Assembly: GCA_963680875.1 (NCBI GenBank)
Contig: OY804586.1
Coordinates: 51,866,203 to 51,930,202, forward strand
Length of the DNA stretch: 64,000 bases
Origin: Bathymodiolus brooksi
Taxonomy: Eukaryota > Mollusca > Bivalvia > Mytilida > Modiolidae
Direction: 5' to 3'
Shown: positions 1 to 64,000 of the stretch, in pieces
Layout: each line of letters opens with the position of its first letter
Position numbering within the stretch: position 1 is the first letter of the stretch
The notes under the pieces: model-generated
The model's database searches: none
The model's input: the letters and a program-made list of their open reading frames with translations, nothing else
What the model was told of the DNA's origin: nothing
Made by a program: the position numbers and the translations under genes

Positions 1-1078
1 ACCATCATGGTCTTGATCGTTGATTTATTGTTAGTTACTTAACATCTATCGACCATCATGGTCGTGATCGTTGATTTATTGTTAGTTACTTAACATCTAT
101 GGACCATCATGGTCGTCATCGTTGATTTATTGTTAGTTACTTAACATCTATGGACCATCATGGTCTTGATCGTTGATTTATTGTTAGTTACTTAACATCT
201 ATGGACCATCATGGTCGTGATCGTTGATTTATTGTTAGTTACTTAACATCTATGGACCATCATGGTCTTGATCGTTGATTTATTGTCAGTTACTTAACAT
301 CTATCGACCATCATTGTCTTGATCATTGATTTATTGTTAGTAACTTAACATCTATGGACCATCATGGTCGTGATCGTTGATTTATTGTTAGTTACTTAAC
401 ATCTATGGACCATCATAGTCTTGATCGTTGATTTATTGTTAGTAACTTAACATCTATGGACCATCATGGTCGTCATCGTTGATTTATTGTTAGTTACTTA
501 ACATCTATCGACCATCATGGTCTTGATCGTCGATTTATTGTTAGTTACTTAACATCTATGGACCATCATGGTCGTGATCGTTGATTTATTGTTAGTTACT
601 TAACATCTATGGACCATCATGGTCTTGATCGTTGATTTATTGTTCGTTACTTAACATCTATGGACCATCATGGTCGTGATCGTTGATTTATTGTTAGTTA
701 CTTATCATCTATGGACCATCATGGTCGTCATCGTTGATTTATTGTTAGTTACTTAACATCTATGGACCATCATGGTCTTGATCGTTGATTTATTGTTAGT
801 TACTTAACATCTATGGACCATCATGGTCTTGATCGTTGATTTATTGTTAGTTACTTAACATCTATGGACCATCATGGTCGTGATCGTTGATTTATTGTTA
901 GTTACTTAACATCTATGGACCATCATGGTCTTGATCGTTGATTTATTGTTAGTTACTTAACATCTATCGACCATCATTGTCTTGATCATTGATTTATTGT
1001 TAGTAACTTAACATCTATGGACCATCATGGTCGTGATCGTTGATTTATTGTTAGTTACTTAAAATCTATGGACCATCA

Positions 1079-4000
1079 TGGTCTTGATCGTTGATTTATT
1101 GTTAGTTACTTAACATCTATCGACCATCATTGTCTTGATCATTGATTTATTGTTATTAACTTAACATCTATGGACCATCATGGTTGTGATCGTTGATTTA
1201 TTGTTAGTTACTTAACATCTATGGACCATCATAGTCTTGATCGTTGATTTATTGTTAGTAACTTAACATCTATGGACCATCATGGTCGTCATCGTTGATT
1301 TATTGTTAATTACTTAACATCTATCGACCATCATGGTCTTGATCGTCGATTTATTGTTAGTTACTTAACATCTATGGACCATCATGGTCGTGATCGTTGA
1401 TTTATTGTTAGTAACTTAACATCTATGGACCATCATGGTCTTGATCGTCAATTTATTGTTAGTTACTTAACATCTATGGACCACCATGGTCTTGATCGTT
1501 GATTTATTGTTAATAACTTAACATCTATGGACCATCATGGTGGTGATCGTTGATTTATTGTTAGTAACTTAACATCTATGGACCATCATGGTCGTGATTG
1601 TTGATTTATTGTTAGTTACTTAACATCTATGGACCATCATGGTCTTGATCGTTGATTTATTGTTAGTTACTTAACATCTATGGAACATCATGGTCTTGAT
1701 CGTTGATTTATTGTTAGTTACTTAACATCTATGGACCATCATGGTCGTGATCGTTGATTTATTGTTAGTTACTTATCATCTATGGACCATCATGGTCGTG
1801 ATCGTTGATTTATTGTTACTTACTTAACATCTATGGACCATCATGGTCTTGATCGTTGATTTATTGTTAGTTACTTAACATCTATCGACCATCATGGTCG
1901 TGATCGTTGATTTATTGTTAGTTACTTAACATCTATGGACCATCATGGTCGTCATCGTTGATTTATTGTTAGTTACTTAACATCTATGGACCATCATGGT
2001 CTTGATCGTTGATTTATTGTTAGTTACTTTACATCTATGGACCATCATGGTCGTGATCGTTGATTTATTGTTAGTTACTTAACATCTATGGACCATCATA
2101 GTCTTGATCGTTGATTTATTGTTAGTTACTTAACATCTATCGACCATCATTGTCTTGATCATTGATTTATTGTTAGTAACTTAACATCTATGGACCATCA
2201 TGGTCGTCATCGTTGATTTATTGTTAGTTACTAAACATCTATCGACCATCATGGTCTTGATCGTCGATTTATTGTTAGTTACTTAACATCTATGGACCAT
2301 CATGGTCGTGATCGTTGATTTATTGTTAGTTACTTAACATCTATGGACCATCATGGTCTTGACCGTTGATTTATTGTTCGTTACTTAACATCTATGGACC
2401 ATCATGGTCGTGATCGTTGATAAATTGTTAATTACTTAACATCTATCGACCATCATGGTCGTGATCGTTGATTTATTGTTAGTTACTTAACATCTATCGA
2501 CCATCATGGTCTTGATCGTTGATTTATTGTTAGTTACTTAACATCTATGGACCATCATGGTCGTGATCGTTGATTTATTGTTAGTTACTTAACATCTATG
2601 GACCATCATGGTCTTGATCGTTGATTTATTGTTAGTTACTTAACATCTATCGACCATCATTGTCTTGATCATTGATTTATTGTTAGTAACTTAACATCTA
2701 TGATCCATCATGGTCGTGATCGTTGATTTATTGTTAGTTACTTAACATCTATGGACCATCATAGTCTTGATCGTTGATTTATTGTTAGTAACTTAACATC
2801 TATGGACCATCATGGTCGTCATCGTTGATTTATTGTTTGTTACTTAACATCTATCGACCATCATGGTCTTGATCGTCGATTTATTGTTAGTTACTTAACA
2901 TCTATGGACCATCATGGTCGTGATCGTTGATTTATTGTTAGTTACTTAACATCTATGGACCACCATGGTCTTGATCGTTGATTTATTGTTAATAACTTAA
3001 CATCTATGGACCATCATGGTCTTGATCGTTGATTTATTGTTAGTTACTTAACATCTATGGACCATCATGGTCGTGATCGTTGATTTATTGTTAGTTACTT
3101 ATCATCTATGGACCATCATGGTCGTGATCGTTGATTTATTGTTAGTTACTTAACATCTATGGACCATCATGGTCTTGATCGTTGATTTATTGTTAGTTAC
3201 TTAACATCTATCGACCATCATGGTCGTGATCGTTGATTTATTGTTAGTTACTTAACATCTATGGACCATCATGGTCGTCATCGTTGATTTATTGTTAGTT
3301 ACTTAACATCTATGGACCATCATGGTCTTGATCGTTGATTTATTGTTAGTTACTTAACATCTATGGACCATCATGGTCGTGATCGTTGATTTATTGTTAG
3401 TTACTTAACATCTATGGACCATCATGGTCTTGATCGTTGATTTATTGTCAGTTACTTAACATCTATCGACCATCATTGTCTTGATCATTGATTTATTGTT
3501 AGTAACTTAACATCTATGGACCATCATGGTCGTGATCGTTGATTTATTGTTAGTTACTTAACATCTATGGACCATCATAGTCTTGATCGTTGATTTATTG
3601 CTAGTAACTTAACATCTATGGACCATCATGGTCGTCATCGTTGATTTATTGTTAGTTACTTAACATCTATCGACCATCATGGTCTTGATCGTCGATTTAT
3701 TGTTAGTTACTTAACATCTATGGACCATCATGGTCGTGATCGTTGATTTATTGTTAGTTACTTAACATCTATGGACCATCATGGTCTTGATCGTTGATTT
3801 ATTGTTCGTTACTTAACATCTATGGACCATCATGGTCGTGATCGTTGATTTATTGTTAGTTACTTAACATCTATCGACCATCATGGTCGTCATCGTTGAT
3901 TTATTGTTAGTTTCTTAACATCTATGAACCATCATGGTCTTGATCGTTGATTTATTGTTAGTTACTTAACATCTATGGACCACCATGGTCTTGATCGTTG

Positions 4001-7000
4001 ATTTATTGTTAATAACTTAACATCTATGGACCATCATGGTGGTGATCGTTGATTTATTGTTAGTAACTTAACATCTATGGACCATCATGGTCTTGATTGT
4101 TGATTTATTGTTAGTTACTTAACATCTATGGACCATCATGGTCTTGATCGTTGATTTATTGTTAGTTACTTAACATATATGGACCATCATGGTCTTGATC
4201 GTTGATTTATTGTTAGTTACTTAACATCTATGGACCATCATGGTCGTGATCGTTGATTTATTGTTAGTTACTTAACATCTATGGACCATCATGGTCGTCA
4301 TCGTTGATTTATTGTTAGTTACTTAACATCTATCGACCATCATGGTCTTGATCGTCGATTTATTGTTAGTTACTTAACATCTATGGACCATCATGGTCTT
4401 GATCGTTGATTTATTGTTAGTTACTTAACATCTATGGACCATCATGGTCGTGATCGTTGATTTATTGTTAGTTACTTAACATCTATGGACCATCATGGTC
4501 TTGATCGTTGATTTATTGTTAGTTACTTAACATCTATCGACCATCATTGTCTTGATCATTGATTTATTGTTAGTAACTTAACATCTATGGACCATCATGG
4601 TTGTGATCGTTGATTTATTGTTAGTTACTTAACATCTATGGACCATCATTGTCTTGATCGTTGATTTATTGTTAGTAACTTAACATCTATGGACCATCAT
4701 GGTCGTCATCGTTGATTTATTGTTAGTTACTTAACATCTATCGACCATCATGGTCTTGATCGTCGATTTATTGTTAGTTACTTAACATCTATGGACCATC
4801 ATGGTCGTGATCGTTGATTTATTGTTAGTAACTTAACATCTATGGACCATCATGGTCTTGATCGTCAATTTAATGTTAGTTACTTAACATCTATGGACCA
4901 TCATGGTCGTGATCGTTGATTTATTGTTAGTTACTTAACATCTATGGACCATCATGGTCTTGATCGTTGATTTATTGTTAGTAGCTTAACATCTATGGAC
5001 CATCATGGTCTTGATCGTCGATTTATTGTTAGCTACTTAACATCTATGGACCACTATGGTCTTGATCGTTGATTTATTGTTAATAACTTAACGTCTATGG
5101 ACCATCATGGTGGTGATCGTTGATTTATTGTTAGTAACTTAACATCTATGGACCATCATGGTCGTGATTGTTGATTTATTGTTAGTTACTTAACATCTAT
5201 GGACCATCATGGTCTTGATCGTTGATTTATTGTTAGTTACTTAACATCTATGGAACATCATGGTCTTGATCGTTGATTTATTGTTAGTTACTTAACATCT
5301 ATGGACCATCATGGTCGTGATCGTTGATTTATTGTTAGTTACTTAACATCTATGGACCATCATGGTCGTGATCGTTGATTTATTGTTAGTTACTTAACAT
5401 CTATGGACCATCATGGTCTTGATCGTTGATTTATTGTTAGTTACTTAACATCTATCGACCATCATGGTCGTGATCGTTGATTTATTGTTAGTTACTTATC
5501 ATCTATGGACCATCATGGTCGTCATCGTTGATTTATTGTTAGTTACTTAACATCTATGGACCATCATGGTCTTGATCGTTGATTTATTGTTAGTTACTTA
5601 ACATCTATGGACCATCATTGTCTTGATCATTGATTTATTGTTAGTAACTTAACATCTATGGACCATCATGGTCGTGATCGTTGATTTATTGTTAGTTACT
5701 TAACATCTATGGACCATCATAGTCTTGATCGTTGATTTATTGTTAGTAACTTAACATCTATGGACCATCATGGTCGTCATCGTTGATTTATTGTTAGTTA
5801 CTTAACATCTATCGACCATCATGGTCTTGATCGTCGATTTATTGTTAGTTACTTAACATCTATGGACCATCATGGTCTTGATCGTTGATTTATTGTTCGT
5901 TACTTAACATCTATGGACCATCATGGTCGTGATCGTTGATAAATTGTTAATTACTTAACATCTATCGACCATCATGGTCGTGATCGTTGATTTATTGTTA
6001 GTTACTTAACATCTATGGACCATCATGGTCTTGATCGTTGATTTATTGTTAGTTACTTAACATCTATGGACCATCATGGTCGTGATCGTTGATTTATTGT
6101 TAGTTACTTAACATCTATGGACCATCATGGTCTTGATCGTTCATTTATTGTTAGTTACTTAACATCTATCGACCATCATTGTCTTGATCATTGATTTATT
6201 GTTAGTAACTTAACATCTATGGACCATCATGGTCGTGATCGTTGATTTATTGTTAGTTACTTAACATCTATGGACCATCATGGTCTTGATCGTTGATTTA
6301 TTGTTAGTTACTTAACATCTATCGACCATCATTGTCTTGATCATTGATTTATTGTTAGTAACTTAACATCTATGGACCATCATGGTTGTGATCGTTGATT
6401 TATTGTTAGTTACTTAACATCTATGGACCATCATAGTCTTGATCGTTGATTTATTGTTAGTAACTTAACATCTATGGACCATCATGGTCGTCATCGTTGA
6501 TTTATTGTTAGTTACTTAACATCTATCGACCATCATGGTCTTGATCGTCGATTTATTGTTAGTTACTTAACATCTATGGACCATCATGGTCGTGATCGTT
6601 GATTTATTGTTAGTAACTTAACATCTATGGACCATCATGGTCTTGATCGTCAATTTATTGTTAGTTACTTAACATCTATGGACCACCATGGTCTTGATCG
6701 TTGATTTATTGTTAATAACTTAACATCTATGGACCATCATGGTGGTGATCGTTGATTTATTGTTAGTAACTTAACATCTATGGACCATCATGGTCGTGAT
6801 TGTTGATTTATTGTTAGTTACTTAACATCTATGGACCATCATGGTCTTGATCGTTGATTTATTGTTAGTTACTTAACATCTATGGAACATCATGGTCTTG
6901 ATCGTTGATTTATTGTTAGTTACTTAACATCTATGGACCATCATGGTCGTGATCGTTGATTTATTGTTAGTTACTTATCATCTATGGACCATCATGGTCG

Positions 7001-10000
7001 TGATCGTTGATTTATTGTTACTTACTTAACATCTATGGACCATCATGGTCTTGATCGTTGATTTATTGTTAGTTACTTAACATCTATCGACCATCATGGT
7101 CGTGATCGTTGATTTATTGTTAGTTACTTAACATCTATGGACCATCATGGTCGTCATCGTTGATTTATTGTTAGTTACTTAACATCTATGGACCATCATG
7201 GTCTTGATCGTTGATTTATTGTTAGTTACTTAACATCTATGGACCATCATGGTCGTGATCGTTGATTTATTGTTAGTTACTTAACATCTATGGACCATCA
7301 TAGTCTTGATCGTTGATTTATTGTTAGTTACTTAACATCTATCGACCATCATTGTCTTGATCATTGATTTATTGTTAGTAACTTAACATCTATGGACCAT
7401 CATGGTCGTGATCGTTGATTTATTGTTAGTTACTTAACATCTATGGACCATCATAGTCTTGATCGTTGATTTATTGTTAGTAACTTAACATCTATGGACC
7501 ATCATGGTCGTCATCGTTGATTTATTGTTAGTTACTAAACATCTATCGACCATCATGGTCTTGATCGTCGATTTATTGTTAGTTACTTAACATCTATGGA
7601 CCATCATGGTCGTGATCGTTGATTTATTGTTAGTTACTTAACATCTATGGACCATCATGGTCTTGACCGTTGATTTATTGTTCGTTACTTAACATCTATG
7701 GACCATCATGGTCGTGATCGTTGATAAATTGTTAATTACTTAACATCTATCGACCATCATGGTCGTGATCGTTGATTTATTGTTAGTTACTTAACATCTA
7801 TCGACCATCATGGTCTTGATCGTTGATTTATTGTTAGTTACTTAACATCTATGGACCATCATGGTCGTGATCGTTGATTTATTGTTAGTTACTTAACATC
7901 TATGGACCATCATGGTCTTGATCGTTGATTTATTGTTAGTTACTTAACATCTATCGACCATCATTGTCTTGATCATTGATTTATTGTTAGTAACTTAACA
8001 TCTATGATCCATCATGGTCGTGATCGTTGATTTATTGTTAGTTACTTAACATCTATGGACCATCATAGTCTTGATCGTTGATTTATTGTTAGTAACTTAA
8101 CATCTATGGACCATCATGGTCGTCATCGTTGATTTATTGTTAGTTACTTAACATCTATCGACCATCATGGTCTTGATCGTCGATTTATTGTTAGTTACTT
8201 AACATCTATGGACCATCATGGTCGTGATCGTTGATTTATTGTTAGTTACTTAACATCTATGGACCACCATGGTCTTGATCGTTGATTTATTGTTAATAAC
8301 TTAACATCTATGGACCATCATGGTGGTGATCGTTGATTTATTGTTAGTAACTTAACATCTATGGACCATCATGGTCGTGATTGTTGATTTATTGTTAGTT
8401 ACTTAACATCTATGGACCATCATGGTCTTGATCGTTGATTTATTGTTAGTTACTTAACATCTATGGACCATCATGGTCGTGATCGTTGATTTATTGTTAG
8501 TTACTTATCATCTATGGACCATCATGGTCGTGATCGTTGATTTATTGTTAGTTACTTAACATCTATGGACCATCATGGTCTTGATCGTTGATTTATTGTT
8601 AGTTACTTAACATCTATCGACCATCATGGTCGTGATCGTTGATTTATTGTTAGTTACTTAACATCTATGGACCATCATGGTCGTCATCGTTGATTTATTG
8701 TTAGTTACTTAACATCTATGGACCATCATGGTCTTGATCGTTGATTTATTGTTAGTTACTTAACATCTATGGACCATCATGGTCGTGATCGTTGATTTAT
8801 TGTTAGTTACTTAACATCTATGGACCATCATGGTCTTGATCGTTGATTTATTGTCAGTTACTTAACATCTATCGACCATCATTGTCTTGATCATTGATTT
8901 ATTGTTAGTAACTTAACATCTATGGACCATCATGGTCGTGATCGTTGATTTATTGTTAGTTACTTAACATCTATGGACCATCATAGTCTTGATCGTTGAT
9001 TTATTGTTAGTAACTTAACATCTATGGACCATCATGGTCGTCATCGTTGATTTATTGTTAGTTACTTAACAACTATCGACCATCATGGTCTTGATCGTCG
9101 ATTTATTGTTAGTTACTTAACATCTATGGACCATCATGGTCGTGATCGTTGATTTATTGTTAGTTACTTAACATCTATGGACCATCATGGTCTTGATCGT
9201 TGATTTATTGTTCGTTACTTAACATCTATGGACCATCATGGTCGTGATCGTTGATTTATTGTTAGTTACTTAACATCTATCGACCATCATGGTCGTCATC
9301 GTTGATTTATTGTTAGTTTCTTAACATCTATGAACCATCATGGTCTTGATCGTTGATTTATTGTTAGTTACTTAACATCTATGGACCACCATGGTCTTGA
9401 TCGTTGATTTATTGTTAATAACTTAACATCTATGGACCATCATGGTGGTGATCGTTGATTTATTGTTAGTAACTTAACATCTATGGACCATCATGGTCTT
9501 GATTGTTGATTTATTGTTAGTTACTTAACATCTATGGACCATCATGGTCTTGATCGTTGATTTATTGTTAGTTACTTAACATATATGGACCATCATGGTC
9601 TTGATCGTTGATTTATTGTTAGTTACTTAACATCTATGGACCATCATGGTCGTGATCGTTGATTTATTGTTAGTTACTTAACATCTATGGACCATCATGG
9701 TCGTCATCGTTGATTTATTGTTAGTTACTTAACATCTATCGACCATCATGGTCTTGATCGTCGATTTATTGTTAGTTACTTAACATCTATGGACCATCAT
9801 GGTCTTGATCGTTGATTTATTGTTAGTTACTTAACATCTATGGACCATCATGGTCGTGATCGTTGATTTATTGTTAGTTACTTAACATCTATGGACCATC
9901 ATGGTCTTGATCGTTGATTTATTGTTAGTTACTTAACATCTATCGACCATCATTGTCTTGATCATTGATTTATTGTTAGTAACTTAACATCTATGGACCA

Positions 10001-11050
10001 TCATGGTTGTGATCGTTGATTTATTGTTAGTTACTTAACATCTATGGACCATCATAGTCTTGATCGTTGATTTATTGTTAGTAACTTAACATCTATGGAC
10101 CATCATGGTCGTCATCGTTGATTTATTGTTAGTTACTTAACATCTATCGACCATCATGGTCTTGATCGTCGATTTATTGTTAGTTACTTAACATCTATGG
10201 ACCATCATGGTCGTGATCGTTGATTTATTGTTAGTAACTTAACATCTATGGACCATCATGGTCTTGATCGTCAATTTAATGTTAGTTACTTAACATCTAT
10301 GGACCATCATGGTCGTGATCGTTGATTTATTGTTAGTTACTTAACATCTATGGACCATCATGGTCTTGATCGTTGATTTATTGTTAGTAACTTAACATCT
10401 ATGGACCATCATGGTCTTGATCGTCGATTTATTGTTAGTTACTTAACATCTATGGACCACTATGGTCTTGATCGTTGATTTATTGTTAATAACTTAACGT
10501 CTATGGACCATCATGGTGGTGATCGTTGATTTATTGTTAGTAACTTAACATCTATGGACCATCATGGTCGTGATTGTTGATTTATTGTTAGTTACTTAAC
10601 ATCTATGGACCATCATGGTCTTGATCGTTGATTTATTGTTAGTTACTTAACATCTATGGAACATCATGGTCTTGATCGTTGATTTATTGTTAGTTACTTA
10701 ACATCTATGGACCATCATGGTCGTGATCGTTGATTTATTGTTAGTTACTTATCATCTATGGACCATCATGGTCGTGATCGTTGATTTATTGTTAGTTACT
10801 TAACATCTATGGACCATCATGGTCTTGATCGTTGATTTATTGTTAGTTACTTAACATCTATCGACCATCATGGTCGTGATCGTTGATTTATTGTTAGTTA
10901 CTTAACATCTATGGACCATCATGGTCGTCATCGTTGATTTATTGTTAGTTACTTAACATCTATGGACCATCATGGTCTTGATCGTTGATTTATTGTTAGT
11001 TACTTAACATCTATGGACCATCATGGTCGTGATCGTTGATTTATTGTTAG
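1079..11050. repeat. Higher-order block pair (about 5.2-5.4 kb) within the 51-bp satellite
   Basis: Rare variant units recur at fixed multiples of 51 bp. The TGGTTGTGAT variant at 1,181 recurs at 6,383, the GGAACATC variant at 1,683 at 6,885, and CTTACTTAAC at 1,819 at 7,021; these are shifts of 5,202 bp (102 units). CTAAACATCT at 2,231/7,535, TAAATTG at 2,421/7,725 and TGATCC at 2,701/8,005 are shifted 5,304 bp (104 units). ACGTCTATGG at 5,091/10,497 is shifted 5,406 bp (106 units). The stepwise change in shift means small whole-unit gains or losses after duplication of a block of roughly 100 units. Block limits are approximate. Confidence 0.8.
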
Positions 11051-11579
11051 TTACTTAACATCTATGGACCATCATGGTCTTGATCGTTGATTTATTGTTA
11101 GTTACTTAACATCTATCGACCATCATTGTCTTGATCATTGATTTACTGTTAGTAACTTAACATCTATGGACCATCATGGTCGTGATCGTTGATTTATTGT
11201 TAGTTACTTAACATCTATCGACCATCATAGTCTTGATCGTTGATTTATTGTTAGTAACTTAACATCTATGGACCATCATGGTCGTCATCGTTGATTTATT
11301 GTTAGTTACTTAACATCTATCGACCATCATGGTCTTGATCGTCGATTTATTGTTAGTTACTTAACATCTATGGACCATCATGGTCGTGATCGTTGATTTA
11401 TTGTTAGTTACTTAACATCTATGGACCATCATAGTCTTGATCGTTGATTTATTGTTCGTTACTTAACATCTATGGACCATCATGGTCGTGATCGTTGATA
11501 AATTGTTAATTACTTAACATCTATCGACCATCATTGTCTTGATCATTGATTTATTGTTAGTAACTTAACATCTATGGAC

Positions 11580-14500
11580 CATCATGGTCGTGATCGTTGA
11601 TTTATTGTTAGTTACTTAACATCTATGGACCATCATAGTCTTGATCGTTGATTTATTGTTAGTAACTTAACATCTATGGACCATCATGGTCGTCATCGTT
11701 GATTTATTGTTAGTTACTTAACATCTATCGACCATCATGGTCTTGATCGTCGATTTATTGTTAGTTACTTAACATCTATGGACCATCATGGTCGTGATCG
11801 TTGATTTATTGTTAGTTACTTAACATCTATGGACCATCATGGTCTTGATCGTTGATTTATTGTTCGTTACTTAACATCTATGGACCATCATGGTCGTGAT
11901 CGTTGATTTATTGTTAGTTACTTAACATCTATGGACCATCATGGTCGTGATCGTTGATTTATTGTTAGTTACTTAACATCTATGGACCATCATGGTCTTG
12001 ATCGTTGATTTATTGTTCGTTACTTAACATCTATGGACCATCATGGTCGTGATCGTTGATTTATTGTTAGTTACTTAACATCTATCGACCATCATGGTCG
12101 TCATCGTTGATTTATTGTTAGTTTCTTAACATCTATGAACCATCATGGTCTTGATCGTTGATTTATTGTTAGTTACTTAACATCTATGGACCACCATGGT
12201 CTTGATCGTTGATTTATTGTTAATAACTTAACATCTATGGACCATCATGGTGGTGATCGTTGATTTATTGTTAGTAACTTAACATCTATGGACCATCATG
12301 GTCTTGATTGTTGATTTATTGTTAGTTACTTAACATCTATGGACCATCATGGTCTTGATCGTTGATTTATTGTTAGTTACTTAACATATATGGACCATGA
12401 TGGTCTTGATCGTTGATTTATTGTTAGTTACTTAACATCTATGGACCATCATGGTCGTGATCGTTGATTTATTGTTAGTTACTTAACATCTATGGACCAT
12501 CATGGTCGTCATCGTTGATTTATTGTTAGTTACTTAACATCTATCGACCATCATGGTCTTGATCGTCGATTTATTGTTAGTTACTTAACATCTATGGACC
12601 ATCATGGTCTTGATCGTTGATTTATTGTTAGTTACTTAACATCTATGGACCATCATGGTCGTGATCGTTGATTTATTGTTAGTTACTTAACATCTATGGA
12701 CCATCATGGTCTTGATCGTTGATTTATTGTTAGCTACTTAACATCTATCGACCATCATTGTCTTGATCATTGATTTATTGTTAGTAACTTAACATCTATG
12801 GACCATCATGGTTGTGATCGTTGATTTATTGTTAGTTACTTAACATCTATGGACCATCATAGTCTTGATCGTTGATTTATTGTTAGTAACTTAGCATCTA
12901 TGGACCATCATGGTCGTCATCGTTGATTTATTGTTAGTTACTTAACATCTATCGACCATCATGGTCTTGATCGTCGATTTATTGTTAGTTACTTAACATC
13001 TATGGACCATCATGGTCGTGATCGTTGATTTATTGTTAGTAACTTAACATCTATGGACCATCATGGTCTTGATCGTCAATTTAATGTTAGTTACTTAACA
13101 TCTATGGACCATCATGGTCGTGATCGTTGATTTATTGTTAGTTACTTAACATCTATGGACCATCATGGTCTTGATCGTTGATTTATTGTTAGTAACTTAA
13201 CATCTATGGACCATCATGGTCTTGATCGTCGATTTATTGTTAGTTACTTAACATCTATGGACCACTATGGTCTTGATCGTTGATTTATTGTTAATAACTT
13301 AACGTCTATGGACCATCATGGTGGTGATCGTTGATTTATTGTTAGTAACTTAACATCTATGGACCATCATGGTCGTGATTGTTGATTTATTGTTAGTTAC
13401 TTAACATCTATGGACCATCATGGTCTTGATCGTTGATTTATTGTTAGTTACTTAACATCTATGGAACATCATGGTCTTGATCGTTGATTTATTGTTAGTT
13501 ACTTAACATCTATGGACCATCATGGTCGTGATCGTTGATTTATTGTTAGTTACTTATCATCTATGGACCATCATGGTCGTGATCGTTGATTTATTGTTAG
13601 TTACTTAACATCTATGGACCATCATGGTCTTGATCGTTGATTTATTGTTAGTTACTTAACATCTATCGACCATCATGGTCGTGATCGTTGATTTATTGTT
13701 AGTTACTTAACATCTCTGGACCATCATGGTCGTCATCGTTGATTTATTGTTAGTTACTTAACATCTATGGACCATCATGGTCTTGATCGTTGATTTATTG
13801 TTAGTTACTTAACATCTATGGACCATCATGGTCGTGATCGTTGATTTATTGTTAGTTACTTAACATCTATGGACCATCATGGTCTTGATCGTTGATTTAT
13901 TGTTAGTTACTTAACATCTATCGACCATCATTGTCTTGATCATTGATTTATTGTTAGTAACTTAACATCTATGGACCATCATGGTCGTGATCGTTGATTT
14001 ATTGTTAGTTACTTAACATCTATGGACCATCATAGTCTTGATCGTTGATTTATTGTTAGTAACTTAACATCTATGGACCATCATGGTCGTCATCGTTGAT
14101 TTATTGTTAGTTACTTAACATCTATCGACCATCATGGTCTTGATCGTCGATTTATTGTTAGTTACTTAACATCTATGGACCATCATGGTCGTGATCGTTG
14201 ATTTATTGTTAGTTACTTAACATCTATGGACCATCATGGTCTTGATCGTTGATTTATTGTTCGTTACTTAACATCTATGGACCATCATGGTCGTGATCGT
14301 TGATAAATTGTTAATTACTTAACATCTATCGACCATCATTGTCTTGATCATTGATTTATTGTTAGTAACTTAACATCTATGGACCATCATGGTCGTGATC
14401 GTTGATTTATTGTTAGTTACTTAACATCTATGGACCATCATAGTCTTGATCGTTGATTTATTGTTAGTAACTTAACATCTATGGACCATCATGGTCGTCA

Positions 14501-17500
14501 TCGTTGATTTATTGTTAGTTACTTAACATCTATCGACCATCATGGTCTTGATCGTCGATTTATTGTTAGTTACTTAACATCTATGGACCATCATGGTCGT
14601 GATATTTGATTTATTGTTAGTTACTTAACATCTATGGACCATCATGGTCTTGATCGTTGATAAATTGTTAGTTACTTAACATCTATCGACCATCATGGTC
14701 GTGATCGTTGATTTATTGTTAGTTACTTAACATCTATGGACCATCATAGTCGTGATCGTTGATTTATTGTTAGTTACTTAACATCTATGGACCATCATGG
14801 TCGTCATCGTTGATTTATTGTTAGTTTCTTAACATCTATGAACCATCATGGTCTTGATCGTTGATTTATTGTTAGTTACTTAACATCTATGGACCACCAT
14901 GGTCTTGATCGTTGATTTATTGTTAATAACTTAACATCTATGGACCATCATGGTGGTGATCGTTGATTTATTGTTAGTAACTTAACATCTATGGACCATC
15001 ATGGTCTTGATTGTTGATTTATTGTTAGTTACTTAACATCTATGGACCATCATGGTCTTGATCGTTGATTTATTGTTAGTTACTTAACATCTATGGACCA
15101 TCATGGTCTTGATCGTTGATTTATTGTTAGTTACTTAACATCTATGGACCATCATGGTCGTGATCGTTGATTTATTGTTAGTTACTTAACATCTATGGAC
15201 CATCATGGTCTTGATCGTTGATTTATTGTTAGTTACTTAACATCTATGGACCATCATGGTCGTCATCGTTGATTTATTGTTAGTTACTTAACATCTATCG
15301 ACCATCATGGTCTTGATCGTCGATTTAATGTTAGTTACTTAACATCTATGGACCATCATGGTCGTGATCGTTGATTTATTGTTAGTAACTTAACATCTAT
15401 GGACCATCATGGTCGTGATCGTTGATTTATTGTTAGTTACTTATCATCTATGGACCATCATGGTCTTGATCGTTGATTTATTGTTAGTAACTTAACATCT
15501 ATGGACCATCATGGTCTTGATCGTCGATTTATTGTTAGTTACTTAACATCTATGGACCACCATGGTCTTGATCGTTGATTTATTGTTAGTAACTTAACAT
15601 CTATGGACCATCATGGTCTTGATCGTCGATTTATTGTTAGTTACTTAACGTCTATGGACCATCATGGTGGTGATCGTTGATTTATTGTTAGTAACTTAAC
15701 ATCTATGGACCATCATGGTCGTGATCGTTGATTTATTGTTAGTTACTTAACATCTATGGACCATCATGGTCTTGATCGTTGATTTATTGTTTGTTACTTA
15801 ACATCTATTGACCATCATGGTCTTGATCGTTGATTTATTGTTAGTTACTTAACATCTATGGACCATCATGGTCTTGATCGTCGATTTATTGTTAGTTACT
15901 TAACATCTATAGACCATCATGGTCGTGATTGTTGATTTATTGTTAGTTACTTAACATCTATGGACCATCATGGTCGTTATCGTTGATTTATTGTTAGTTA
16001 CCTAACATCTATGGACCATCATGGTCTTGATCGTTGATTTATTGTTCGTTACTTAACATCTATGGACCATCATGGTCGTGATCGTTGATTTATTGTTAGT
16101 TACTTAACATCTATCGACCAACATGGTCTTGATCATTGATTTATTGTTAGTAACTTAACATCTATGGACCATCGTGGTCTTGATCGTTGATTTATTGTTA
16201 GTTACTTAACATCTATGGACCATCATGGTCGTGATCGTTGATTTATTGTTAGTTACTTAACATCTATGGACCATCATGGTCTTGATCGTTGATTTATTGT
16301 TAGTTACTTAACATCTATGGACCATCATGGTCGTGATCGTTGATTTATTGTTAGTTACTTAACATCTATGGACCATCATGGTCTTGATCGTTGATTTATT
16401 GTTAGTTACTTAACATCTATGGACCATCATGGTCGTCATCGTTGATTTATTGTTAGTTACTTAACATCTATGGACCATCATGGTCTTGATCGTTGATTTA
16501 TTGTTAGTTACTTAATATCTATGGACCACCATGGTCTTGATCGTTGATTTATTGTTAGTTACTTAACATCTATGGACCATCATGGTGGTGATCGTTGATT
16601 TATTGTTAGCAACTTAACATCTATGGACCATCATGGTCGTGATCGTTGATTTATTGTTAGTTACTTAACATCTATGGACCATCATGGTCGTGATCGTTGA
16701 TTTATTGTTAGTTACTTAACATCTATGGACCATCATGGTCTTGATCGTTGATTTATTGTTAGTTACTTAACATCTATGGACCATCATGGTCGTGATCGTT
16801 GATTTATTGTTAGTTACTTAACATCTATGGACCATCATGGTCGTGATCGTTGATTTATTGTTAGTTACTTAACATCTATGGACCATCATGGTCTTGATCG
16901 TTGATTTATTGTTAGTTACTTAACATCTATTGATCATCATGTTCGTGATCGTTGATTTATTGTTAGTTACTTAACATCTATGGACCATTATGGTCTTGAT
17001 CGTTGATTTATTGTTAGTTACTTAACATCTATGGACCATCATGGTCTTGATCGTCGATTTATTGTTAGTTACTTAACATCTATGGACCATCATGGTCTTG
17101 ATCGTTGATTTATTGTTAGTTACTTAACATCTATCGACCATCATGGTCTTGATCGTTGATTTATTGTTACTTACTTAACATCTATGGACCATCATGGTCG
17201 TGATCGTTGATTTATTGTAAGTAACTTAACATCTATGGACCATCATTGTCTTGATCGTCGATTTATTGTTAGTTACTTAACATCTATCGACCATCATGGT
17301 CGTGATCGTTGATTTATTGTTAGTTACTTAACATCTATGGACCATCATGGTTTGATCGTTGATTTATTGTTAGTTACTTAACATCTATGGACCATCATGG
17401 TGGTGATCGTTGATTTATTGTTAGTTACTTAACATCTATTGACCATCATGGTCTTGATCGTTGATTTATTGTTAGTTACTTAACATCTATTGACCATCAT

Positions 17501-19585
17501 GGTCTTGATCGTTGATTTATTGTTAGTTACTTAACATCTATTGACCATCATGGTCTTGATCGTTGATTTATTGTTAGTTACTTAACATCTATGGACCATC
17601 ATGGTCGTGATCGTTGTTTTATTGTTAGTTACTTAACATCTATGGACCACCATGGTCTTGATCGTTGATTTATTGTTAGTTACTTAACATCTATGGACCA
17701 TCCTGGTGGTGATCGTTGATTTAGTGTTAGTTACTTAACATCTATGGACCACCATGGTCTTGATCGTTGATTTATTGTTAGTTACTTAACATCTATGGAC
17801 CATCATGGTCTTGATCGTTGATTTATTGTTAGTTACTTAACATCTATGGACCACCATGGTCTTGATCGTTGATTTATTGTTAGTTACTTAACATCTATGG
17901 ACCATCATGGTCTTGATCGTTGATTTATTGTTTGTTACTTAACATCTATTGACCATCATGGTCTTGATTGTTGATTTATTGTTAGTTACTTAACATCTAT
18001 GGACCATCATGGTCTTGATCGTTGATTTATTGTTAGTTACTTAACATCTATGGACCATCATGGTCTTGATCGTCGATTTATTGTTAGTTACTTAACATCT
18101 ATGGACCACCATGGTCTTGATCGTTGATTTATTGTTAGTTACTTAACATCTATGGACCTTCATGGTCGTGATCGTTGATTTATTGTTAGTTACTTAACAT
18201 CTATGGACCATCATGGTCTTGATCGTTGATTTATTGTTAGTTACTTAACATCTATGGACCATCATGGTCTTGATCGTTGATTTATTGTTAGTTACTTAAC
18301 ATCTATGGACCATCATGGTCGTGATCGTTGATTTATTGTTAGTTACTTAACATCTATCGACCATCATGGTCGTGATCGTTGATTTATTGTTAGTTACTTA
18401 ACATCTATGGACCATCATGGTTTGATCGTTGATTTATTGTTAGTTACTTAACATCTATGGACCATCATGGTGGTGATCGTTGATTTATTGTTAGCTACTT
18501 AACATCTATTGCCCATCATGGTCTTGATCGTTGATTTATTGTTAGTTACTTAACATCTATGGACCATCATGGTCTTGATCGTTGATTTATTGTTAGTTAC
18601 TTAACATCTATGGACCATCATGGTCGTGATCGTTGATTTATTGTTAGTTACTTAACATCTATGGACCACCATGGTCTTGATCGTTGATTTATTGTTAGTT
18701 ACTTAACATCTATGGACCATCCTGGTGGTGATCGTTGATTTAGTGTTAGTTACTTAACATCTATGGACCACCATGGTCTTGATCGTTGATTTATTGTTAG
18801 TTACTTAACATCTATGGACCATCATGGTCTTGATCGTTGATTTATTGTTAGTTACTTAACATCTATGGACCACCATGGTCTTGATCGTTGATTTATTGTT
18901 AGTTACTTAACATCTATGGACTATCATGGTCTTGATCGTTGATTTATTGTTTGTTACTTAACATCTATTGACCATCATGGTCTTGATTGTTGATTTATTG
19001 TTAGTTACTTAACATCTATGGACCATCATGGTCTTGATCGTTGATTTATTGTTAGTTACTTAACATCTATGGACCATCATGGTCTTGATCGTCGATTTAT
19101 TGTTAGTTACTTAACATCTATGGACCACCATGGTCTTGATCGTTGATTTATTGTTAGTTACTTAACATCTATGGACCATCATGGTCTTGATCGTCGATTT
19201 ATTGTTAGTTACTTAACATCTATGGACCACCATGGTCTTGATCGTTGATTTATTGTTAGTTACTTAACATCTATGGACCATCATGGTCTTGATCGTTGAT
19301 TTATTGTTAGTTACTTAACATCTATGGACCATCATGGTCTTGATCGTTGATTTATTGTTAGTTACTTAACATCTATGGACCATCATGGTCGTGATCGTTG
19401 ATTTATTGTTAGTTACTTAACATCTATGGACCATCATGGTCGTGATCGTTGATTTATTGTTAGTTACTTAACATCTATGGACCATCATGGTCGTGATCGT
19501 TGATTTATTGTTAGTTATTTAACATCTATGGACCATCATGGTCGTGATCGTTGATTTATTGTTAGTTATTTAACATCTATGGACC
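11580..19585. repeat. 8.0-kb higher-order block, copy A, in the 51-bp satellite
   Basis: Unit variants here recur in the same order 8,005 bp downstream (157 units minus two shared 1-base deletions). The unique CATGATGG unit at 12,396 matches 20,401, and the TCAATTTAAT unit at 13,076 matches 21,081. Left of about 11,580 and left of about 19,585 the variants no longer match, which sets the boundary. Part of the block (around 9,590 to 12,396) is itself related to older sequence 2,805 bp upstream (55 units) through the shared ACATATATGG variant. Confidence 0.82.
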
Positions 19586-22500
19586 ATCATGGTCGTGATC
19601 GTTGATTTATTGTTAGTTACTTAACATCTATGGACCATCATAGTCTTGATCGTTGATTTATTGTTAGTAACTTAACATCTATGGACCATCATGGTCGTCA
19701 TCGTTGATTTATTGTTAGTTACTTAACATCTATCGACCATCATGGTCTTGATCGTCGATTTATTGTTAGTTACTTAACATCTATGGACCATCATGGTCGT
19801 GATCGTTGATTTATTGTTAGTTACTTAACATCTATGGACCATCATGGTCTTGATCGTTGATTTATTGTTCGTTACTTAACATCTATGGACCATCATGGTC
19901 GTGATCGTTGATTTATTGTTAGTTACTTAACATCTATGGACCATCATGGTCGTGATCGTTGATTTATTGTTAGTTACTTAACATCTATGGACCATCATGG
20001 TCTTGATCGTTGATTTATTGTTCGTTACTTAACATCTATGGACCATCATGGTCGTGATCGTTGATTTATTGTTAGTTACTTAACATCTATCGACCATCAT
20101 GGTCGTCATCGTTGATTTATTGTTAGTTTCTTAACATCTATGAACCATCATGGTCTTGATCGTTGATTTATTGTTAGTTACTTAACATCTATGGACCACC
20201 ATGGTCTTGATCGTTGATTTATTGTTAATAACTTAACATCTATGGACCATCATGGTGGTGATCGTTGATTTATTGTTAGTAACTTAACATCTATGGACCA
20301 TCATGGTCTTGATTGTTGATTTATTGTTAGTTACTTAACATCTATGGACCATCATGGTCTTGATCGTTGATTTATTGTTAGTTACTTAACATATATGGAC
20401 CATGATGGTCTTGATCGTTGATTTATTGTTAGTTACTTAACATCTATGGACCATCATGGTCGTGATCGTTGATTTATTGTTAGTTACTTAACATCTATGG
20501 ACCATCATGGTCGTCATCGTTGATTTATTGTTAGTTACTTAACATCTATCGACCATCATGGTCTTGATCGTCGATTTATTGTTAGTTACTTAACATCTAT
20601 GGACCATCATGGTCTTGATCGTTGATTTATTGTTAGTTACTTAACATCTATGGACCATCATGGTCGTGATCGTTGATTTATTGTTAGTTACTTAACATCT
20701 ATGGACCATCATGGTCTTGATCGTTGATTTATTGTTAGCTACTTAACATCTATCGACCATCATTGTCTTGATCATTGATTTATTGTTAGTAACTTAACAT
20801 CTATGGACCATCATGGTTGTGATCGTTGATTTATTGTTAGTTACTTAACATCTATGGACCATCATAGTCTTGATCGTTGATTTATTGTTAGTAACTTAGC
20901 ATCTATGGACCATCATGGTCGTCATCGTTGATTTATTGTTAGTTACTTAACATCTATCGACCATCATGGTCTTGATCGTCGATTTATTGTTAGTTACTTA
21001 ACATCTATGGACCATCATGGTCGTGATCGTTGATTTATTGTTAGTAACTTAACATCTATGGACCATCATGGTCTTGATCGTCAATTTAATGTTAGTTACT
21101 TAACATCTATGGACCATCATGGTCGTGATCGTTGATTTATTGTTAGTTACTTAACATCTATGGACCATCATGGTCTTGATCGTTGATTTATTGTTAGTAA
21201 CTTAACATCTATGGACCATCATGGTCTTGATCGTCGATTTATTGTTAGTTACTTAACATCTATGGACCACTATGGTCTTGATCGTTGATTTATTGTTAAT
21301 AACTTAACGTCTATGGACCATCATGGTGGTGATCGTTGATTTATTGTTAGTAACTTAACATCTATGGACCATCATGGTCGTGATTGTTGATTTATTGTTA
21401 GTTACTTAACATCTATGGACCATCATGGTCTTGATCGTTGATTTATTGTTAGTTACTTAACATCTATGGAACATCATGGTCTTGATCGTTGATTTATTGT
21501 TAGTTACTTAACATCTATGGACCATCATGGTCGTGATCGTTGATTTATTGTTAGTTACTTATCATCTATGGACCATCATGGTCGTGATCGTTGATTTATT
21601 GTTAGTTACTTAACATCTATGGACCATCATGGTCTTGATCGTTGATTTATTGTTAGTTACTTAACATCTATCGACCATCATGGTCGTGATCGTTGATTTA
21701 TTGTTAGTTACTTAACATCTATGGACCATCATGGTCGTCATCGTTGATTTATTGTTAGTTACTTAACATCTATGGACCATCATGGTCTTGATCGTTGATT
21801 TATTGTTAGTTACTTAACATCTATGGACCATCATGGTCGTGATCGTTGATTTATTGTTAGTTACTTAACATCTATGGACCATCATGGTCTTGATCGTTGA
21901 TTTATTGTTAGTTACTTAACATCTATCGACCATCATTGTCTTGATCATTGATTTATTGTTAGTAACTTAACATCTATGGACCATCATGGTCGTGATCGTT
22001 GATTTATTGTTAGTTACTTAACATCTATGGACCATCATAGTCTTGATCGTTGATTTATTGTTAGTAACTTAACATCTATGGACCATCATGGTCGTCATCG
22101 TTGATTTATTGTTAGTTACTTAACATCTATCGACCATCATGGTCTTGATCGTCGATTTATTGTTAGTTACTTAACATCTATGGACCATCATGGTCGTGAT
22201 CGTTGATTTATTGTTAGTTACTTAACATCTATGGACCATCATGGTCTTGATCGTTGATTTATTGTTAGCTACTTAACATCTATCGACCATCATTGTCTTG
22301 ATCATTGATTTATTGTTAGTAACTTAACATCTATGGACCATCATGGTTGTGATCGTTGATTTATTGTTAGTTACTTAACATCTATGGACCATCATAGTCT
22401 TGATCGTTGATTTATTGTTAGTAACTTAGCATCTATGGACCATCATGGTCGTCATCGTTGATTTATTGTTAGTTACTTAACATCTATCGACCATCATGGT

Positions 22501-25500
22501 CTTGATCGTCGATTTATTGTTAGTTACTTAACATCTATGGACCATCATGGTCGTGATCGTTGATTTATTGTTAGTAACTTAACATCTATGGACCATCATG
22601 GTCTTGATCGTCAATTTAATGTTAGTTACTTAACATCTATGGACCATCATGGTCGTGATCGTTGATTTATTGTTAGTTACTTAACATCTATGGACCATCA
22701 TGGTCTTGATCGTTGATTTATTGTTAGTAACTTAACATCTATGGACCATCATGGTCTTGATCGTCGATTTATTGTTAGTTACTTAACATCTATGGACCAC
22801 TATGGTCTTGATCGTTGATTTATTGTTAATAACTTAACGTCTATGGACCATCATGGTGGTGATCGTTGATTTATTGTTAGTAACTTAACATCTATGGACC
22901 ATCATGGTCGTGATTGTTGATTTATTGTTAGTTACTTAACATCTATGGACCATCATGGTCTTGATCGTTGATTTATTGTTAGTTACTTAACATCTATGGA
23001 ACATCATGGTCTTGATCGTTGATTTATTGTTAGTTACTTAACATCTATGGACCATCATGGTCGTGATCGTTGATTTATTGTTAGTTACTTATCATCTATG
23101 GACCATCATGGTCGTGATCGTTGATTTATTGTTAGTTACTTAACATCTATGGACCATCATGGTCTTGATCGTTGATTTATTGTTAGTTACTTAACATCTA
23201 TCGACCATCATGGTCGTGATCGTTGATTTATTGTTAGTTACTTAACATCTATGGACCATCATGGTCGTCATCGTTGATTTATTGTTAGTTACTTAACATC
23301 TATGGACCATCATGGTCTTGATCGTTGATTTATTGTTAGTTACTTAACATCTATGGACCATCATGGTCGTGATCGTTGATTTATTGTTAGTTACTTAACA
23401 TCTATGGACCATCATGGTCTTGATCGTTGATTTATTGTTAGTTACTTAACATCTATCGACCATCATTGTCTTGATCATTGATTTATTGTTAGTAACTTAA
23501 CATCTATGGACCATCATGGTCGTGATCGTTGATTTATTGTTAGTTACTTAACATCTATGGACCATCATAGTCTTGATCGTTGATTTATTGTTAGTAACTT
23601 AACATCTATGGACCATCATGGTCGTCATCGTTGATTTATTGTTAGTTACTTAACATCTATCGACCATCATGGTCTTGATCGTCGATTTATTGTTAGTTAC
23701 TTAACATCTATGGACCATCATGGTCGTGATCGTTGATTTATTGTTAGTTACTTAACATCTATGGACCATCATGGTCTTGATCGTTGATTTATTGTTCGTT
23801 ACTTAACATCTATGGACCATCATGGTCGTGATCGTTGATAAATTGTTAATTACTTAACATCTATCGACCATCATTGTCTTGATCATTGATTTATTGTTAG
23901 TAACTTAACATCTATGGACCATCATGGTCGTGATCGTTGATTTATTGTTAGTTACTTAACATCTATGGACCATCATAGTCTTGATCGTTGATTTATTGTT
24001 AGTAACTTAACATCTATGGACCATCATGGTCGTCATCGTTGATTTATTGTTAGTTACTTAACATCTATCGACCATCATGGTCTTGATCGTCGATTTATTG
24101 TTAGTTACTTAACATCTATGGACCATCATGGTCGTGATATTTGATTTATTGTTAGTTACTTAACATCTATGGACCATCATGGTCTTGATCGTTGATAAAT
24201 TGTTAGTTACTTAACATCTATCGACCATCATGGTCGTGATCGTTGATTTATTGTTAGTTACTTAACATCTATGGACCATCATAGTCGTGATCGTTGATTT
24301 ATTGTTAGTTACTTAACATCTATGGACCATCATGGTCGTCATCGTTGATTTATTGTTAGTTTCTTAACATCTATGAACCATCATGGTCTTGATCGTTGAT
24401 TTATTGTTAGTTACTTAACATCTATGGACCACCATGGTCTTGATCGTTGATTTATTGTTAATAACTTAACATCTATGGACCATCATGGTGGTGATCGTTG
24501 ATTTATTGTTAGTAACTTAACATCTATGGACCATCATGGTCTTGATTGTTGATTTATTGTTAGTTACTTAACATCTATGGACCATCATGGTCTTGATCGT
24601 TGATTTATTGTTAGTTACTTAACATCTATGGACCATCATGGTCTTGATCGTTGATTTATTGTTAGTTACTTAACATCTATGGACCATCATGGTCGTGATC
24701 GTTGATTTATTGTTAGTTACTTAACATCTATGGACCATCATGGTCTTGATCGTTGATTTATTGTTAGTTACTTAACATCTATGGACCATCATGGTCGTCA
24801 TCGTTGATTTATTGTTAGTTACTTAACATCTATCGACCATCATGGTCTTGATCGTCGATTTAATGTTAGTTACTTAACATCTATGGACCATCATGGTCGT
24901 GATCGTTGATTTATTGTTAGTAACTTAACATCTATGGACCATCATGGTCGTGATTGTTGATTTATTGTTAGTTACTTAACATCTATGGACCATCATGGTC
25001 GTTATCGTTGATTTATTGTTAGTTACCTAACATCTATGGACCATCATGGTCTTGATCGTTGATTTATTGTTCGTTACTTAACATCTATGGACCATCATGG
25101 TCGTGATCGTTGATTTATTGTTAGTTACTTAACATCTATCGACCAACATGGTCTTGATCATTGATTTATTGTTAGTAACTTAACATCTATGGACCATCGT
25201 GGTCTTGATCGTTGATTTATTGTTAGTTACTTAACATCTATGGACCATCATGGTCGTGATCGTTGATTTATTGTTAGTTACTTAACATCTATGGACCATC
25301 ATGGTCTTGATCGTTGATTTATTGTTAGTTACTTAACATCTATGGACCATCATGGTCGTGATCGTTGATTTATTGTTAGTTACTTAACATCTATGGACCA
25401 TCATGGTCTTGATCGTTGATTTATTGTTAGTTACTTAACATCTATGGACCATCATGGTCGTCATCGTTGATTTATTGTTAGTTACTTAACATCTATGGAC

Positions 25501-28500
25501 CATCATGGTCTTGATCGTTGATTTATTGTTAGTTACTTAATATCTATGGACCACCATGGTCTTGATCGTTGATTTATTGTTAGTTACTTAACATCTATGG
25601 ACCATCATGGTGGTGATCGTTGATTTATTGTTAGCAACTTAACATCTATGGACCATCATGGTCGTGATCTTTGATTTATTGTTAGTTACTTAACATCTAT
25701 GGACCATCATGGTCGTGATCGTTGATTTATTGTTAGTTACTTAACATCTATGGACCATCATGGTCTTGATCGTTGATTTATTGTTAGTTACTTAACATCT
25801 ATGGACCATCATGGTCGTGATCGTTGATTTATTGTTAGTTACTTAACATCTATGGACCATCATGGTCGTGATCGTTGATTTATTGTTAGTTACTTAACAT
25901 CTATGGACCATCATGGTCTTGATCGTTGATTTATTGTTAGTTACTTAACATCTATTGATCATCATGTTCGTGATCGTTGATTTATTGTTAGTTACTTAAC
26001 ATCTATGGACCATTATGGTCTTGATCGTTGATTTATTGTTAGTTACTTAACATCTATGGACCATCATGGTCTTGATCGTCGATTTATTGTTAGTTACTTA
26101 ACATCTATGGACCATCATGGTCTTGATCGTTGATTTATTGTTAGTTACTTAACATCTATCGACCATCATGGTCTTGATCGTTGATTTATTGTTACTTACT
26201 TAACATCTATGGACCATCATGGTCGTGATCGTTGATTTATTGTAAGTAACTTAACATCTATGGACCATCATTGTCTTGATCGTCGATTTATTGTTAGTTA
26301 CTTAACATCTATCGACCATCATGGTCGTGATCGTTGATTTATTGTTAGTTACTTAACATCTATGGACCATCATGGTTTGATCGTTGATTTATTGTTAGTT
26401 ACTTAACATCTATGGACCATCATGGTGGTGATCGTTGATTTATTGTTAGTTACTTAACATCTATTGACCATCATGGTCTTGATCGTTGATTTATTGTTAG
26501 TTACTTAACATCTATTGACCATCATGGTCTTGATCGTTGATTTATTGTTAGTTACTTAACATCTATTGACCATCATGGTCTTGATCGTTGATTTATTGTT
26601 AGTTACTTAACATCTATGGACCATCATGGTCGTGATCGTTGATTTATTGTTAGTTACTTAACATCTATGGACCACCATGGTCTTGATCGTTGATTTATTG
26701 TTAGTTACTTAACATCTATGGACCATCCTGGTGGTGATCGTTGATTTAGTGTTAGTTACTTAACATCTATGGACCACCATGGTCTTGATCGTTGATTTAT
26801 TGTTAGTTACTTAACATCTATGGACCATCATGGTCTTGATCGTTGATTTATTGTTAGTTACTTAACATCTATGGACCACCATGGTCTTGATCGTTGATTT
26901 ATTGTTAGTTACTTAACATCTATGGACCATCATGGTCTTGATCGTTGATTTATTGTTTGTTACTTAACATCTATTGACCATCATGGTCTTGATTGTTGAT
27001 TTATTGTTAGTTACTTAACATCTATGGACCATCATGGTCTTGATCGTTGATTTATTGTTAGTTACTTAACATCTATGGACCATCATGGTCTTGATTGTCG
27101 ATTTATTGTTAGTTACTTAACATCTATGGACCACCATGGTCTTGATCGTTGATTTATTGTTAGTTACTTAACATCTATGGACCTTCATGGTCGTGATCGT
27201 TGATTTATTGTTAGTTACTTAACATCTATGGACCATCATGGTCTTGATCGTTGATTTATTGTTAGTTACTTAACATCTATGGACCATCATGGTCTTGATC
27301 GTTGATTTATTGTTAGTTACTTAACATCTATGGACCATCATGGTCGTGATCGTTGATTTATTGTTAGTTACTTAACATCTATCGACCATCATGGTCGTGA
27401 TCGTTGATTTATTGTTAGTTACTTAACATCTATGGACCATCATGGTTTGATCGTTGATTTATTGTTAGTTACTTAACATCTATGGACCATCATGGTGGTG
27501 ATCGTTGATTTATTGTTAGCTACTTAACATCTATTGCCCATCATGGTCTTGATCGTTGATTTATTGTTAGTTACTTAACATCTATGGACCATCATGGTCT
27601 TGATCGTTGATTTATTGTTAGTTACTTAACATCTATGGACCATCATGGTCGTGATCGTTGATTTATTGTTAGTTACTTAACATCTATGGACCACCATGGT
27701 CTTGATCGTTGATTTATTGTTAGTTACTTAACATCTATGGACCATCCTGGTGGTGATCGTTGATTTAGTGTTAGTTACTTAACATCTATGGACCACCATG
27801 GTCTTGATCGTTGATTTATTGTTAGTTACTTAACATCTATGGACCATCATGGTCTTGATCGTTGATTTATTGTTAGTTACTTAACATCTATGGACCACCA
27901 TGGTCTTGATCGTTGATTTATTGTTAGTTACTTAACATCTATGGACTATCATGGTCTTGATCGTTGATTTATTGTTTGTTACTTAACATCTATTGACCAT
28001 CATGGTCTTGATTGTTGATTTATTGTTAGTTACTTAACATCTATGGACCATCATGGTCTTGATCGTTGATTTATTGTTAGTTACTTAACATCTATGGACC
28101 ATCATGGTCTTGATCGTCGATTTATTGTTAGTTACTTAACATCTATGGACCACCATGGTCTTGATCGTTGATTTATTGTTAGTTACTTAACATCTATGGA
28201 CCATCATGGTCTTGATCGTCGATTTATTGTTAGTTACTTAACATCTATGGACCACCATGGTCTTGATCGTTGATTTATTGTTAGTTACTTAACATCTATG
28301 GACCATCATGGTCTTGATCGTTGATTTATTGTTAGTTACTTAACATCTATGGACCATCATGGTCTTGATCGTTGATTTATTGTTAGTTACTTAACATCTA
28401 TGGACCATCATGGTCGTGATCGTTGATTTATTGTTAGTTACTTAACATCTATGGACCATCATGGTCGTGATCGTTGATTTATTGTTAGTTACTTAACATC

Positions 28501-28610
28501 TATGGACCATCATGGTCGTGATCGTTGATTTATTGTTAGTTATTTAACATCTATGGACCATCATGGTCGTGATCGTTGATTTATTGTTAGTTATTTAACA
28601 TCTATGAACC
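19585..28610. repeat. 8.0-kb higher-order block, copy B (with a 1,530-bp gain and a 510-bp loss)
   Basis: Tandem copy of the preceding block. Its shift from copy A is 8,005 bp at first, becomes 9,535 bp after an internal 1,530-bp tandem duplication, then falls to 9,025 bp after loss of ten units (copy A keeps about 15,413-15,922; the second copy joins directly near 24,950). The GTTTGATCG deletion units at 17,350/26,376 and 18,420/27,446 fit the final shift. The net length, 8,005 + 1,530 - 510 = 9,025, predicts the observed end near 28,610, where variant order diverges. Sequence from 28,610 to 30,565 is more homogeneous and carries its own variants such as CATGATCTTG and TTATTTAACA. Confidence 0.82.
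20730..23789. repeat. 1,530-bp (30-unit) tandem duplication inside copy B
   Basis: Copies 20,730-22,259 and 22,260-23,789. Markers are TCAATTTAAT at 21,081 and 22,611, and ACTTAACGT at about 21,302 and 22,832, each 1,530 bp apart. The two copies appear nearly identical by eye. The corresponding segment occurs once in copy A (about 12,725-14,255), so this gain happened after the 8-kb duplication. Confidence 0.85.
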
Positions 28611-30543
28611 ATCATGGTCGTGATCGTTGATTTATTGTTAGTTACTTAACATCTATGGACCATCATGGTCTTGATCGTCGATTTATTGTTAGTTACTTAA
28701 CATCTATGGACCACCATGGTCGTGATCGTTGATTTATTGTTAGTTACTTAACATCTATCGACCATCATGGTCTTGATCGTTGATTTATTGTTAGTTACTT
28801 AACATCTATGGACCACCATGGTCGTGATCGTTGATTTATTGTTAGTTACTTAACATCTATGGACCATCATGGTCGTGATCGTTGATTTATTGTTAGTTAT
28901 TTAACATCTATGGACCATCATGGTCTTGATCGTTGATTTATTGTTAGTTTCTTAACATCTATGGACCATCATGGTCGTGATCGTTGATTTATTGTTAGTT
29001 ATTTAACATCTATCGACCATCATGGTGGTGATCGTTGATTTATTGTTAGTTACTTAACATCTATGGACCATCATGGTCTTGATCGTTGATTTATTGTTAG
29101 TTACTTAACATCTATGAACCACCATGGTCGTGATCGTTGATTTATTGTTAGCTACTTAACATCTATGGACCATCATGATCTTGATCGTTGATTTATTGTT
29201 AGTTACTTAACATCTATGGACCATCATGGTATTGATCGTTGATTTATTGTTAGTTACTTAACATCTATGGACCATCATGGTCGTGATCGTTGATTTATTG
29301 TTAGTTACTTAACATCTATGGACCATCATGATCTTGATCGTTGATTTATTGTTAGTTACTTAACATCTATGGACCATCATGATCTTGATCGTTGATTTAT
29401 TGTTAGTTACTTAACATCTATGGACCATCATGGTCGTGATCGTTGATTTATTGTTAGTTACTTAACATCTATGGACCACCATGGTCGTGATCGTTGATTT
29501 ATTGTTAGTTACTTAACATCTATGGACCATCATGATCTTGATCGTTGATTTATTGTTAGTTACTTAACATCTATTGACCATCATGGTCGTCATCGTTGAT
29601 TTATTGTTAGTTACTTAACATCTATCGACCATCATGGTCGTGATCGTTGATTTATTGTTCGTTACTTAACATCTATTGACCATCATGGTCGTGATCGTTG
29701 ATTTATTGTTAGTTACTTAACATCTATGGACCATCATGGTCTTGATCGTTGATTTATTGTTAGTTACTTAACATCTATGGACCACCATGGTCTTGATCGT
29801 TGATTTATTGTTAGCTACTTAACATCTATGGACCATCATGGTGGTGATCGTTGATTTATTGTTAGTTTCTTAACATCTATTGACCATCATGGTCGTGATC
29901 GTTGATTTATTGTTAGTTACTTAACATCTATGGACCATCATGGTCTTGATCGTTGATTTATTGTTAGTAACTTAACATCTATGGACCATCATGGTGGTGA
30001 TCGTTGATTTATTGTTAGTTACTTAACATCTATGGACCACCATGGTCGTGATCGTTGATTTATTGTTAGTTACTTAACATCTATGGACCATCATGATCTT
30101 GATCGTTGATTTATTGTTAGTTATTTAACATCTATGGACCATCATGGTCGTGATCGTTGATTTATTGTTAGTTATTTAACATCTATGGACCATCATGATC
30201 TTGATCGTTGATTTATTGTTAGTTATTTAACATCTATGGACCATCATGATCTTGATCGTTGATTTATTGTTAGTTATTTAACATCTATGGACCATCATGG
30301 TCGTGATCGTTGATTTATTGTTAGTTACTTAACATCTATGGACCATCATGATCTTGATCGTTGATTTATTGTTAGTTATTTAACATCTATGGACCATCAT
30401 GATCTTGATCGTTGATTTATTGTTAGTTATTTAACATCTATGGACCATCATGGTCGTGATCGTTGATTTATTGTTAGTTACCTAACATCTATTGACCATC
30501 ATGGTCGTGATCGTTGATTTATTGTTAGTTACTTAACATCTAT

Positions 30544-30800
30544 GGACCATCATGGTCTTGATCGTTTGGTAGCTGTGCTGTGCAATCAGTGTCTACCACT
30601 ACTAAGATTGTGCGTTCGAGTCCCGCTCGTGACGTGGTGTACTCGATACAATATTTTTTATAAAGTTTGTCAGTTTATTGCGGCAGGTCGGTGTTTTTCT
30701 CTGGTTACTCTGGTTTCCTCGACAAATAAAACGGACCTCCACGATATAGTCGAAATATTGTTGAAAATGGCGTCAAACACCATTACCCTAACCCCTAACT
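30544..30800 (+). mobile_element. tRNA-headed SINE, family S1, whose 5' head is also part of the satellite unit
   Basis: Starts with the last satellite segment (GACCATCATGGTCTTGATCG) and continues as an S1 SINE: an A-box-like TGGTAGCTGTGC, a B-box-like GTTCGAGTCC at 30,614-30,623, the body (GTACTCGATACAA, AAAGTTTGTCAG, TTTCCTCGACAAATAAAACG) and the family 3' end CCACGATATAG...GAAATATTGTTGAAAATGGCG. It ends in CCCTAACCCCTAAC, resembling a degenerate telomere-like tail. Other S1 copies in the window (rc of 34,236-34,439; 50,905-51,145) start with a related head, so the head belongs to the SINE as well as to the satellite. No clear target-site duplication was found. A short ORF across the junction is incidental. 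Confidence 0.85.
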
Positions 30801-31256
30801 GAGCGTCTAGCTGAAACTATCTAATGCATGCTCAGTACCAGAACAAGTTGAACAATCGGAATGGGACAACAGGGGCAACGACTGATAACTGCCACTGGTA
30901 AAGTATGACAGTTGTCATGACAACAGGGGAAACCACTGGTGAATGCCACTGGCAACGTATGACAGTAGTTGTCATATATTTTCGCATAGGTCATACTATG
31001 ATGACACACGATTTTATTTCAAATTACGAGCAACGACCTGAGTGCACTTTTTATTCCATACAACGTAACTGGTTTATTCTGTAGATAAATGTTCGTGAAA
31101 ATCCGACTAACATTATATACCTCCGGCCCTTTCGATGGTTTATTTACAAATGACACAGTGGATGCACACGTTTTTCTTATTTTTTTTTAAGAATTCGTTT
31201 GTTTATACAATATAGATTTGTGCTATATTTCTAATCTTTTGTTTTTTAATATAGTG
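30801..31256. repeat. Non-genic interval with a two-copy imperfect repeat of about 54 bp
   Basis: Two adjacent imperfect units, about 30,872-30,925 and 30,926-30,980, share the pattern GGGG(C/A)AA(C/A)...TGCCACTGG..A..GTATGACAGT. The embedded TGACAGTTGTCATGACAAC is partly palindromic. The rest is AT-rich and shows no recognisable gene. The short minus-strand ORF over it is judged to be chance. Confidence 0.5.
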
Positions 31257-32130
31257 AAACCTGTACATGTGGTCACCTGTATTAAGCAGTCACCTCTATT
31301 TAGCAGTCACCGGTATTAAGCAGTCACCTCTATTAAGTAGTCACCTCTATTAAGCAGTCACCTGTATTAAGCAGTCATCTGTATTAAGCAGTCACCTGTA
31401 TTAAGCAGTCACATGTATTAAGCAGTCACCTCTATTAAGCAGTCACATGTATTAAGCAGTCACCTGTATTAAGCAGTCACCTCCATTAAGCAGTCACCTC
31501 TATTAAGCAGTTACCTCTATTAAGCGGCCACCTGTATTAAGCAGTCACCTCTATTAAGCAGTCACCTCTATTAAACAGTCACCTGTATTAAGCAGTCACC
31601 TGTATTAAGCAGTCACATCTATTAAGCAGTCACCTCTATTAAATAGTCACCTGTATTAAGCAATCACCTGTATTAAGCAGTCACCTCTATTAAGCAGTCA
31701 CCTCTATTAAGCAGTCACCTTTATTAAGCAGTCACCTGTATTAAGCAGTCACATGTATTAAGCAGTCACCTCTATTAAGCAGTCACATGTATTAAGCAGT
31801 CACCTGTATTAAGCAGTCACCTCCATTAAGCAGTCACCTCTATTAAGCAGTTACCTCTATTAAGCGGCCACCTGTATTAAGCAGTCACCTCTATTAAGCA
31901 GTCACCTCTATTAAACAGTCACCTGTATTAAGCAGTCACCTGTATTAAGCAGTCACATCTATTAAGCAGTCACCTCTATTAAATAGTCACCTGTATTAAG
32001 CAGTCATCTGTATTAAGCAGTCACCTCTATTAAGCAGTCACCTCTATTAAGCAGTCACCTTTATTAAGCAGTCACCTGTATTAAGCAGTCACCTCTATTA
32101 AGCAGTCACCTGTATTAAAAAGTCACCTTT
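31257..32130. repeat. 17-bp minisatellite (CACCTSTATTAAGCAGT)n with a 340-bp higher-order repeat
   Basis: About 50 copies of a 17-bp unit, mainly CACCTGTATTAAGCAGT or CACCTCTATTAAGCAGT. The distinctive TAAGCGGCCA variant occurs at 31,521 and 31,861, exactly 340 bp (20 units) apart, and neighbouring variants (CACCTCC, GTTACC, TTAAACAGT, TTAAATAGT) repeat in the same order, so a 20-unit segment was duplicated. The array starts after GTGAAACCTGTACATGTGGT and fades into degenerate units (32,131-32,230). 'GTGAAACCT...ATTAAGCGG.CACC' resembles terminal motifs of some DNA transposons, so the array may have expanded from a transposon end. That origin is speculative. Confidence 0.93.
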
Positions 32131-32320
32131 CTCTTGTCCTGTCACATACAATTTAATATGAATTGAACCTCTTTTAAGAAGTCACCTGTGTTAAAAGATC
32201 ATTTTGCCGTGTCACAAAGGTGACCTCTTTATATATATACATGCTTGACATTATTATTTTATTATTTTCATGATCTTTTTTTAAGGTTCATATTGCTTGT
32301 AGGTTTACATAAATAATATA

Positions 32321-32663
32321 GTGAGTAAGTGATTGTTGCTTAACGCCAACTCAGCAATTTTTCAGCTATATTATGGCGAGAATATGTTAATTTTCAATGA
32401 GATGATAATGAGGTCCGCTTTGTACCAAACGAACACGCTTAGCTAGATTTTTAATAGTGCTAGCTCACTGAAACAACAGTCTGCGGATAGACATGTTGCC
32501 CCACTCGGAAATATTATCCTGATTCCGAGCTAACCGGTCTTTATTCATTCTCCTTAATTCTGCGTGCTTAGCAGAGAAGCAACGTATACCAATTTTATAG
32601 TCTTAACCACGATATATCGCACTCGAGGCGATCCCGCTAATAATTACACCAGCGATGCGGTAT
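32321..32663 (-). mobile_element. tRNA-headed SINE, family S2, full length, with 12-bp target-site duplication
   Basis: On the minus strand the element starts GCATCGCTGGTGTAATTATT (tRNA-like head), passes through the family body (TCGGAATCAGGATAAT, GGCAACATGTCTATCCGC, TGTTTCAGTGAGCTAGC) and ends ATAATATAGCTGAAAAATTG...GTTAAGCAACAATCACTTAC. It is flanked by ATAAATAATATA at 32,309-32,320 and 32,664-32,675, a probable 12-bp target duplication; the AT-rich context makes chance possible. The same body is seen on the plus strand at 43,800 and 52,599. Confidence 0.88.
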
Positions 32664-32675
32664 ATAAATAATATA

Positions 32676-33621
32676 TATAATATATATAAGCTAATAACCT
32701 TATATATTTAATGATATTTTCTCGCTGCGTTATGGTTATAAAATATTGGCAAAGATAGCGTTAAGCAATAATAAAATTTAAAAAACAAAACGAGTAAAAA
32801 GTGCCATACCATCAGAACAGAACAAAATATAATCGGAGATTCATCGAAACGGGGGATAAAAATCGAAATCCCTGCTGCACACATTGATGACCACTCACAT
32901 CGATAACAAGTGGCAGGATTAAGCTAATTTTATGGACTCACCCCCCCCCCCCCCCACCCCCTCCCGGAGAAATGATGCGGTATTGCAAATGTTTTCCACA
33001 TTTGAGTATATGACTACTCTCATATATAAAAATAACAAGGTATATATCAGATTAAGTGCACCCGGCGTGTTTCTTGAATAATCTTCATTACAGCAAAAAT
33101 ATTTGAAAGTTAAATAATGTAAAACTCTTTAGGATAGCCAAAATCGGATGCGGTCACATATAAGGAAAACCTCACATCTAACTCTTTGAAAAACTAGTCC
33201 TAATCTTGAATTTCAGACATAATATATAAATTTATTTATCGTGACCTACATGTAGAAGTTGTCGATACTAGTACTTTAAAAGAGAACCGATAGTCTTAGC
33301 CAACATTCAGATGTTTAGATAGTTCACCAGGTCAAACAATAATGTTATTATATAATTAGAAGGTGGCCTTGAACAAAACACTACGCAGTCGTCAAATAAT
33401 TATCTGTGCTAGTTCCATTGGTAAAACTGGTTATGGAAGTTACGAAATTTCTTCACACTTATCGCTCCTTGCTCTCAAGTCAACCAATCTCGACCAGTTA
33501 CCACATGTTTGTGCTTGTCGCAAGCCATTACATGAATTTCCAACGTTATAAGTCGTGGTCTTATTCGTGTTCAATGGTTTGATATGCGACGTGGTTGTTC
33601 GTTTTGTTGATAATAGTATAG
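32676..33621. other. Non-genic AT-rich interval with a 15-bp poly-C tract
   Basis: No gene or repeat family recognised. C15-A-C4 at 32,941-32,960 is a homopolymer tract that could support unusual structure and is prone to length errors. The segment near 33,131 (AGGATAGCCAAAATCG then GGTCAC) resembles one near 46,802 (AGGATAGCCAAAATCAG then GGTCACCTAT), suggesting a shared degenerate repeat. The 62-codon ORF at 33,363 has no recognisable features. Confidence 0.4.
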
Positions 33622-34154
33622 AATACGGTTGTTTCGAATCATGTCAATTCCGACCACGTTCCGTCTTTTTCTTGTCTTGACGTCTGAACAAATCGGCAGG
33701 CGACTTCCGGTGTTTACGCTATTACTGTGACAACGTTAGCATATCGTAGTCGTAGATGCAGTAGATTATAAGTAATTGTAATATGGAGACGCCAAGGAAA
33801 CCGCTGAATAAATACTGGTGTTCGGTACCCAACTATCTGTCCGATATCAGAAATATATACATAAAGGCAGATCGTTTTCCTTTGATGATTCTGACAGCCG
33901 CAAATAAAGAAAGAAAGCAAATTTAATTTTAAAGAAGTATTTGTCTTTGCATTGAAGTCTTTGATACAAATAAACTAATTTAATTGATATCTGTCTTTTA
34001 CAGAAAATGTTAAGATTTTTTTAAGTTGAGGATCGAACGTTAAAACGGTACAAATCGATTGGAGTTTTTGTTGTGTACATTGACACTGGAAGTTCAATGC
34101 CGATTAGTCCAACAAAATGTTGACGGAATGGAAAAGATTCGAAACAACCGTATT
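33622..34154. mobile_element. Non-autonomous DNA element with long imperfect terminal inverted repeats (533 bp)
   Basis: AATACGGTTGTTTCGAATC at 33,622-33,640 is matched perfectly in reverse complement at 34,136-34,154. The inverted similarity continues inward in patches: CAATTCCG against CCATTCCG, then CGGCAGGCGACTTCCGGTGT against CGGCATTGAACTTCCAGTGT, giving arms of about 90-100 bp. The interior has no convincing coding potential; the 68-codon minus ORF overlapping it has no recognised domain. The long-TIR, no-gene layout fits a MITE or foldback element. No convincing target duplication was found and the superfamily is unknown. Confidence 0.7.
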
Positions 34155-34566
34155 GCTGAACGTCATTGATACATCAACGACCGGTAACTCTGGTATATCA
34201 GAGATTGACGTCGTCTATTGGATCTGTTGAATATGTTTGTTTGTTTGTTTGATGGTGCTTAACGCCATCAACAATATTTCAGCTATATCGTGTCGCAAGT
34301 CACTGACAAACTTTATCACATAATGTTGTACACCTCGTCCTGATCGAGATTCGAATTCACAACATCAGTGGTGATAGGTACTGATTGCATAGGTATTTGT
34401 AAATCCAACTACAGTACGATCATGGCCACGATGGCCCCCTCTGTTGAATATGACTGAAGATTTAATTTTGTTGATATTGGTAGAATTGTTGAACATCATT
34501 GTTAGAGCAAGGAACGGTAACTCTGGTATTTCAGAGATTGACGTCTCTATTGGATCTGTTGAATGT
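34155..34566. repeat. Direct repeat pair of about 80 bp (34,155-34,233 and 34,487-34,566)
   Basis: Both copies read GAACRTCATTG..A...CAA.GA.CGGTAACTCTGGTAT.TCAGAGATTGACGTC and then CTATTGGATCTGTTGAAT. The S1 SINE at 34,236 is inserted just after the first copy, so the copies were closer together before that insertion. No coding function is evident. Confidence 0.75.
34236..34439 (-). mobile_element. SINE family S1 with 13-bp target-site duplication
   Basis: Flanked by perfect TCTGTTGAATATG copies at 34,223-34,235 and 34,440-34,452. Read on the minus strand it begins GGGGCCATCGTGGCCATGAT, has a tRNA-like A-box region GTAGTTGGATTTAC, a B-box region GAATTCGAATCTCGATCAG, then AACATTATGTGATAAAGTTT and ACGATATAGCTGAAATATTG, and ends in an AAAC repeat (TTTGTTTGTTTGTTT on the plus strand). 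The middle segment carrying GGTTTCCTCC in other S1 copies is absent here. It is a clear retroposition event and the best local reference for the S1 5' head. Confidence 0.93.
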
Positions 34567-35892
34567 GATTGAAGAACCAAAAAGAAGAACAAAGTCGTAA
34601 ACACCCTTCATAATCCTGATTTAAAGCAAAAATTACATTTTCGAACATCAATCAGGAAATCTCTTTTTAATACCCCAAATGTTATTGATATCAAAAAAGG
34701 CTTTTAAAGGTAATTATTTATAGATTGTATTGTTGCCTCTTTTTTTACAAGCGGAATGTATGTCATTAACTCTAAGTATTTTTGAAATGTCAGAATCTGC
34801 TCAAGGGTAAAAAACCTATAAATTACACGAAAGGATAATAAAATAGCATATAATTAGTGTGATATAAAAAGAGTGCGTTTCGCCCGTGGGAGGTACTTTA
34901 AAAGCCAATAACCATCTCCTTTGTCCTTATTTGTTGAAAAGGAAAATAAAAACATTTATCCAGGAAATCCTACACATATCTCAAGACCAACAGCGAGATA
35001 ATGTGTTATACGGCCGTTCTATTGGTTTATATCGGGTCAATGTGACTGTCATTAGTACATCGTATGAAATTGGATTTCGTAAACCTTGGGAGGGAATTTG
35101 ACCTCTATAGCTTCCTCCTACATCATGATCAAATCTTTAATGATACAGTCACAGATACCTTGAGGCTATGAGAGAAAGGAAAATCCATCACAATAATTTA
35201 ATAGCTGAAGTTGTATGACAAATTTGTACATATTTATTTTGTTATTTTTAAGCATAAAATAGAAATTCTTCTAGATTTTATTTTGTGTGTCGGTATTAGC
35301 GTTGGAGATCCAATTATCAAGAGCAGACGTGGGAATTTATTAACCGGTTTAACACCGACACACTTATGTCCCTGTTCCAAACCTGGACTTTGATTTCCAA
35401 CGTCACGTGTAGTGAAAAAATCTTTTTAATTTATGTGAGAGACCTGCAATAATTCGTTTTGCTAAAATTTGTAGAATTGACCACCACTGATTAAACTTTC
35501 TTTTCGGCTTATTTTTGTACGTAATAGACAATTGGCAGGAACTCCAAGCGAACAACAATTTCCGACTGTATACAACATGTCCATTTTCTTTGCAATGCAC
35601 CAATAATCCTTTCACAAGTTAATGACATAGGTAGAATTTAACCTTTCTATTGATTGGTATTATTTTATGGTTAGGCGTAGATAATTTCATGGGTGCCGTC
35701 AGAGCTGAACTTAAGCCGATTGGACCAATTGCTCGCAACTGGGTCCTTATACCTGGAGTTATCCACTCTCGGCTGTTTAAATATACACAACACACTGTAT
35801 GTTTTACAGAGATAATCAGTGGACCCGTACCTCTTACGGCCGGTCCTAGGTGCCGTCGTGTCCGCCATCATGGTTGCATTGGAAAATCACCA
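34567..35892. other. Non-genic interval; no gene supported
   Basis: Several short overlapping ORFs on both strands (60-86 codons, for example at 34,886, 35,211, 35,650 and 35,671 on the opposite strand) carry no recognised domain. About 45 bp at 35,708-35,753, containing GATTGGACCAATTGCTCGCA, recurs in inverse orientation at 46,424-46,470, indicating an unclassified dispersed repeat. Confidence 0.4.
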
Positions 35893-36700
35893 CACATGAC
35901 AAAATCATAATCAATATGTTTTATTTAAAGTCGGTACAATTAGGAACATACAACATAAGCTCTGAAGAGCTTTTAAAACTGACACAACACAAATAATACA
36001 TTAAAACAAATTAAAGCATGCAAACATACACGATTTACAAACACATTACATACAATACAACGTATTACATTTGACAAGTAAAATGAAAATGTCTTATTTC
36101 TTCTGTCATGCCATTCAAGACAGATATATGCAAATTATAGCAATCAAAGCATGAAATTTATAGCAAGCATATCAATTTGTCCTAAATAATAATCGAGCAA
36201 ATATAACATTATGTGATAAGGTTTTACGATGACTAATATGCATCAGGTCGATGGGTTTTCACATACATGGCATACAATAATGGCTTTACTTATATGGTTG
36301 TAATTCCCTGTAAAAATTATATATAATCAATAATTGGACTCCACGATATAGTGAAAATATTGCTAAAGATGGCTTTAAACAACGAACAATAGATCGACCT
36401 AGCATTCCTCACTTTCTCAAGTTCTGGCATACTTATTCATATATGTAATTAGTGGAACTTTAATTCGTGGTGCAATTTTTGCCTTCCAAGGTTGAAATAT
36501 TGCGAACATAGGAAGATTACCAAACCGTCATACAAATATATTTATTTAAGATACTTAAGAACACGTGTTCGTATTTACCTTTAAGGTCAAACGTGTGCTT
36601 TATTTAAAAATATAAGCGATATGATTAGCTTACATTGGCATTTAACTCCAAGGTTAAAGTTTCTTTACGTGCTTCACGAGCTCCTTTTGCTTTGCGGAAA
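35893..36700. other. AT-rich non-genic interval with S1 SINE 3' fragment
   Basis: Strongly AT-rich sequence with no coding signal. At 36,336-36,388 (plus strand) GGACTCCACGATATAGTGAA and ATATTGCTAAAGATGGC match the S1 3' end, a 5'-truncated SINE of about 50 bp. The final ~150 bp may include the 5' terminal repeat of the downstream DIRS-like element, but its limit could not be fixed. Confidence 0.5.
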
Positions 36701-36758
36701 ATACTACATTCTTTATAACATTCGACGCTCGGCCTTCGGTGCAGCTAGTTCGTTCGAA

Positions 36759-37506
36759 ATGTCTGAGCACGGAGACGAAGTTTTTCAGAGTGATTCTAGA
36801 CAAGGTGAGCACCCAGCCCCCGCGTTAAGCCAGGATACTCCGAGTCAACAAAATCAGCCTAAACAAGATTTAGTAGATACTTTTGACTTGTTTAAGACAT
36901 ATCTTGACCATAAATTGCATGATTTGAAATCCGATATTATTTCGGAACAGGAAAATTTGTCTTTGAAAGTTAAGGAGCAAGTTAACTTAAAATTTAAAAG
37001 TGAAGGCAATAAAATCCAATTCAGATTTAACGAGGAAATAGCCGCTGATTTAGCAAAATTGCAAAAGCATTGTACCTCTAGTGTCAATAATGCTTTGGTT
37101 ACTGATATTTGTGACAAGCTGATTCTACATAGCAGACACCTCAGCTGGGGGTTGGGCCACCGTTCGCGAATACGAGCAAAATGAAATTGCGGACAACTCA
37201 GATGACGAAAAAAGAATTCGCCAGGCTGAAAACAGAGCCATTAAACATATTAAGGATGAAGGAAAGATTCACACTACCCCGTATAGTAGATATTCAACAC
37301 CCGCTAGATCAGAAACTCGTCCTAATCCAAATTCTAATTATGTGCGCAGTTCTACTCCTCAGCCGCCCTTTCGTATCGGCTTTGCACGGCGTGAGCCGTG
37401 CCCCTGGGATGTGTGTTTCCACTGTAAAAGTATGGGACATTGGAGAAAAAACTGTTCGCTCCTCAACAGAGCCAGCCAGAATTCAACTACAACATATACT
37501 AAATGA
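36759..37506 (+). pseudogene. gag: DIRS gag (ORF1), frameshifted, with CCHC zinc knuckle
   Basis: Putative nucleocapsid protein of the DIRS element. The ATG at 36,759 (MSEHGDEVFQSDS...) opens a reading frame including a lysine-rich segment with KFKSEGNKIQFRFNEEI, a pattern I associate with DIRS Gag. That frame runs on out of register to a stop at 37,184. From about 37,123 the coding signal shifts to another frame, giving IADTSAGGWATVREYEQNE and a retroviral-type zinc knuckle C-F-H-C-K-S-M-G-H-W-R-K-N-C (CX2CX4HX4C) at about 37,400-37,460, ending at TGA 37,504-37,506. The switch at about 37,116-37,131 is consistent with a small deletion. The upstream in-frame ATG at 36,621 adds residues without recognisable similarity, so 36,759 is preferred. 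Confidence 0.8.
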
Positions 37507-39547
37507 GGCGCCTAATTTATCTGCAGATACTGTTAATGATAAGTATTTTATTGATTGTAATTTCTTTAACTGTTATGAGAACAATGTTACCGAATTTGAG
37601 ATTTTTTCTGAACAAGTTAATTACTTTGAAAACAGCAAATTACATGGTAGCTTTAAAGGTGTTAAAGGTAACTTGAAAAAACACATACAGTATTGGAAAG
37701 ATATTGGAGCAAATGAATTTATATTAGGTACTATTTCTGAAGGATATGTTATTCCTTTTAGCAGTAATCCACCCAGCATGTGTTTTAAAAATAATAGGTC
37801 TGCTTTTCAAAATCATGACTTTGTAGACACAGCTATTGCTGAATTAGTAGATAATGGTTGTGCAATTAAAGTGCCCTTCAAGCCATATGTTGTAAGTTCC
37901 TTAAGTGTAGCAACACAAAAATCTGGCAAGAAACGCTTAATTTTAGATTTGAGTGTCTTAAATAAATTTGTTCGTAAGGACAAGTTTAAGTATGAAGACT
38001 GGAAAGTGGCTATTCAACTGTTTGGCCAAAATTGTTACATGTACAAGTTCGACTTAAAGTCGGGGTACCATCATTTTGATATTTGTACTAAACAACAGAC
38101 ATATTTAGGCTTCTCGTGGAAAGGTAATTTTTATTGTTTCACTGTTTTACCATTTGGGTTGCTCTCCTCCCCTTTTTTATTCACGAAATGTTTGAGAGCC
38201 ATGGTTAAATACTGGAGATCTAAAGCTGTAAATATTGTATTGTACTTGGATGATGGTTTAGGTATGAGCTTAGATTACGATTCTTGTTTCAAAGATTCAT
38301 TCTTCATTAGAAAATCCTTAACTGAAGCTGGTTTTTTGATTAATGTTGATAAATCAGTTTTTACACCTGCTCAATCAATTGAGTGGCTTGGTATAATATG
38401 GGATTCAGTGAATTTTTCATTGCAAATCCCGGATAGACGGGTACAGGATTTGATAGAATCTGTGAGTCTAATATTGTCCGAATTCCCTTTGATCACTGCC
38501 CGTAACCTAGCTCAGGTAACAGGTAAAATTATATCAATGTCACCTGTAATTGGAAACATTTCAAGATTGATGACCCGCTATTGTTACATGATCATTGAAA
38601 CGAGGTCAGCTTGGGACAGTTTACTAGAAATTATTCATTCAGATCAGGTCAAGGCCGAATTAGTGTTTTGGCAAGAAAACATAGTAAAGTTGAATCGAAA
38701 GTATTTAGCAGGTTATAGTTGCTCATCTGTAGTAATCTATTCAGATGCTAGTGATATCGCTGCTGGTGCTTGTACTGTAGAATTGAAATCAAACAATTTT
38801 CATACAATGTGGAACTCGGTTGAAAAAGTTCAGAGTTCAACCTGGCGTGAGATGAAAGCTATTGAGCTTGCTTTAAGTTCGTTTAAAGATCAATTTCAAG
38901 GTAAAACAATTAAATGGTTTACAGATAACCAAAATTGTGTTAAAATTGTCAAATCAGGTAGCATGAAATTAGAACTGCAGAAGTTAGCTAGAAGCATATA
39001 TTCCACTTGTGTTACAAATTCTATTTCTATAGACATTCAGTGGATTCCACGATCTGAAAATGAAAAGGCTGATTATATAAGTAGATTAATTGATCATGAG
39101 GATTGGGAAGTATCTGGAAAAATTTTTGATTCGATGAATGGCCTCTGGGGCCCTTTCACTATAGATCGCTTTGCTAATTTTAATAATAAGAAATTAAATA
39201 GATATAATTCTTTGTATTGGAATCCTGGATCGGAAGCCATAGATGCATTTTCTCAAAACTGGCAATTTGAAAATAATTGGCTAGTACCACCAGTGTTTTC
39301 AGTGCTTAGAGTTATAAAGCACTTGCTTTTCTGTAAAGCGAGAGGTACCTTAATTGTACCTAAATGGATTTCTGCTCCTTACTGGCCATACATTTTTGAT
39401 GAGAACTTATGTTATAGAACGTATGTATCTGATGTTTTAGAATTTAAGAATACAGCTGGTATATTTGTACCAGGTACAAATCCTAATTCCATTTTTGGAA
39501 AGGAACCATTTATTACGCCGGTGTTGGCAGTAAAATTTCAATTTTGA
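37181..39547 (+). CDS. pol: DIRS pol: reverse transcriptase, RNase H and DIRS C-terminal domain
   Basis: Open frame of 788 codons. Residues 1 to about 100 overlap gag in another frame and probably are not native protein; recognisable Pol begins near LQHILNEAPN. RT motifs are KKRLILDLSVLN, DLKSGYHHFDI (Asp291), VLPFGLLSSPFLFTK and the catalytic YLDDGLG (residues 355-361). RNase H follows, with Asp522 in IYSDASD, Glu557 in WREMKAIEL, Asp582 in WFTDNQN and Asp631 in EKADYISRL, a complete D-E-D-D set. After it comes a region with DAFSQNW (from Asp688), NNWLVPPVFSVLRVIKHL and GTLIVPKWISAPYWP, conserved in DIRS elements and often called methyltransferase-like. No stop or frameshift was noticed, so this ORF could encode an active RT although the element is otherwise broken. 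The real start, possibly by frameshift or reinitiation within gag, is unresolved. Confidence 0.93.
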   Translation: MKLRTTQMTKKEFARLKTEPLNILRMKERFTLPRIVDIQHPLDQKLVLIQILIMCAVLLLSRPFVSALHGVSRAPGMCVSTVKVWDIGEKTVRSSTEPARIQLQHILNEAPNLSADTVNDKYFIDCNFFNCYENNVTEFEIFSEQVNYFENSKLHGSFKGVKGNLKKHIQYWKDIGANEFILGTISEGYVIPFSSNPPSMCFKNNRSAFQNHDFVDTAIAELVDNGCAIKVPFKPYVVSSLSVATQKSGKKRLILDLSVLNKFVRKDKFKYEDWKVAIQLFGQNCYMYKFDLKSGYHHFDICTKQQTYLGFSWKGNFYCFTVLPFGLLSSPFLFTKCLRAMVKYWRSKAVNIVLYLDDGLGMSLDYDSCFKDSFFIRKSLTEAGFLINVDKSVFTPAQSIEWLGIIWDSVNFSLQIPDRRVQDLIESVSLILSEFPLITARNLAQVTGKIISMSPVIGNISRLMTRYCYMIIETRSAWDSLLEIIHSDQVKAELVFWQENIVKLNRKYLAGYSCSSVVIYSDASDIAAGACTVELKSNNFHTMWNSVEKVQSSTWREMKAIELALSSFKDQFQGKTIKWFTDNQNCVKIVKSGSMKLELQKLARSIYSTCVTNSISIDIQWIPRSENEKADYISRLIDHEDWEVSGKIFDSMNGLWGPFTIDRFANFNNKKLNRYNSLYWNPGSEAIDAFSQNWQFENNWLVPPVFSVLRVIKHLLFCKARGTLIVPKWISAPYWPYIFDENLCYRTYVSDVLEFKNTAGIFVPGTNPNSIFGKEPFITPVLAVKFQF

Positions 39548-40104
39548 AATTTGTTTTGGCAGATATTCTTAAAGTTATAATTTTGTTTACATTGATGGTA
39601 ATGTTCATTTATGCGTTTTTGCATGGTCATAATGTAGCACAGAGTTTGGCATGGCCCTAATTTCTCGTGGCATGGCCGGAATCTTTTTTGAAGAATGGCA
39701 TGGCCTATCAAAATAAAGGTATGTTCGAAACATGAAAAATTTTATACATATTTATTATACTTTTTAGTAGAATTTTCTTTTTGACACGGCCCTGGCCTAA
39801 ATAGTGGGGCATGGTCGGAACAGCTTGTTTTGTGACTGTTCGGAACATGTTGAAATTGACATGACCCTATTACATAGCGGCATGTTTGGAAAATGTGAAA
39901 TTGGACATGGCCCTAGTATTATTTTATTAATATTGTAGTGGCAAAGTCGATATGGATATGCAGTTGCAATATCTAGCATTATATTTAATTTGAGATAATT
40001 GTTTGTATATATGTTTACGATGAATAGCATGAATTCAGCGTGTTAATTTCAAAATTGAATGAATGATTTTTATAAGTTTTTCATTTGTTAATACAATTTT
40101 CAGC
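39548..40104 (+). other. Non-coding spacer in place of the recombinase N-terminus; GGCATGGCC-rich, possible intron 3' part
   Basis: An intact DIRS element should encode the N-terminal half of the recombinase here. Instead there are irregular copies of GGCATGGCC-like words (for example TTTGGCATGGCCCTAA, GTGGCATGGCCGGAA, GGACATGGCCCTAG) separated by AT-rich sequence and no open frame. A donor-like AAAGGTATGT is at about 39,716 and an acceptor-like TTAATACAATTTTCAG ends near 40,104, just before recombinase coding sequence. A relic intron or replacement by foreign repeat sequence are both possible; neither is proven. Confidence 0.45.
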
Positions 40105-40488
40105 CATTTTTCAATTTGGGAGATGGAAGGACTTGTCAAAAGATACTTCAAGTTTATCTGGTGGTTTGAAGGTAGTAATGACTACATTTTTAGACCTATC
40201 AGTTACTGTAGTAAATCCAAAACTTATAGATTACGTAAAAGTGGTATTTTATCTTATACTACAGCTAGGGAAATACTGTTATCTGCTTTAAGTAGTATTG
40301 GTTTAGAAAAATCTATGTATTGCCTACATAGTTTACGGTCAGGTGGCGCTACAGCAGCAGCTAGCGCAGGAGTTGACGATAGACTTTTCAAAAAACACGG
40401 ACGATGGAAAAGTGATAGTGCTAAAGATGGTTATGTCAAAGAAAGTATTTCTAATAGAATGACAGTTTCTAAACAGCTCGGTTTGTAA
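40063..40488 (+). pseudogene. DIRS tyrosine recombinase, C-terminal catalytic half only
   Basis: The 141-codon frame has genuine recombinase similarity from about residue 25 (GLVKRYFKF, SNDYIFRPISY, TYRLRKSGILSYTTAREILL). Catalytic features are H89-S-L-R92 in LHSLRSGGATAAASAGV, H112 and W115 in HGRWKSDSAKDGY, and nucleophile Tyr124. This is the H-x-x-R...H/W...Y set of tyrosine recombinases as found in DIRS elements. The first catalytic Arg and the core-binding domain, expected upstream, are missing, so the protein is truncated and should be inactive unless a spliced upstream exon exists. Confidence 0.88.
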
Positions 40489-40648
40489 GATTTGATATTG
40501 TATTGTATATATTTTTATCTACAAGACGTTATTACCCCTTCTTTGTTTTGATTTTCGATTGTTGGCTGCACGTCTGGCGAGCTGATCCCAAAATATTTGG
40601 TGTTTGTGTCTTTTTATGATAATTGATGATGTTAAATACATAAATAAT

Positions 40649-40681
40649 TTATGCTCGGTTGAGGAACGAATAAGAGCATAA
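40649..40681. repeat. Short hairpin at the DIRS 3' end
   Basis: TTATGCTC and its perfect reverse complement GAGCATAA flank 17 bp (GGTTGAGGAACGAATAA). It lies about 160 bp after the recombinase stop. DIRS-type elements carry terminal and internal complementary repeats used for circular intermediates, and this hairpin probably marks that region; the assignment is by position only. Confidence 0.5.
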
Positions 40682-40811
40682 GGTCTTTTTCCTGTTTTAT
40701 GTTGTTTTTCACTGTCTGATGGTGGTTCTGCACCCTATTATGGGTATTTTGACTTTGTCTTGGCAAGACAATGCAAGTTAATTTAACTGAAGCAAATAAG
40801 AAATAGATACA

Positions 40812-40903
40812 AGATTCGAACTCCCAACATCAGTGGTGATAGGTATTGATTGCATAGGTAGTAGTAAATCCAACTACCACACGATCACGGCTGCGACGGC
40901 CCC
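40812..40903 (-). mobile_element. SINE S1 fragment (5' head and tRNA-like region)
   Basis: On the minus strand it begins GGGGCCGTCGCAGCCGTGAT, then CGTGTGGTAGTTGGATTTAC, a region with ATCAATACCTATCACCACTG and the B-box-like GAGTTCGAATCT. The 3' two-thirds of the family is missing. Its head supports the idea that the satellite motif 'ACC.TC..GG.CGTGATCG' is SINE-derived. Confidence 0.82.
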
Positions 40904-41045
40904 TATCACAGTTATAGGTACTAACCTGGACTATGTACGATATTTTAAAATTATCCATTAGAATAGTGTTTTGCCTAAATAGCTTACTGACTCCCTAGGG
41001 CTTTTAAATTATTTGGCCTTCCAATCTTTCGTCTATGAGCGTACC

Positions 41046-42941
41046 GGCCGTATATCATGTCCGCCAATTTTAGAATATTCCTGTTACTCTTTTCCGCCAG
41101 TAAATGATATATCTTTTCCGCCAATTGATTAAATTACCTGTACTGTAATTAATAACTTACTTTAACACAGGTGAGTCTTTCTTGTTCTACACTCTTCAGT
41201 GGTAAATATTTGGTGAGTATTCGCTCATATCAAATTTAGAACATTCAAGTTCAGAGAGTTTTAACAATGGTTCTCAGTTCAGTAGGTGCGAACAGTTGGA
41301 AAGCCTTGCATCATGGATATTATACATACAGAGACGAACTGTGGTAAGAAATCTATAATATACTATGGATATTCCTACAGAAAAGTTAATTCTTTAAAAA
41401 ATAGAGATGTTGTTTTTCGGTGCAGTACCGGAAAATCCTGCAAAGCTACCGTAACCACAGATGAAAAAGGAGTTGCAGTCGTGAAAATGAAAAATGAACA
41501 TAATTATGAAAGTTACGAGAAAAATGTTGAAGTGAAACAACTCCGCGTACGTATAAGGAAACAATCCGGGGACATAACCTCACGTCCGAGTAAAATCATC
41601 CGTCAAGAAATACAGATCCAGGGAGAAAATTTACTAAAGACAAATGATTTAAGAAATCTGGCACAGTCACTATTCCGAGAACGCCGCAAAGATCTACCGA
41701 AATTGCCTAAAAACAGAGGGGATGTTCATAATGCTCTTGATGTTCTGGATTTGAATACAAACAAAGACGAGCGTTTTATGGCTAGAAATTCTAGGGAAAC
41801 AGGCATTGTGATCTTTACGTGTGTTACAAATCTGAAATGTCTTTCCGACCAAATCAAAGACATTTTTATCGACGGCACGTTTAAATGTTGCCCTAAATTC
41901 TTCCTCCAATTATATACCATACATGGATGTGAAAATGGGAATTATGTTCCATTGGTGTTTGTGTTACTGCCATCAAAGACTGAGATATGCTATGATCAGA
42001 TGTGGTATATGTTCCATTATATGTGTAGAGAGAGAGAGGTCTAGTATTTTCTCCAGAGACAGTACATATTGATTTTGAAATGGCTATGCATAACTCTGTC
42101 CGTCGCAACTTCAGACAAGCGAATAGTCCATGCTGCCGTTTTCACTTGGGCCAAAGTATGTGGCGTAAGATACAGACCATTGGATTTAGTGCACAGTACA
42201 GAGACAAAGATTCAGAGATTGGGAAATGGTTGACTCTGTTTTATGGTCTCCCCTATCTGGCTGCAGAGGAGATAGAAGATTGCGTTGTTATGGATATTAT
42301 GTCTAGCGAGCCAGACGATGCAATCTGTCATCAATTTGCAGACTACATGTTAGGAAATTACGTGTCTTCTGATGCAAGATACCCCCTCAGCTTTGGGCAG
42401 ATATTCCACGGGAAAGAAGTAAACGAACAACAAACGGACCAGAAGCATTCCACTCACATTTCAACGGACAATTTTATTCCACCCACCCCAGTAGCTTTAC
42501 CTTCATTGATGTAATCACCAAAATGCAGACGACAACTTAAAATGAGATGCCTGAATGTCGATGCTGCACTGCGAAAACCAGAAAAAGAGAGAATTAGTTT
42601 TCTCCTTCGACAGTTTGAAATGTATTCAGTTGGTGAACTCAACCTGTTTCAGTACATCAAATCCATTGGATTCAAATATGCTGCTCGCACCGACCTGTAA
42701 ATACTTTTAACGTTTTTAGTGATGTTACTGTTTTAACAATATTCAGTGCTGTTTTAACTGTACAAAAGACTATTAAAGACTTATATTGCTTAGAATCCTA
42801 CTTCCACCTCCCCGTGGTAAGCAAGAGGCAACAGGTAATTTACCTGGCTAACGGAAATGATGTATAATTTCTAGCGGAAAAGAGTTTTTTTTTTTTTTTT
42901 TCGCGGAAAAGAGTATCCGATTCGCGGAAATGTAAAACGGC
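41046..42941 (+). mobile_element. MULE (Mutator-like) DNA transposon, complete but inactivated, 1,896 bp
   Basis: Flanked by perfect 9-bp target duplications GAGCGTACC at 41,037-41,045 and 42,942-42,950, the size typical of Mutator-like elements. The terminal inverted repeats are long and imperfect: left GCCGTATATCATGTCCGCC, right (rc) GCCGTTTTACATTTCCGCG, followed on both sides by TACTCTTTTCCGC and further inward by a TTTCCG-containing copy and AATTACCTGT, giving about 100 bp of TIR. A T17 tract within the right TIR (minus strand A17) is a later expansion. Inside lies one transposase pseudogene on the plus strand. Confidence 0.93.
41286..42700 (+). pseudogene. FLYWCH-MULE transposase pseudogene with at least three frameshifts
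   Basis: The N-terminus has a FLYWCH-type zinc finger (GYSYRKVN...CSTGKSCKATV...MKNEHNY) with C46, C52 and H72; the expected fourth ligand is Tyr74 instead of His. The MULE transposase core follows: IFIDGTFKCCPKFF (catalytic Asp196) and GNYVPLVFVLLP. A GA-dinucleotide run at about 42,026-42,039 precedes a stop at 42,044. Coding resumes in another frame with FSPETVHIDFEMAMHNSV (second Asp near 42,071), CRFHLGQSMWRK and KDSEIGKWL. Near 42,425 it shifts again (EAFHSHFNGQFY, FIDVITKM) and from about 42,540 once more (MRCLNVDAALRK...YIKSIGFKYAARTDL), ending at 42,700. It cannot encode an intact transposase. Start at 41,286 or the in-frame ATG at 41,313 is uncertain. Confidence 0.92.
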
Positions 42942-42950
42942 GAGCGTACC

Positions 42951-43799
42951 TGATGAAGGTCATTCTAGAAATACGTCGTGCGTACATAGATATATCAATT
43001 TATTCATAAACGTTTTTATTCCAAATACAGTCTTTATCTGTCGTCTGCATCGTTATATTTATGAATGGAATTCTAAGGCTAAAGACGTAATGGTCACTAC
43101 ACAAAATTAAGCACCGCCCACTGACCTTCTGTAATTTTCCGTCTGCATCATTTCGTTACTGCACGTTATTTTTATGAATGGAATTTTCTCCTGGCCAGGT
43201 AAAGCGTATTAATCTTATTCTCTAGATTTCCATATATGGCTCTCCTTTCTATCGTTATTTTTAGGAATGATTTTATCCAATCATAGGTCGTCAAATAAAT
43301 GCAACATCGTACAAATCATTTTATTCATATACGTTTTTATTCCAAATACAGTCACTATTTTAAATTAATTACATTTTTAAATTTGATATAAAAGAACAAG
43401 ATAATGTATATGCTATATATAACATACCTTAATCCAAATAATGTCTATAATAAAAAAAAATATAAAAAAACGAATTACAACTTTTTTTGTTCCTTAAATA
43501 TATTAAAGCATTTTCAATAATGTAATTGTTTCCACATGAAAAATAGAAGGTTTTCGGTAATGCGTTTCAACATCAATGTATCTATTTCAGGATTTCACTG
43601 AGAAATAAATAAAACGCGTAGGAAACAGACAATTTAAAGCATATTATAAACATAATGAAGGGGGGAGCAGTATAACCGTAATTGTTGTGTGTATCTTGCA
43701 TATATCTATATATTAAACTCAATGTGAGTACGATGAAAATGTTTTAAAACATTTCATCGTTTTGATATCTGCACCCACCCTAGAACCGTATTTTTGACC
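42951..43799. repeat. Non-genic AT-rich interval with a dispersed repeat of about 38 bp
   Basis: CAATTTATTCATAAACG and TTTTTATTCCAAATACAGTC at about 42,997-43,034 recur as CATTTTATTCATATACG and TTTTTATTCCAAATACAGTC at about 43,317-43,354. A second motif, GTTAT.TTTATGAATGGAATT, occurs near 43,052 and 43,170. This suggests a decayed repetitive element of a few hundred bp. No coding signal was found. Confidence 0.5.
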
Positions 43800-44172
43800 G
43801 CATCGGTGGTGTAATGGTTAGCGTGCTCGCCTCGAGTGCGTTAGATCATGGGTTCGAGCTCCGATTGGGTAAGACTAAAGAATGTAAAATTGGTATGTAC
43901 ATGTATTCCTTCTCCGCTAATTACGCAGCATTAAGGAGAAAGAGCAAAGACTGGTTGGCTCGGAATCGGGATAATGTACCCAAGTGTGGCGACATGTCTA
44001 CCCGTGGACTGCTGTTTCAGTTAGCTGGCACAGTAAACATACATATAAGCGTATTGGTGAAGTACAAAGCGAACCTCATCATCATTTCATGGAAAATTAC
44101 ATTGTTCTTGCCATAACATAGCTGAAAAATTGCTGAATTGACGTTAAACAACAATCATCCGCTCACTCATTG
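43800..44172 (+). mobile_element. SINE family S2, full length
   Basis: Starts GCATCGGTGGTGTAATGGTT, similar to the 5' end of a tRNA (tRNA-Gly-like), with an A-box-like region and the B-box GGGTTCGAGCTCC. The body contains CTTCTCCGCTAATTACGCAG, TTGGCTCGGAATCGGGATAA, GTGGCGACATGTCTACC and TGCTGTTTCAGTTAGCTGGC, and the 3' end is CATAGCTGAAAAATTGCTGA then GTTAAACAACAATC and CTCACTCATT. It is the best plus-strand S2 copy here. The 100-codon ORF across it is a SINE artefact. Confidence 0.9.
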
Positions 44173-44218
44173 ATATATGGAGAGAGAAAAACTTCAGTAA
44201 AGATTAATAGGTTCTCAC

Positions 44219-44318
44219 ACGAGTCCCTATTGAAGATCTGGGATTTCTTCCACAAGTGTGAGAAATTCCGTCTTTTCACGAGTGGAAGAAATCCCAGATC
44301 TTCAATAAGGGCGAGTGC
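44219..44318. repeat. Long hairpin (inverted repeat, arms about 36 bp)
   Basis: CCCTATTGAAGATCTGGGAT then TTCTTCCAC (from about 44,224) is matched in reverse complement by GTGGAAGAA then ATCCCAGATCTTCAATAAGG (to about 44,309), nearly perfectly, around a loop containing AAGTGTGAGAAATTCCGTC. Outer bases (CACACGAGT... / ...GCGAGTGC) add weaker pairing. No target duplication or gene was seen. It could be a foldback MITE remnant. Confidence 0.75.
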
Positions 44319-45228
44319 AAGTACTTGTTTCTTCCGTTTCAACTTAAAAACAAAGCTTGTCGATTTCATTTATTCATTCGCATGTCAATGTCATGTTTAC
44401 TACACAAAATATTACAACGCCACGTGCAATGCAGTAAATACACACTTATTTAAAACCGCATTAAATCTATTAGGGGAAATCAGTTAAAATTCAGGTAAAA
44501 TTGATATTTGAAGCTTTTTTAGATCTACTAAGACGACAATTTATATTACTACAGCAGTCGTAGAAGCGGACTCCATTGATTATACTCGGCCGATTTGATT
44601 AGCTGACAATACCATGTAAGACAAGGTCACGCGCAGCTGTCTTTATGGCTTGTCTTGCATAGAAAACGCATCAAAACGGAAGAAAAGTATTTCTTTTGAG
44701 TGAATGAGTCATTGTTTGACCAGACCGCAGGCCGAAACCATGATCTATAGTACTGGAGGTGACCATGGTAACCATTACACCACCGATGCTGTTGTACTTT
44801 CCTGGTAAAGTCTAAGTGAACTAGACACAGATGTGTATGAACATATTTAAGTATAATGAATCAAATAATGAAACTAAATATATAATATATTATATTAATA
44901 TCTTGCATTGAAAACATTAAAAGTCGATATTACAACAAACCACAGAGCACGAATCAGTCCTCTGGAAAACATTAAACTTATAACCAAAGAAATGTCAAAG
45001 GGAAAACTACAAAAATATATTGGTTCTTAAAGCCTCGTTTTGGATTTCAGTTTACAATGAATGACTTTTCAAACAGAGAAGTAATAAATATTTATTTTTT
45101 TGATAGTTATTAAAAATAAGCACAAATAAAATATTGATCATGGGTAAGCGAGTTTTCATGCACTTTACAAAAGAATAACATATTTCATTTTATATCATGC
45201 AATCGTGTGATGTTGAATACGAATTAAT
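44319..45228. other. Non-genic interval with S2 SINE head fragment
   Basis: No coding signal. At 44,714-44,791 (minus strand) AGCATCGGTGGTGTAATGGT and the B-box-like region ATGGTTTCGGCCTGCGG match an S2 tRNA-like head without the body. Its own anticodon-like region is not canonical, so it is not called as a tRNA gene. The remainder is AT-rich. Confidence 0.5.
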
Positions 45229-45480
45229 GCCAGAGGAGTAGGAGTGGACCAGAAAGTGGGGAAAGGAGGGGGCTGGTGGGGCAAGTCTTCGGAGTGGACC
45301 GGAAAGTGGGGAAAGGAGGGGGCTGGTGGGGCAAGTCTTCGCAGTGGAGCGGAAAGTAGGGTGCAAGTTTTTGGAGTGGACCAGACAATGGTGGGGGGGG
45401 GGGGGGGGGAATTAAGGAGTGCACAGAAGATGGGGAGCAAACTTCAGATGCATACCGAAAAGTGGGGCGATCTTTCAAAA
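45229..45480. repeat. G-rich low-complexity block with two-copy 56-bp repeat and G17 tract
   Basis: Two adjacent near-identical units (from about 45,241 and 45,297) with AGTGGGGAAAGGAGGGGGCT then GGTGGGGCAAGTCTTCG, followed by a partial third (AGTGGAGCGGAAAGTAGGG). A run of 17 G at 45,393-45,409 follows. ORFs on both strands here (proline-rich or glycine-rich) follow base composition. The plus strand has G-quadruplex potential. Confidence 0.75.
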
Positions 45481-47825
45481 CTGGCATACCTTTCTATCCC
45501 ATTTTTATGGTACCATAATTAAAAATGCAGCCATTTCTAAATTGTATCCTAAAGGTTAGGGGAAGTAACACATTTCCCTCCTCCCTTGTCGTTCGACTCC
45601 TATGCCTCTGAATGGGTCAAATAAGCTTCAGTGTTATTGAGTCAGGAATCTAATGAAAGTTTTTCTGGTAGGTACTAGGTTCATGTGGAGCGAATGATAA
45701 GAATCGGTCGCCGAATAAACGTGGATGTGTTAGAAGACATCCTTTAAAACGGTGCTTTATTTGTACCCTTTTCGTTAAAATTTGACAGTTGTTTTGGACT
45801 TTCTGTCATTGCAAGATAAACACAATATATGTACAGTGCTGGTAAAAATAAAATGCATTTACTATCATAACCAAACGGGCCAGAAAAACTGGCAAAAGGC
45901 TCGTTGTTGGAATTATTCGAGCTCGTGCAAGGCAAAATTATCCGACCATAGACACTGTGTCCTTTTTTCCTGCAACTTTCGGCATCTCCTAATGACAAAT
46001 AGTTGGTCAAAAATTACATGACAGGTGCCACTTGTAGAGCGGGAGATGTAGACTCTTCGGGGGCAACTTCGTCCCCCGGGTTTTAGTCGTGTTAGCGTTG
46101 TTGAATATTCATTTTTCTGTGTAGTGTTTTGTAGAGCATTGTTTTTTCTTTTTGTTCTTTTCCAATTTTACGTTTTCTGCTTGCCTCTTTCGTGTCCTCA
46201 GACTGTTCTTGTCGTTGATGGCCTGTTGCAAGGCAAACTTATGCATTTTATGCTCTGTAATTTTTTCTTCCTGAATTTAAGCTTCAACATCAATAGGCCC
46301 ATCGCTGTGCCTCTGTTATCCAATGGTGGCATTAGGAGACTCGAGGCCCAATGCTATTCCCTGTAAAACCTGCAATGAGTTGGTGTTTGAAGTTGAACAC
46401 CCGAGAGTAGATAACTACACAATGGGTCAAATTGGGAGCAATTGGTCCAATTGATTTAAGGCCGACCCAGATTTTAACAACCTCATTTATTGTTTATTTT
46501 TTTTTAATTGTTCTCGCCATGCATGCAATATTGCTCACTAAGCGTTGACATTGAAAATAAATATATCAATATGCATGAAAATGTTGCCAAGCAACGGACC
46601 ACCAATCTCCAAGTCAAGCAAACTGTTGATCATTACGAACTGCCGCATGTTGTTTTTACATTATGAAAACGTAGATATCAAATTTAGTGCGCACAACGCG
46701 TTTCTGGAAAAACCTTCATCAGGTAAGCTCAAAACCGAAAGATTGGAAAGCCAAGTAATTTTCAAAGTGTTTGGGAGCAATAAAACCAAAGAGCCTAAAC
46801 AGGATAGCCAAAATCAGCTAAGGTCACCTATGCCTGAGGGAGGAGAGCCTTAGTTTTGATAATAATTACATTATTTAGGAACTGCAGATTTCAATGAACA
46901 TATATCTAATAAACCATGTCAGTGCCAAAACACTGAATATAGCTGAAATAGTCCCCCACTTTAGGTACATCAACAGCCCATCACCCCTACTATATATCAA
47001 CGTGGATTTATAAATTGAATACAAATTGTCAGTTTTGTTTATGTGTTGAAATTCTAATGACATGACCTTTGCCCTCTAAAAGATGTCATATCATCAGCCT
47101 CAGTACAAAAAGGTTAATGACTCGGCATCATGTGACCGGACTAGATGGGGTTATATGAATGATCGGAAAGTTGTGGATTTATATTTTAGGTTTCTGCTCT
47201 TTCTGCGACATTATCTCACATTAAGGCTTGTGAAGTACTGTGCAAGTAATTTTATTCGAGAGTGTCAATTTTCATGGTGTCCGGAAAATTTCTTAATCCG
47301 TGGATAAGTGAGTAACGTGCGTAGAGAGCATTACGCTACTTGCACGCTAAAGACCACCTTTGTAGATTTCGACAAAGAGTAAGCGCATTGCAATAGTTTC
47401 AAATAACGAGATCATATGGTAGCTGAATTTACAACTACCTGTGCAAGCAGTGTCTATCAGCACTAATTAACGTTTATTATGAAGTTTGTATTCACATAAT
47501 TACTCAGGGAACGACCAATCAACTTTTGAGGGGAGGGACTATCTTTTACCTCATCAAGAAAAATGAACATAGATAATTGTTTCTTTTTCTTCAGATTTTA
47601 GTAATATACACTTCCATTGTGGGGATAGCATGGCGCTTGGAATGGCAGGCATCTTTGCTAAAATTGCATAGAAAAAACATTATTACCTATTAATTCAAAA
47701 CAATTCTGTGAAAGTATTATAATTCGTGTAGTGCCATTTCTTGCGGAATTCGTGTTTCATTAAAACCACGAAATATAATGTAAAACGAAATGAAAAAAAT
47801 TCCATATTATTATTTTGTGCCAATT
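45481..47825. other. Non-genic interval with degenerate dispersed repeats
   Basis: No gene supported; ORFs of 62-102 codons at 45,744, 45,782, 46,124, 46,545, 46,875 and 47,083 have no recognised domain. Two dispersed repeats are visible: TTGGGAGCAATTGGTCCAAT near 46,431 (inverse copy near 35,720), and a segment around 46,700-46,850 (CTGGAAAAACCTTCATCAGG, AGGATAGCCAAAATCAGC, GGTCACCTAT) partly shared with 33,131. The stretch before 47,826 has CCACGAAATATAATG-like words that may be decayed units of the next satellite. Confidence 0.45.
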
Positions 47826-50573
47826 ATGAAACCAGGAAGCTTACTCGAACCACGAATATAAATAACACATGATCCCAGGAAGTTTACTCGAACCATGAAA
47901 ATAAAGAACCCACGATACCAGGAAACTTACTCGAATCACGAATATGAAGAACCCTCGATACCAGGAAGCTTACTCGAACAAGGAAAATAAAGAACGCCCG
48001 ATACCAGGCAGTTTACTCGAACCATGAATATAAAGAACCCCCGATACCAGGAAGTTTACTCGAACCACGAATATAAAGAACACCCGATACCAGGAAGCTT
48101 ACTCGAACCACATATAAAGAACCCCTGATACCAGGAAGCTTAGACGAACCAGGAATATACAAAAACACGATACCAAGAAGCTTACTCAACCAGGAATATA
48201 AAGAACCCACGATACCAGGAAGTTTACTCGAACCACGAATATAAAGAACCCACGATACCAGGAAGTTTACTCGAACCACAAAAAAAAAGAACCCACGATA
48301 CCAGGAAGTTTACTCGAACCACGAATATAAAGAACACACGATCCCAGGAAGTTTGCTCGAACCACGAATATAAAGAACCCACGAAAACATGAAACTTACT
48401 CGAACCACGAATATAAAGAACGCCCGATACCAGGAAATTTACTCGAACCACGAATAAAAAGAACCCATGATACCGGGAAGTTTACTCGAACCACGAATAT
48501 AAAGAACCCACGATCCTATCAAGCTTATTCGAACCACTAATATAAAGAACCCACGATACCAGCAAGCTTACTCGAACCACGAATATAAAGAAGCCACGAT
48601 ACCAGGACGTTTACTCGAATCATGAATATAAAGAACCCACGATCCCATCAAGCTTGCTGGAACCAGGAATATAAAGAACCCACGATACAAGGAAGTTTAC
48701 TCGAACCAGGAATATAAAGAACTTACAATACCAGCAATCTTACTCGAACCACGAATATAAAGAACCCACGATCCTATCAAGCTTATTCGAACCACTAATA
48801 TAAAGAACCCACGATACCAGCAAGCTTACTCGAACCACGAATATAAAGAAGCCACGATACCAGGACGTTTACTCGAATCATGAATATAAAGAACCCACGA
48901 TCCCATCAAGCTTGCTGGAACCAGGAATATAAAGAACCCACGATACAAGGAAGTTTACTCGAACCAGGAATATAAAGAACTTACAATACCAGCAATCTTA
49001 CTCGAACCACGAATATAAAGAATCCGCGATACCAGGAAATTTACTCGAACAACGAATATAAAGAACCCACGACACCATGAGGCTTACTCGAACCACGAAT
49101 ATAAAGAACCCACGATGCCAGAAAGTTTATTCGAACCACGAATAAAAAGAACCCACGATACCAGGAAGTTACTCGAACCACGAATATAAAGAACCCACGA
49201 TACCATGAAGCTTACTCGAACCACGAATATAAAGAACTCCCGATACAAGAAAATTTACTCGAACCACGAATATAAAGAACCCACGATCCCATTGAAGCTT
49301 ACTCGAACCACGAATGCAAAGAACCCACGATGCCATGAGGCTTACTCAAACCACGAATATAAAGAACCCACGATCCCAGGAAGTTTGGTCGAACCACGAA
49401 TGCAAGGAACCCACGATGCCATGAGGCTTACTCAAACCACGAATATAAAGAACCCACGGTACCAGGAAGTTTACTCCAACCACGAATATAAAGAACCCAC
49501 GATCCTATCAAGCTTACTCGAACCACGAATATAAAGAACCCACGATACCAGGAAACTTACTCGAACCACGAATATAAAGAACCTACGATACCAGGACGTT
49601 TACTCGAATCATGAATATAAAGAACCCATGATCCCATCAAGCTTGCTGGAACCAGGAATATAAAGAACTCACAATACCAGCAAGCTTACTCGAACCACGA
49701 ATATAAAGAACCCGAGATACCAGGAAAATTACTCGAACAACGAATATAAAGAACACACGACACCGTGAGGCTTACTCAAACCACGAAATATAAAGAACCC
49801 ACGATGCCAGAAAGCTTACTCGAACCACGAAGAAAAAGAACCCACGATACCAGGAAGTTACTCGAACAACGAATATAAAGAACCCACGATACCATGAAGC
49901 TTACTCGAACCACGAATATAAAGAACTCCCGATACAAGAAAATTTACTCGAACCACGAATATAAAGAACCCACGATACCAGGGAGTTTATTCGAATCATG
50001 GATATAGATAACCCACGATCCCATTGAAGCTTACTCGAACCACGAATGCAAAGAACCCACGATGCCATGAGGCTTACTCATGCCACGAATATAAAGAACC
50101 CACGATACCATGAAGATGACTCGAACCACGAAAATAAAGAACCCACGATACCAGGAAGTTTACTCGAACCACGAATATAAAGAATCCACAATACCATACA
50201 GTTTACTCGAATAACGAACATGAAGAGCCCGCGATCCTATGAAGTGTAGTCGACCCACGAATATAAAGAACCCACGATCCCATGAAGTTTACTCGAACCA
50301 AGTATATAAAGAATCCACAATCCCATAAAGTCTACTCGAGCCACGAATATAAAGAACCCACGATACCAGGAAGTTTACTCGAACCACGAATATAAAGAAA
50401 CCACGATCACAGGAAGCTTACTCGAGCCACAAATATAATGAACCCAAGATCCCACGAAGTTTACTCAAACCACAAAAATAAAGATCCCACGATCCCAGGA
50501 AGTTTGCTCGAACCACGAATATAAAAGAACCCACCATACCATGAAATCGAACTACGAATATAAAGAACCCACT
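47826..50573. repeat. 43-bp satellite/minisatellite array (about 64 units)
   Basis: The unit is CGAACCACGAATATAAAGAA, then CCCACGATACCAGGAAGTTT, then ACT (43 bp). Starts at 48,018 and 48,061 show the period. Units vary at several sites (AAGCTT/AAGTTT, GATACC/GATCCC, occasional losses of 1-7 bp). A six-unit segment is duplicated: the GATCCTATCAAGCTTATTCG variant near 48,512 recurs 258 bp later near 48,770, followed by identical neighbours. Since 43 is not a multiple of 3, three units give 43 codons and long spurious ORFs appear on both strands (48,013-48,451 minus, 49,205-49,534 plus). More divergent than the 51-bp array, so probably older or less homogenised. Confidence 0.95.
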
Positions 50574-50904
50574 TTCACAGTATTGTACTAGAGACCTACT
50601 TTCATATACAAATACAAAATAAATGTTTTGTCAAATATTAAAATGTTTACATCATTAGGTGATGTTAGCGGGAGTGATATTCTATCTTCTTTGTGTATGG
50701 TAGATAATACAATTATAATGGAGATATAAAATATCGTGACAAAATCTTCCTTACGACAAATTAATTTGTGATTCTATGCTCTGGGCAAAGTATATACGAT
50801 GTCAAACACTTTCGTGTGCTTCTAATAAACTGACGTAATTGAAAACAAAAGCAATTACATTGCAAATGATGACAAATATTGATTTTATACTGCTGTCAGT
50901 ACAT
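50574..50904. other. Non-genic AT-rich interval
   Basis: Nothing recognised between the 43-bp array and the SINE. The sequence is AT-rich without ORFs of note. Confidence 0.5.
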
Positions 50905-51145
50905 GGCCATGATCGTATGGTAGTTGGAGTTACAACTACATATGGAAAGACTGCCTATCACCACTGATGGTGTGAGTTCGAATCTCTATCAGGGCGATGT
51001 GTACAACGTTATGTGATAAGGTTTGTCAGTGACTTGCGACAGGTAGATGGTTTTCTCCGGGTCCTCCGGTTTCCTCCACCAGTAACACTGAATGCCACGA
51101 TATAACTGAAATATTGTTGAAAGTGGTGTTAAACACAACCAAACA
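50905..51145 (+). mobile_element. SINE family S1, nearly full length, with 7-bp flanking duplication
   Basis: Begins GGCCATGATCGTATGGTAGT, with A-box-like TGGTAGTTGGAGTT, B-box-like GAGTTCGAATCTC, body GTACAACGTTATGTGATAAG and CTTGCGACAGGTAGATGG, then TTTTCTCCGGGTCCTCCGGT, TTCCTCCACCAGTAACACTG and the 3' end CCACGATATAACTGAAATAT and GTTAAACACAACCAAACA. AGTACAT at 50,898-50,904 and 51,146-51,152 is a likely target duplication. This copy shows the complete middle segment missing from the 34,236 copy. Confidence 0.93.
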
Positions 51146-51181
51146 AGTACATTTACCGACTATATAAAGATAGCGTCCTGT

Positions 51182-51403
51182 GTAAAGTCGACTGGTACCC
51201 TATGTCTAATATAGAGCGAAGCGAAATAGACACTGGTCGAACAGGGAATCAGACGTTCTACGTAAAGTCGACAGGTACCCAATGTTTTAATAAGCGCGAA
51301 GCGTCATAGACACTGGTCTAACAGGGAATCAGACGTTCTACATAAAGTCGACAGGTACCCAAAGTTTTAATAAGAGCGAAGCGTCATAGACACCGGTCGA
51401 ACA
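51182..51403. repeat. 80-bp tandem repeat, about 2.8 copies
   Basis: Units start GTAAAGTCGACTGGTACCC (51,182), GTAAAGTCGACAGGTACCC (51,262) and ATAAAGTCGACAGGTACCC (51,342), exactly 80 bp apart. Each contains GCGAAGCG followed by ATAGACACYGGTC and, in the first two, ACAGGGAATCAGACGTTCTA. No coding signal was seen. Confidence 0.9.
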
Positions 51404-51500
51404 CTGAAGACACCCAAATGGTATTTCAAGCAAAATGTCAAATATTGTTTTCCTTTTTGTGTGTAAATTTAACCATTTTGTGTAAATGTGACATTGCAGT

Positions 51501-51640
51501 ATAGACACAATACACGTACATTGTCGGAAAAGATCAAGTTTATTAGTACTTGAAACAGAAAGAAAAAGTCGCTTTACTTCCTGTTACTAAAGCTCGTGCA
51601 AATAAATTGTATATTTGCCGACAATGTACGTATAGTGTTT
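51501..51640. mobile_element. Small inverted-repeat element (MITE-like), about 140 bp
   Basis: CGTACATTGTCGG (51,515-51,527) is the perfect reverse complement of CCGACAATGTACG (51,618-51,630). Imperfect pairing extends outward (AGACACAATACA against AAACACTATA). The 90-bp interior is unremarkable. No clear target duplication was found, so the family is unknown. Confidence 0.6.
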
Positions 51641-51716
51641 ATAAAATACCGACGGTTAGGTATAACATTAAAAGTACTGTTGCAGACAAAGTCCGTTGTA
51701 GATATGTAGCAAATAG

Positions 51717-51801
51717 AGATCATCGTTGCCACGATCCTCTGGTAGCTGGACATCCAGATACCTATGCAATCAGTGTCTATAACCATTAAAGTTGCACTCG
51801 G
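51717..51801 (+). mobile_element. SINE S1 5' fragment (tRNA-like head)
   Basis: CATCGTTGCCACGATCCTCT then GGTAGCTGGACATCC, ATGCAATCAGTGTCTATAAC and GTTGCACTCGG match the S1 head and tRNA-like region; the body is missing. Downstream to 52,085 no gene or repeat was recognised. Confidence 0.72.
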
Positions 51802-52084
51802 AACTCTTCTAATGTTTTGCCAAGCAACAATAGTCCTAGACGTGATACAATAGCGGCCATTTCTCTTAAAATCACGTGACGCTTAGAATTCTAGTGGCAA
51901 AACAGTCAAAATATTGCTTCTAACGATTGCATAATATCTAATGGTTTGGGCTTCAACTCAAAGAGATATTTCCAAGAAAAACCTCGCAACCTGTTAATCC
52001 ATGAGAAAGATGGCCGTCATGAATTTTGTTCATATGCGCATTAATAAACTAGTAAATCGTTGTCTGATGAATTGAAATGTTGAC

Positions 52085-52379
52085 GTCGGATCAAAACCAA
52101 AGACTATACCATTGGTCTTTGTTGTTTTTTTCGCTAAGCAAGCCGCATTAAGGAGAAAGTGCAAAGACAATGTTCCTGGGAATCAGAATAATGTGTCTTC
52201 GTGGAGCGACATGTCTACTCGCGGTCTTTTTCAATGAGCTAGCACTATGAAAATACAACAAAGCATATTGATCTAGTTGTAGAGTACAAAGAGGACATCA
52301 TCATCATCTCAACGAATGTAATTTGTTTTCACCATGATATAGCTTAAAAATTGCTCATTAGGTGTGAAACAATAACCAT
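52085..52379 (+). mobile_element. SINE family S2, head missing
   Basis: Starts in the S2 body at GTCGGATCAAAACCAAAGAC and includes GCCGCATTAAGGAGAAAGTG, GTGTCTTCGTGGAGCGACAT, GAGCTAGCACTATGAAAATA and the 3' end ATATAGCTTAAAAATTGCTC then AACAATAACCATTCATGC. The tRNA-like 5' head is absent or too diverged. Confidence 0.83.
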
Positions 52380-52598
52380 TCATGCATAAAATGTAATTAT
52401 ATTGAAGGTCACACAGAAACTGGGGCATTCGTTTTCTCTCTCCTGACATATTAATAAGAAAATTACTGCGCAGAAGAAATTCAACATCAAAATATCGTAT
52501 TCATTAAAGCTTGTTTTATTTATTTTAATTGCTACAGTACATATCTTTATAATTAATAAAATACTAGTACACATAAATCATCTTTGATTATTAACACC

Positions 52599-52950
52599 GC
52601 GTCGATGCTGTAATTGTTAGACTGCGGTAGATCGTGGATTCGATCCCCGGTCGGGTCAAACCAAAGACTATGAAATTGGTATTTGCTGCTTCTGCGCTAA
52701 GCATGCAGCATCAAGGAGAAACAGCAACGACTGGTTGGCTAGGAGTCAGGATAATGTGTCTGCGTGATGCGACATGTCTATCCACGGACTGTTGTTTCAG
52801 TCAACTAGCACTATAAAAATCCAACTCAGCGTCTTGATCTAGTACAAATCGGACATCATCATCATCATTTCATTGAAAATTAACTTGTATTCGCCATGAG
52901 ATAGCTGAACAATTGATAATTTGGCGTTTAACAACACTCACTCACTCATT
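52599..52950 (+). mobile_element. SINE family S2, full length (duplication copy 1)
   Basis: Head GCGTCGATGCTGTAATTGTT, B-box GGATTCGATCCCC, body GGTCAAACCAAAGACTATGA, CTGCGCTAAGCATGCAGCAT, TTGGCTAGGAGTCAGGATAA and GTTTCAGTCAACTAGCAC, 3' end GAGATAGCTGAACAATTGAT then GTTTAACAACACTCACTCAC. The 60-codon ORF on it is a SINE artefact. Confidence 0.9.
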
Positions 52951-53071
52951 CAAATGGTACCAATTTTCACTATTTCTCTTGACAAAAGTCTCAATAATAC
53001 ATACAGTGCATCTTCCACCGCTTAATATCACGTTTGATAGCATGATACATATATGTTTTCTCAATGTTAAT

Positions 53072-53195
53072 TGATTGATACCGCAAATATCAGCCTGTTG
53101 AGCCAGAATATGAAGTTTGTTGGCGAGTGAGCGAAGCGAACTAGTCACAAACATCATATTCTGTCGAGCAGGCCTATATTTTTTAGTATCAATCA
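53072..53195. repeat. Hairpin A: imperfect inverted repeat, arms about 50 bp, loop with GCGAAGCGAA
   Basis: The left arm carries TGATTGATAC, ATAT, GCCTG, CAGAATATGAAGTTTGT; the right arm carries the reverse complement in the order ACAAACATCATATTCTG, CAGGC, ATAT, GTATCAATCA. The loop is TGGCGAGTGAGCGAAGCGAA then CTAGT. An 84-codon minus ORF covers it but has no recognised domain. Confidence 0.85.
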
Positions 53196-53313
53196 TATTT
53201 ACATTCAGATGACATATTTATCATCCTTAAATCAAACATACACATGGATATATGGTACATTTATAGGTTTCGATATTTGTATTTTCGCGGGATATATCAC
53301 ATAATTATCAAAT

Positions 53314-53449
53314 AATTCATGGCACTAAGGGCCATATGACAGTTTATGGACCGGGATGTCACCCACAAAATAGTATATGGACCGAAGCGAATTTTGTGGG
53401 TGACAGACTGGTCCATAAACTGTCATTTGGCCGGAAGTGCCGTGAAATA
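53314..53449. repeat. Hairpin B: inverted repeat, arms about 58 bp, loop with CCGAAGCGAA
   Basis: Left arm AATTCATGGCACTAAGGGCC, ATATGACAGTTTATGGACC, GTCACCCACAAAAT; right arm ATTTTGTGGGTGAC, GGTCCATAAACTGTCATTTG, GGCCGGAAGTGCCGTGAAAT. Pairing is nearly complete with a few mismatches. The loop contains AGTATATGGACCGAAGCG. Confidence 0.9.
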
Positions 53450-53581
53450 TTTGTTATGTTATACTCAATACATGCAAATCTGTCAGACGACATGTTTTTG
53501 TTATCGTATATCTAAGACAAAAACGGGTTCGGACAAATCCGGAAGAAAACATTATATTGATCGGGCCCGGTCCATATTATA

Positions 53582-53724
53582 CAATTACTGCACTTGAACG
53601 AGATCAATATGAGGTTTTATGAAGCAGAGTACAACAATATTGAACTCGACTTTGCCTCGTTCAATATTGTTGTACTCTGCTCCATTAAACCTCATATTGA
53701 TCAAGTTCAAGTTTAGTAATTGTT
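53582..53724. repeat. Hairpin C: inverted repeat, arms about 64 bp, 13-nt loop
   Basis: Left arm CAATTACTGCACTTGAACGA, ATCAATATGAGGTTTTATGA, GCAGAGTACAACAATATTGA; right arm TCAATATTGTTGTACTCTGC, TCCATTAAACCTCATATTGA, TCAAGTTCAAGTTTAGTAATTG (shown in overlapping short parts). The loop is about ACTCGACTTTGCCTCGT. It is the longest hairpin in the window. Confidence 0.92.
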
Positions 53725-53734
53725 TTATTACATA

Positions 53735-53935
53735 AGATTCTTGAAAATTTTGAACTTTTATGAAATTTTTGAAATTTTTTGAAAATTTTTAAATTATGAA
53801 ATTATGAAATATTTATAAAATTTTGAAATTTTCAGAAAATTTTGAAATTTTTACAAAATTTTGAAATTTTATGAAATTTTTGAAATTTTTTGAAATTTTT
53901 ATTTTTTTTTATTTTTGACTTTTTATTTTTGTATA
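53735..53935. repeat. GAAATTTT-type low-complexity tract
   Basis: Irregular repetition of GAAATTTTT and AAAATTTTGAAATTT words ending in a T-rich run. It follows hairpin C directly and is duplicated at 57,430-57,630, with one base difference (C at 53,854, A at 57,549). Confidence 0.88.
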
Positions 53936-54803
53936 TTGTATGGGTGTTACTAAATGAGAGGGTGACAGTAATTTCATTCATTGATTTTGCATGAGAGTGC
54001 AATATGATTTTCTATTGCACAGAAATTGCTTTTTGCTAACCAATATGTTAGAAAATGGAATGTTACGTGTATTGCTTCTGGCCAATAGAAAAACAGTAAA
54101 ATAGAGCCTTATGTAATAATTCAAATTATTTCATCATTTTAAAGCTATTTACCAATTTCCAAAACATATAATTTTTTGGGTCAAAATCGTAGCTAATGCC
54201 TCTTTAACAAAATATACATAGTTCAAAGACAATGATTTAATATAATGAAAATTAAATGATCCACTCATTTTCATTAGCGGTTTTGTTTACCAATTCCGTT
54301 CCGGTTTAGAAAGCACAAACTTCACGACCTTGACGATGACGTAAGAAAACGTATCCCCCAGTAGAGGTTATCAAGAATTGTTTAAAGTACATTTTTGTAG
54401 AATGATGTTTGTTGATATTGCTGACACGGCAGTTCTTAATTAAATATATGTTTTAAAAAATGAAATGTTTACTACCTAATGGTGTTGATGAATTTTATTT
54501 ACTTTTGTCATCTTCACAGTAATTATTGCTTAAATGTTGGGAGAATTTGGTGATAACTCCTGCTGGCTGTTGATAAGTCCTGCTCAACTCACGCGGACTT
54601 TGATACGAGTTTTGCTTATGGAGTCAGCAGGTAGATATAGCGAGAGGGAAGGATGATAATATTAATTGCTGGCGATTGGGAGGTTCAGGAGGAGTTGGGA
54701 TACCTTTATTTGTTTATTAAATAATCGAGTTCAGAGAAATTTCTTTGTTGAAGGCTTCAAAGGTGAATTGATTTGTGTGAATATGCTTCGGGGTTTTTGC
54801 TAT
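53936..54803. other. Non-genic interval in duplication copy 1
   Basis: AT-rich, no ORF of note, no recognised repeat; the same sequence is in copy 2 at 57,631-58,498. A pair of similar words (GATAACTCCTGCTGGCTGTT and GATAAGTCCTGCTCAACTC near 54,551-54,590) is the only local structure noticed. Confidence 0.45.
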
Positions 54804-55022
54804 GGTGTTTAACGCCACTTTCAACAATATTTCCGTTATATCGTGGCGATCAGTTTTATTGGTGGAGGAAACGGGAGTACCAACTGGCAAACTTTATCAC
54901 ATAACGTTGTATCGAGAACAACTCACCTGAGCGGGGTTCGGGCTCGCTACTTTAGTGGTGGTAGGCACTGATTACACAGGAAGTTATAGATCCAACTACC
55001 TACCATACGATTACGACTATCC
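54804..55022 (-). mobile_element. SINE family S1 (duplication copy 1)
   Basis: On the plus strand it reads GGTGTTTAACGCCACTTTCA, ATATTTCCGTTATATCGTGG, TTTTATTGGTGGAGGAAACG, AACTTTATCACATAACGTTG and GATCCAACTACCTACCATAC, the reverse complement of the S1 body and tRNA-like head. Its duplicate is at 58,499-58,717. Confidence 0.9.
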
Positions 55023-56160
55023 GTAAATATGTTTCACAATTGTGTTATATGTAATACCGAAACATGAAAAACTGGTTTTGTACGCTTTATAATAAACGAA
55101 AGTGGTGCAATACTGTGTCTTTCACAATTGTTGAATTTAAAGTGTATAATAGATTTTCAAACGCATGCACATTTTTAGGGGAACACAATTCTTTATTAAT
55201 GTGTCTATGTTTGTGTATAAAGATGTAGCCGGGATATAACAAAATTATTTTGAATATGAATATTTTAGAGTACTAAAGATTTCCTTAAAAACTATAGTCC
55301 CCCACACACAGACGGGAACTAGGGATGGGCCAACAATTCAGTGGGGACCTGGAAGTGGGAGGTGTGACAAACATTGTAAATGGACTGAAAAGTCGGAAAA
55401 AATGTCGCTTGGCTTACCCTGTTTAGCGTGTTTGCCTCTTAGTTAATGATAATGTTTGGCTTCCATGCTAAAAATTCAAAAAGGGGGAAAAAACATAGTT
55501 CTCTCTCCTTTAAAAGTGGGAGGGGCATGAGCCCCCTTGCCCCGGCTTCTTCGCTCCTGGTACGGAGTCTTGAATTGTAGAACTAAGCTTTGATTTTGCG
55601 AAATAATAATCAAGTTGCGATAAATATAAATTAGTTTAACTAGGACTGGTGTAATTATTCCATGTAAATTTGTAAAAAAAAAAGAAGAAAAAGAAGCAAT
55701 CCTGTCTTAAATAGGGAAAAGTTGACAGTTCGCAAATCAAGTTTTATAGAATGTTTCAACTTTTTGCAGAACGACTATTTACAATAAGCATCAAACGGCA
55801 TATACATATATACAGTCGAATATTCTTATGTAGACATCGAATTGCCGAGTGATCGAGTAATTCACGTCGATTTTCCATAGTATTCAAGTTGTCCGAAATG
55901 AATTAAGATCATAACTTTTCTGGGAAGACCAAATCTTTACTTCCGGAAGGTCAGTGGTTTCCTCCAACGAAACAGACCGTAAATCTGAAATATTGTTGAA
56001 ATAGAAACTAGACACATAGATCCAAAGCAGTGTCTGTTGTGTTTGAGACCAATGCACCTATGCATTTTTTATCTAAGTAGTAAATAGTCTCAAGTCTGTT
56101 GTAAAGTTTGGATCTTTTGATTTGGCAAAAGTCTTATGTTGCCATATAATGACGTTCATG
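55023..56160. other. Non-genic interval with S1 3' fragment and G/C-rich patch
   Basis: No gene supported. Around 55,300-55,570 a GGGA/GGGG-rich patch (GTGGGGACCTGGAAGTGGG) ends in GCATGAGCCCCCTTGCCCCG. At 55,955-56,002 (plus strand) GGTTTCCTCCAACGAAACAG and CTGAAATATTGTTGAAAT form a partial S1 3' end. Duplicated at 58,718-59,855. Confidence 0.5.
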
Positions 56161-56293
56161 CTGCGCAGAAGAAATTCAACATCAAAATATCGTATTCATT
56201 AAAGCTTGTTTTATTTATTTTAATTGCTACAGTACATATCTTTATAATTAATAAAATACTAGTACACATAAATCATCTTTGATTATTAACACC

Positions 56294-56645
56294 GCGTCGA
56301 TGCTGTAATTGTTAGACTGCGGTAGATCGTGGATTCGATCCCCGGTCGGGTCAAACCAAAGACTATGAAATTGGTATTTGCTGTTTCTGCGCTAAGCATG
56401 CAGCATCAAGGAGAAACAGCAACGACTGGTTGGCTAGGAGTCAGGATAATGTGTCTGCGTGATGCGACATGTCTATCCACGGACTGTTGTTTCAGTCAAC
56501 TAGCACTATAAAAATCCAACTCAGCGTCTTGATCTAGTACAAATCGGACATCATCATCATCATTTCATTGAAAATTAACTTGTATTCGCCATGAGATAGC
56601 TGAACAATTGATAATTTGGCGTTTAACAACACTCACTCACTCATT
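56294..56645 (+). mobile_element. SINE family S2 (duplication copy 2)
   Basis: Duplicate of the S2 element at 52,599, offset 3,695 bp, with one substitution at 56,384. Confidence 0.9.
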
Positions 56646-56766
56646 CAAATGGTACCAATTTTCACTATTTCTCTTGACAAAAGTCTCAATAATACATACA
56701 GTGCATCTTCCACCGCTTAATATCACGTTTGATAGCATGATACATATATGTTTTCTCAATGTTAAT

Positions 56767-57419
56767 TGATTGATACCGCAAATATCAGCCTGTTGAGCCA
56801 GAATATGAAGTTTGTTGGCGAGTGAGCGAAGCGAACTAGTCACAAACATCATATTCTGTCGAGCAGGCCTATATTTTTTAGTATCAATCATATTTACATT
56901 CAGATGACATATTTATCATCCTTAAATCAAACATACACATGGATATATGGTACATTTATAGGTTTCGATATTTGTATTTTCGCGGGATATATCACATAAT
57001 TATCAAATAATTCATGGCACTAAGGGCCATATGACAGTTTATGGACCGGGATGTCACCCACAAAATAGTATATGGACCGAAGCGAATTTTGTGGGTGACA
57101 GACTGGTCCATAAACTGTCATTTGGCCGGAAGTGCCGTGAAATATTTGTTATGTTATACTCAATACATGCAAATCTGTCAGACGACATGTTTTTGTTATC
57201 GTATATCTAAGACAAAAACGGGTTCGGACAAATCCGGAAGAAAACATTATATTGATCGGGCCCGGTCCATATTATACAATTACTGCACTTGAACGAGATC
57301 AATATGAGGTTTTATGAAGCAGAGTACAACAATATTGAACTCGACTTTGCCTCGTTCAATATTGTTGTACTCTGCTCCATTAAACCTCATATTGATCAAG
57401 TTCAAGTTTAGTAATTGTT
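56767..57419. repeat. Hairpins A, B and C in duplication copy 2
   Basis: Hairpin A 56,767-56,890, hairpin B 57,009-57,144, hairpin C 57,277-57,419; identical by eye to those of copy 1. Confidence 0.9.
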
Positions 57420-58498
57420 TTATTACATAAGATTCTTGAAAATTTTGAACTTTTATGAAATTTTTGAAATTTTTTGAAAATTTTTAAATTATGAAATTAT
57501 GAAATATTTATAAAATTTTGAAATTTTCAGAAAATTTTGAAATTTTTAAAAAATTTTGAAATTTTATGAAATTTTTGAAATTTTTTGAAATTTTTATTTT
57601 TTTTTATTTTTGACTTTTTATTTTTGTATATTGTATGGGTGTTACTAAATGAGAGGGTGACAGTAATTTCATTCATTGATTTTGCATGAGAGTGCAATAT
57701 GATTTTCTATTGCACAGAAATTGCTTTTTGCTAACCAATATGTTAGAAAATGGAATGTTACGTGTATTGCTTCTGGCCAATAGAAAAACAGTAAAATAGA
57801 GCCTTATGTAATAATTCAAATTATTTCATCATTTTAAAGCTATTTACCAATTTCCAAAACATATAATTTTTTGGGTCAAAATCGTAGCTAATGCCTCTTT
57901 AACAAAATATACATAGTTCAAAGACAATGATTTAATATAATGAAAATTAAATGATCCACTCATTTTCATTAGCGGTTTTGTTTACCAATTCCGTTCCGGT
58001 TTAGAAAGCACAAACTTCACGACCTTGACGATGACGTAAGAAAACGTATCCCCCAGTAGAGGTTATCAAGAATTGTTTAAAGTACATTTTTGTAGAATGA
58101 TGTTTGTTGATATTGCTGACACGGCAGTTCTTAATTAAATATATGTTTTAAAAAATGAAATGTTTACTACCTAATGGTGTTGATGAATTTTATTTACTTT
58201 TGTCATCTTCACAGTAATTATTGCTTAAATGTTGGGAGAATTTGGTGATAACTCCTGCTGGCTGTTGATAAGTCCTGCTCAACTCACGCGGACTTTGATA
58301 CGAGTTTTGCTTATGGAGTCAGCAGGTAGATATAGCGAGAGGGAAGGATGATAATATTAATTGCTGGCGATTGGGAGGTTCAGGAGGAGTTGGGATACCT
58401 TTATTTGTTTATTAAATAATCGAGTTCAGAGAAATTTCTTTGTTGAAGGCTTCAAAGGTGAATTGATTTGTGTGAATATGCTTCGGGGTTTTTGCTAT

Positions 58499-58717
58499 GG
58501 TGTTTAACGCCACTTTCAACAATATTTCCGTTATATCGTGGCGATCAGTTTTATTGGTGGAGGAAACGGGAGTACCAACTGGCAAACTTTATCACATAAC
58601 GTTGTATCGAGAACAACTCACCTGAGCGGGGTTCGGGCTCGCTACTTTAGTGGTGGTAGGCACTGATTACACAGGAAGTTATAGATCCAACTACCTACCA
58701 TACGATTACGACTATCC
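58499..58717 (-). mobile_element. SINE family S1 (duplication copy 2)
   Basis: Duplicate of the S1 element at 54,804, offset 3,695 bp, no differences noticed. Confidence 0.9.
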
Positions 58718-59848
58718 GTAAATATGTTTCACAATTGTGTTATATGTAATACCGAAACATGAAAAACTGGTTTTGTACGCTTTATAATAAACGAAAGTGG
58801 TGCAATACTGTGTCTTTCACAATTGTTGAATTTAAAGTGTATAATAGATTTTCAAACGCATGCACATTTTTAGGGGAACACAATTCTTTATTAATGTGTC
58901 TATGTTTGTGTATAAAGATGTAGCCGGGATATAACAAAATTATTTTGAATATGAATATTTTAGAGTACTAAAGATTTCCTTAAAAACTATAGTCCCCCAC
59001 ACACAGACGGGAACTAGGGATGGGCCAACAATTCAGTGGGGACCTGGAAGTGGGAGGTGTGACAAACATTGTAAATGGACTGAAAAGTCGGAAAAAATGT
59101 CGCTTGGCTTACCCTGTTTAGCGTGTTTGCCTCTTAGTTAATGATAATGTTTGGCTTCCATGCTAAAAATTCAAAAAGGGGGAAAAAACATAGTTCTCTC
59201 TCCTTTAAAAGTGGGAGGGGCATGAGCCCCCTTGCCCCGGCTTCTTCGCTCCTGGTACGGAGTCTTGAATTGTAGAACTAAGCTTTGATTTTGCGAAATA
59301 ATAATCAAGTTGCGATAAATATAAATTAGTTTAACTAGGACTGGTGTAATTATTCCATGTAAATTTGTAAAAAAAAAAGAAGAAAAAGAAGCAATCCTGT
59401 CTTAAATAGGGAAAAGTTGACAGTTCGCAAATCAAGTTTTATAGAATGTTTCAACTTTTTGCAGAACGACTATTTACAATAAGCATCAAACGGCATATAC
59501 ATATATACAGTCGAATATTCTTATGTAGACATCGAATTGCCGAGTGATCGAGTAATTCACGTCGATTTTCCATAGTATTCAAGTTGTCCGAAATGAATTA
59601 AGATCATAACTTTTCTGGGAAGACCAAATCTTTACTTCCGGAAGGTCAGTGGTTTCCTCCAACGAAACAGACCGTAAATCTGAAATATTGTTGAAATAGA
59701 AACTAGACACATAGATCCAAAGCAGTGTCTGTTGTGTTTGAGACCAATGCACCTATGCATTTTTTATCTAAGTAGTAAATAGTCTCAAGTCTGTTGTAAA
59801 GTTTGGATCTTTTGATTTGGCAAAAGTCTTATGTTGCCATATAATGAC

Positions 59849-60020
59849 GTTCATGGCGAGATGTACTCGATACAACATTATGTGATAAAGTTTGTTAATG
59901 ACTTGCGGCAGGTAGGTGGTTTTCTCCGGGTATTCCGATTTCTTCCACCAATAAAACTGTCCTCTACGATATAACTGATATATTGCTGAAAGTGGCGTTA
60001 AACACCATCACCCAAACCTT
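59849..60020 (+). mobile_element. SINE family S1, 5' truncated, with 11-bp target-site duplication
   Basis: Flanked by CCATATAATGA at 59,838-59,848 and 60,021-60,031. The body starts near the B-box region (CGTTCATGGCGAGATGTACT), then AACATTATGTGATAAAGTTT, CTTGCGGCAGGTAGGTGG, TTTTCTCCGGGTATTCCGAT, CTACGATATAACTGATATAT and GTTAAACACCATCACCCAAA. The first 7-8 bp are also present at the end of duplication copy 1, dating the duplication after this insertion. Confidence 0.92.
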
Positions 60021-60031
60021 CCATATAATGA

Positions 60032-60289
60032 TATCTTATATAGTCATACTTGATAAGTGGTATTGATAGCCATTAATCAACACAATTACTTGTTTATCAA
60101 TACCAATGCAGTTTTCCATAATTATTAAAGTTATGCTGGTTAAGGGGCAGCGATTTGAATCCGCTGGTCTGTCTACAGTTTTTGGTGGATTGATCAAGAA
60201 TTTGATAATTTATACGATCTATTGAGCAAGTAAGTACAAGTTACATTTATAAACTAAATAGCGGGAAAAGAAAGATAACTCGCGTTTGA
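60032..60289. other. Non-genic interval
   Basis: AT-rich, with no gene or repeat recognised. Confidence 0.4.
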
Positions 60290-60555
60290 AAGCTTGACCA
60301 AAAACTATAAATTTGGTACTTGCTGCTTCTCCGCGAAGCACGCATCATATTTAATTTGACTGACTGATTCGGAATCACGATATTGTGTTGGAGAGGAGCG
60401 ACATGTCTCCCCGCGAACAGATATTTCAGTGAACTAGCAATATGAAAGCCCAATTCAGCGGACATTTTCAACATCTCATTAGAATGAAACTTGTTCTTGC
60501 CATGACATTGCTGAACATTTGTTCTCTTGGCGTTAAACAACAATCACTTAATCAT
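60290..60555 (+). mobile_element. SINE family S2, head missing
   Basis: AAGCTTGACCAAAAACTATA, GGTACTTGCTGCTTCTCCGC, CGGAATCACGATATTGTG, GGAGCGACATGTCTCC, TTTCAGTGAACTAGCAATAT and the 3' end CATGACATTGCTGAACATTT then GTTAAACAACAATCAC match S2. The 98-codon minus ORF across it is incidental. Confidence 0.85.
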
Positions 60556-60908
60556 TCACTATTGCAATAAGTGACCAGATGTAAGTGTCACTATCAGCTA
60601 CCTTTGTATGTGTGCTTTTTTGTTTAATATATATTGTTTATTGAACAAATTCCTGCGTTACAATAACATAATCAGCTCAGGATAGCTCACTTAGGGTCAC
60701 TGCTTTAACACAAACTCGTCTGTACAGGGGAAAAAACAAATGAGCATATTATAAAACAAGCTCCCTTTCCTTTTTGCAACATACACACGTTTTGAAATGT
60801 GAACAATTTAACGATGTATAATTTAATTACATAAAATAATGACCATACATTCCCAAAAAAACAAAAAAAACAAAAAAAAATCAAAGCATTTTTATAAATG
60901 CCCTCTAT
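60556..60908. other. AT-rich non-genic interval, possibly the LINE 3' UTR on the minus strand
   Basis: No ORF of note. It lies directly downstream (minus strand) of the LINE-like fragment and has A-rich stretches (AAAAAAACAAAAAAAACAAA near 60,857), so it could be that element's 3' untranslated region. The orientation of the A-rich run does not decide this. Confidence 0.3.
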
Positions 60909-61235
60909 CTATATGAATATATTATACGCATATTTTATTTTCCGAAGTAATTTAAAACGTTTTAAGCTTTGATTGTCAGGCCTAATATTAACCTTTTTCT
61001 TCGGTATATTTTTAAGAACATCTGTTATTGCCTTTTTCAACCTCGTCCATTGTGAAATCCAGTTTCTTTTATCAATCAGTGAATTAAAGTTTGAATTTTT
61101 TAAATTATTTGTTTCACAATTCCATATATCAAGGACTTTATGTATTCCACCCTGTACAAAATTTGGAAAGAAAATAGGCTTGCTTTTATACAACACAATT
61201 AAAACTAGCATTATTTGTTTTAATTTTCCACATTT
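60909..61235 (-). pseudogene. LINE (L1/Tx1-like) ORF2 C-terminal fragment
   Basis: Minus-strand open frame of about 108 codons (ATG at 61,211; the frame opens slightly upstream with KCGKLKQI). GGIHKVLDIWN, SLIDKRNWISQWTRLKKAI and LKNIPKK resemble the region after the reverse transcriptase in L1/Tx1-type LINE ORF2 proteins, where a 'GI..v.DiW' motif precedes a helical segment with 'W...y.rlk.ai'. No RT core motif is present, so it is only a tail fragment. Assignment rests on pattern memory and is moderate. Confidence 0.45.
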
Positions 61236-61266
61236 TCAACTGATGTCATTGTGTCTAGACGTTCGA

Positions 61267-61573
61267 ATCGCATCGGTGGTGGGACGTCCCTCGAAAAAAT
61301 CTCCACGATATAACTGAAATATTGTTGCAAGTGGCGTTAAATGCCATAACCCTAACCCTGGTGTAATGCTTATCGTGCTCGTATCAAGTGCAATACATTG
61401 TGGGTTCGAGCATCCACCCGTCGGTTTAAACCAATCAATACACTTAGTATTTACTGCTTCTCCGCTAAATGGGCAACTTTAAGGAGTAACAGAAAAGTTT
61501 GGTTGACTCGGAATCAGGATAATAATGTGCGAGTAGGGCGACATATCTATCCTGATTCCGAGGCAACCAAACT
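61267..61573 (+). mobile_element. SINE S2 with an S1 3' fragment nested in its tRNA-like head
   Basis: The S2 head GCATCGGTGGTG (61,267-61,278 region) breaks off, an S1 3' end follows (about 61,279-61,355: CCACGATATAACTGAAATAT, GTTGCAAGTGGCGTTAAATG, CCATAACCCTAACCCT), then S2 resumes at GGTGTAATGCTTATCGTGCT. The repeated GGTG at the joint suggests a very short target duplication. S2 continues through GGGTTCGAGCATCCACC, CTTCTCCGCTAAATGGG and TTGACTCGGAATCAGGATAA and is then replaced by an inverted copy of its own segment (see hairpin). Confidence 0.82.
61496..61573. repeat. Hairpin formed by an S2 segment and its inverted copy (26-bp arms)
   Basis: Left arm 61,496-61,521 (AGTTTGGTTG, then ACTCGGAATCAGGATA) and right arm 61,548-61,573 pair with one mismatch in 26 bp, leaving a 26-nt loop. 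The arm sequence is part of the S2 consensus, so this is an inverted duplication of SINE sequence. Confidence 0.88.
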
Positions 61574-61589
61574 TATCTGTGGGGTGGGG

Positions 61590-61826
61590 TTATTGTGTTT
61601 AACGCCATTTTCAGCAATATTTCAGTTTTATCATGGCGGTCAATTTTATTGATTGAGGAAGCCACCAGCCTGCCACAAGCCATTGACAAACTTTATTAGA
61701 TAATGTTGTATCGAGTACACCTCGCCTGTGTGGGATTCGAACTCACAAGTTCACAACGTTAGTTATGAAAGGCACTGATTGCATAGGTAATTGTAAATCC
61801 AACCACCATAATATTATGACCACGAC
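61590..61826 (-). mobile_element. SINE family S1, nearly full length
   Basis: Plus-strand view: TATTGTGTTTAACGCCATTT, CAGCAATATTTCAGTTTTAT, ATTGATTGAGGAAGCC, AACTTTATTAGATAATGTTG, GGGATTCGAACTCAC (B-box rc), CACTGATTGCATAGGTAATT and AAATCCAACCACCATAAT, then ATTATGACCACGACCACG, the S1 head. It is the reverse complement of S1. Confidence 0.9.
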
Positions 61827-62204
61827 CACGAACTCAAGAAACGTGTGAATAAATACCTTTCGTATTGTATTACTGAACGGGAAAGAGGTAGAACAACTTT
61901 GAAGTGCCTACATGTCAGAAGGTATTAGCGTGAGATTACATATACTACAGGTGCTAGACTACGTGACGGAAGCATATATTTTTAACTCTGTTTACTGCCT
62001 GCTAAATCGTAAAAAAATAAAATCTAAAGCTGATTAATCCGCCCTTCTACGGATGTTGGTCATTTAAGTCTATACAATACATTTAGAATGGACCGAGAAA
62101 TTATCTTAGAAGTCAAATATTTTCCATACATTAACATTTCAAGCAATCACGATGTTGTGCCCCCGTCCATATCAACACTAAAGCTTGTCATTTCGATTCA
62201 AATA
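61827..62204. other. Non-genic interval
   Basis: AT-rich with no ORF or recognised repeat. Confidence 0.4.
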
Positions 62205-62206
62205 TA

Positions 62207-62838
62207 GGGAGCGACCATTTAGTCTTAGGGAATGCTATGTTCCTTTTTTTCCTTTTAATTCTGTCGCCAAATTTTGAAGAAAAAAATATCTTGACCTGAA
62301 GATACAAAAAAAAAATAATCTGAAACCGCAGTTGCAATAAGGAATTTAGATCTTTATAGTGTTTAAGCCACTTTCGTAAGAAATCTAGGTAAACTTTGAT
62401 ACTAAAAAATTCTGAATTTTTCATGTATTTTTCCAAATATATTTGATAGTTGCTCCCGTATGTTACAAGTTTGACTTACATGCTACTTAATTGTGGAAGG
62501 TCCGTATATCTTTTTTTTTGTTTCCTCCACCAATAACACTGATCGTCAATACATACATACATGTATACATGTAATTGAAATTTTGTTGGCAGTACAAAAA
62601 GGGACCCACAATTCTAAAACCTAATATTGATATAATATAGCGAGATAGACAAACAATATTGTTATGATTATAGATTAAAATGCTTAAAGGTGTCAATATT
62701 TGAAATATATAGTTCATATAATAATAATTAAAAGTGACTTTTAAAATATTGATGTTTTGAAAACATATAGCTAAATTTGTAGATATCAGAAAAAAAACCA
62801 TACCCCTCCTCCTTTCTAAAAGTTAAATGATCGCTCCC
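62207..62838. mobile_element. TA-flanked MITE region with GGGAGCGACCATTTA termini
   Basis: Left end GGGAGCGACCATTTAGTCTT and right end (rc) GGGAGCGATCATTTAACTTT are inverted repeats flanked by TA on both sides (62,205-62,206 and 62,839-62,840), as in Tc1/mariner-type MITEs. A third related end lies inside (GTTGCTCCCGTA near 62,449-62,460, reading TACGGGAGCAACTATCAAAT in reverse complement). The stretch may therefore be two adjacent or nested copies of about 250 and 380 bp. Short minus ORFs at 62,188 and 62,487 have no recognised domain. Confidence 0.72.
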
Positions 62839-62840
62839 TA

Positions 62841-63627
62841 ACTCTTTAATAAACTTGTCCTATTAATTTGTCCGTTTAAGTGTTTTAAATGATATAACAT
62901 TTTTGCGTCCGGTCAGTGTCGTTTAAGTCAAACAATTGTATGTTAATTGTCGTTACGCACTAATGAAGTAGATTATGCTAATTCTTTTAAACCGATTAAT
63001 AAGAGTCAATAAAAACCAATTTACCCGTGTCAAACAATTATTATTAGTATTGAACAGAGCCGTAAACAATCTATATTTTCAGTGTAGACGTTAATCTAGA
63101 AATCAATCATTTAAAGTCGCTTTATCAAGTTTTGTTTATTTTCGTTAAAACGTTTTTCAATTTCTTATATGTACATATATATACCTGTAAACACTGTCAA
63201 CATATACAGCTATCAGTGTTATTAGTATTCTATATTGATTCGATTCAAGATTTAAATGAAGTTGACCAATCGATTTTTCTCAGTATCTAATGTAAACAAA
63301 CACAACATGGAGTTTATATTGTAGATGAATACAGAAAAAAAATGGAGGATAAATTACCTAACTTTAAGCATAAGGTATGTAAAATTGCTATAGATGTATT
63401 TTATATTGTATGTCTGCATGCATGCAGTGGTAATCTGTGCAGATTTTTGACATACCACGCTGACTTTTACTATACTCTATTGTAAATCCTTTAATAAGGG
63501 TTTAGATATGCATTGCTGATTTTAAAATGTGTCGAAATTAGCATTCGTTTGTATAAGAATAAGAATAAGAATTTTTGTATTGTCAATTAAGGTCCCGCAA
63601 GGGGCAAACAATTTAATACAATGATTG
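62841..63627. other. AT-rich non-genic interval
   Basis: No gene recognised. Short simple repeats only (TACATATATATAC near 63,172; AAGAATAAGAATAAGAAT near 63,556). Confidence 0.45.
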
Positions 63628-63632
63628 AAATG

Positions 63633-63813
63633 CAGGGGCGGATCCAGGATTTCAAGTTAGGGGGGCGCACTTTAAAAAATTGCACCGAGCGGAGGGAGGC
63701 GCGAAAATTTTTGGGGGTATTTCGTGTGAAAAATCACGATTTTACGCCAAAAAATCATATTTTTTCAAATTTTAGGGGTGGGGGGGTGCGGCGCCCCCCT
63801 GGATCCTCCCCTG
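63633..63813. mobile_element. 181-bp MITE with 16-bp TIR (CAGGGGCGGATCCAGG) and 5-bp target duplication
   Basis: Left terminus CAGGGGCGGATCCAGG and right terminus (rc) CAGGGGAGGATCCAGG differ at one position. The subterminal GGGGGGCGC is also shared in inverse. AAATG flanks both sides (63,628-63,632 and 63,814-63,818). The interior includes GGGGGTATTTCGTGTGAAAA and AATCACGATTTTACGCCAAA. Termini starting CAGGG recall hAT elements, but those make 8-bp duplications, so the superfamily is left open. The 74-codon ORF across it is an artefact. Confidence 0.9.
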
Positions 63814-63846
63814 AAATGATTGGAGACATACAAAGATACATGTAAA

Positions 63847-63880
63847 CACACACACACAAAAACAACAACAAAAAACAGGA
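63847..63880. repeat. CA/AAC simple repeat
   Basis: ACACACACACACAAAAACAA then CAACAAAAAACAGG, a short microsatellite next to the MITE. Confidence 0.7.
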
Positions 63881-63971
63881 AAACATATTTATATGTTTAC
63901 GAATGCTTAAATGTCAAACCATGCACCTTCTTACATGAATGACTATTTGTGTTAGTACCTGTGCTTGTACT

Positions 63972-64000
63972 CGTCATGGCTATAGCTGAAATACTGCTCA
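63972..64000 (+). mobile_element. SINE 3' part cut by the window edge
   Basis: GTCATGGCTATAGCTGAAAT then ACTGCTCA matches the 3' region shared by the S1/S2 families (CCATGACATAGCTGAAAxATTGCT). The rest lies outside the window. Confidence 0.5.

Follow-up and report, generated by a model that had tools for sequence, protein, structure and literature searches.

A 51-bp satellite at essentially one locus in Bathymodiolus brooksi, very probably amplified from the left edge of an old SINE

The window analysed here is a stretch of 64,000 nucleotides from Bathymodiolus brooksi (C15:51,866,203-51,930,202). The assembly comprises 2.00 Gb in 136 contigs, and 16 of the 20 contigs probed (C1-C20) are chromosome-sized, at 86-176 Mb. 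Nearly half of the window is occupied by a tandem array of a 51-bp satellite. As had been noted, the array passes without a gap into a SINE at 30,544: the body of the element directly abuts the last unit, which ends at C15:51,896,766 (window 30,564, or 30,566 including a shared TT). The features needed for the argument are as follows.

1-30566, + strand: right end (30.6 kb) of the array of 51-bp satellite units, which extends leftward outside the window to C15:51,589,165 (from TRF)
30514-30543, + strand: last copy of the non-SINE piece of the unit (TTGATTTATTG...ATCTAT), with relatives on C2 and C8 in a dispersed repeat, R
30544-30565, + strand: SINE head of 22 bp common to the satellite unit and the SINE (from head alignments)
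30544-30797 (3' limit approximate), + strand: junction SINE, the likely parent (from consensus alignment)
30815-30856, + strand: putative right-hand half of an interrupted R, continuing the 29-bp piece (from BLAST, shuffles and tiles)
34223-34452, - strand: independent SINE copy with 13-bp target duplications at 34223-34235 and 34440-34452 (from a duplication search)
40812-40903, - strand: 5' part of a second independent SINE, with head (from window alignments)

The array had been put at 30 kb, which is too short because the window edge cuts it. In the C15 sequence outside the window it can be followed over C15:51,589,165-51,896,766, about 307.6 kb, or some 6,000 units of 51 bp. Within the window, TRF gives 599.4 copies at 1-30,566, and 598 units, 99 of them distinct, can be counted leftward from the GGACC at 30,544. 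For the array as a whole, seven pieces totalling 128 kb were read and about 180 kb is unread. The 2,496 units in these pieces run on one strand throughout with 14 one-base slips; they include 360 distinct units and diverge from the array consensus by 3.0% on average. The first and last complete units are both identical to that consensus. In the window, one-base-short units form two pairs, 9,025 bp from each other, and the members of each pair lie 1,070 bp apart, which suggests that blocks of units have been copied together.

The 29-bp piece of the unit can be used to search the whole genome (2.0 Gb, at most 3 mismatches). This search returns 5,996 forward matches and no reverse matches, and a reversed control returns none. 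Because the pieces read project to 5,986 matches for the one array, the satellite is essentially single-locus and nearly confined to C15. Only two of the matches listed lie on C1-C14, as the order of the list implies, and no second array of the 51-bp unit is among them; C16 and later contigs are outside the list, and a short array there is possible. Viral contigs contain no match to the unit. The array lies about 48% along the 106.8-Mb C15, a position that by itself is no proof of a centromeric satellite for a unit essentially confined to this contig.

We also considered a functional role for GACCATCATGGTC, which forms a perfect dyad of 13 bp in the consensus of the unit (window 30545-30557 and other units), and rejected it; no constraint is claimed. 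Its six pairs are broken in 0.4-10% of units, the commonest variants alter one side only and show no compensating changes, and the dyad is imperfect in the majority head of the SINE.

Several other features lie to the right of the array. Two further local arrays have units of 17 bp (31272-32128) and 43 bp (47831-50572), neither with a SINE match. On the + strand, a reverse-transcriptase ORF (37133-39547; RVT_1, E 3.6e-16) is followed by a second ORF (40063-40488) without a Pfam match, which we take from its motif to be a tyrosine recombinase, so that the pair would presumably belong to a DIRS-like retroelement. An HDV-F-prausnitzii ribozyme match in Rfam, here in animal DNA, is found at 42785-42858 (+; 48 bits, with the gathering score at 44; E 4.8e-6), about 270 bp past an ORF at 42029-42514 that itself comes after a FLYWCH ORF. 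A direct duplication (52466-52765 and 56161-56460, 100% over a 300-nt reference) has a spacing of 3,695 bp, and several further repeat families in the region show this spacing too. Both copies of this duplication include inverted repeats (53576-53728 and 57271-57423) with 70-nt arms, 89% complementary and 13 nt apart; the Rfam match to MIR9560 is far below the gathering score.

A consensus typed from the window copies of the SINE gives 67 matches in 132.6 kb of C15 flanks. With the junction copy excluded, 27 C15 matches begin at or before consensus position 25 (two being one duplicated pair), and 18 begin within the first 11 positions. The junction SINE itself differs from a consensus by 40 mismatches in 250 aligned positions, or 16%. 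It includes TGGTAGCTGTG at 30567-30577, which we take to be A box-like, and GTTCGAGTCCC at 30614-30624, presumably box B-like. A search for a tRNA-like head gave no tRNA with ARAGORN and no tRNA match up to E 1 in Rfam. The TCCGGGTACTCCGGTTTCCTCC stretch is, we assume, akin to the V domain of mollusc V-SINE / RUDI, and a literature search with the V-domain string gave no match.

Target site duplications, a criterion for tRNA-derived SINEs, are present at the 34,236 copy (13 bp, perfect) and the 59,848 copy (11 bp), and the first of these sets the 5' end of the SINE at GGGGGCCATCG. On C1 one head reads GGGGGCCGTCGTGGTCGTGATCGTATG (L054). Because 18 C15 matches other than the junction copy reach the first 11 positions of the 22-bp head and the 13-bp duplication delimits one copy, the alignments assign the head to the SINE and not to the array; the expectation that the 5' end of the SINE carries the motif is thereby borne out. 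At the junction SINE no target duplication was found (shuffle P 0.56 and 0.37 in two tests), and a duplication made of satellite sequence, named in the original prediction as a sign that the SINE had jumped into an existing array, was looked for with the same outcome. The missing duplication weighs little because only 3 of the 16 two-ended SINE copies show one at P <=0.05. The left flank of the array and the 3' flank of the SINE were also compared, with nothing matching.

Copies of this animal SINE also turn up inside contigs filed under bacterial symbionts (L001-L005: Thioglobus, Campylobacterota, Thiodubiliella). They start at consensus positions 1, 9 and 18 in L002, L001 and L003, respectively, and a 3' part of the SINE lies in L005, whose title mentions the mussel Bathymodiolus septemdierum. 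Host contamination is the likely source. The SINE tail has no matches in viral contigs.

The head can next be compared between array and SINE. The head of the 34,236 copy is identical to that of the array at 18 of 22 positions, as had been stated, and three of the four mismatches are indeed of the G/A or C/T type; shuffled units (20,000, compared in 102 registers apiece) never scored above 15. Ungapped matches of other window copies to the array head are 15-16 of 22 (40,812), 14 of 22 (51,717) and 3 of 22 (61,811). A majority head built from C15 matches without the junction copy agrees with G-variant units at 19 of 22 positions and with T-variant units at 18, and two of the three differences left for the G-variant units are changes from CpG to CpA. 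At the three positions where the array departs, the SINE majority is G (11 of 12, 9 of 13 and 18 of 18 C15 copies), whereas A is found in 2,455, 2,489 and 2,399 of the 2,496 array units.

The junction SINE head equals the array consensus, with three departures from the SINE majority that are common to nearly all units. This fits an array seeded from a junction copy that may already have been mutated; the pattern would look no different if the array had homogenised its last head. The T/G site of the array reads G in 14 of 19 SINE copies on C15. At unit position 45 the SINE majority is G and both terminal units have T, with 1,365 T against 1,122 G among the 2,496 units read; this could reflect a parent with T followed by reversion in the array, or else homogenisation of the ends.

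The other part of the unit had been described as about 29 bp of DNA upstream of the SINE. These bases are in the unit as stated, but they are not plain flank. The piece is also found on C2 and C8, with 3 mismatches each, and because these two places share a 71-bp stretch at 88.7% identity, we regard it as belonging, on this homology, to a dispersed repeat rather than to unique DNA. We define this repeat, R, from the two other genomic copies (C2, C8; L059, L060). Homology to R begins at most 4 bases from the left boundary of the array. After the 29-bp piece, R continues with CAGCAAATATTTCATGCATATT...GAACAAGTT, and similar sequence is found beyond the SINE, with about 15 bp unaligned between the SINE tail and the candidate right half of R. 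The first BLAST gave E-values of 0.25 (71% over 42 bp) and 0.88 for the two copies. Shuffle and tile tests were run after these weak matches had appeared: the score was reached in 0 of 2,000 shuffles for L059 and 1 of 2,000 for L060, while neither score occurred among 5,404 tiles taken from the surrounding DNA. The case for this presumed right half rests on its position and on these later tests.

Because R-like sequence flanks the SINE on both sides, a copy of R was probably broken by the SINE, and the array occupies the left of the two joins. If so, an intact R is expected to read ...AACATCYAT into CAGCAAATATTTCATGC. R itself probably represents the 3' end of a retroelement in antisense, since its end, on the opposite strand, resembles the 3' end of the SINE (shuffle P 0.003), and an AATC-type tail is present in L059.

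The two ends of the array can also be compared with each other. The left end starts with the 29-bp non-SINE piece, reading ...CATAACGTTAA, then TTGATTTATTG...ATCTATGGACC...GATCG, and then the second unit; the right end reads ...GATCGTT, then TGGTAGC. Both ends thus fall at the same unit boundary, with a 2-bp overlap, TT. The shared phase and the TT are what an expanded tandem duplication of a 51-bp stretch predicts, and agreement of independent ends is expected in only about 3 of 51 cases. Inspection of the far end had been proposed, and its phase is as amplification of 29 bp plus SINE head predicts.

Our preferred explanation, which we hold with high confidence, is that the satellite originated where it now lies, when the left edge of one old SINE was amplified in tandem. 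Each unit would consist of 29 bp related to R and the first 22 bp of the SINE, which likely interrupted R. The original prediction (about 29 bp of upstream sequence plus the first 22 or so of the SINE, amplified, with the parent still attached at the right) is supported in this respect by the phase, the continuation of R and the head match. From the anatomy of the locus, the order of events may be reconstructed. A SINE would have inserted into a copy of R and then decayed, to its present 16% from the consensus. A 51-bp tandem duplication would have formed at the TT microhomology, through slippage or end joining. The array could then have grown to some 6,000 units by unequal exchange or by rolling-circle reinsertion, and the same processes would have homogenised the units, which are now 3% from their consensus. 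We also lean, with less assurance, towards a further claim: that the entire satellite unit is a chimera of two retroelements, with the 3' end of R in antisense joined to the 5' head of the SINE, and that every trace of its origin survives (the flank on the left, some 6,000 units, the body of the SINE and the second half of R).

In such an amplification the SINE may be a driver or a passenger. It could drive the birth of satellites, for example by Pol III transcription or 5' self-priming. The unit does end at the SINE 5' edge, just short of the stretch that we take to be A box-like. A junction copy that looks decayed, at 16%, speaks against a driver, as do the other arrays: 30 unit sequences from the other local arrays, with several TRF rows for each array, include no match to the SINE, and we reject the SINE as a general cause of local arrays. 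Five 10-kb stretches were picked arbitrarily on other chromosomes, and tandem repeats dominate three of them, the units being 112 bp, 2,144 bp (each unit with a SINE) and 47 bp (L056, L057 and L058 on C8, C12 and C18), and two of these three have no SINE match. The genome seems very rich in arrays. From the density of SINE 5' ends (19 matches per 132.6 kb, junction copy included), a random 51-bp unit has a chance of about 0.7% of straddling one, and an array-rich genome will encounter such events. The SINE is probably a passenger because the unit stops short of the Pol III box-like motifs and large arrays without the SINE head occur in other sampled parts of the genome. Different SINE families have yielded satellites repeatedly in squamates, according to excerpts of PMC10702118, which would suit a driver; we nevertheless consider that role unlikely here.

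There are two ways in which the array might be older than its present junction. It could have formed elsewhere, from the edge of another SINE, and been joined to this one by recombination within the 22-bp head. A crossover there would give the identity of array and junction heads at every position, and the T of the junction head at unit position 45 is not the SINE majority. We nonetheless think this quite improbable: on the left the array begins with the 29-bp piece and not within the SINE head, the other half of R lies to the right of the junction SINE itself, and no source array is among the matches listed. Least probable of all is that the SINE retroposed into or beside a pre-existing 51-bp array and that the head likeness came by chance or later conversion; the lack of a visible target duplication (possible at an array edge) and a last head equal to the array consensus would suit it, but independent SINE copies own the head at their 5' ends, 20,000 shuffles did not reach the match, TRF found no satellite right of the SINE, R-like sequence occurs on both of its sides and both array ends are in one phase.

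Amplification in place can be compared with known systems. Armour et al. in 1989 reportedly described human minisatellites next to Alu and other dispersed repeats; to judge from a title and a table row, the likeness lies in the association of tandem arrays with dispersed elements, Alu among them. Further tandem repeats derived from transposable elements are tabled in a review (PMC9659126, in part). That satellites can be seeded by SINEs, as the original prediction stated, is documented in squamates (excerpts of PMC10702118) and for the limpet PcH-sat (excerpts of PMC11121367). The squamate SINE-derived satellites, or sSats, of Vassetzky et al. 2023 have tandem units derived from part of a SINE, and, in the excerpts of that paper, most arrays close with a longer unit that reaches the SINE terminus, as here, so that a preserved parental junction is less unusual than had been supposed; longer arrays show greater homogeneity, and in one gecko variant the 5' part of a SINE is joined to about 30 nt whose origin is not known (PMC10702118). 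At our locus, too, the unit includes a SINE portion found as independent copies, the terminal unit runs on into the remaining SINE (right end, window 30,544), and the long array is homogenised (2,496 units, mean 3.0% from consensus). The squamate sSats occupy many loci per genome, with units of about 70-290 nt and up to nearly 950 units per locus (excerpts of PMC10702118), whereas here there is one locus (5,996 matches against 5,986 projected for one array, unlike the many loci of snakes and geckos), a 51-bp unit, about 6,000 units and a non-SINE part traced to a likely interrupted R. The number of loci varies among sSats and is thus no condition of membership, on the same excerpts (PMC10702118).

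PcH-sat of the gastropod limpet Patella caerulea (Petraccioli et al. 2024) matches a tRNA-type Nin-SINE over 118 of its 179 bp and is without the SINE A and B boxes, much as the 51-bp unit stops short of the box-like motifs of its SINE; it differs in deriving from the 3' part of the SINE and in lying near the centromeres of five chromosome pairs, and the excerpts of PMC11121367 describe no parental junction. Literature searches on 51-bp bivalve, microhomology, nested-insertion and junction satellites found no closer precedent than PMC10702118 and PMC11121367. As far as the literature was searched, the kind of satellite is already known, and the novelty lies in its chimeric unit, in its restriction to a single locus of 307 kb and in a context from before the insertion that can still be read.

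A single assembly shows both boundaries of a 307-kb array together with its likely parent and the likely context before insertion, and the order of events (R, then SINE, decay and amplification) thereby becomes testable in relatives. The test of phase and paralogy used here can be applied to any fully assembled array. A satellite that matches a SINE need not be SINE-driven. If the satellite is indeed a chimera of two retroelements, the joins left by nested insertions would be a recognisable birthplace of large single-locus satellites.
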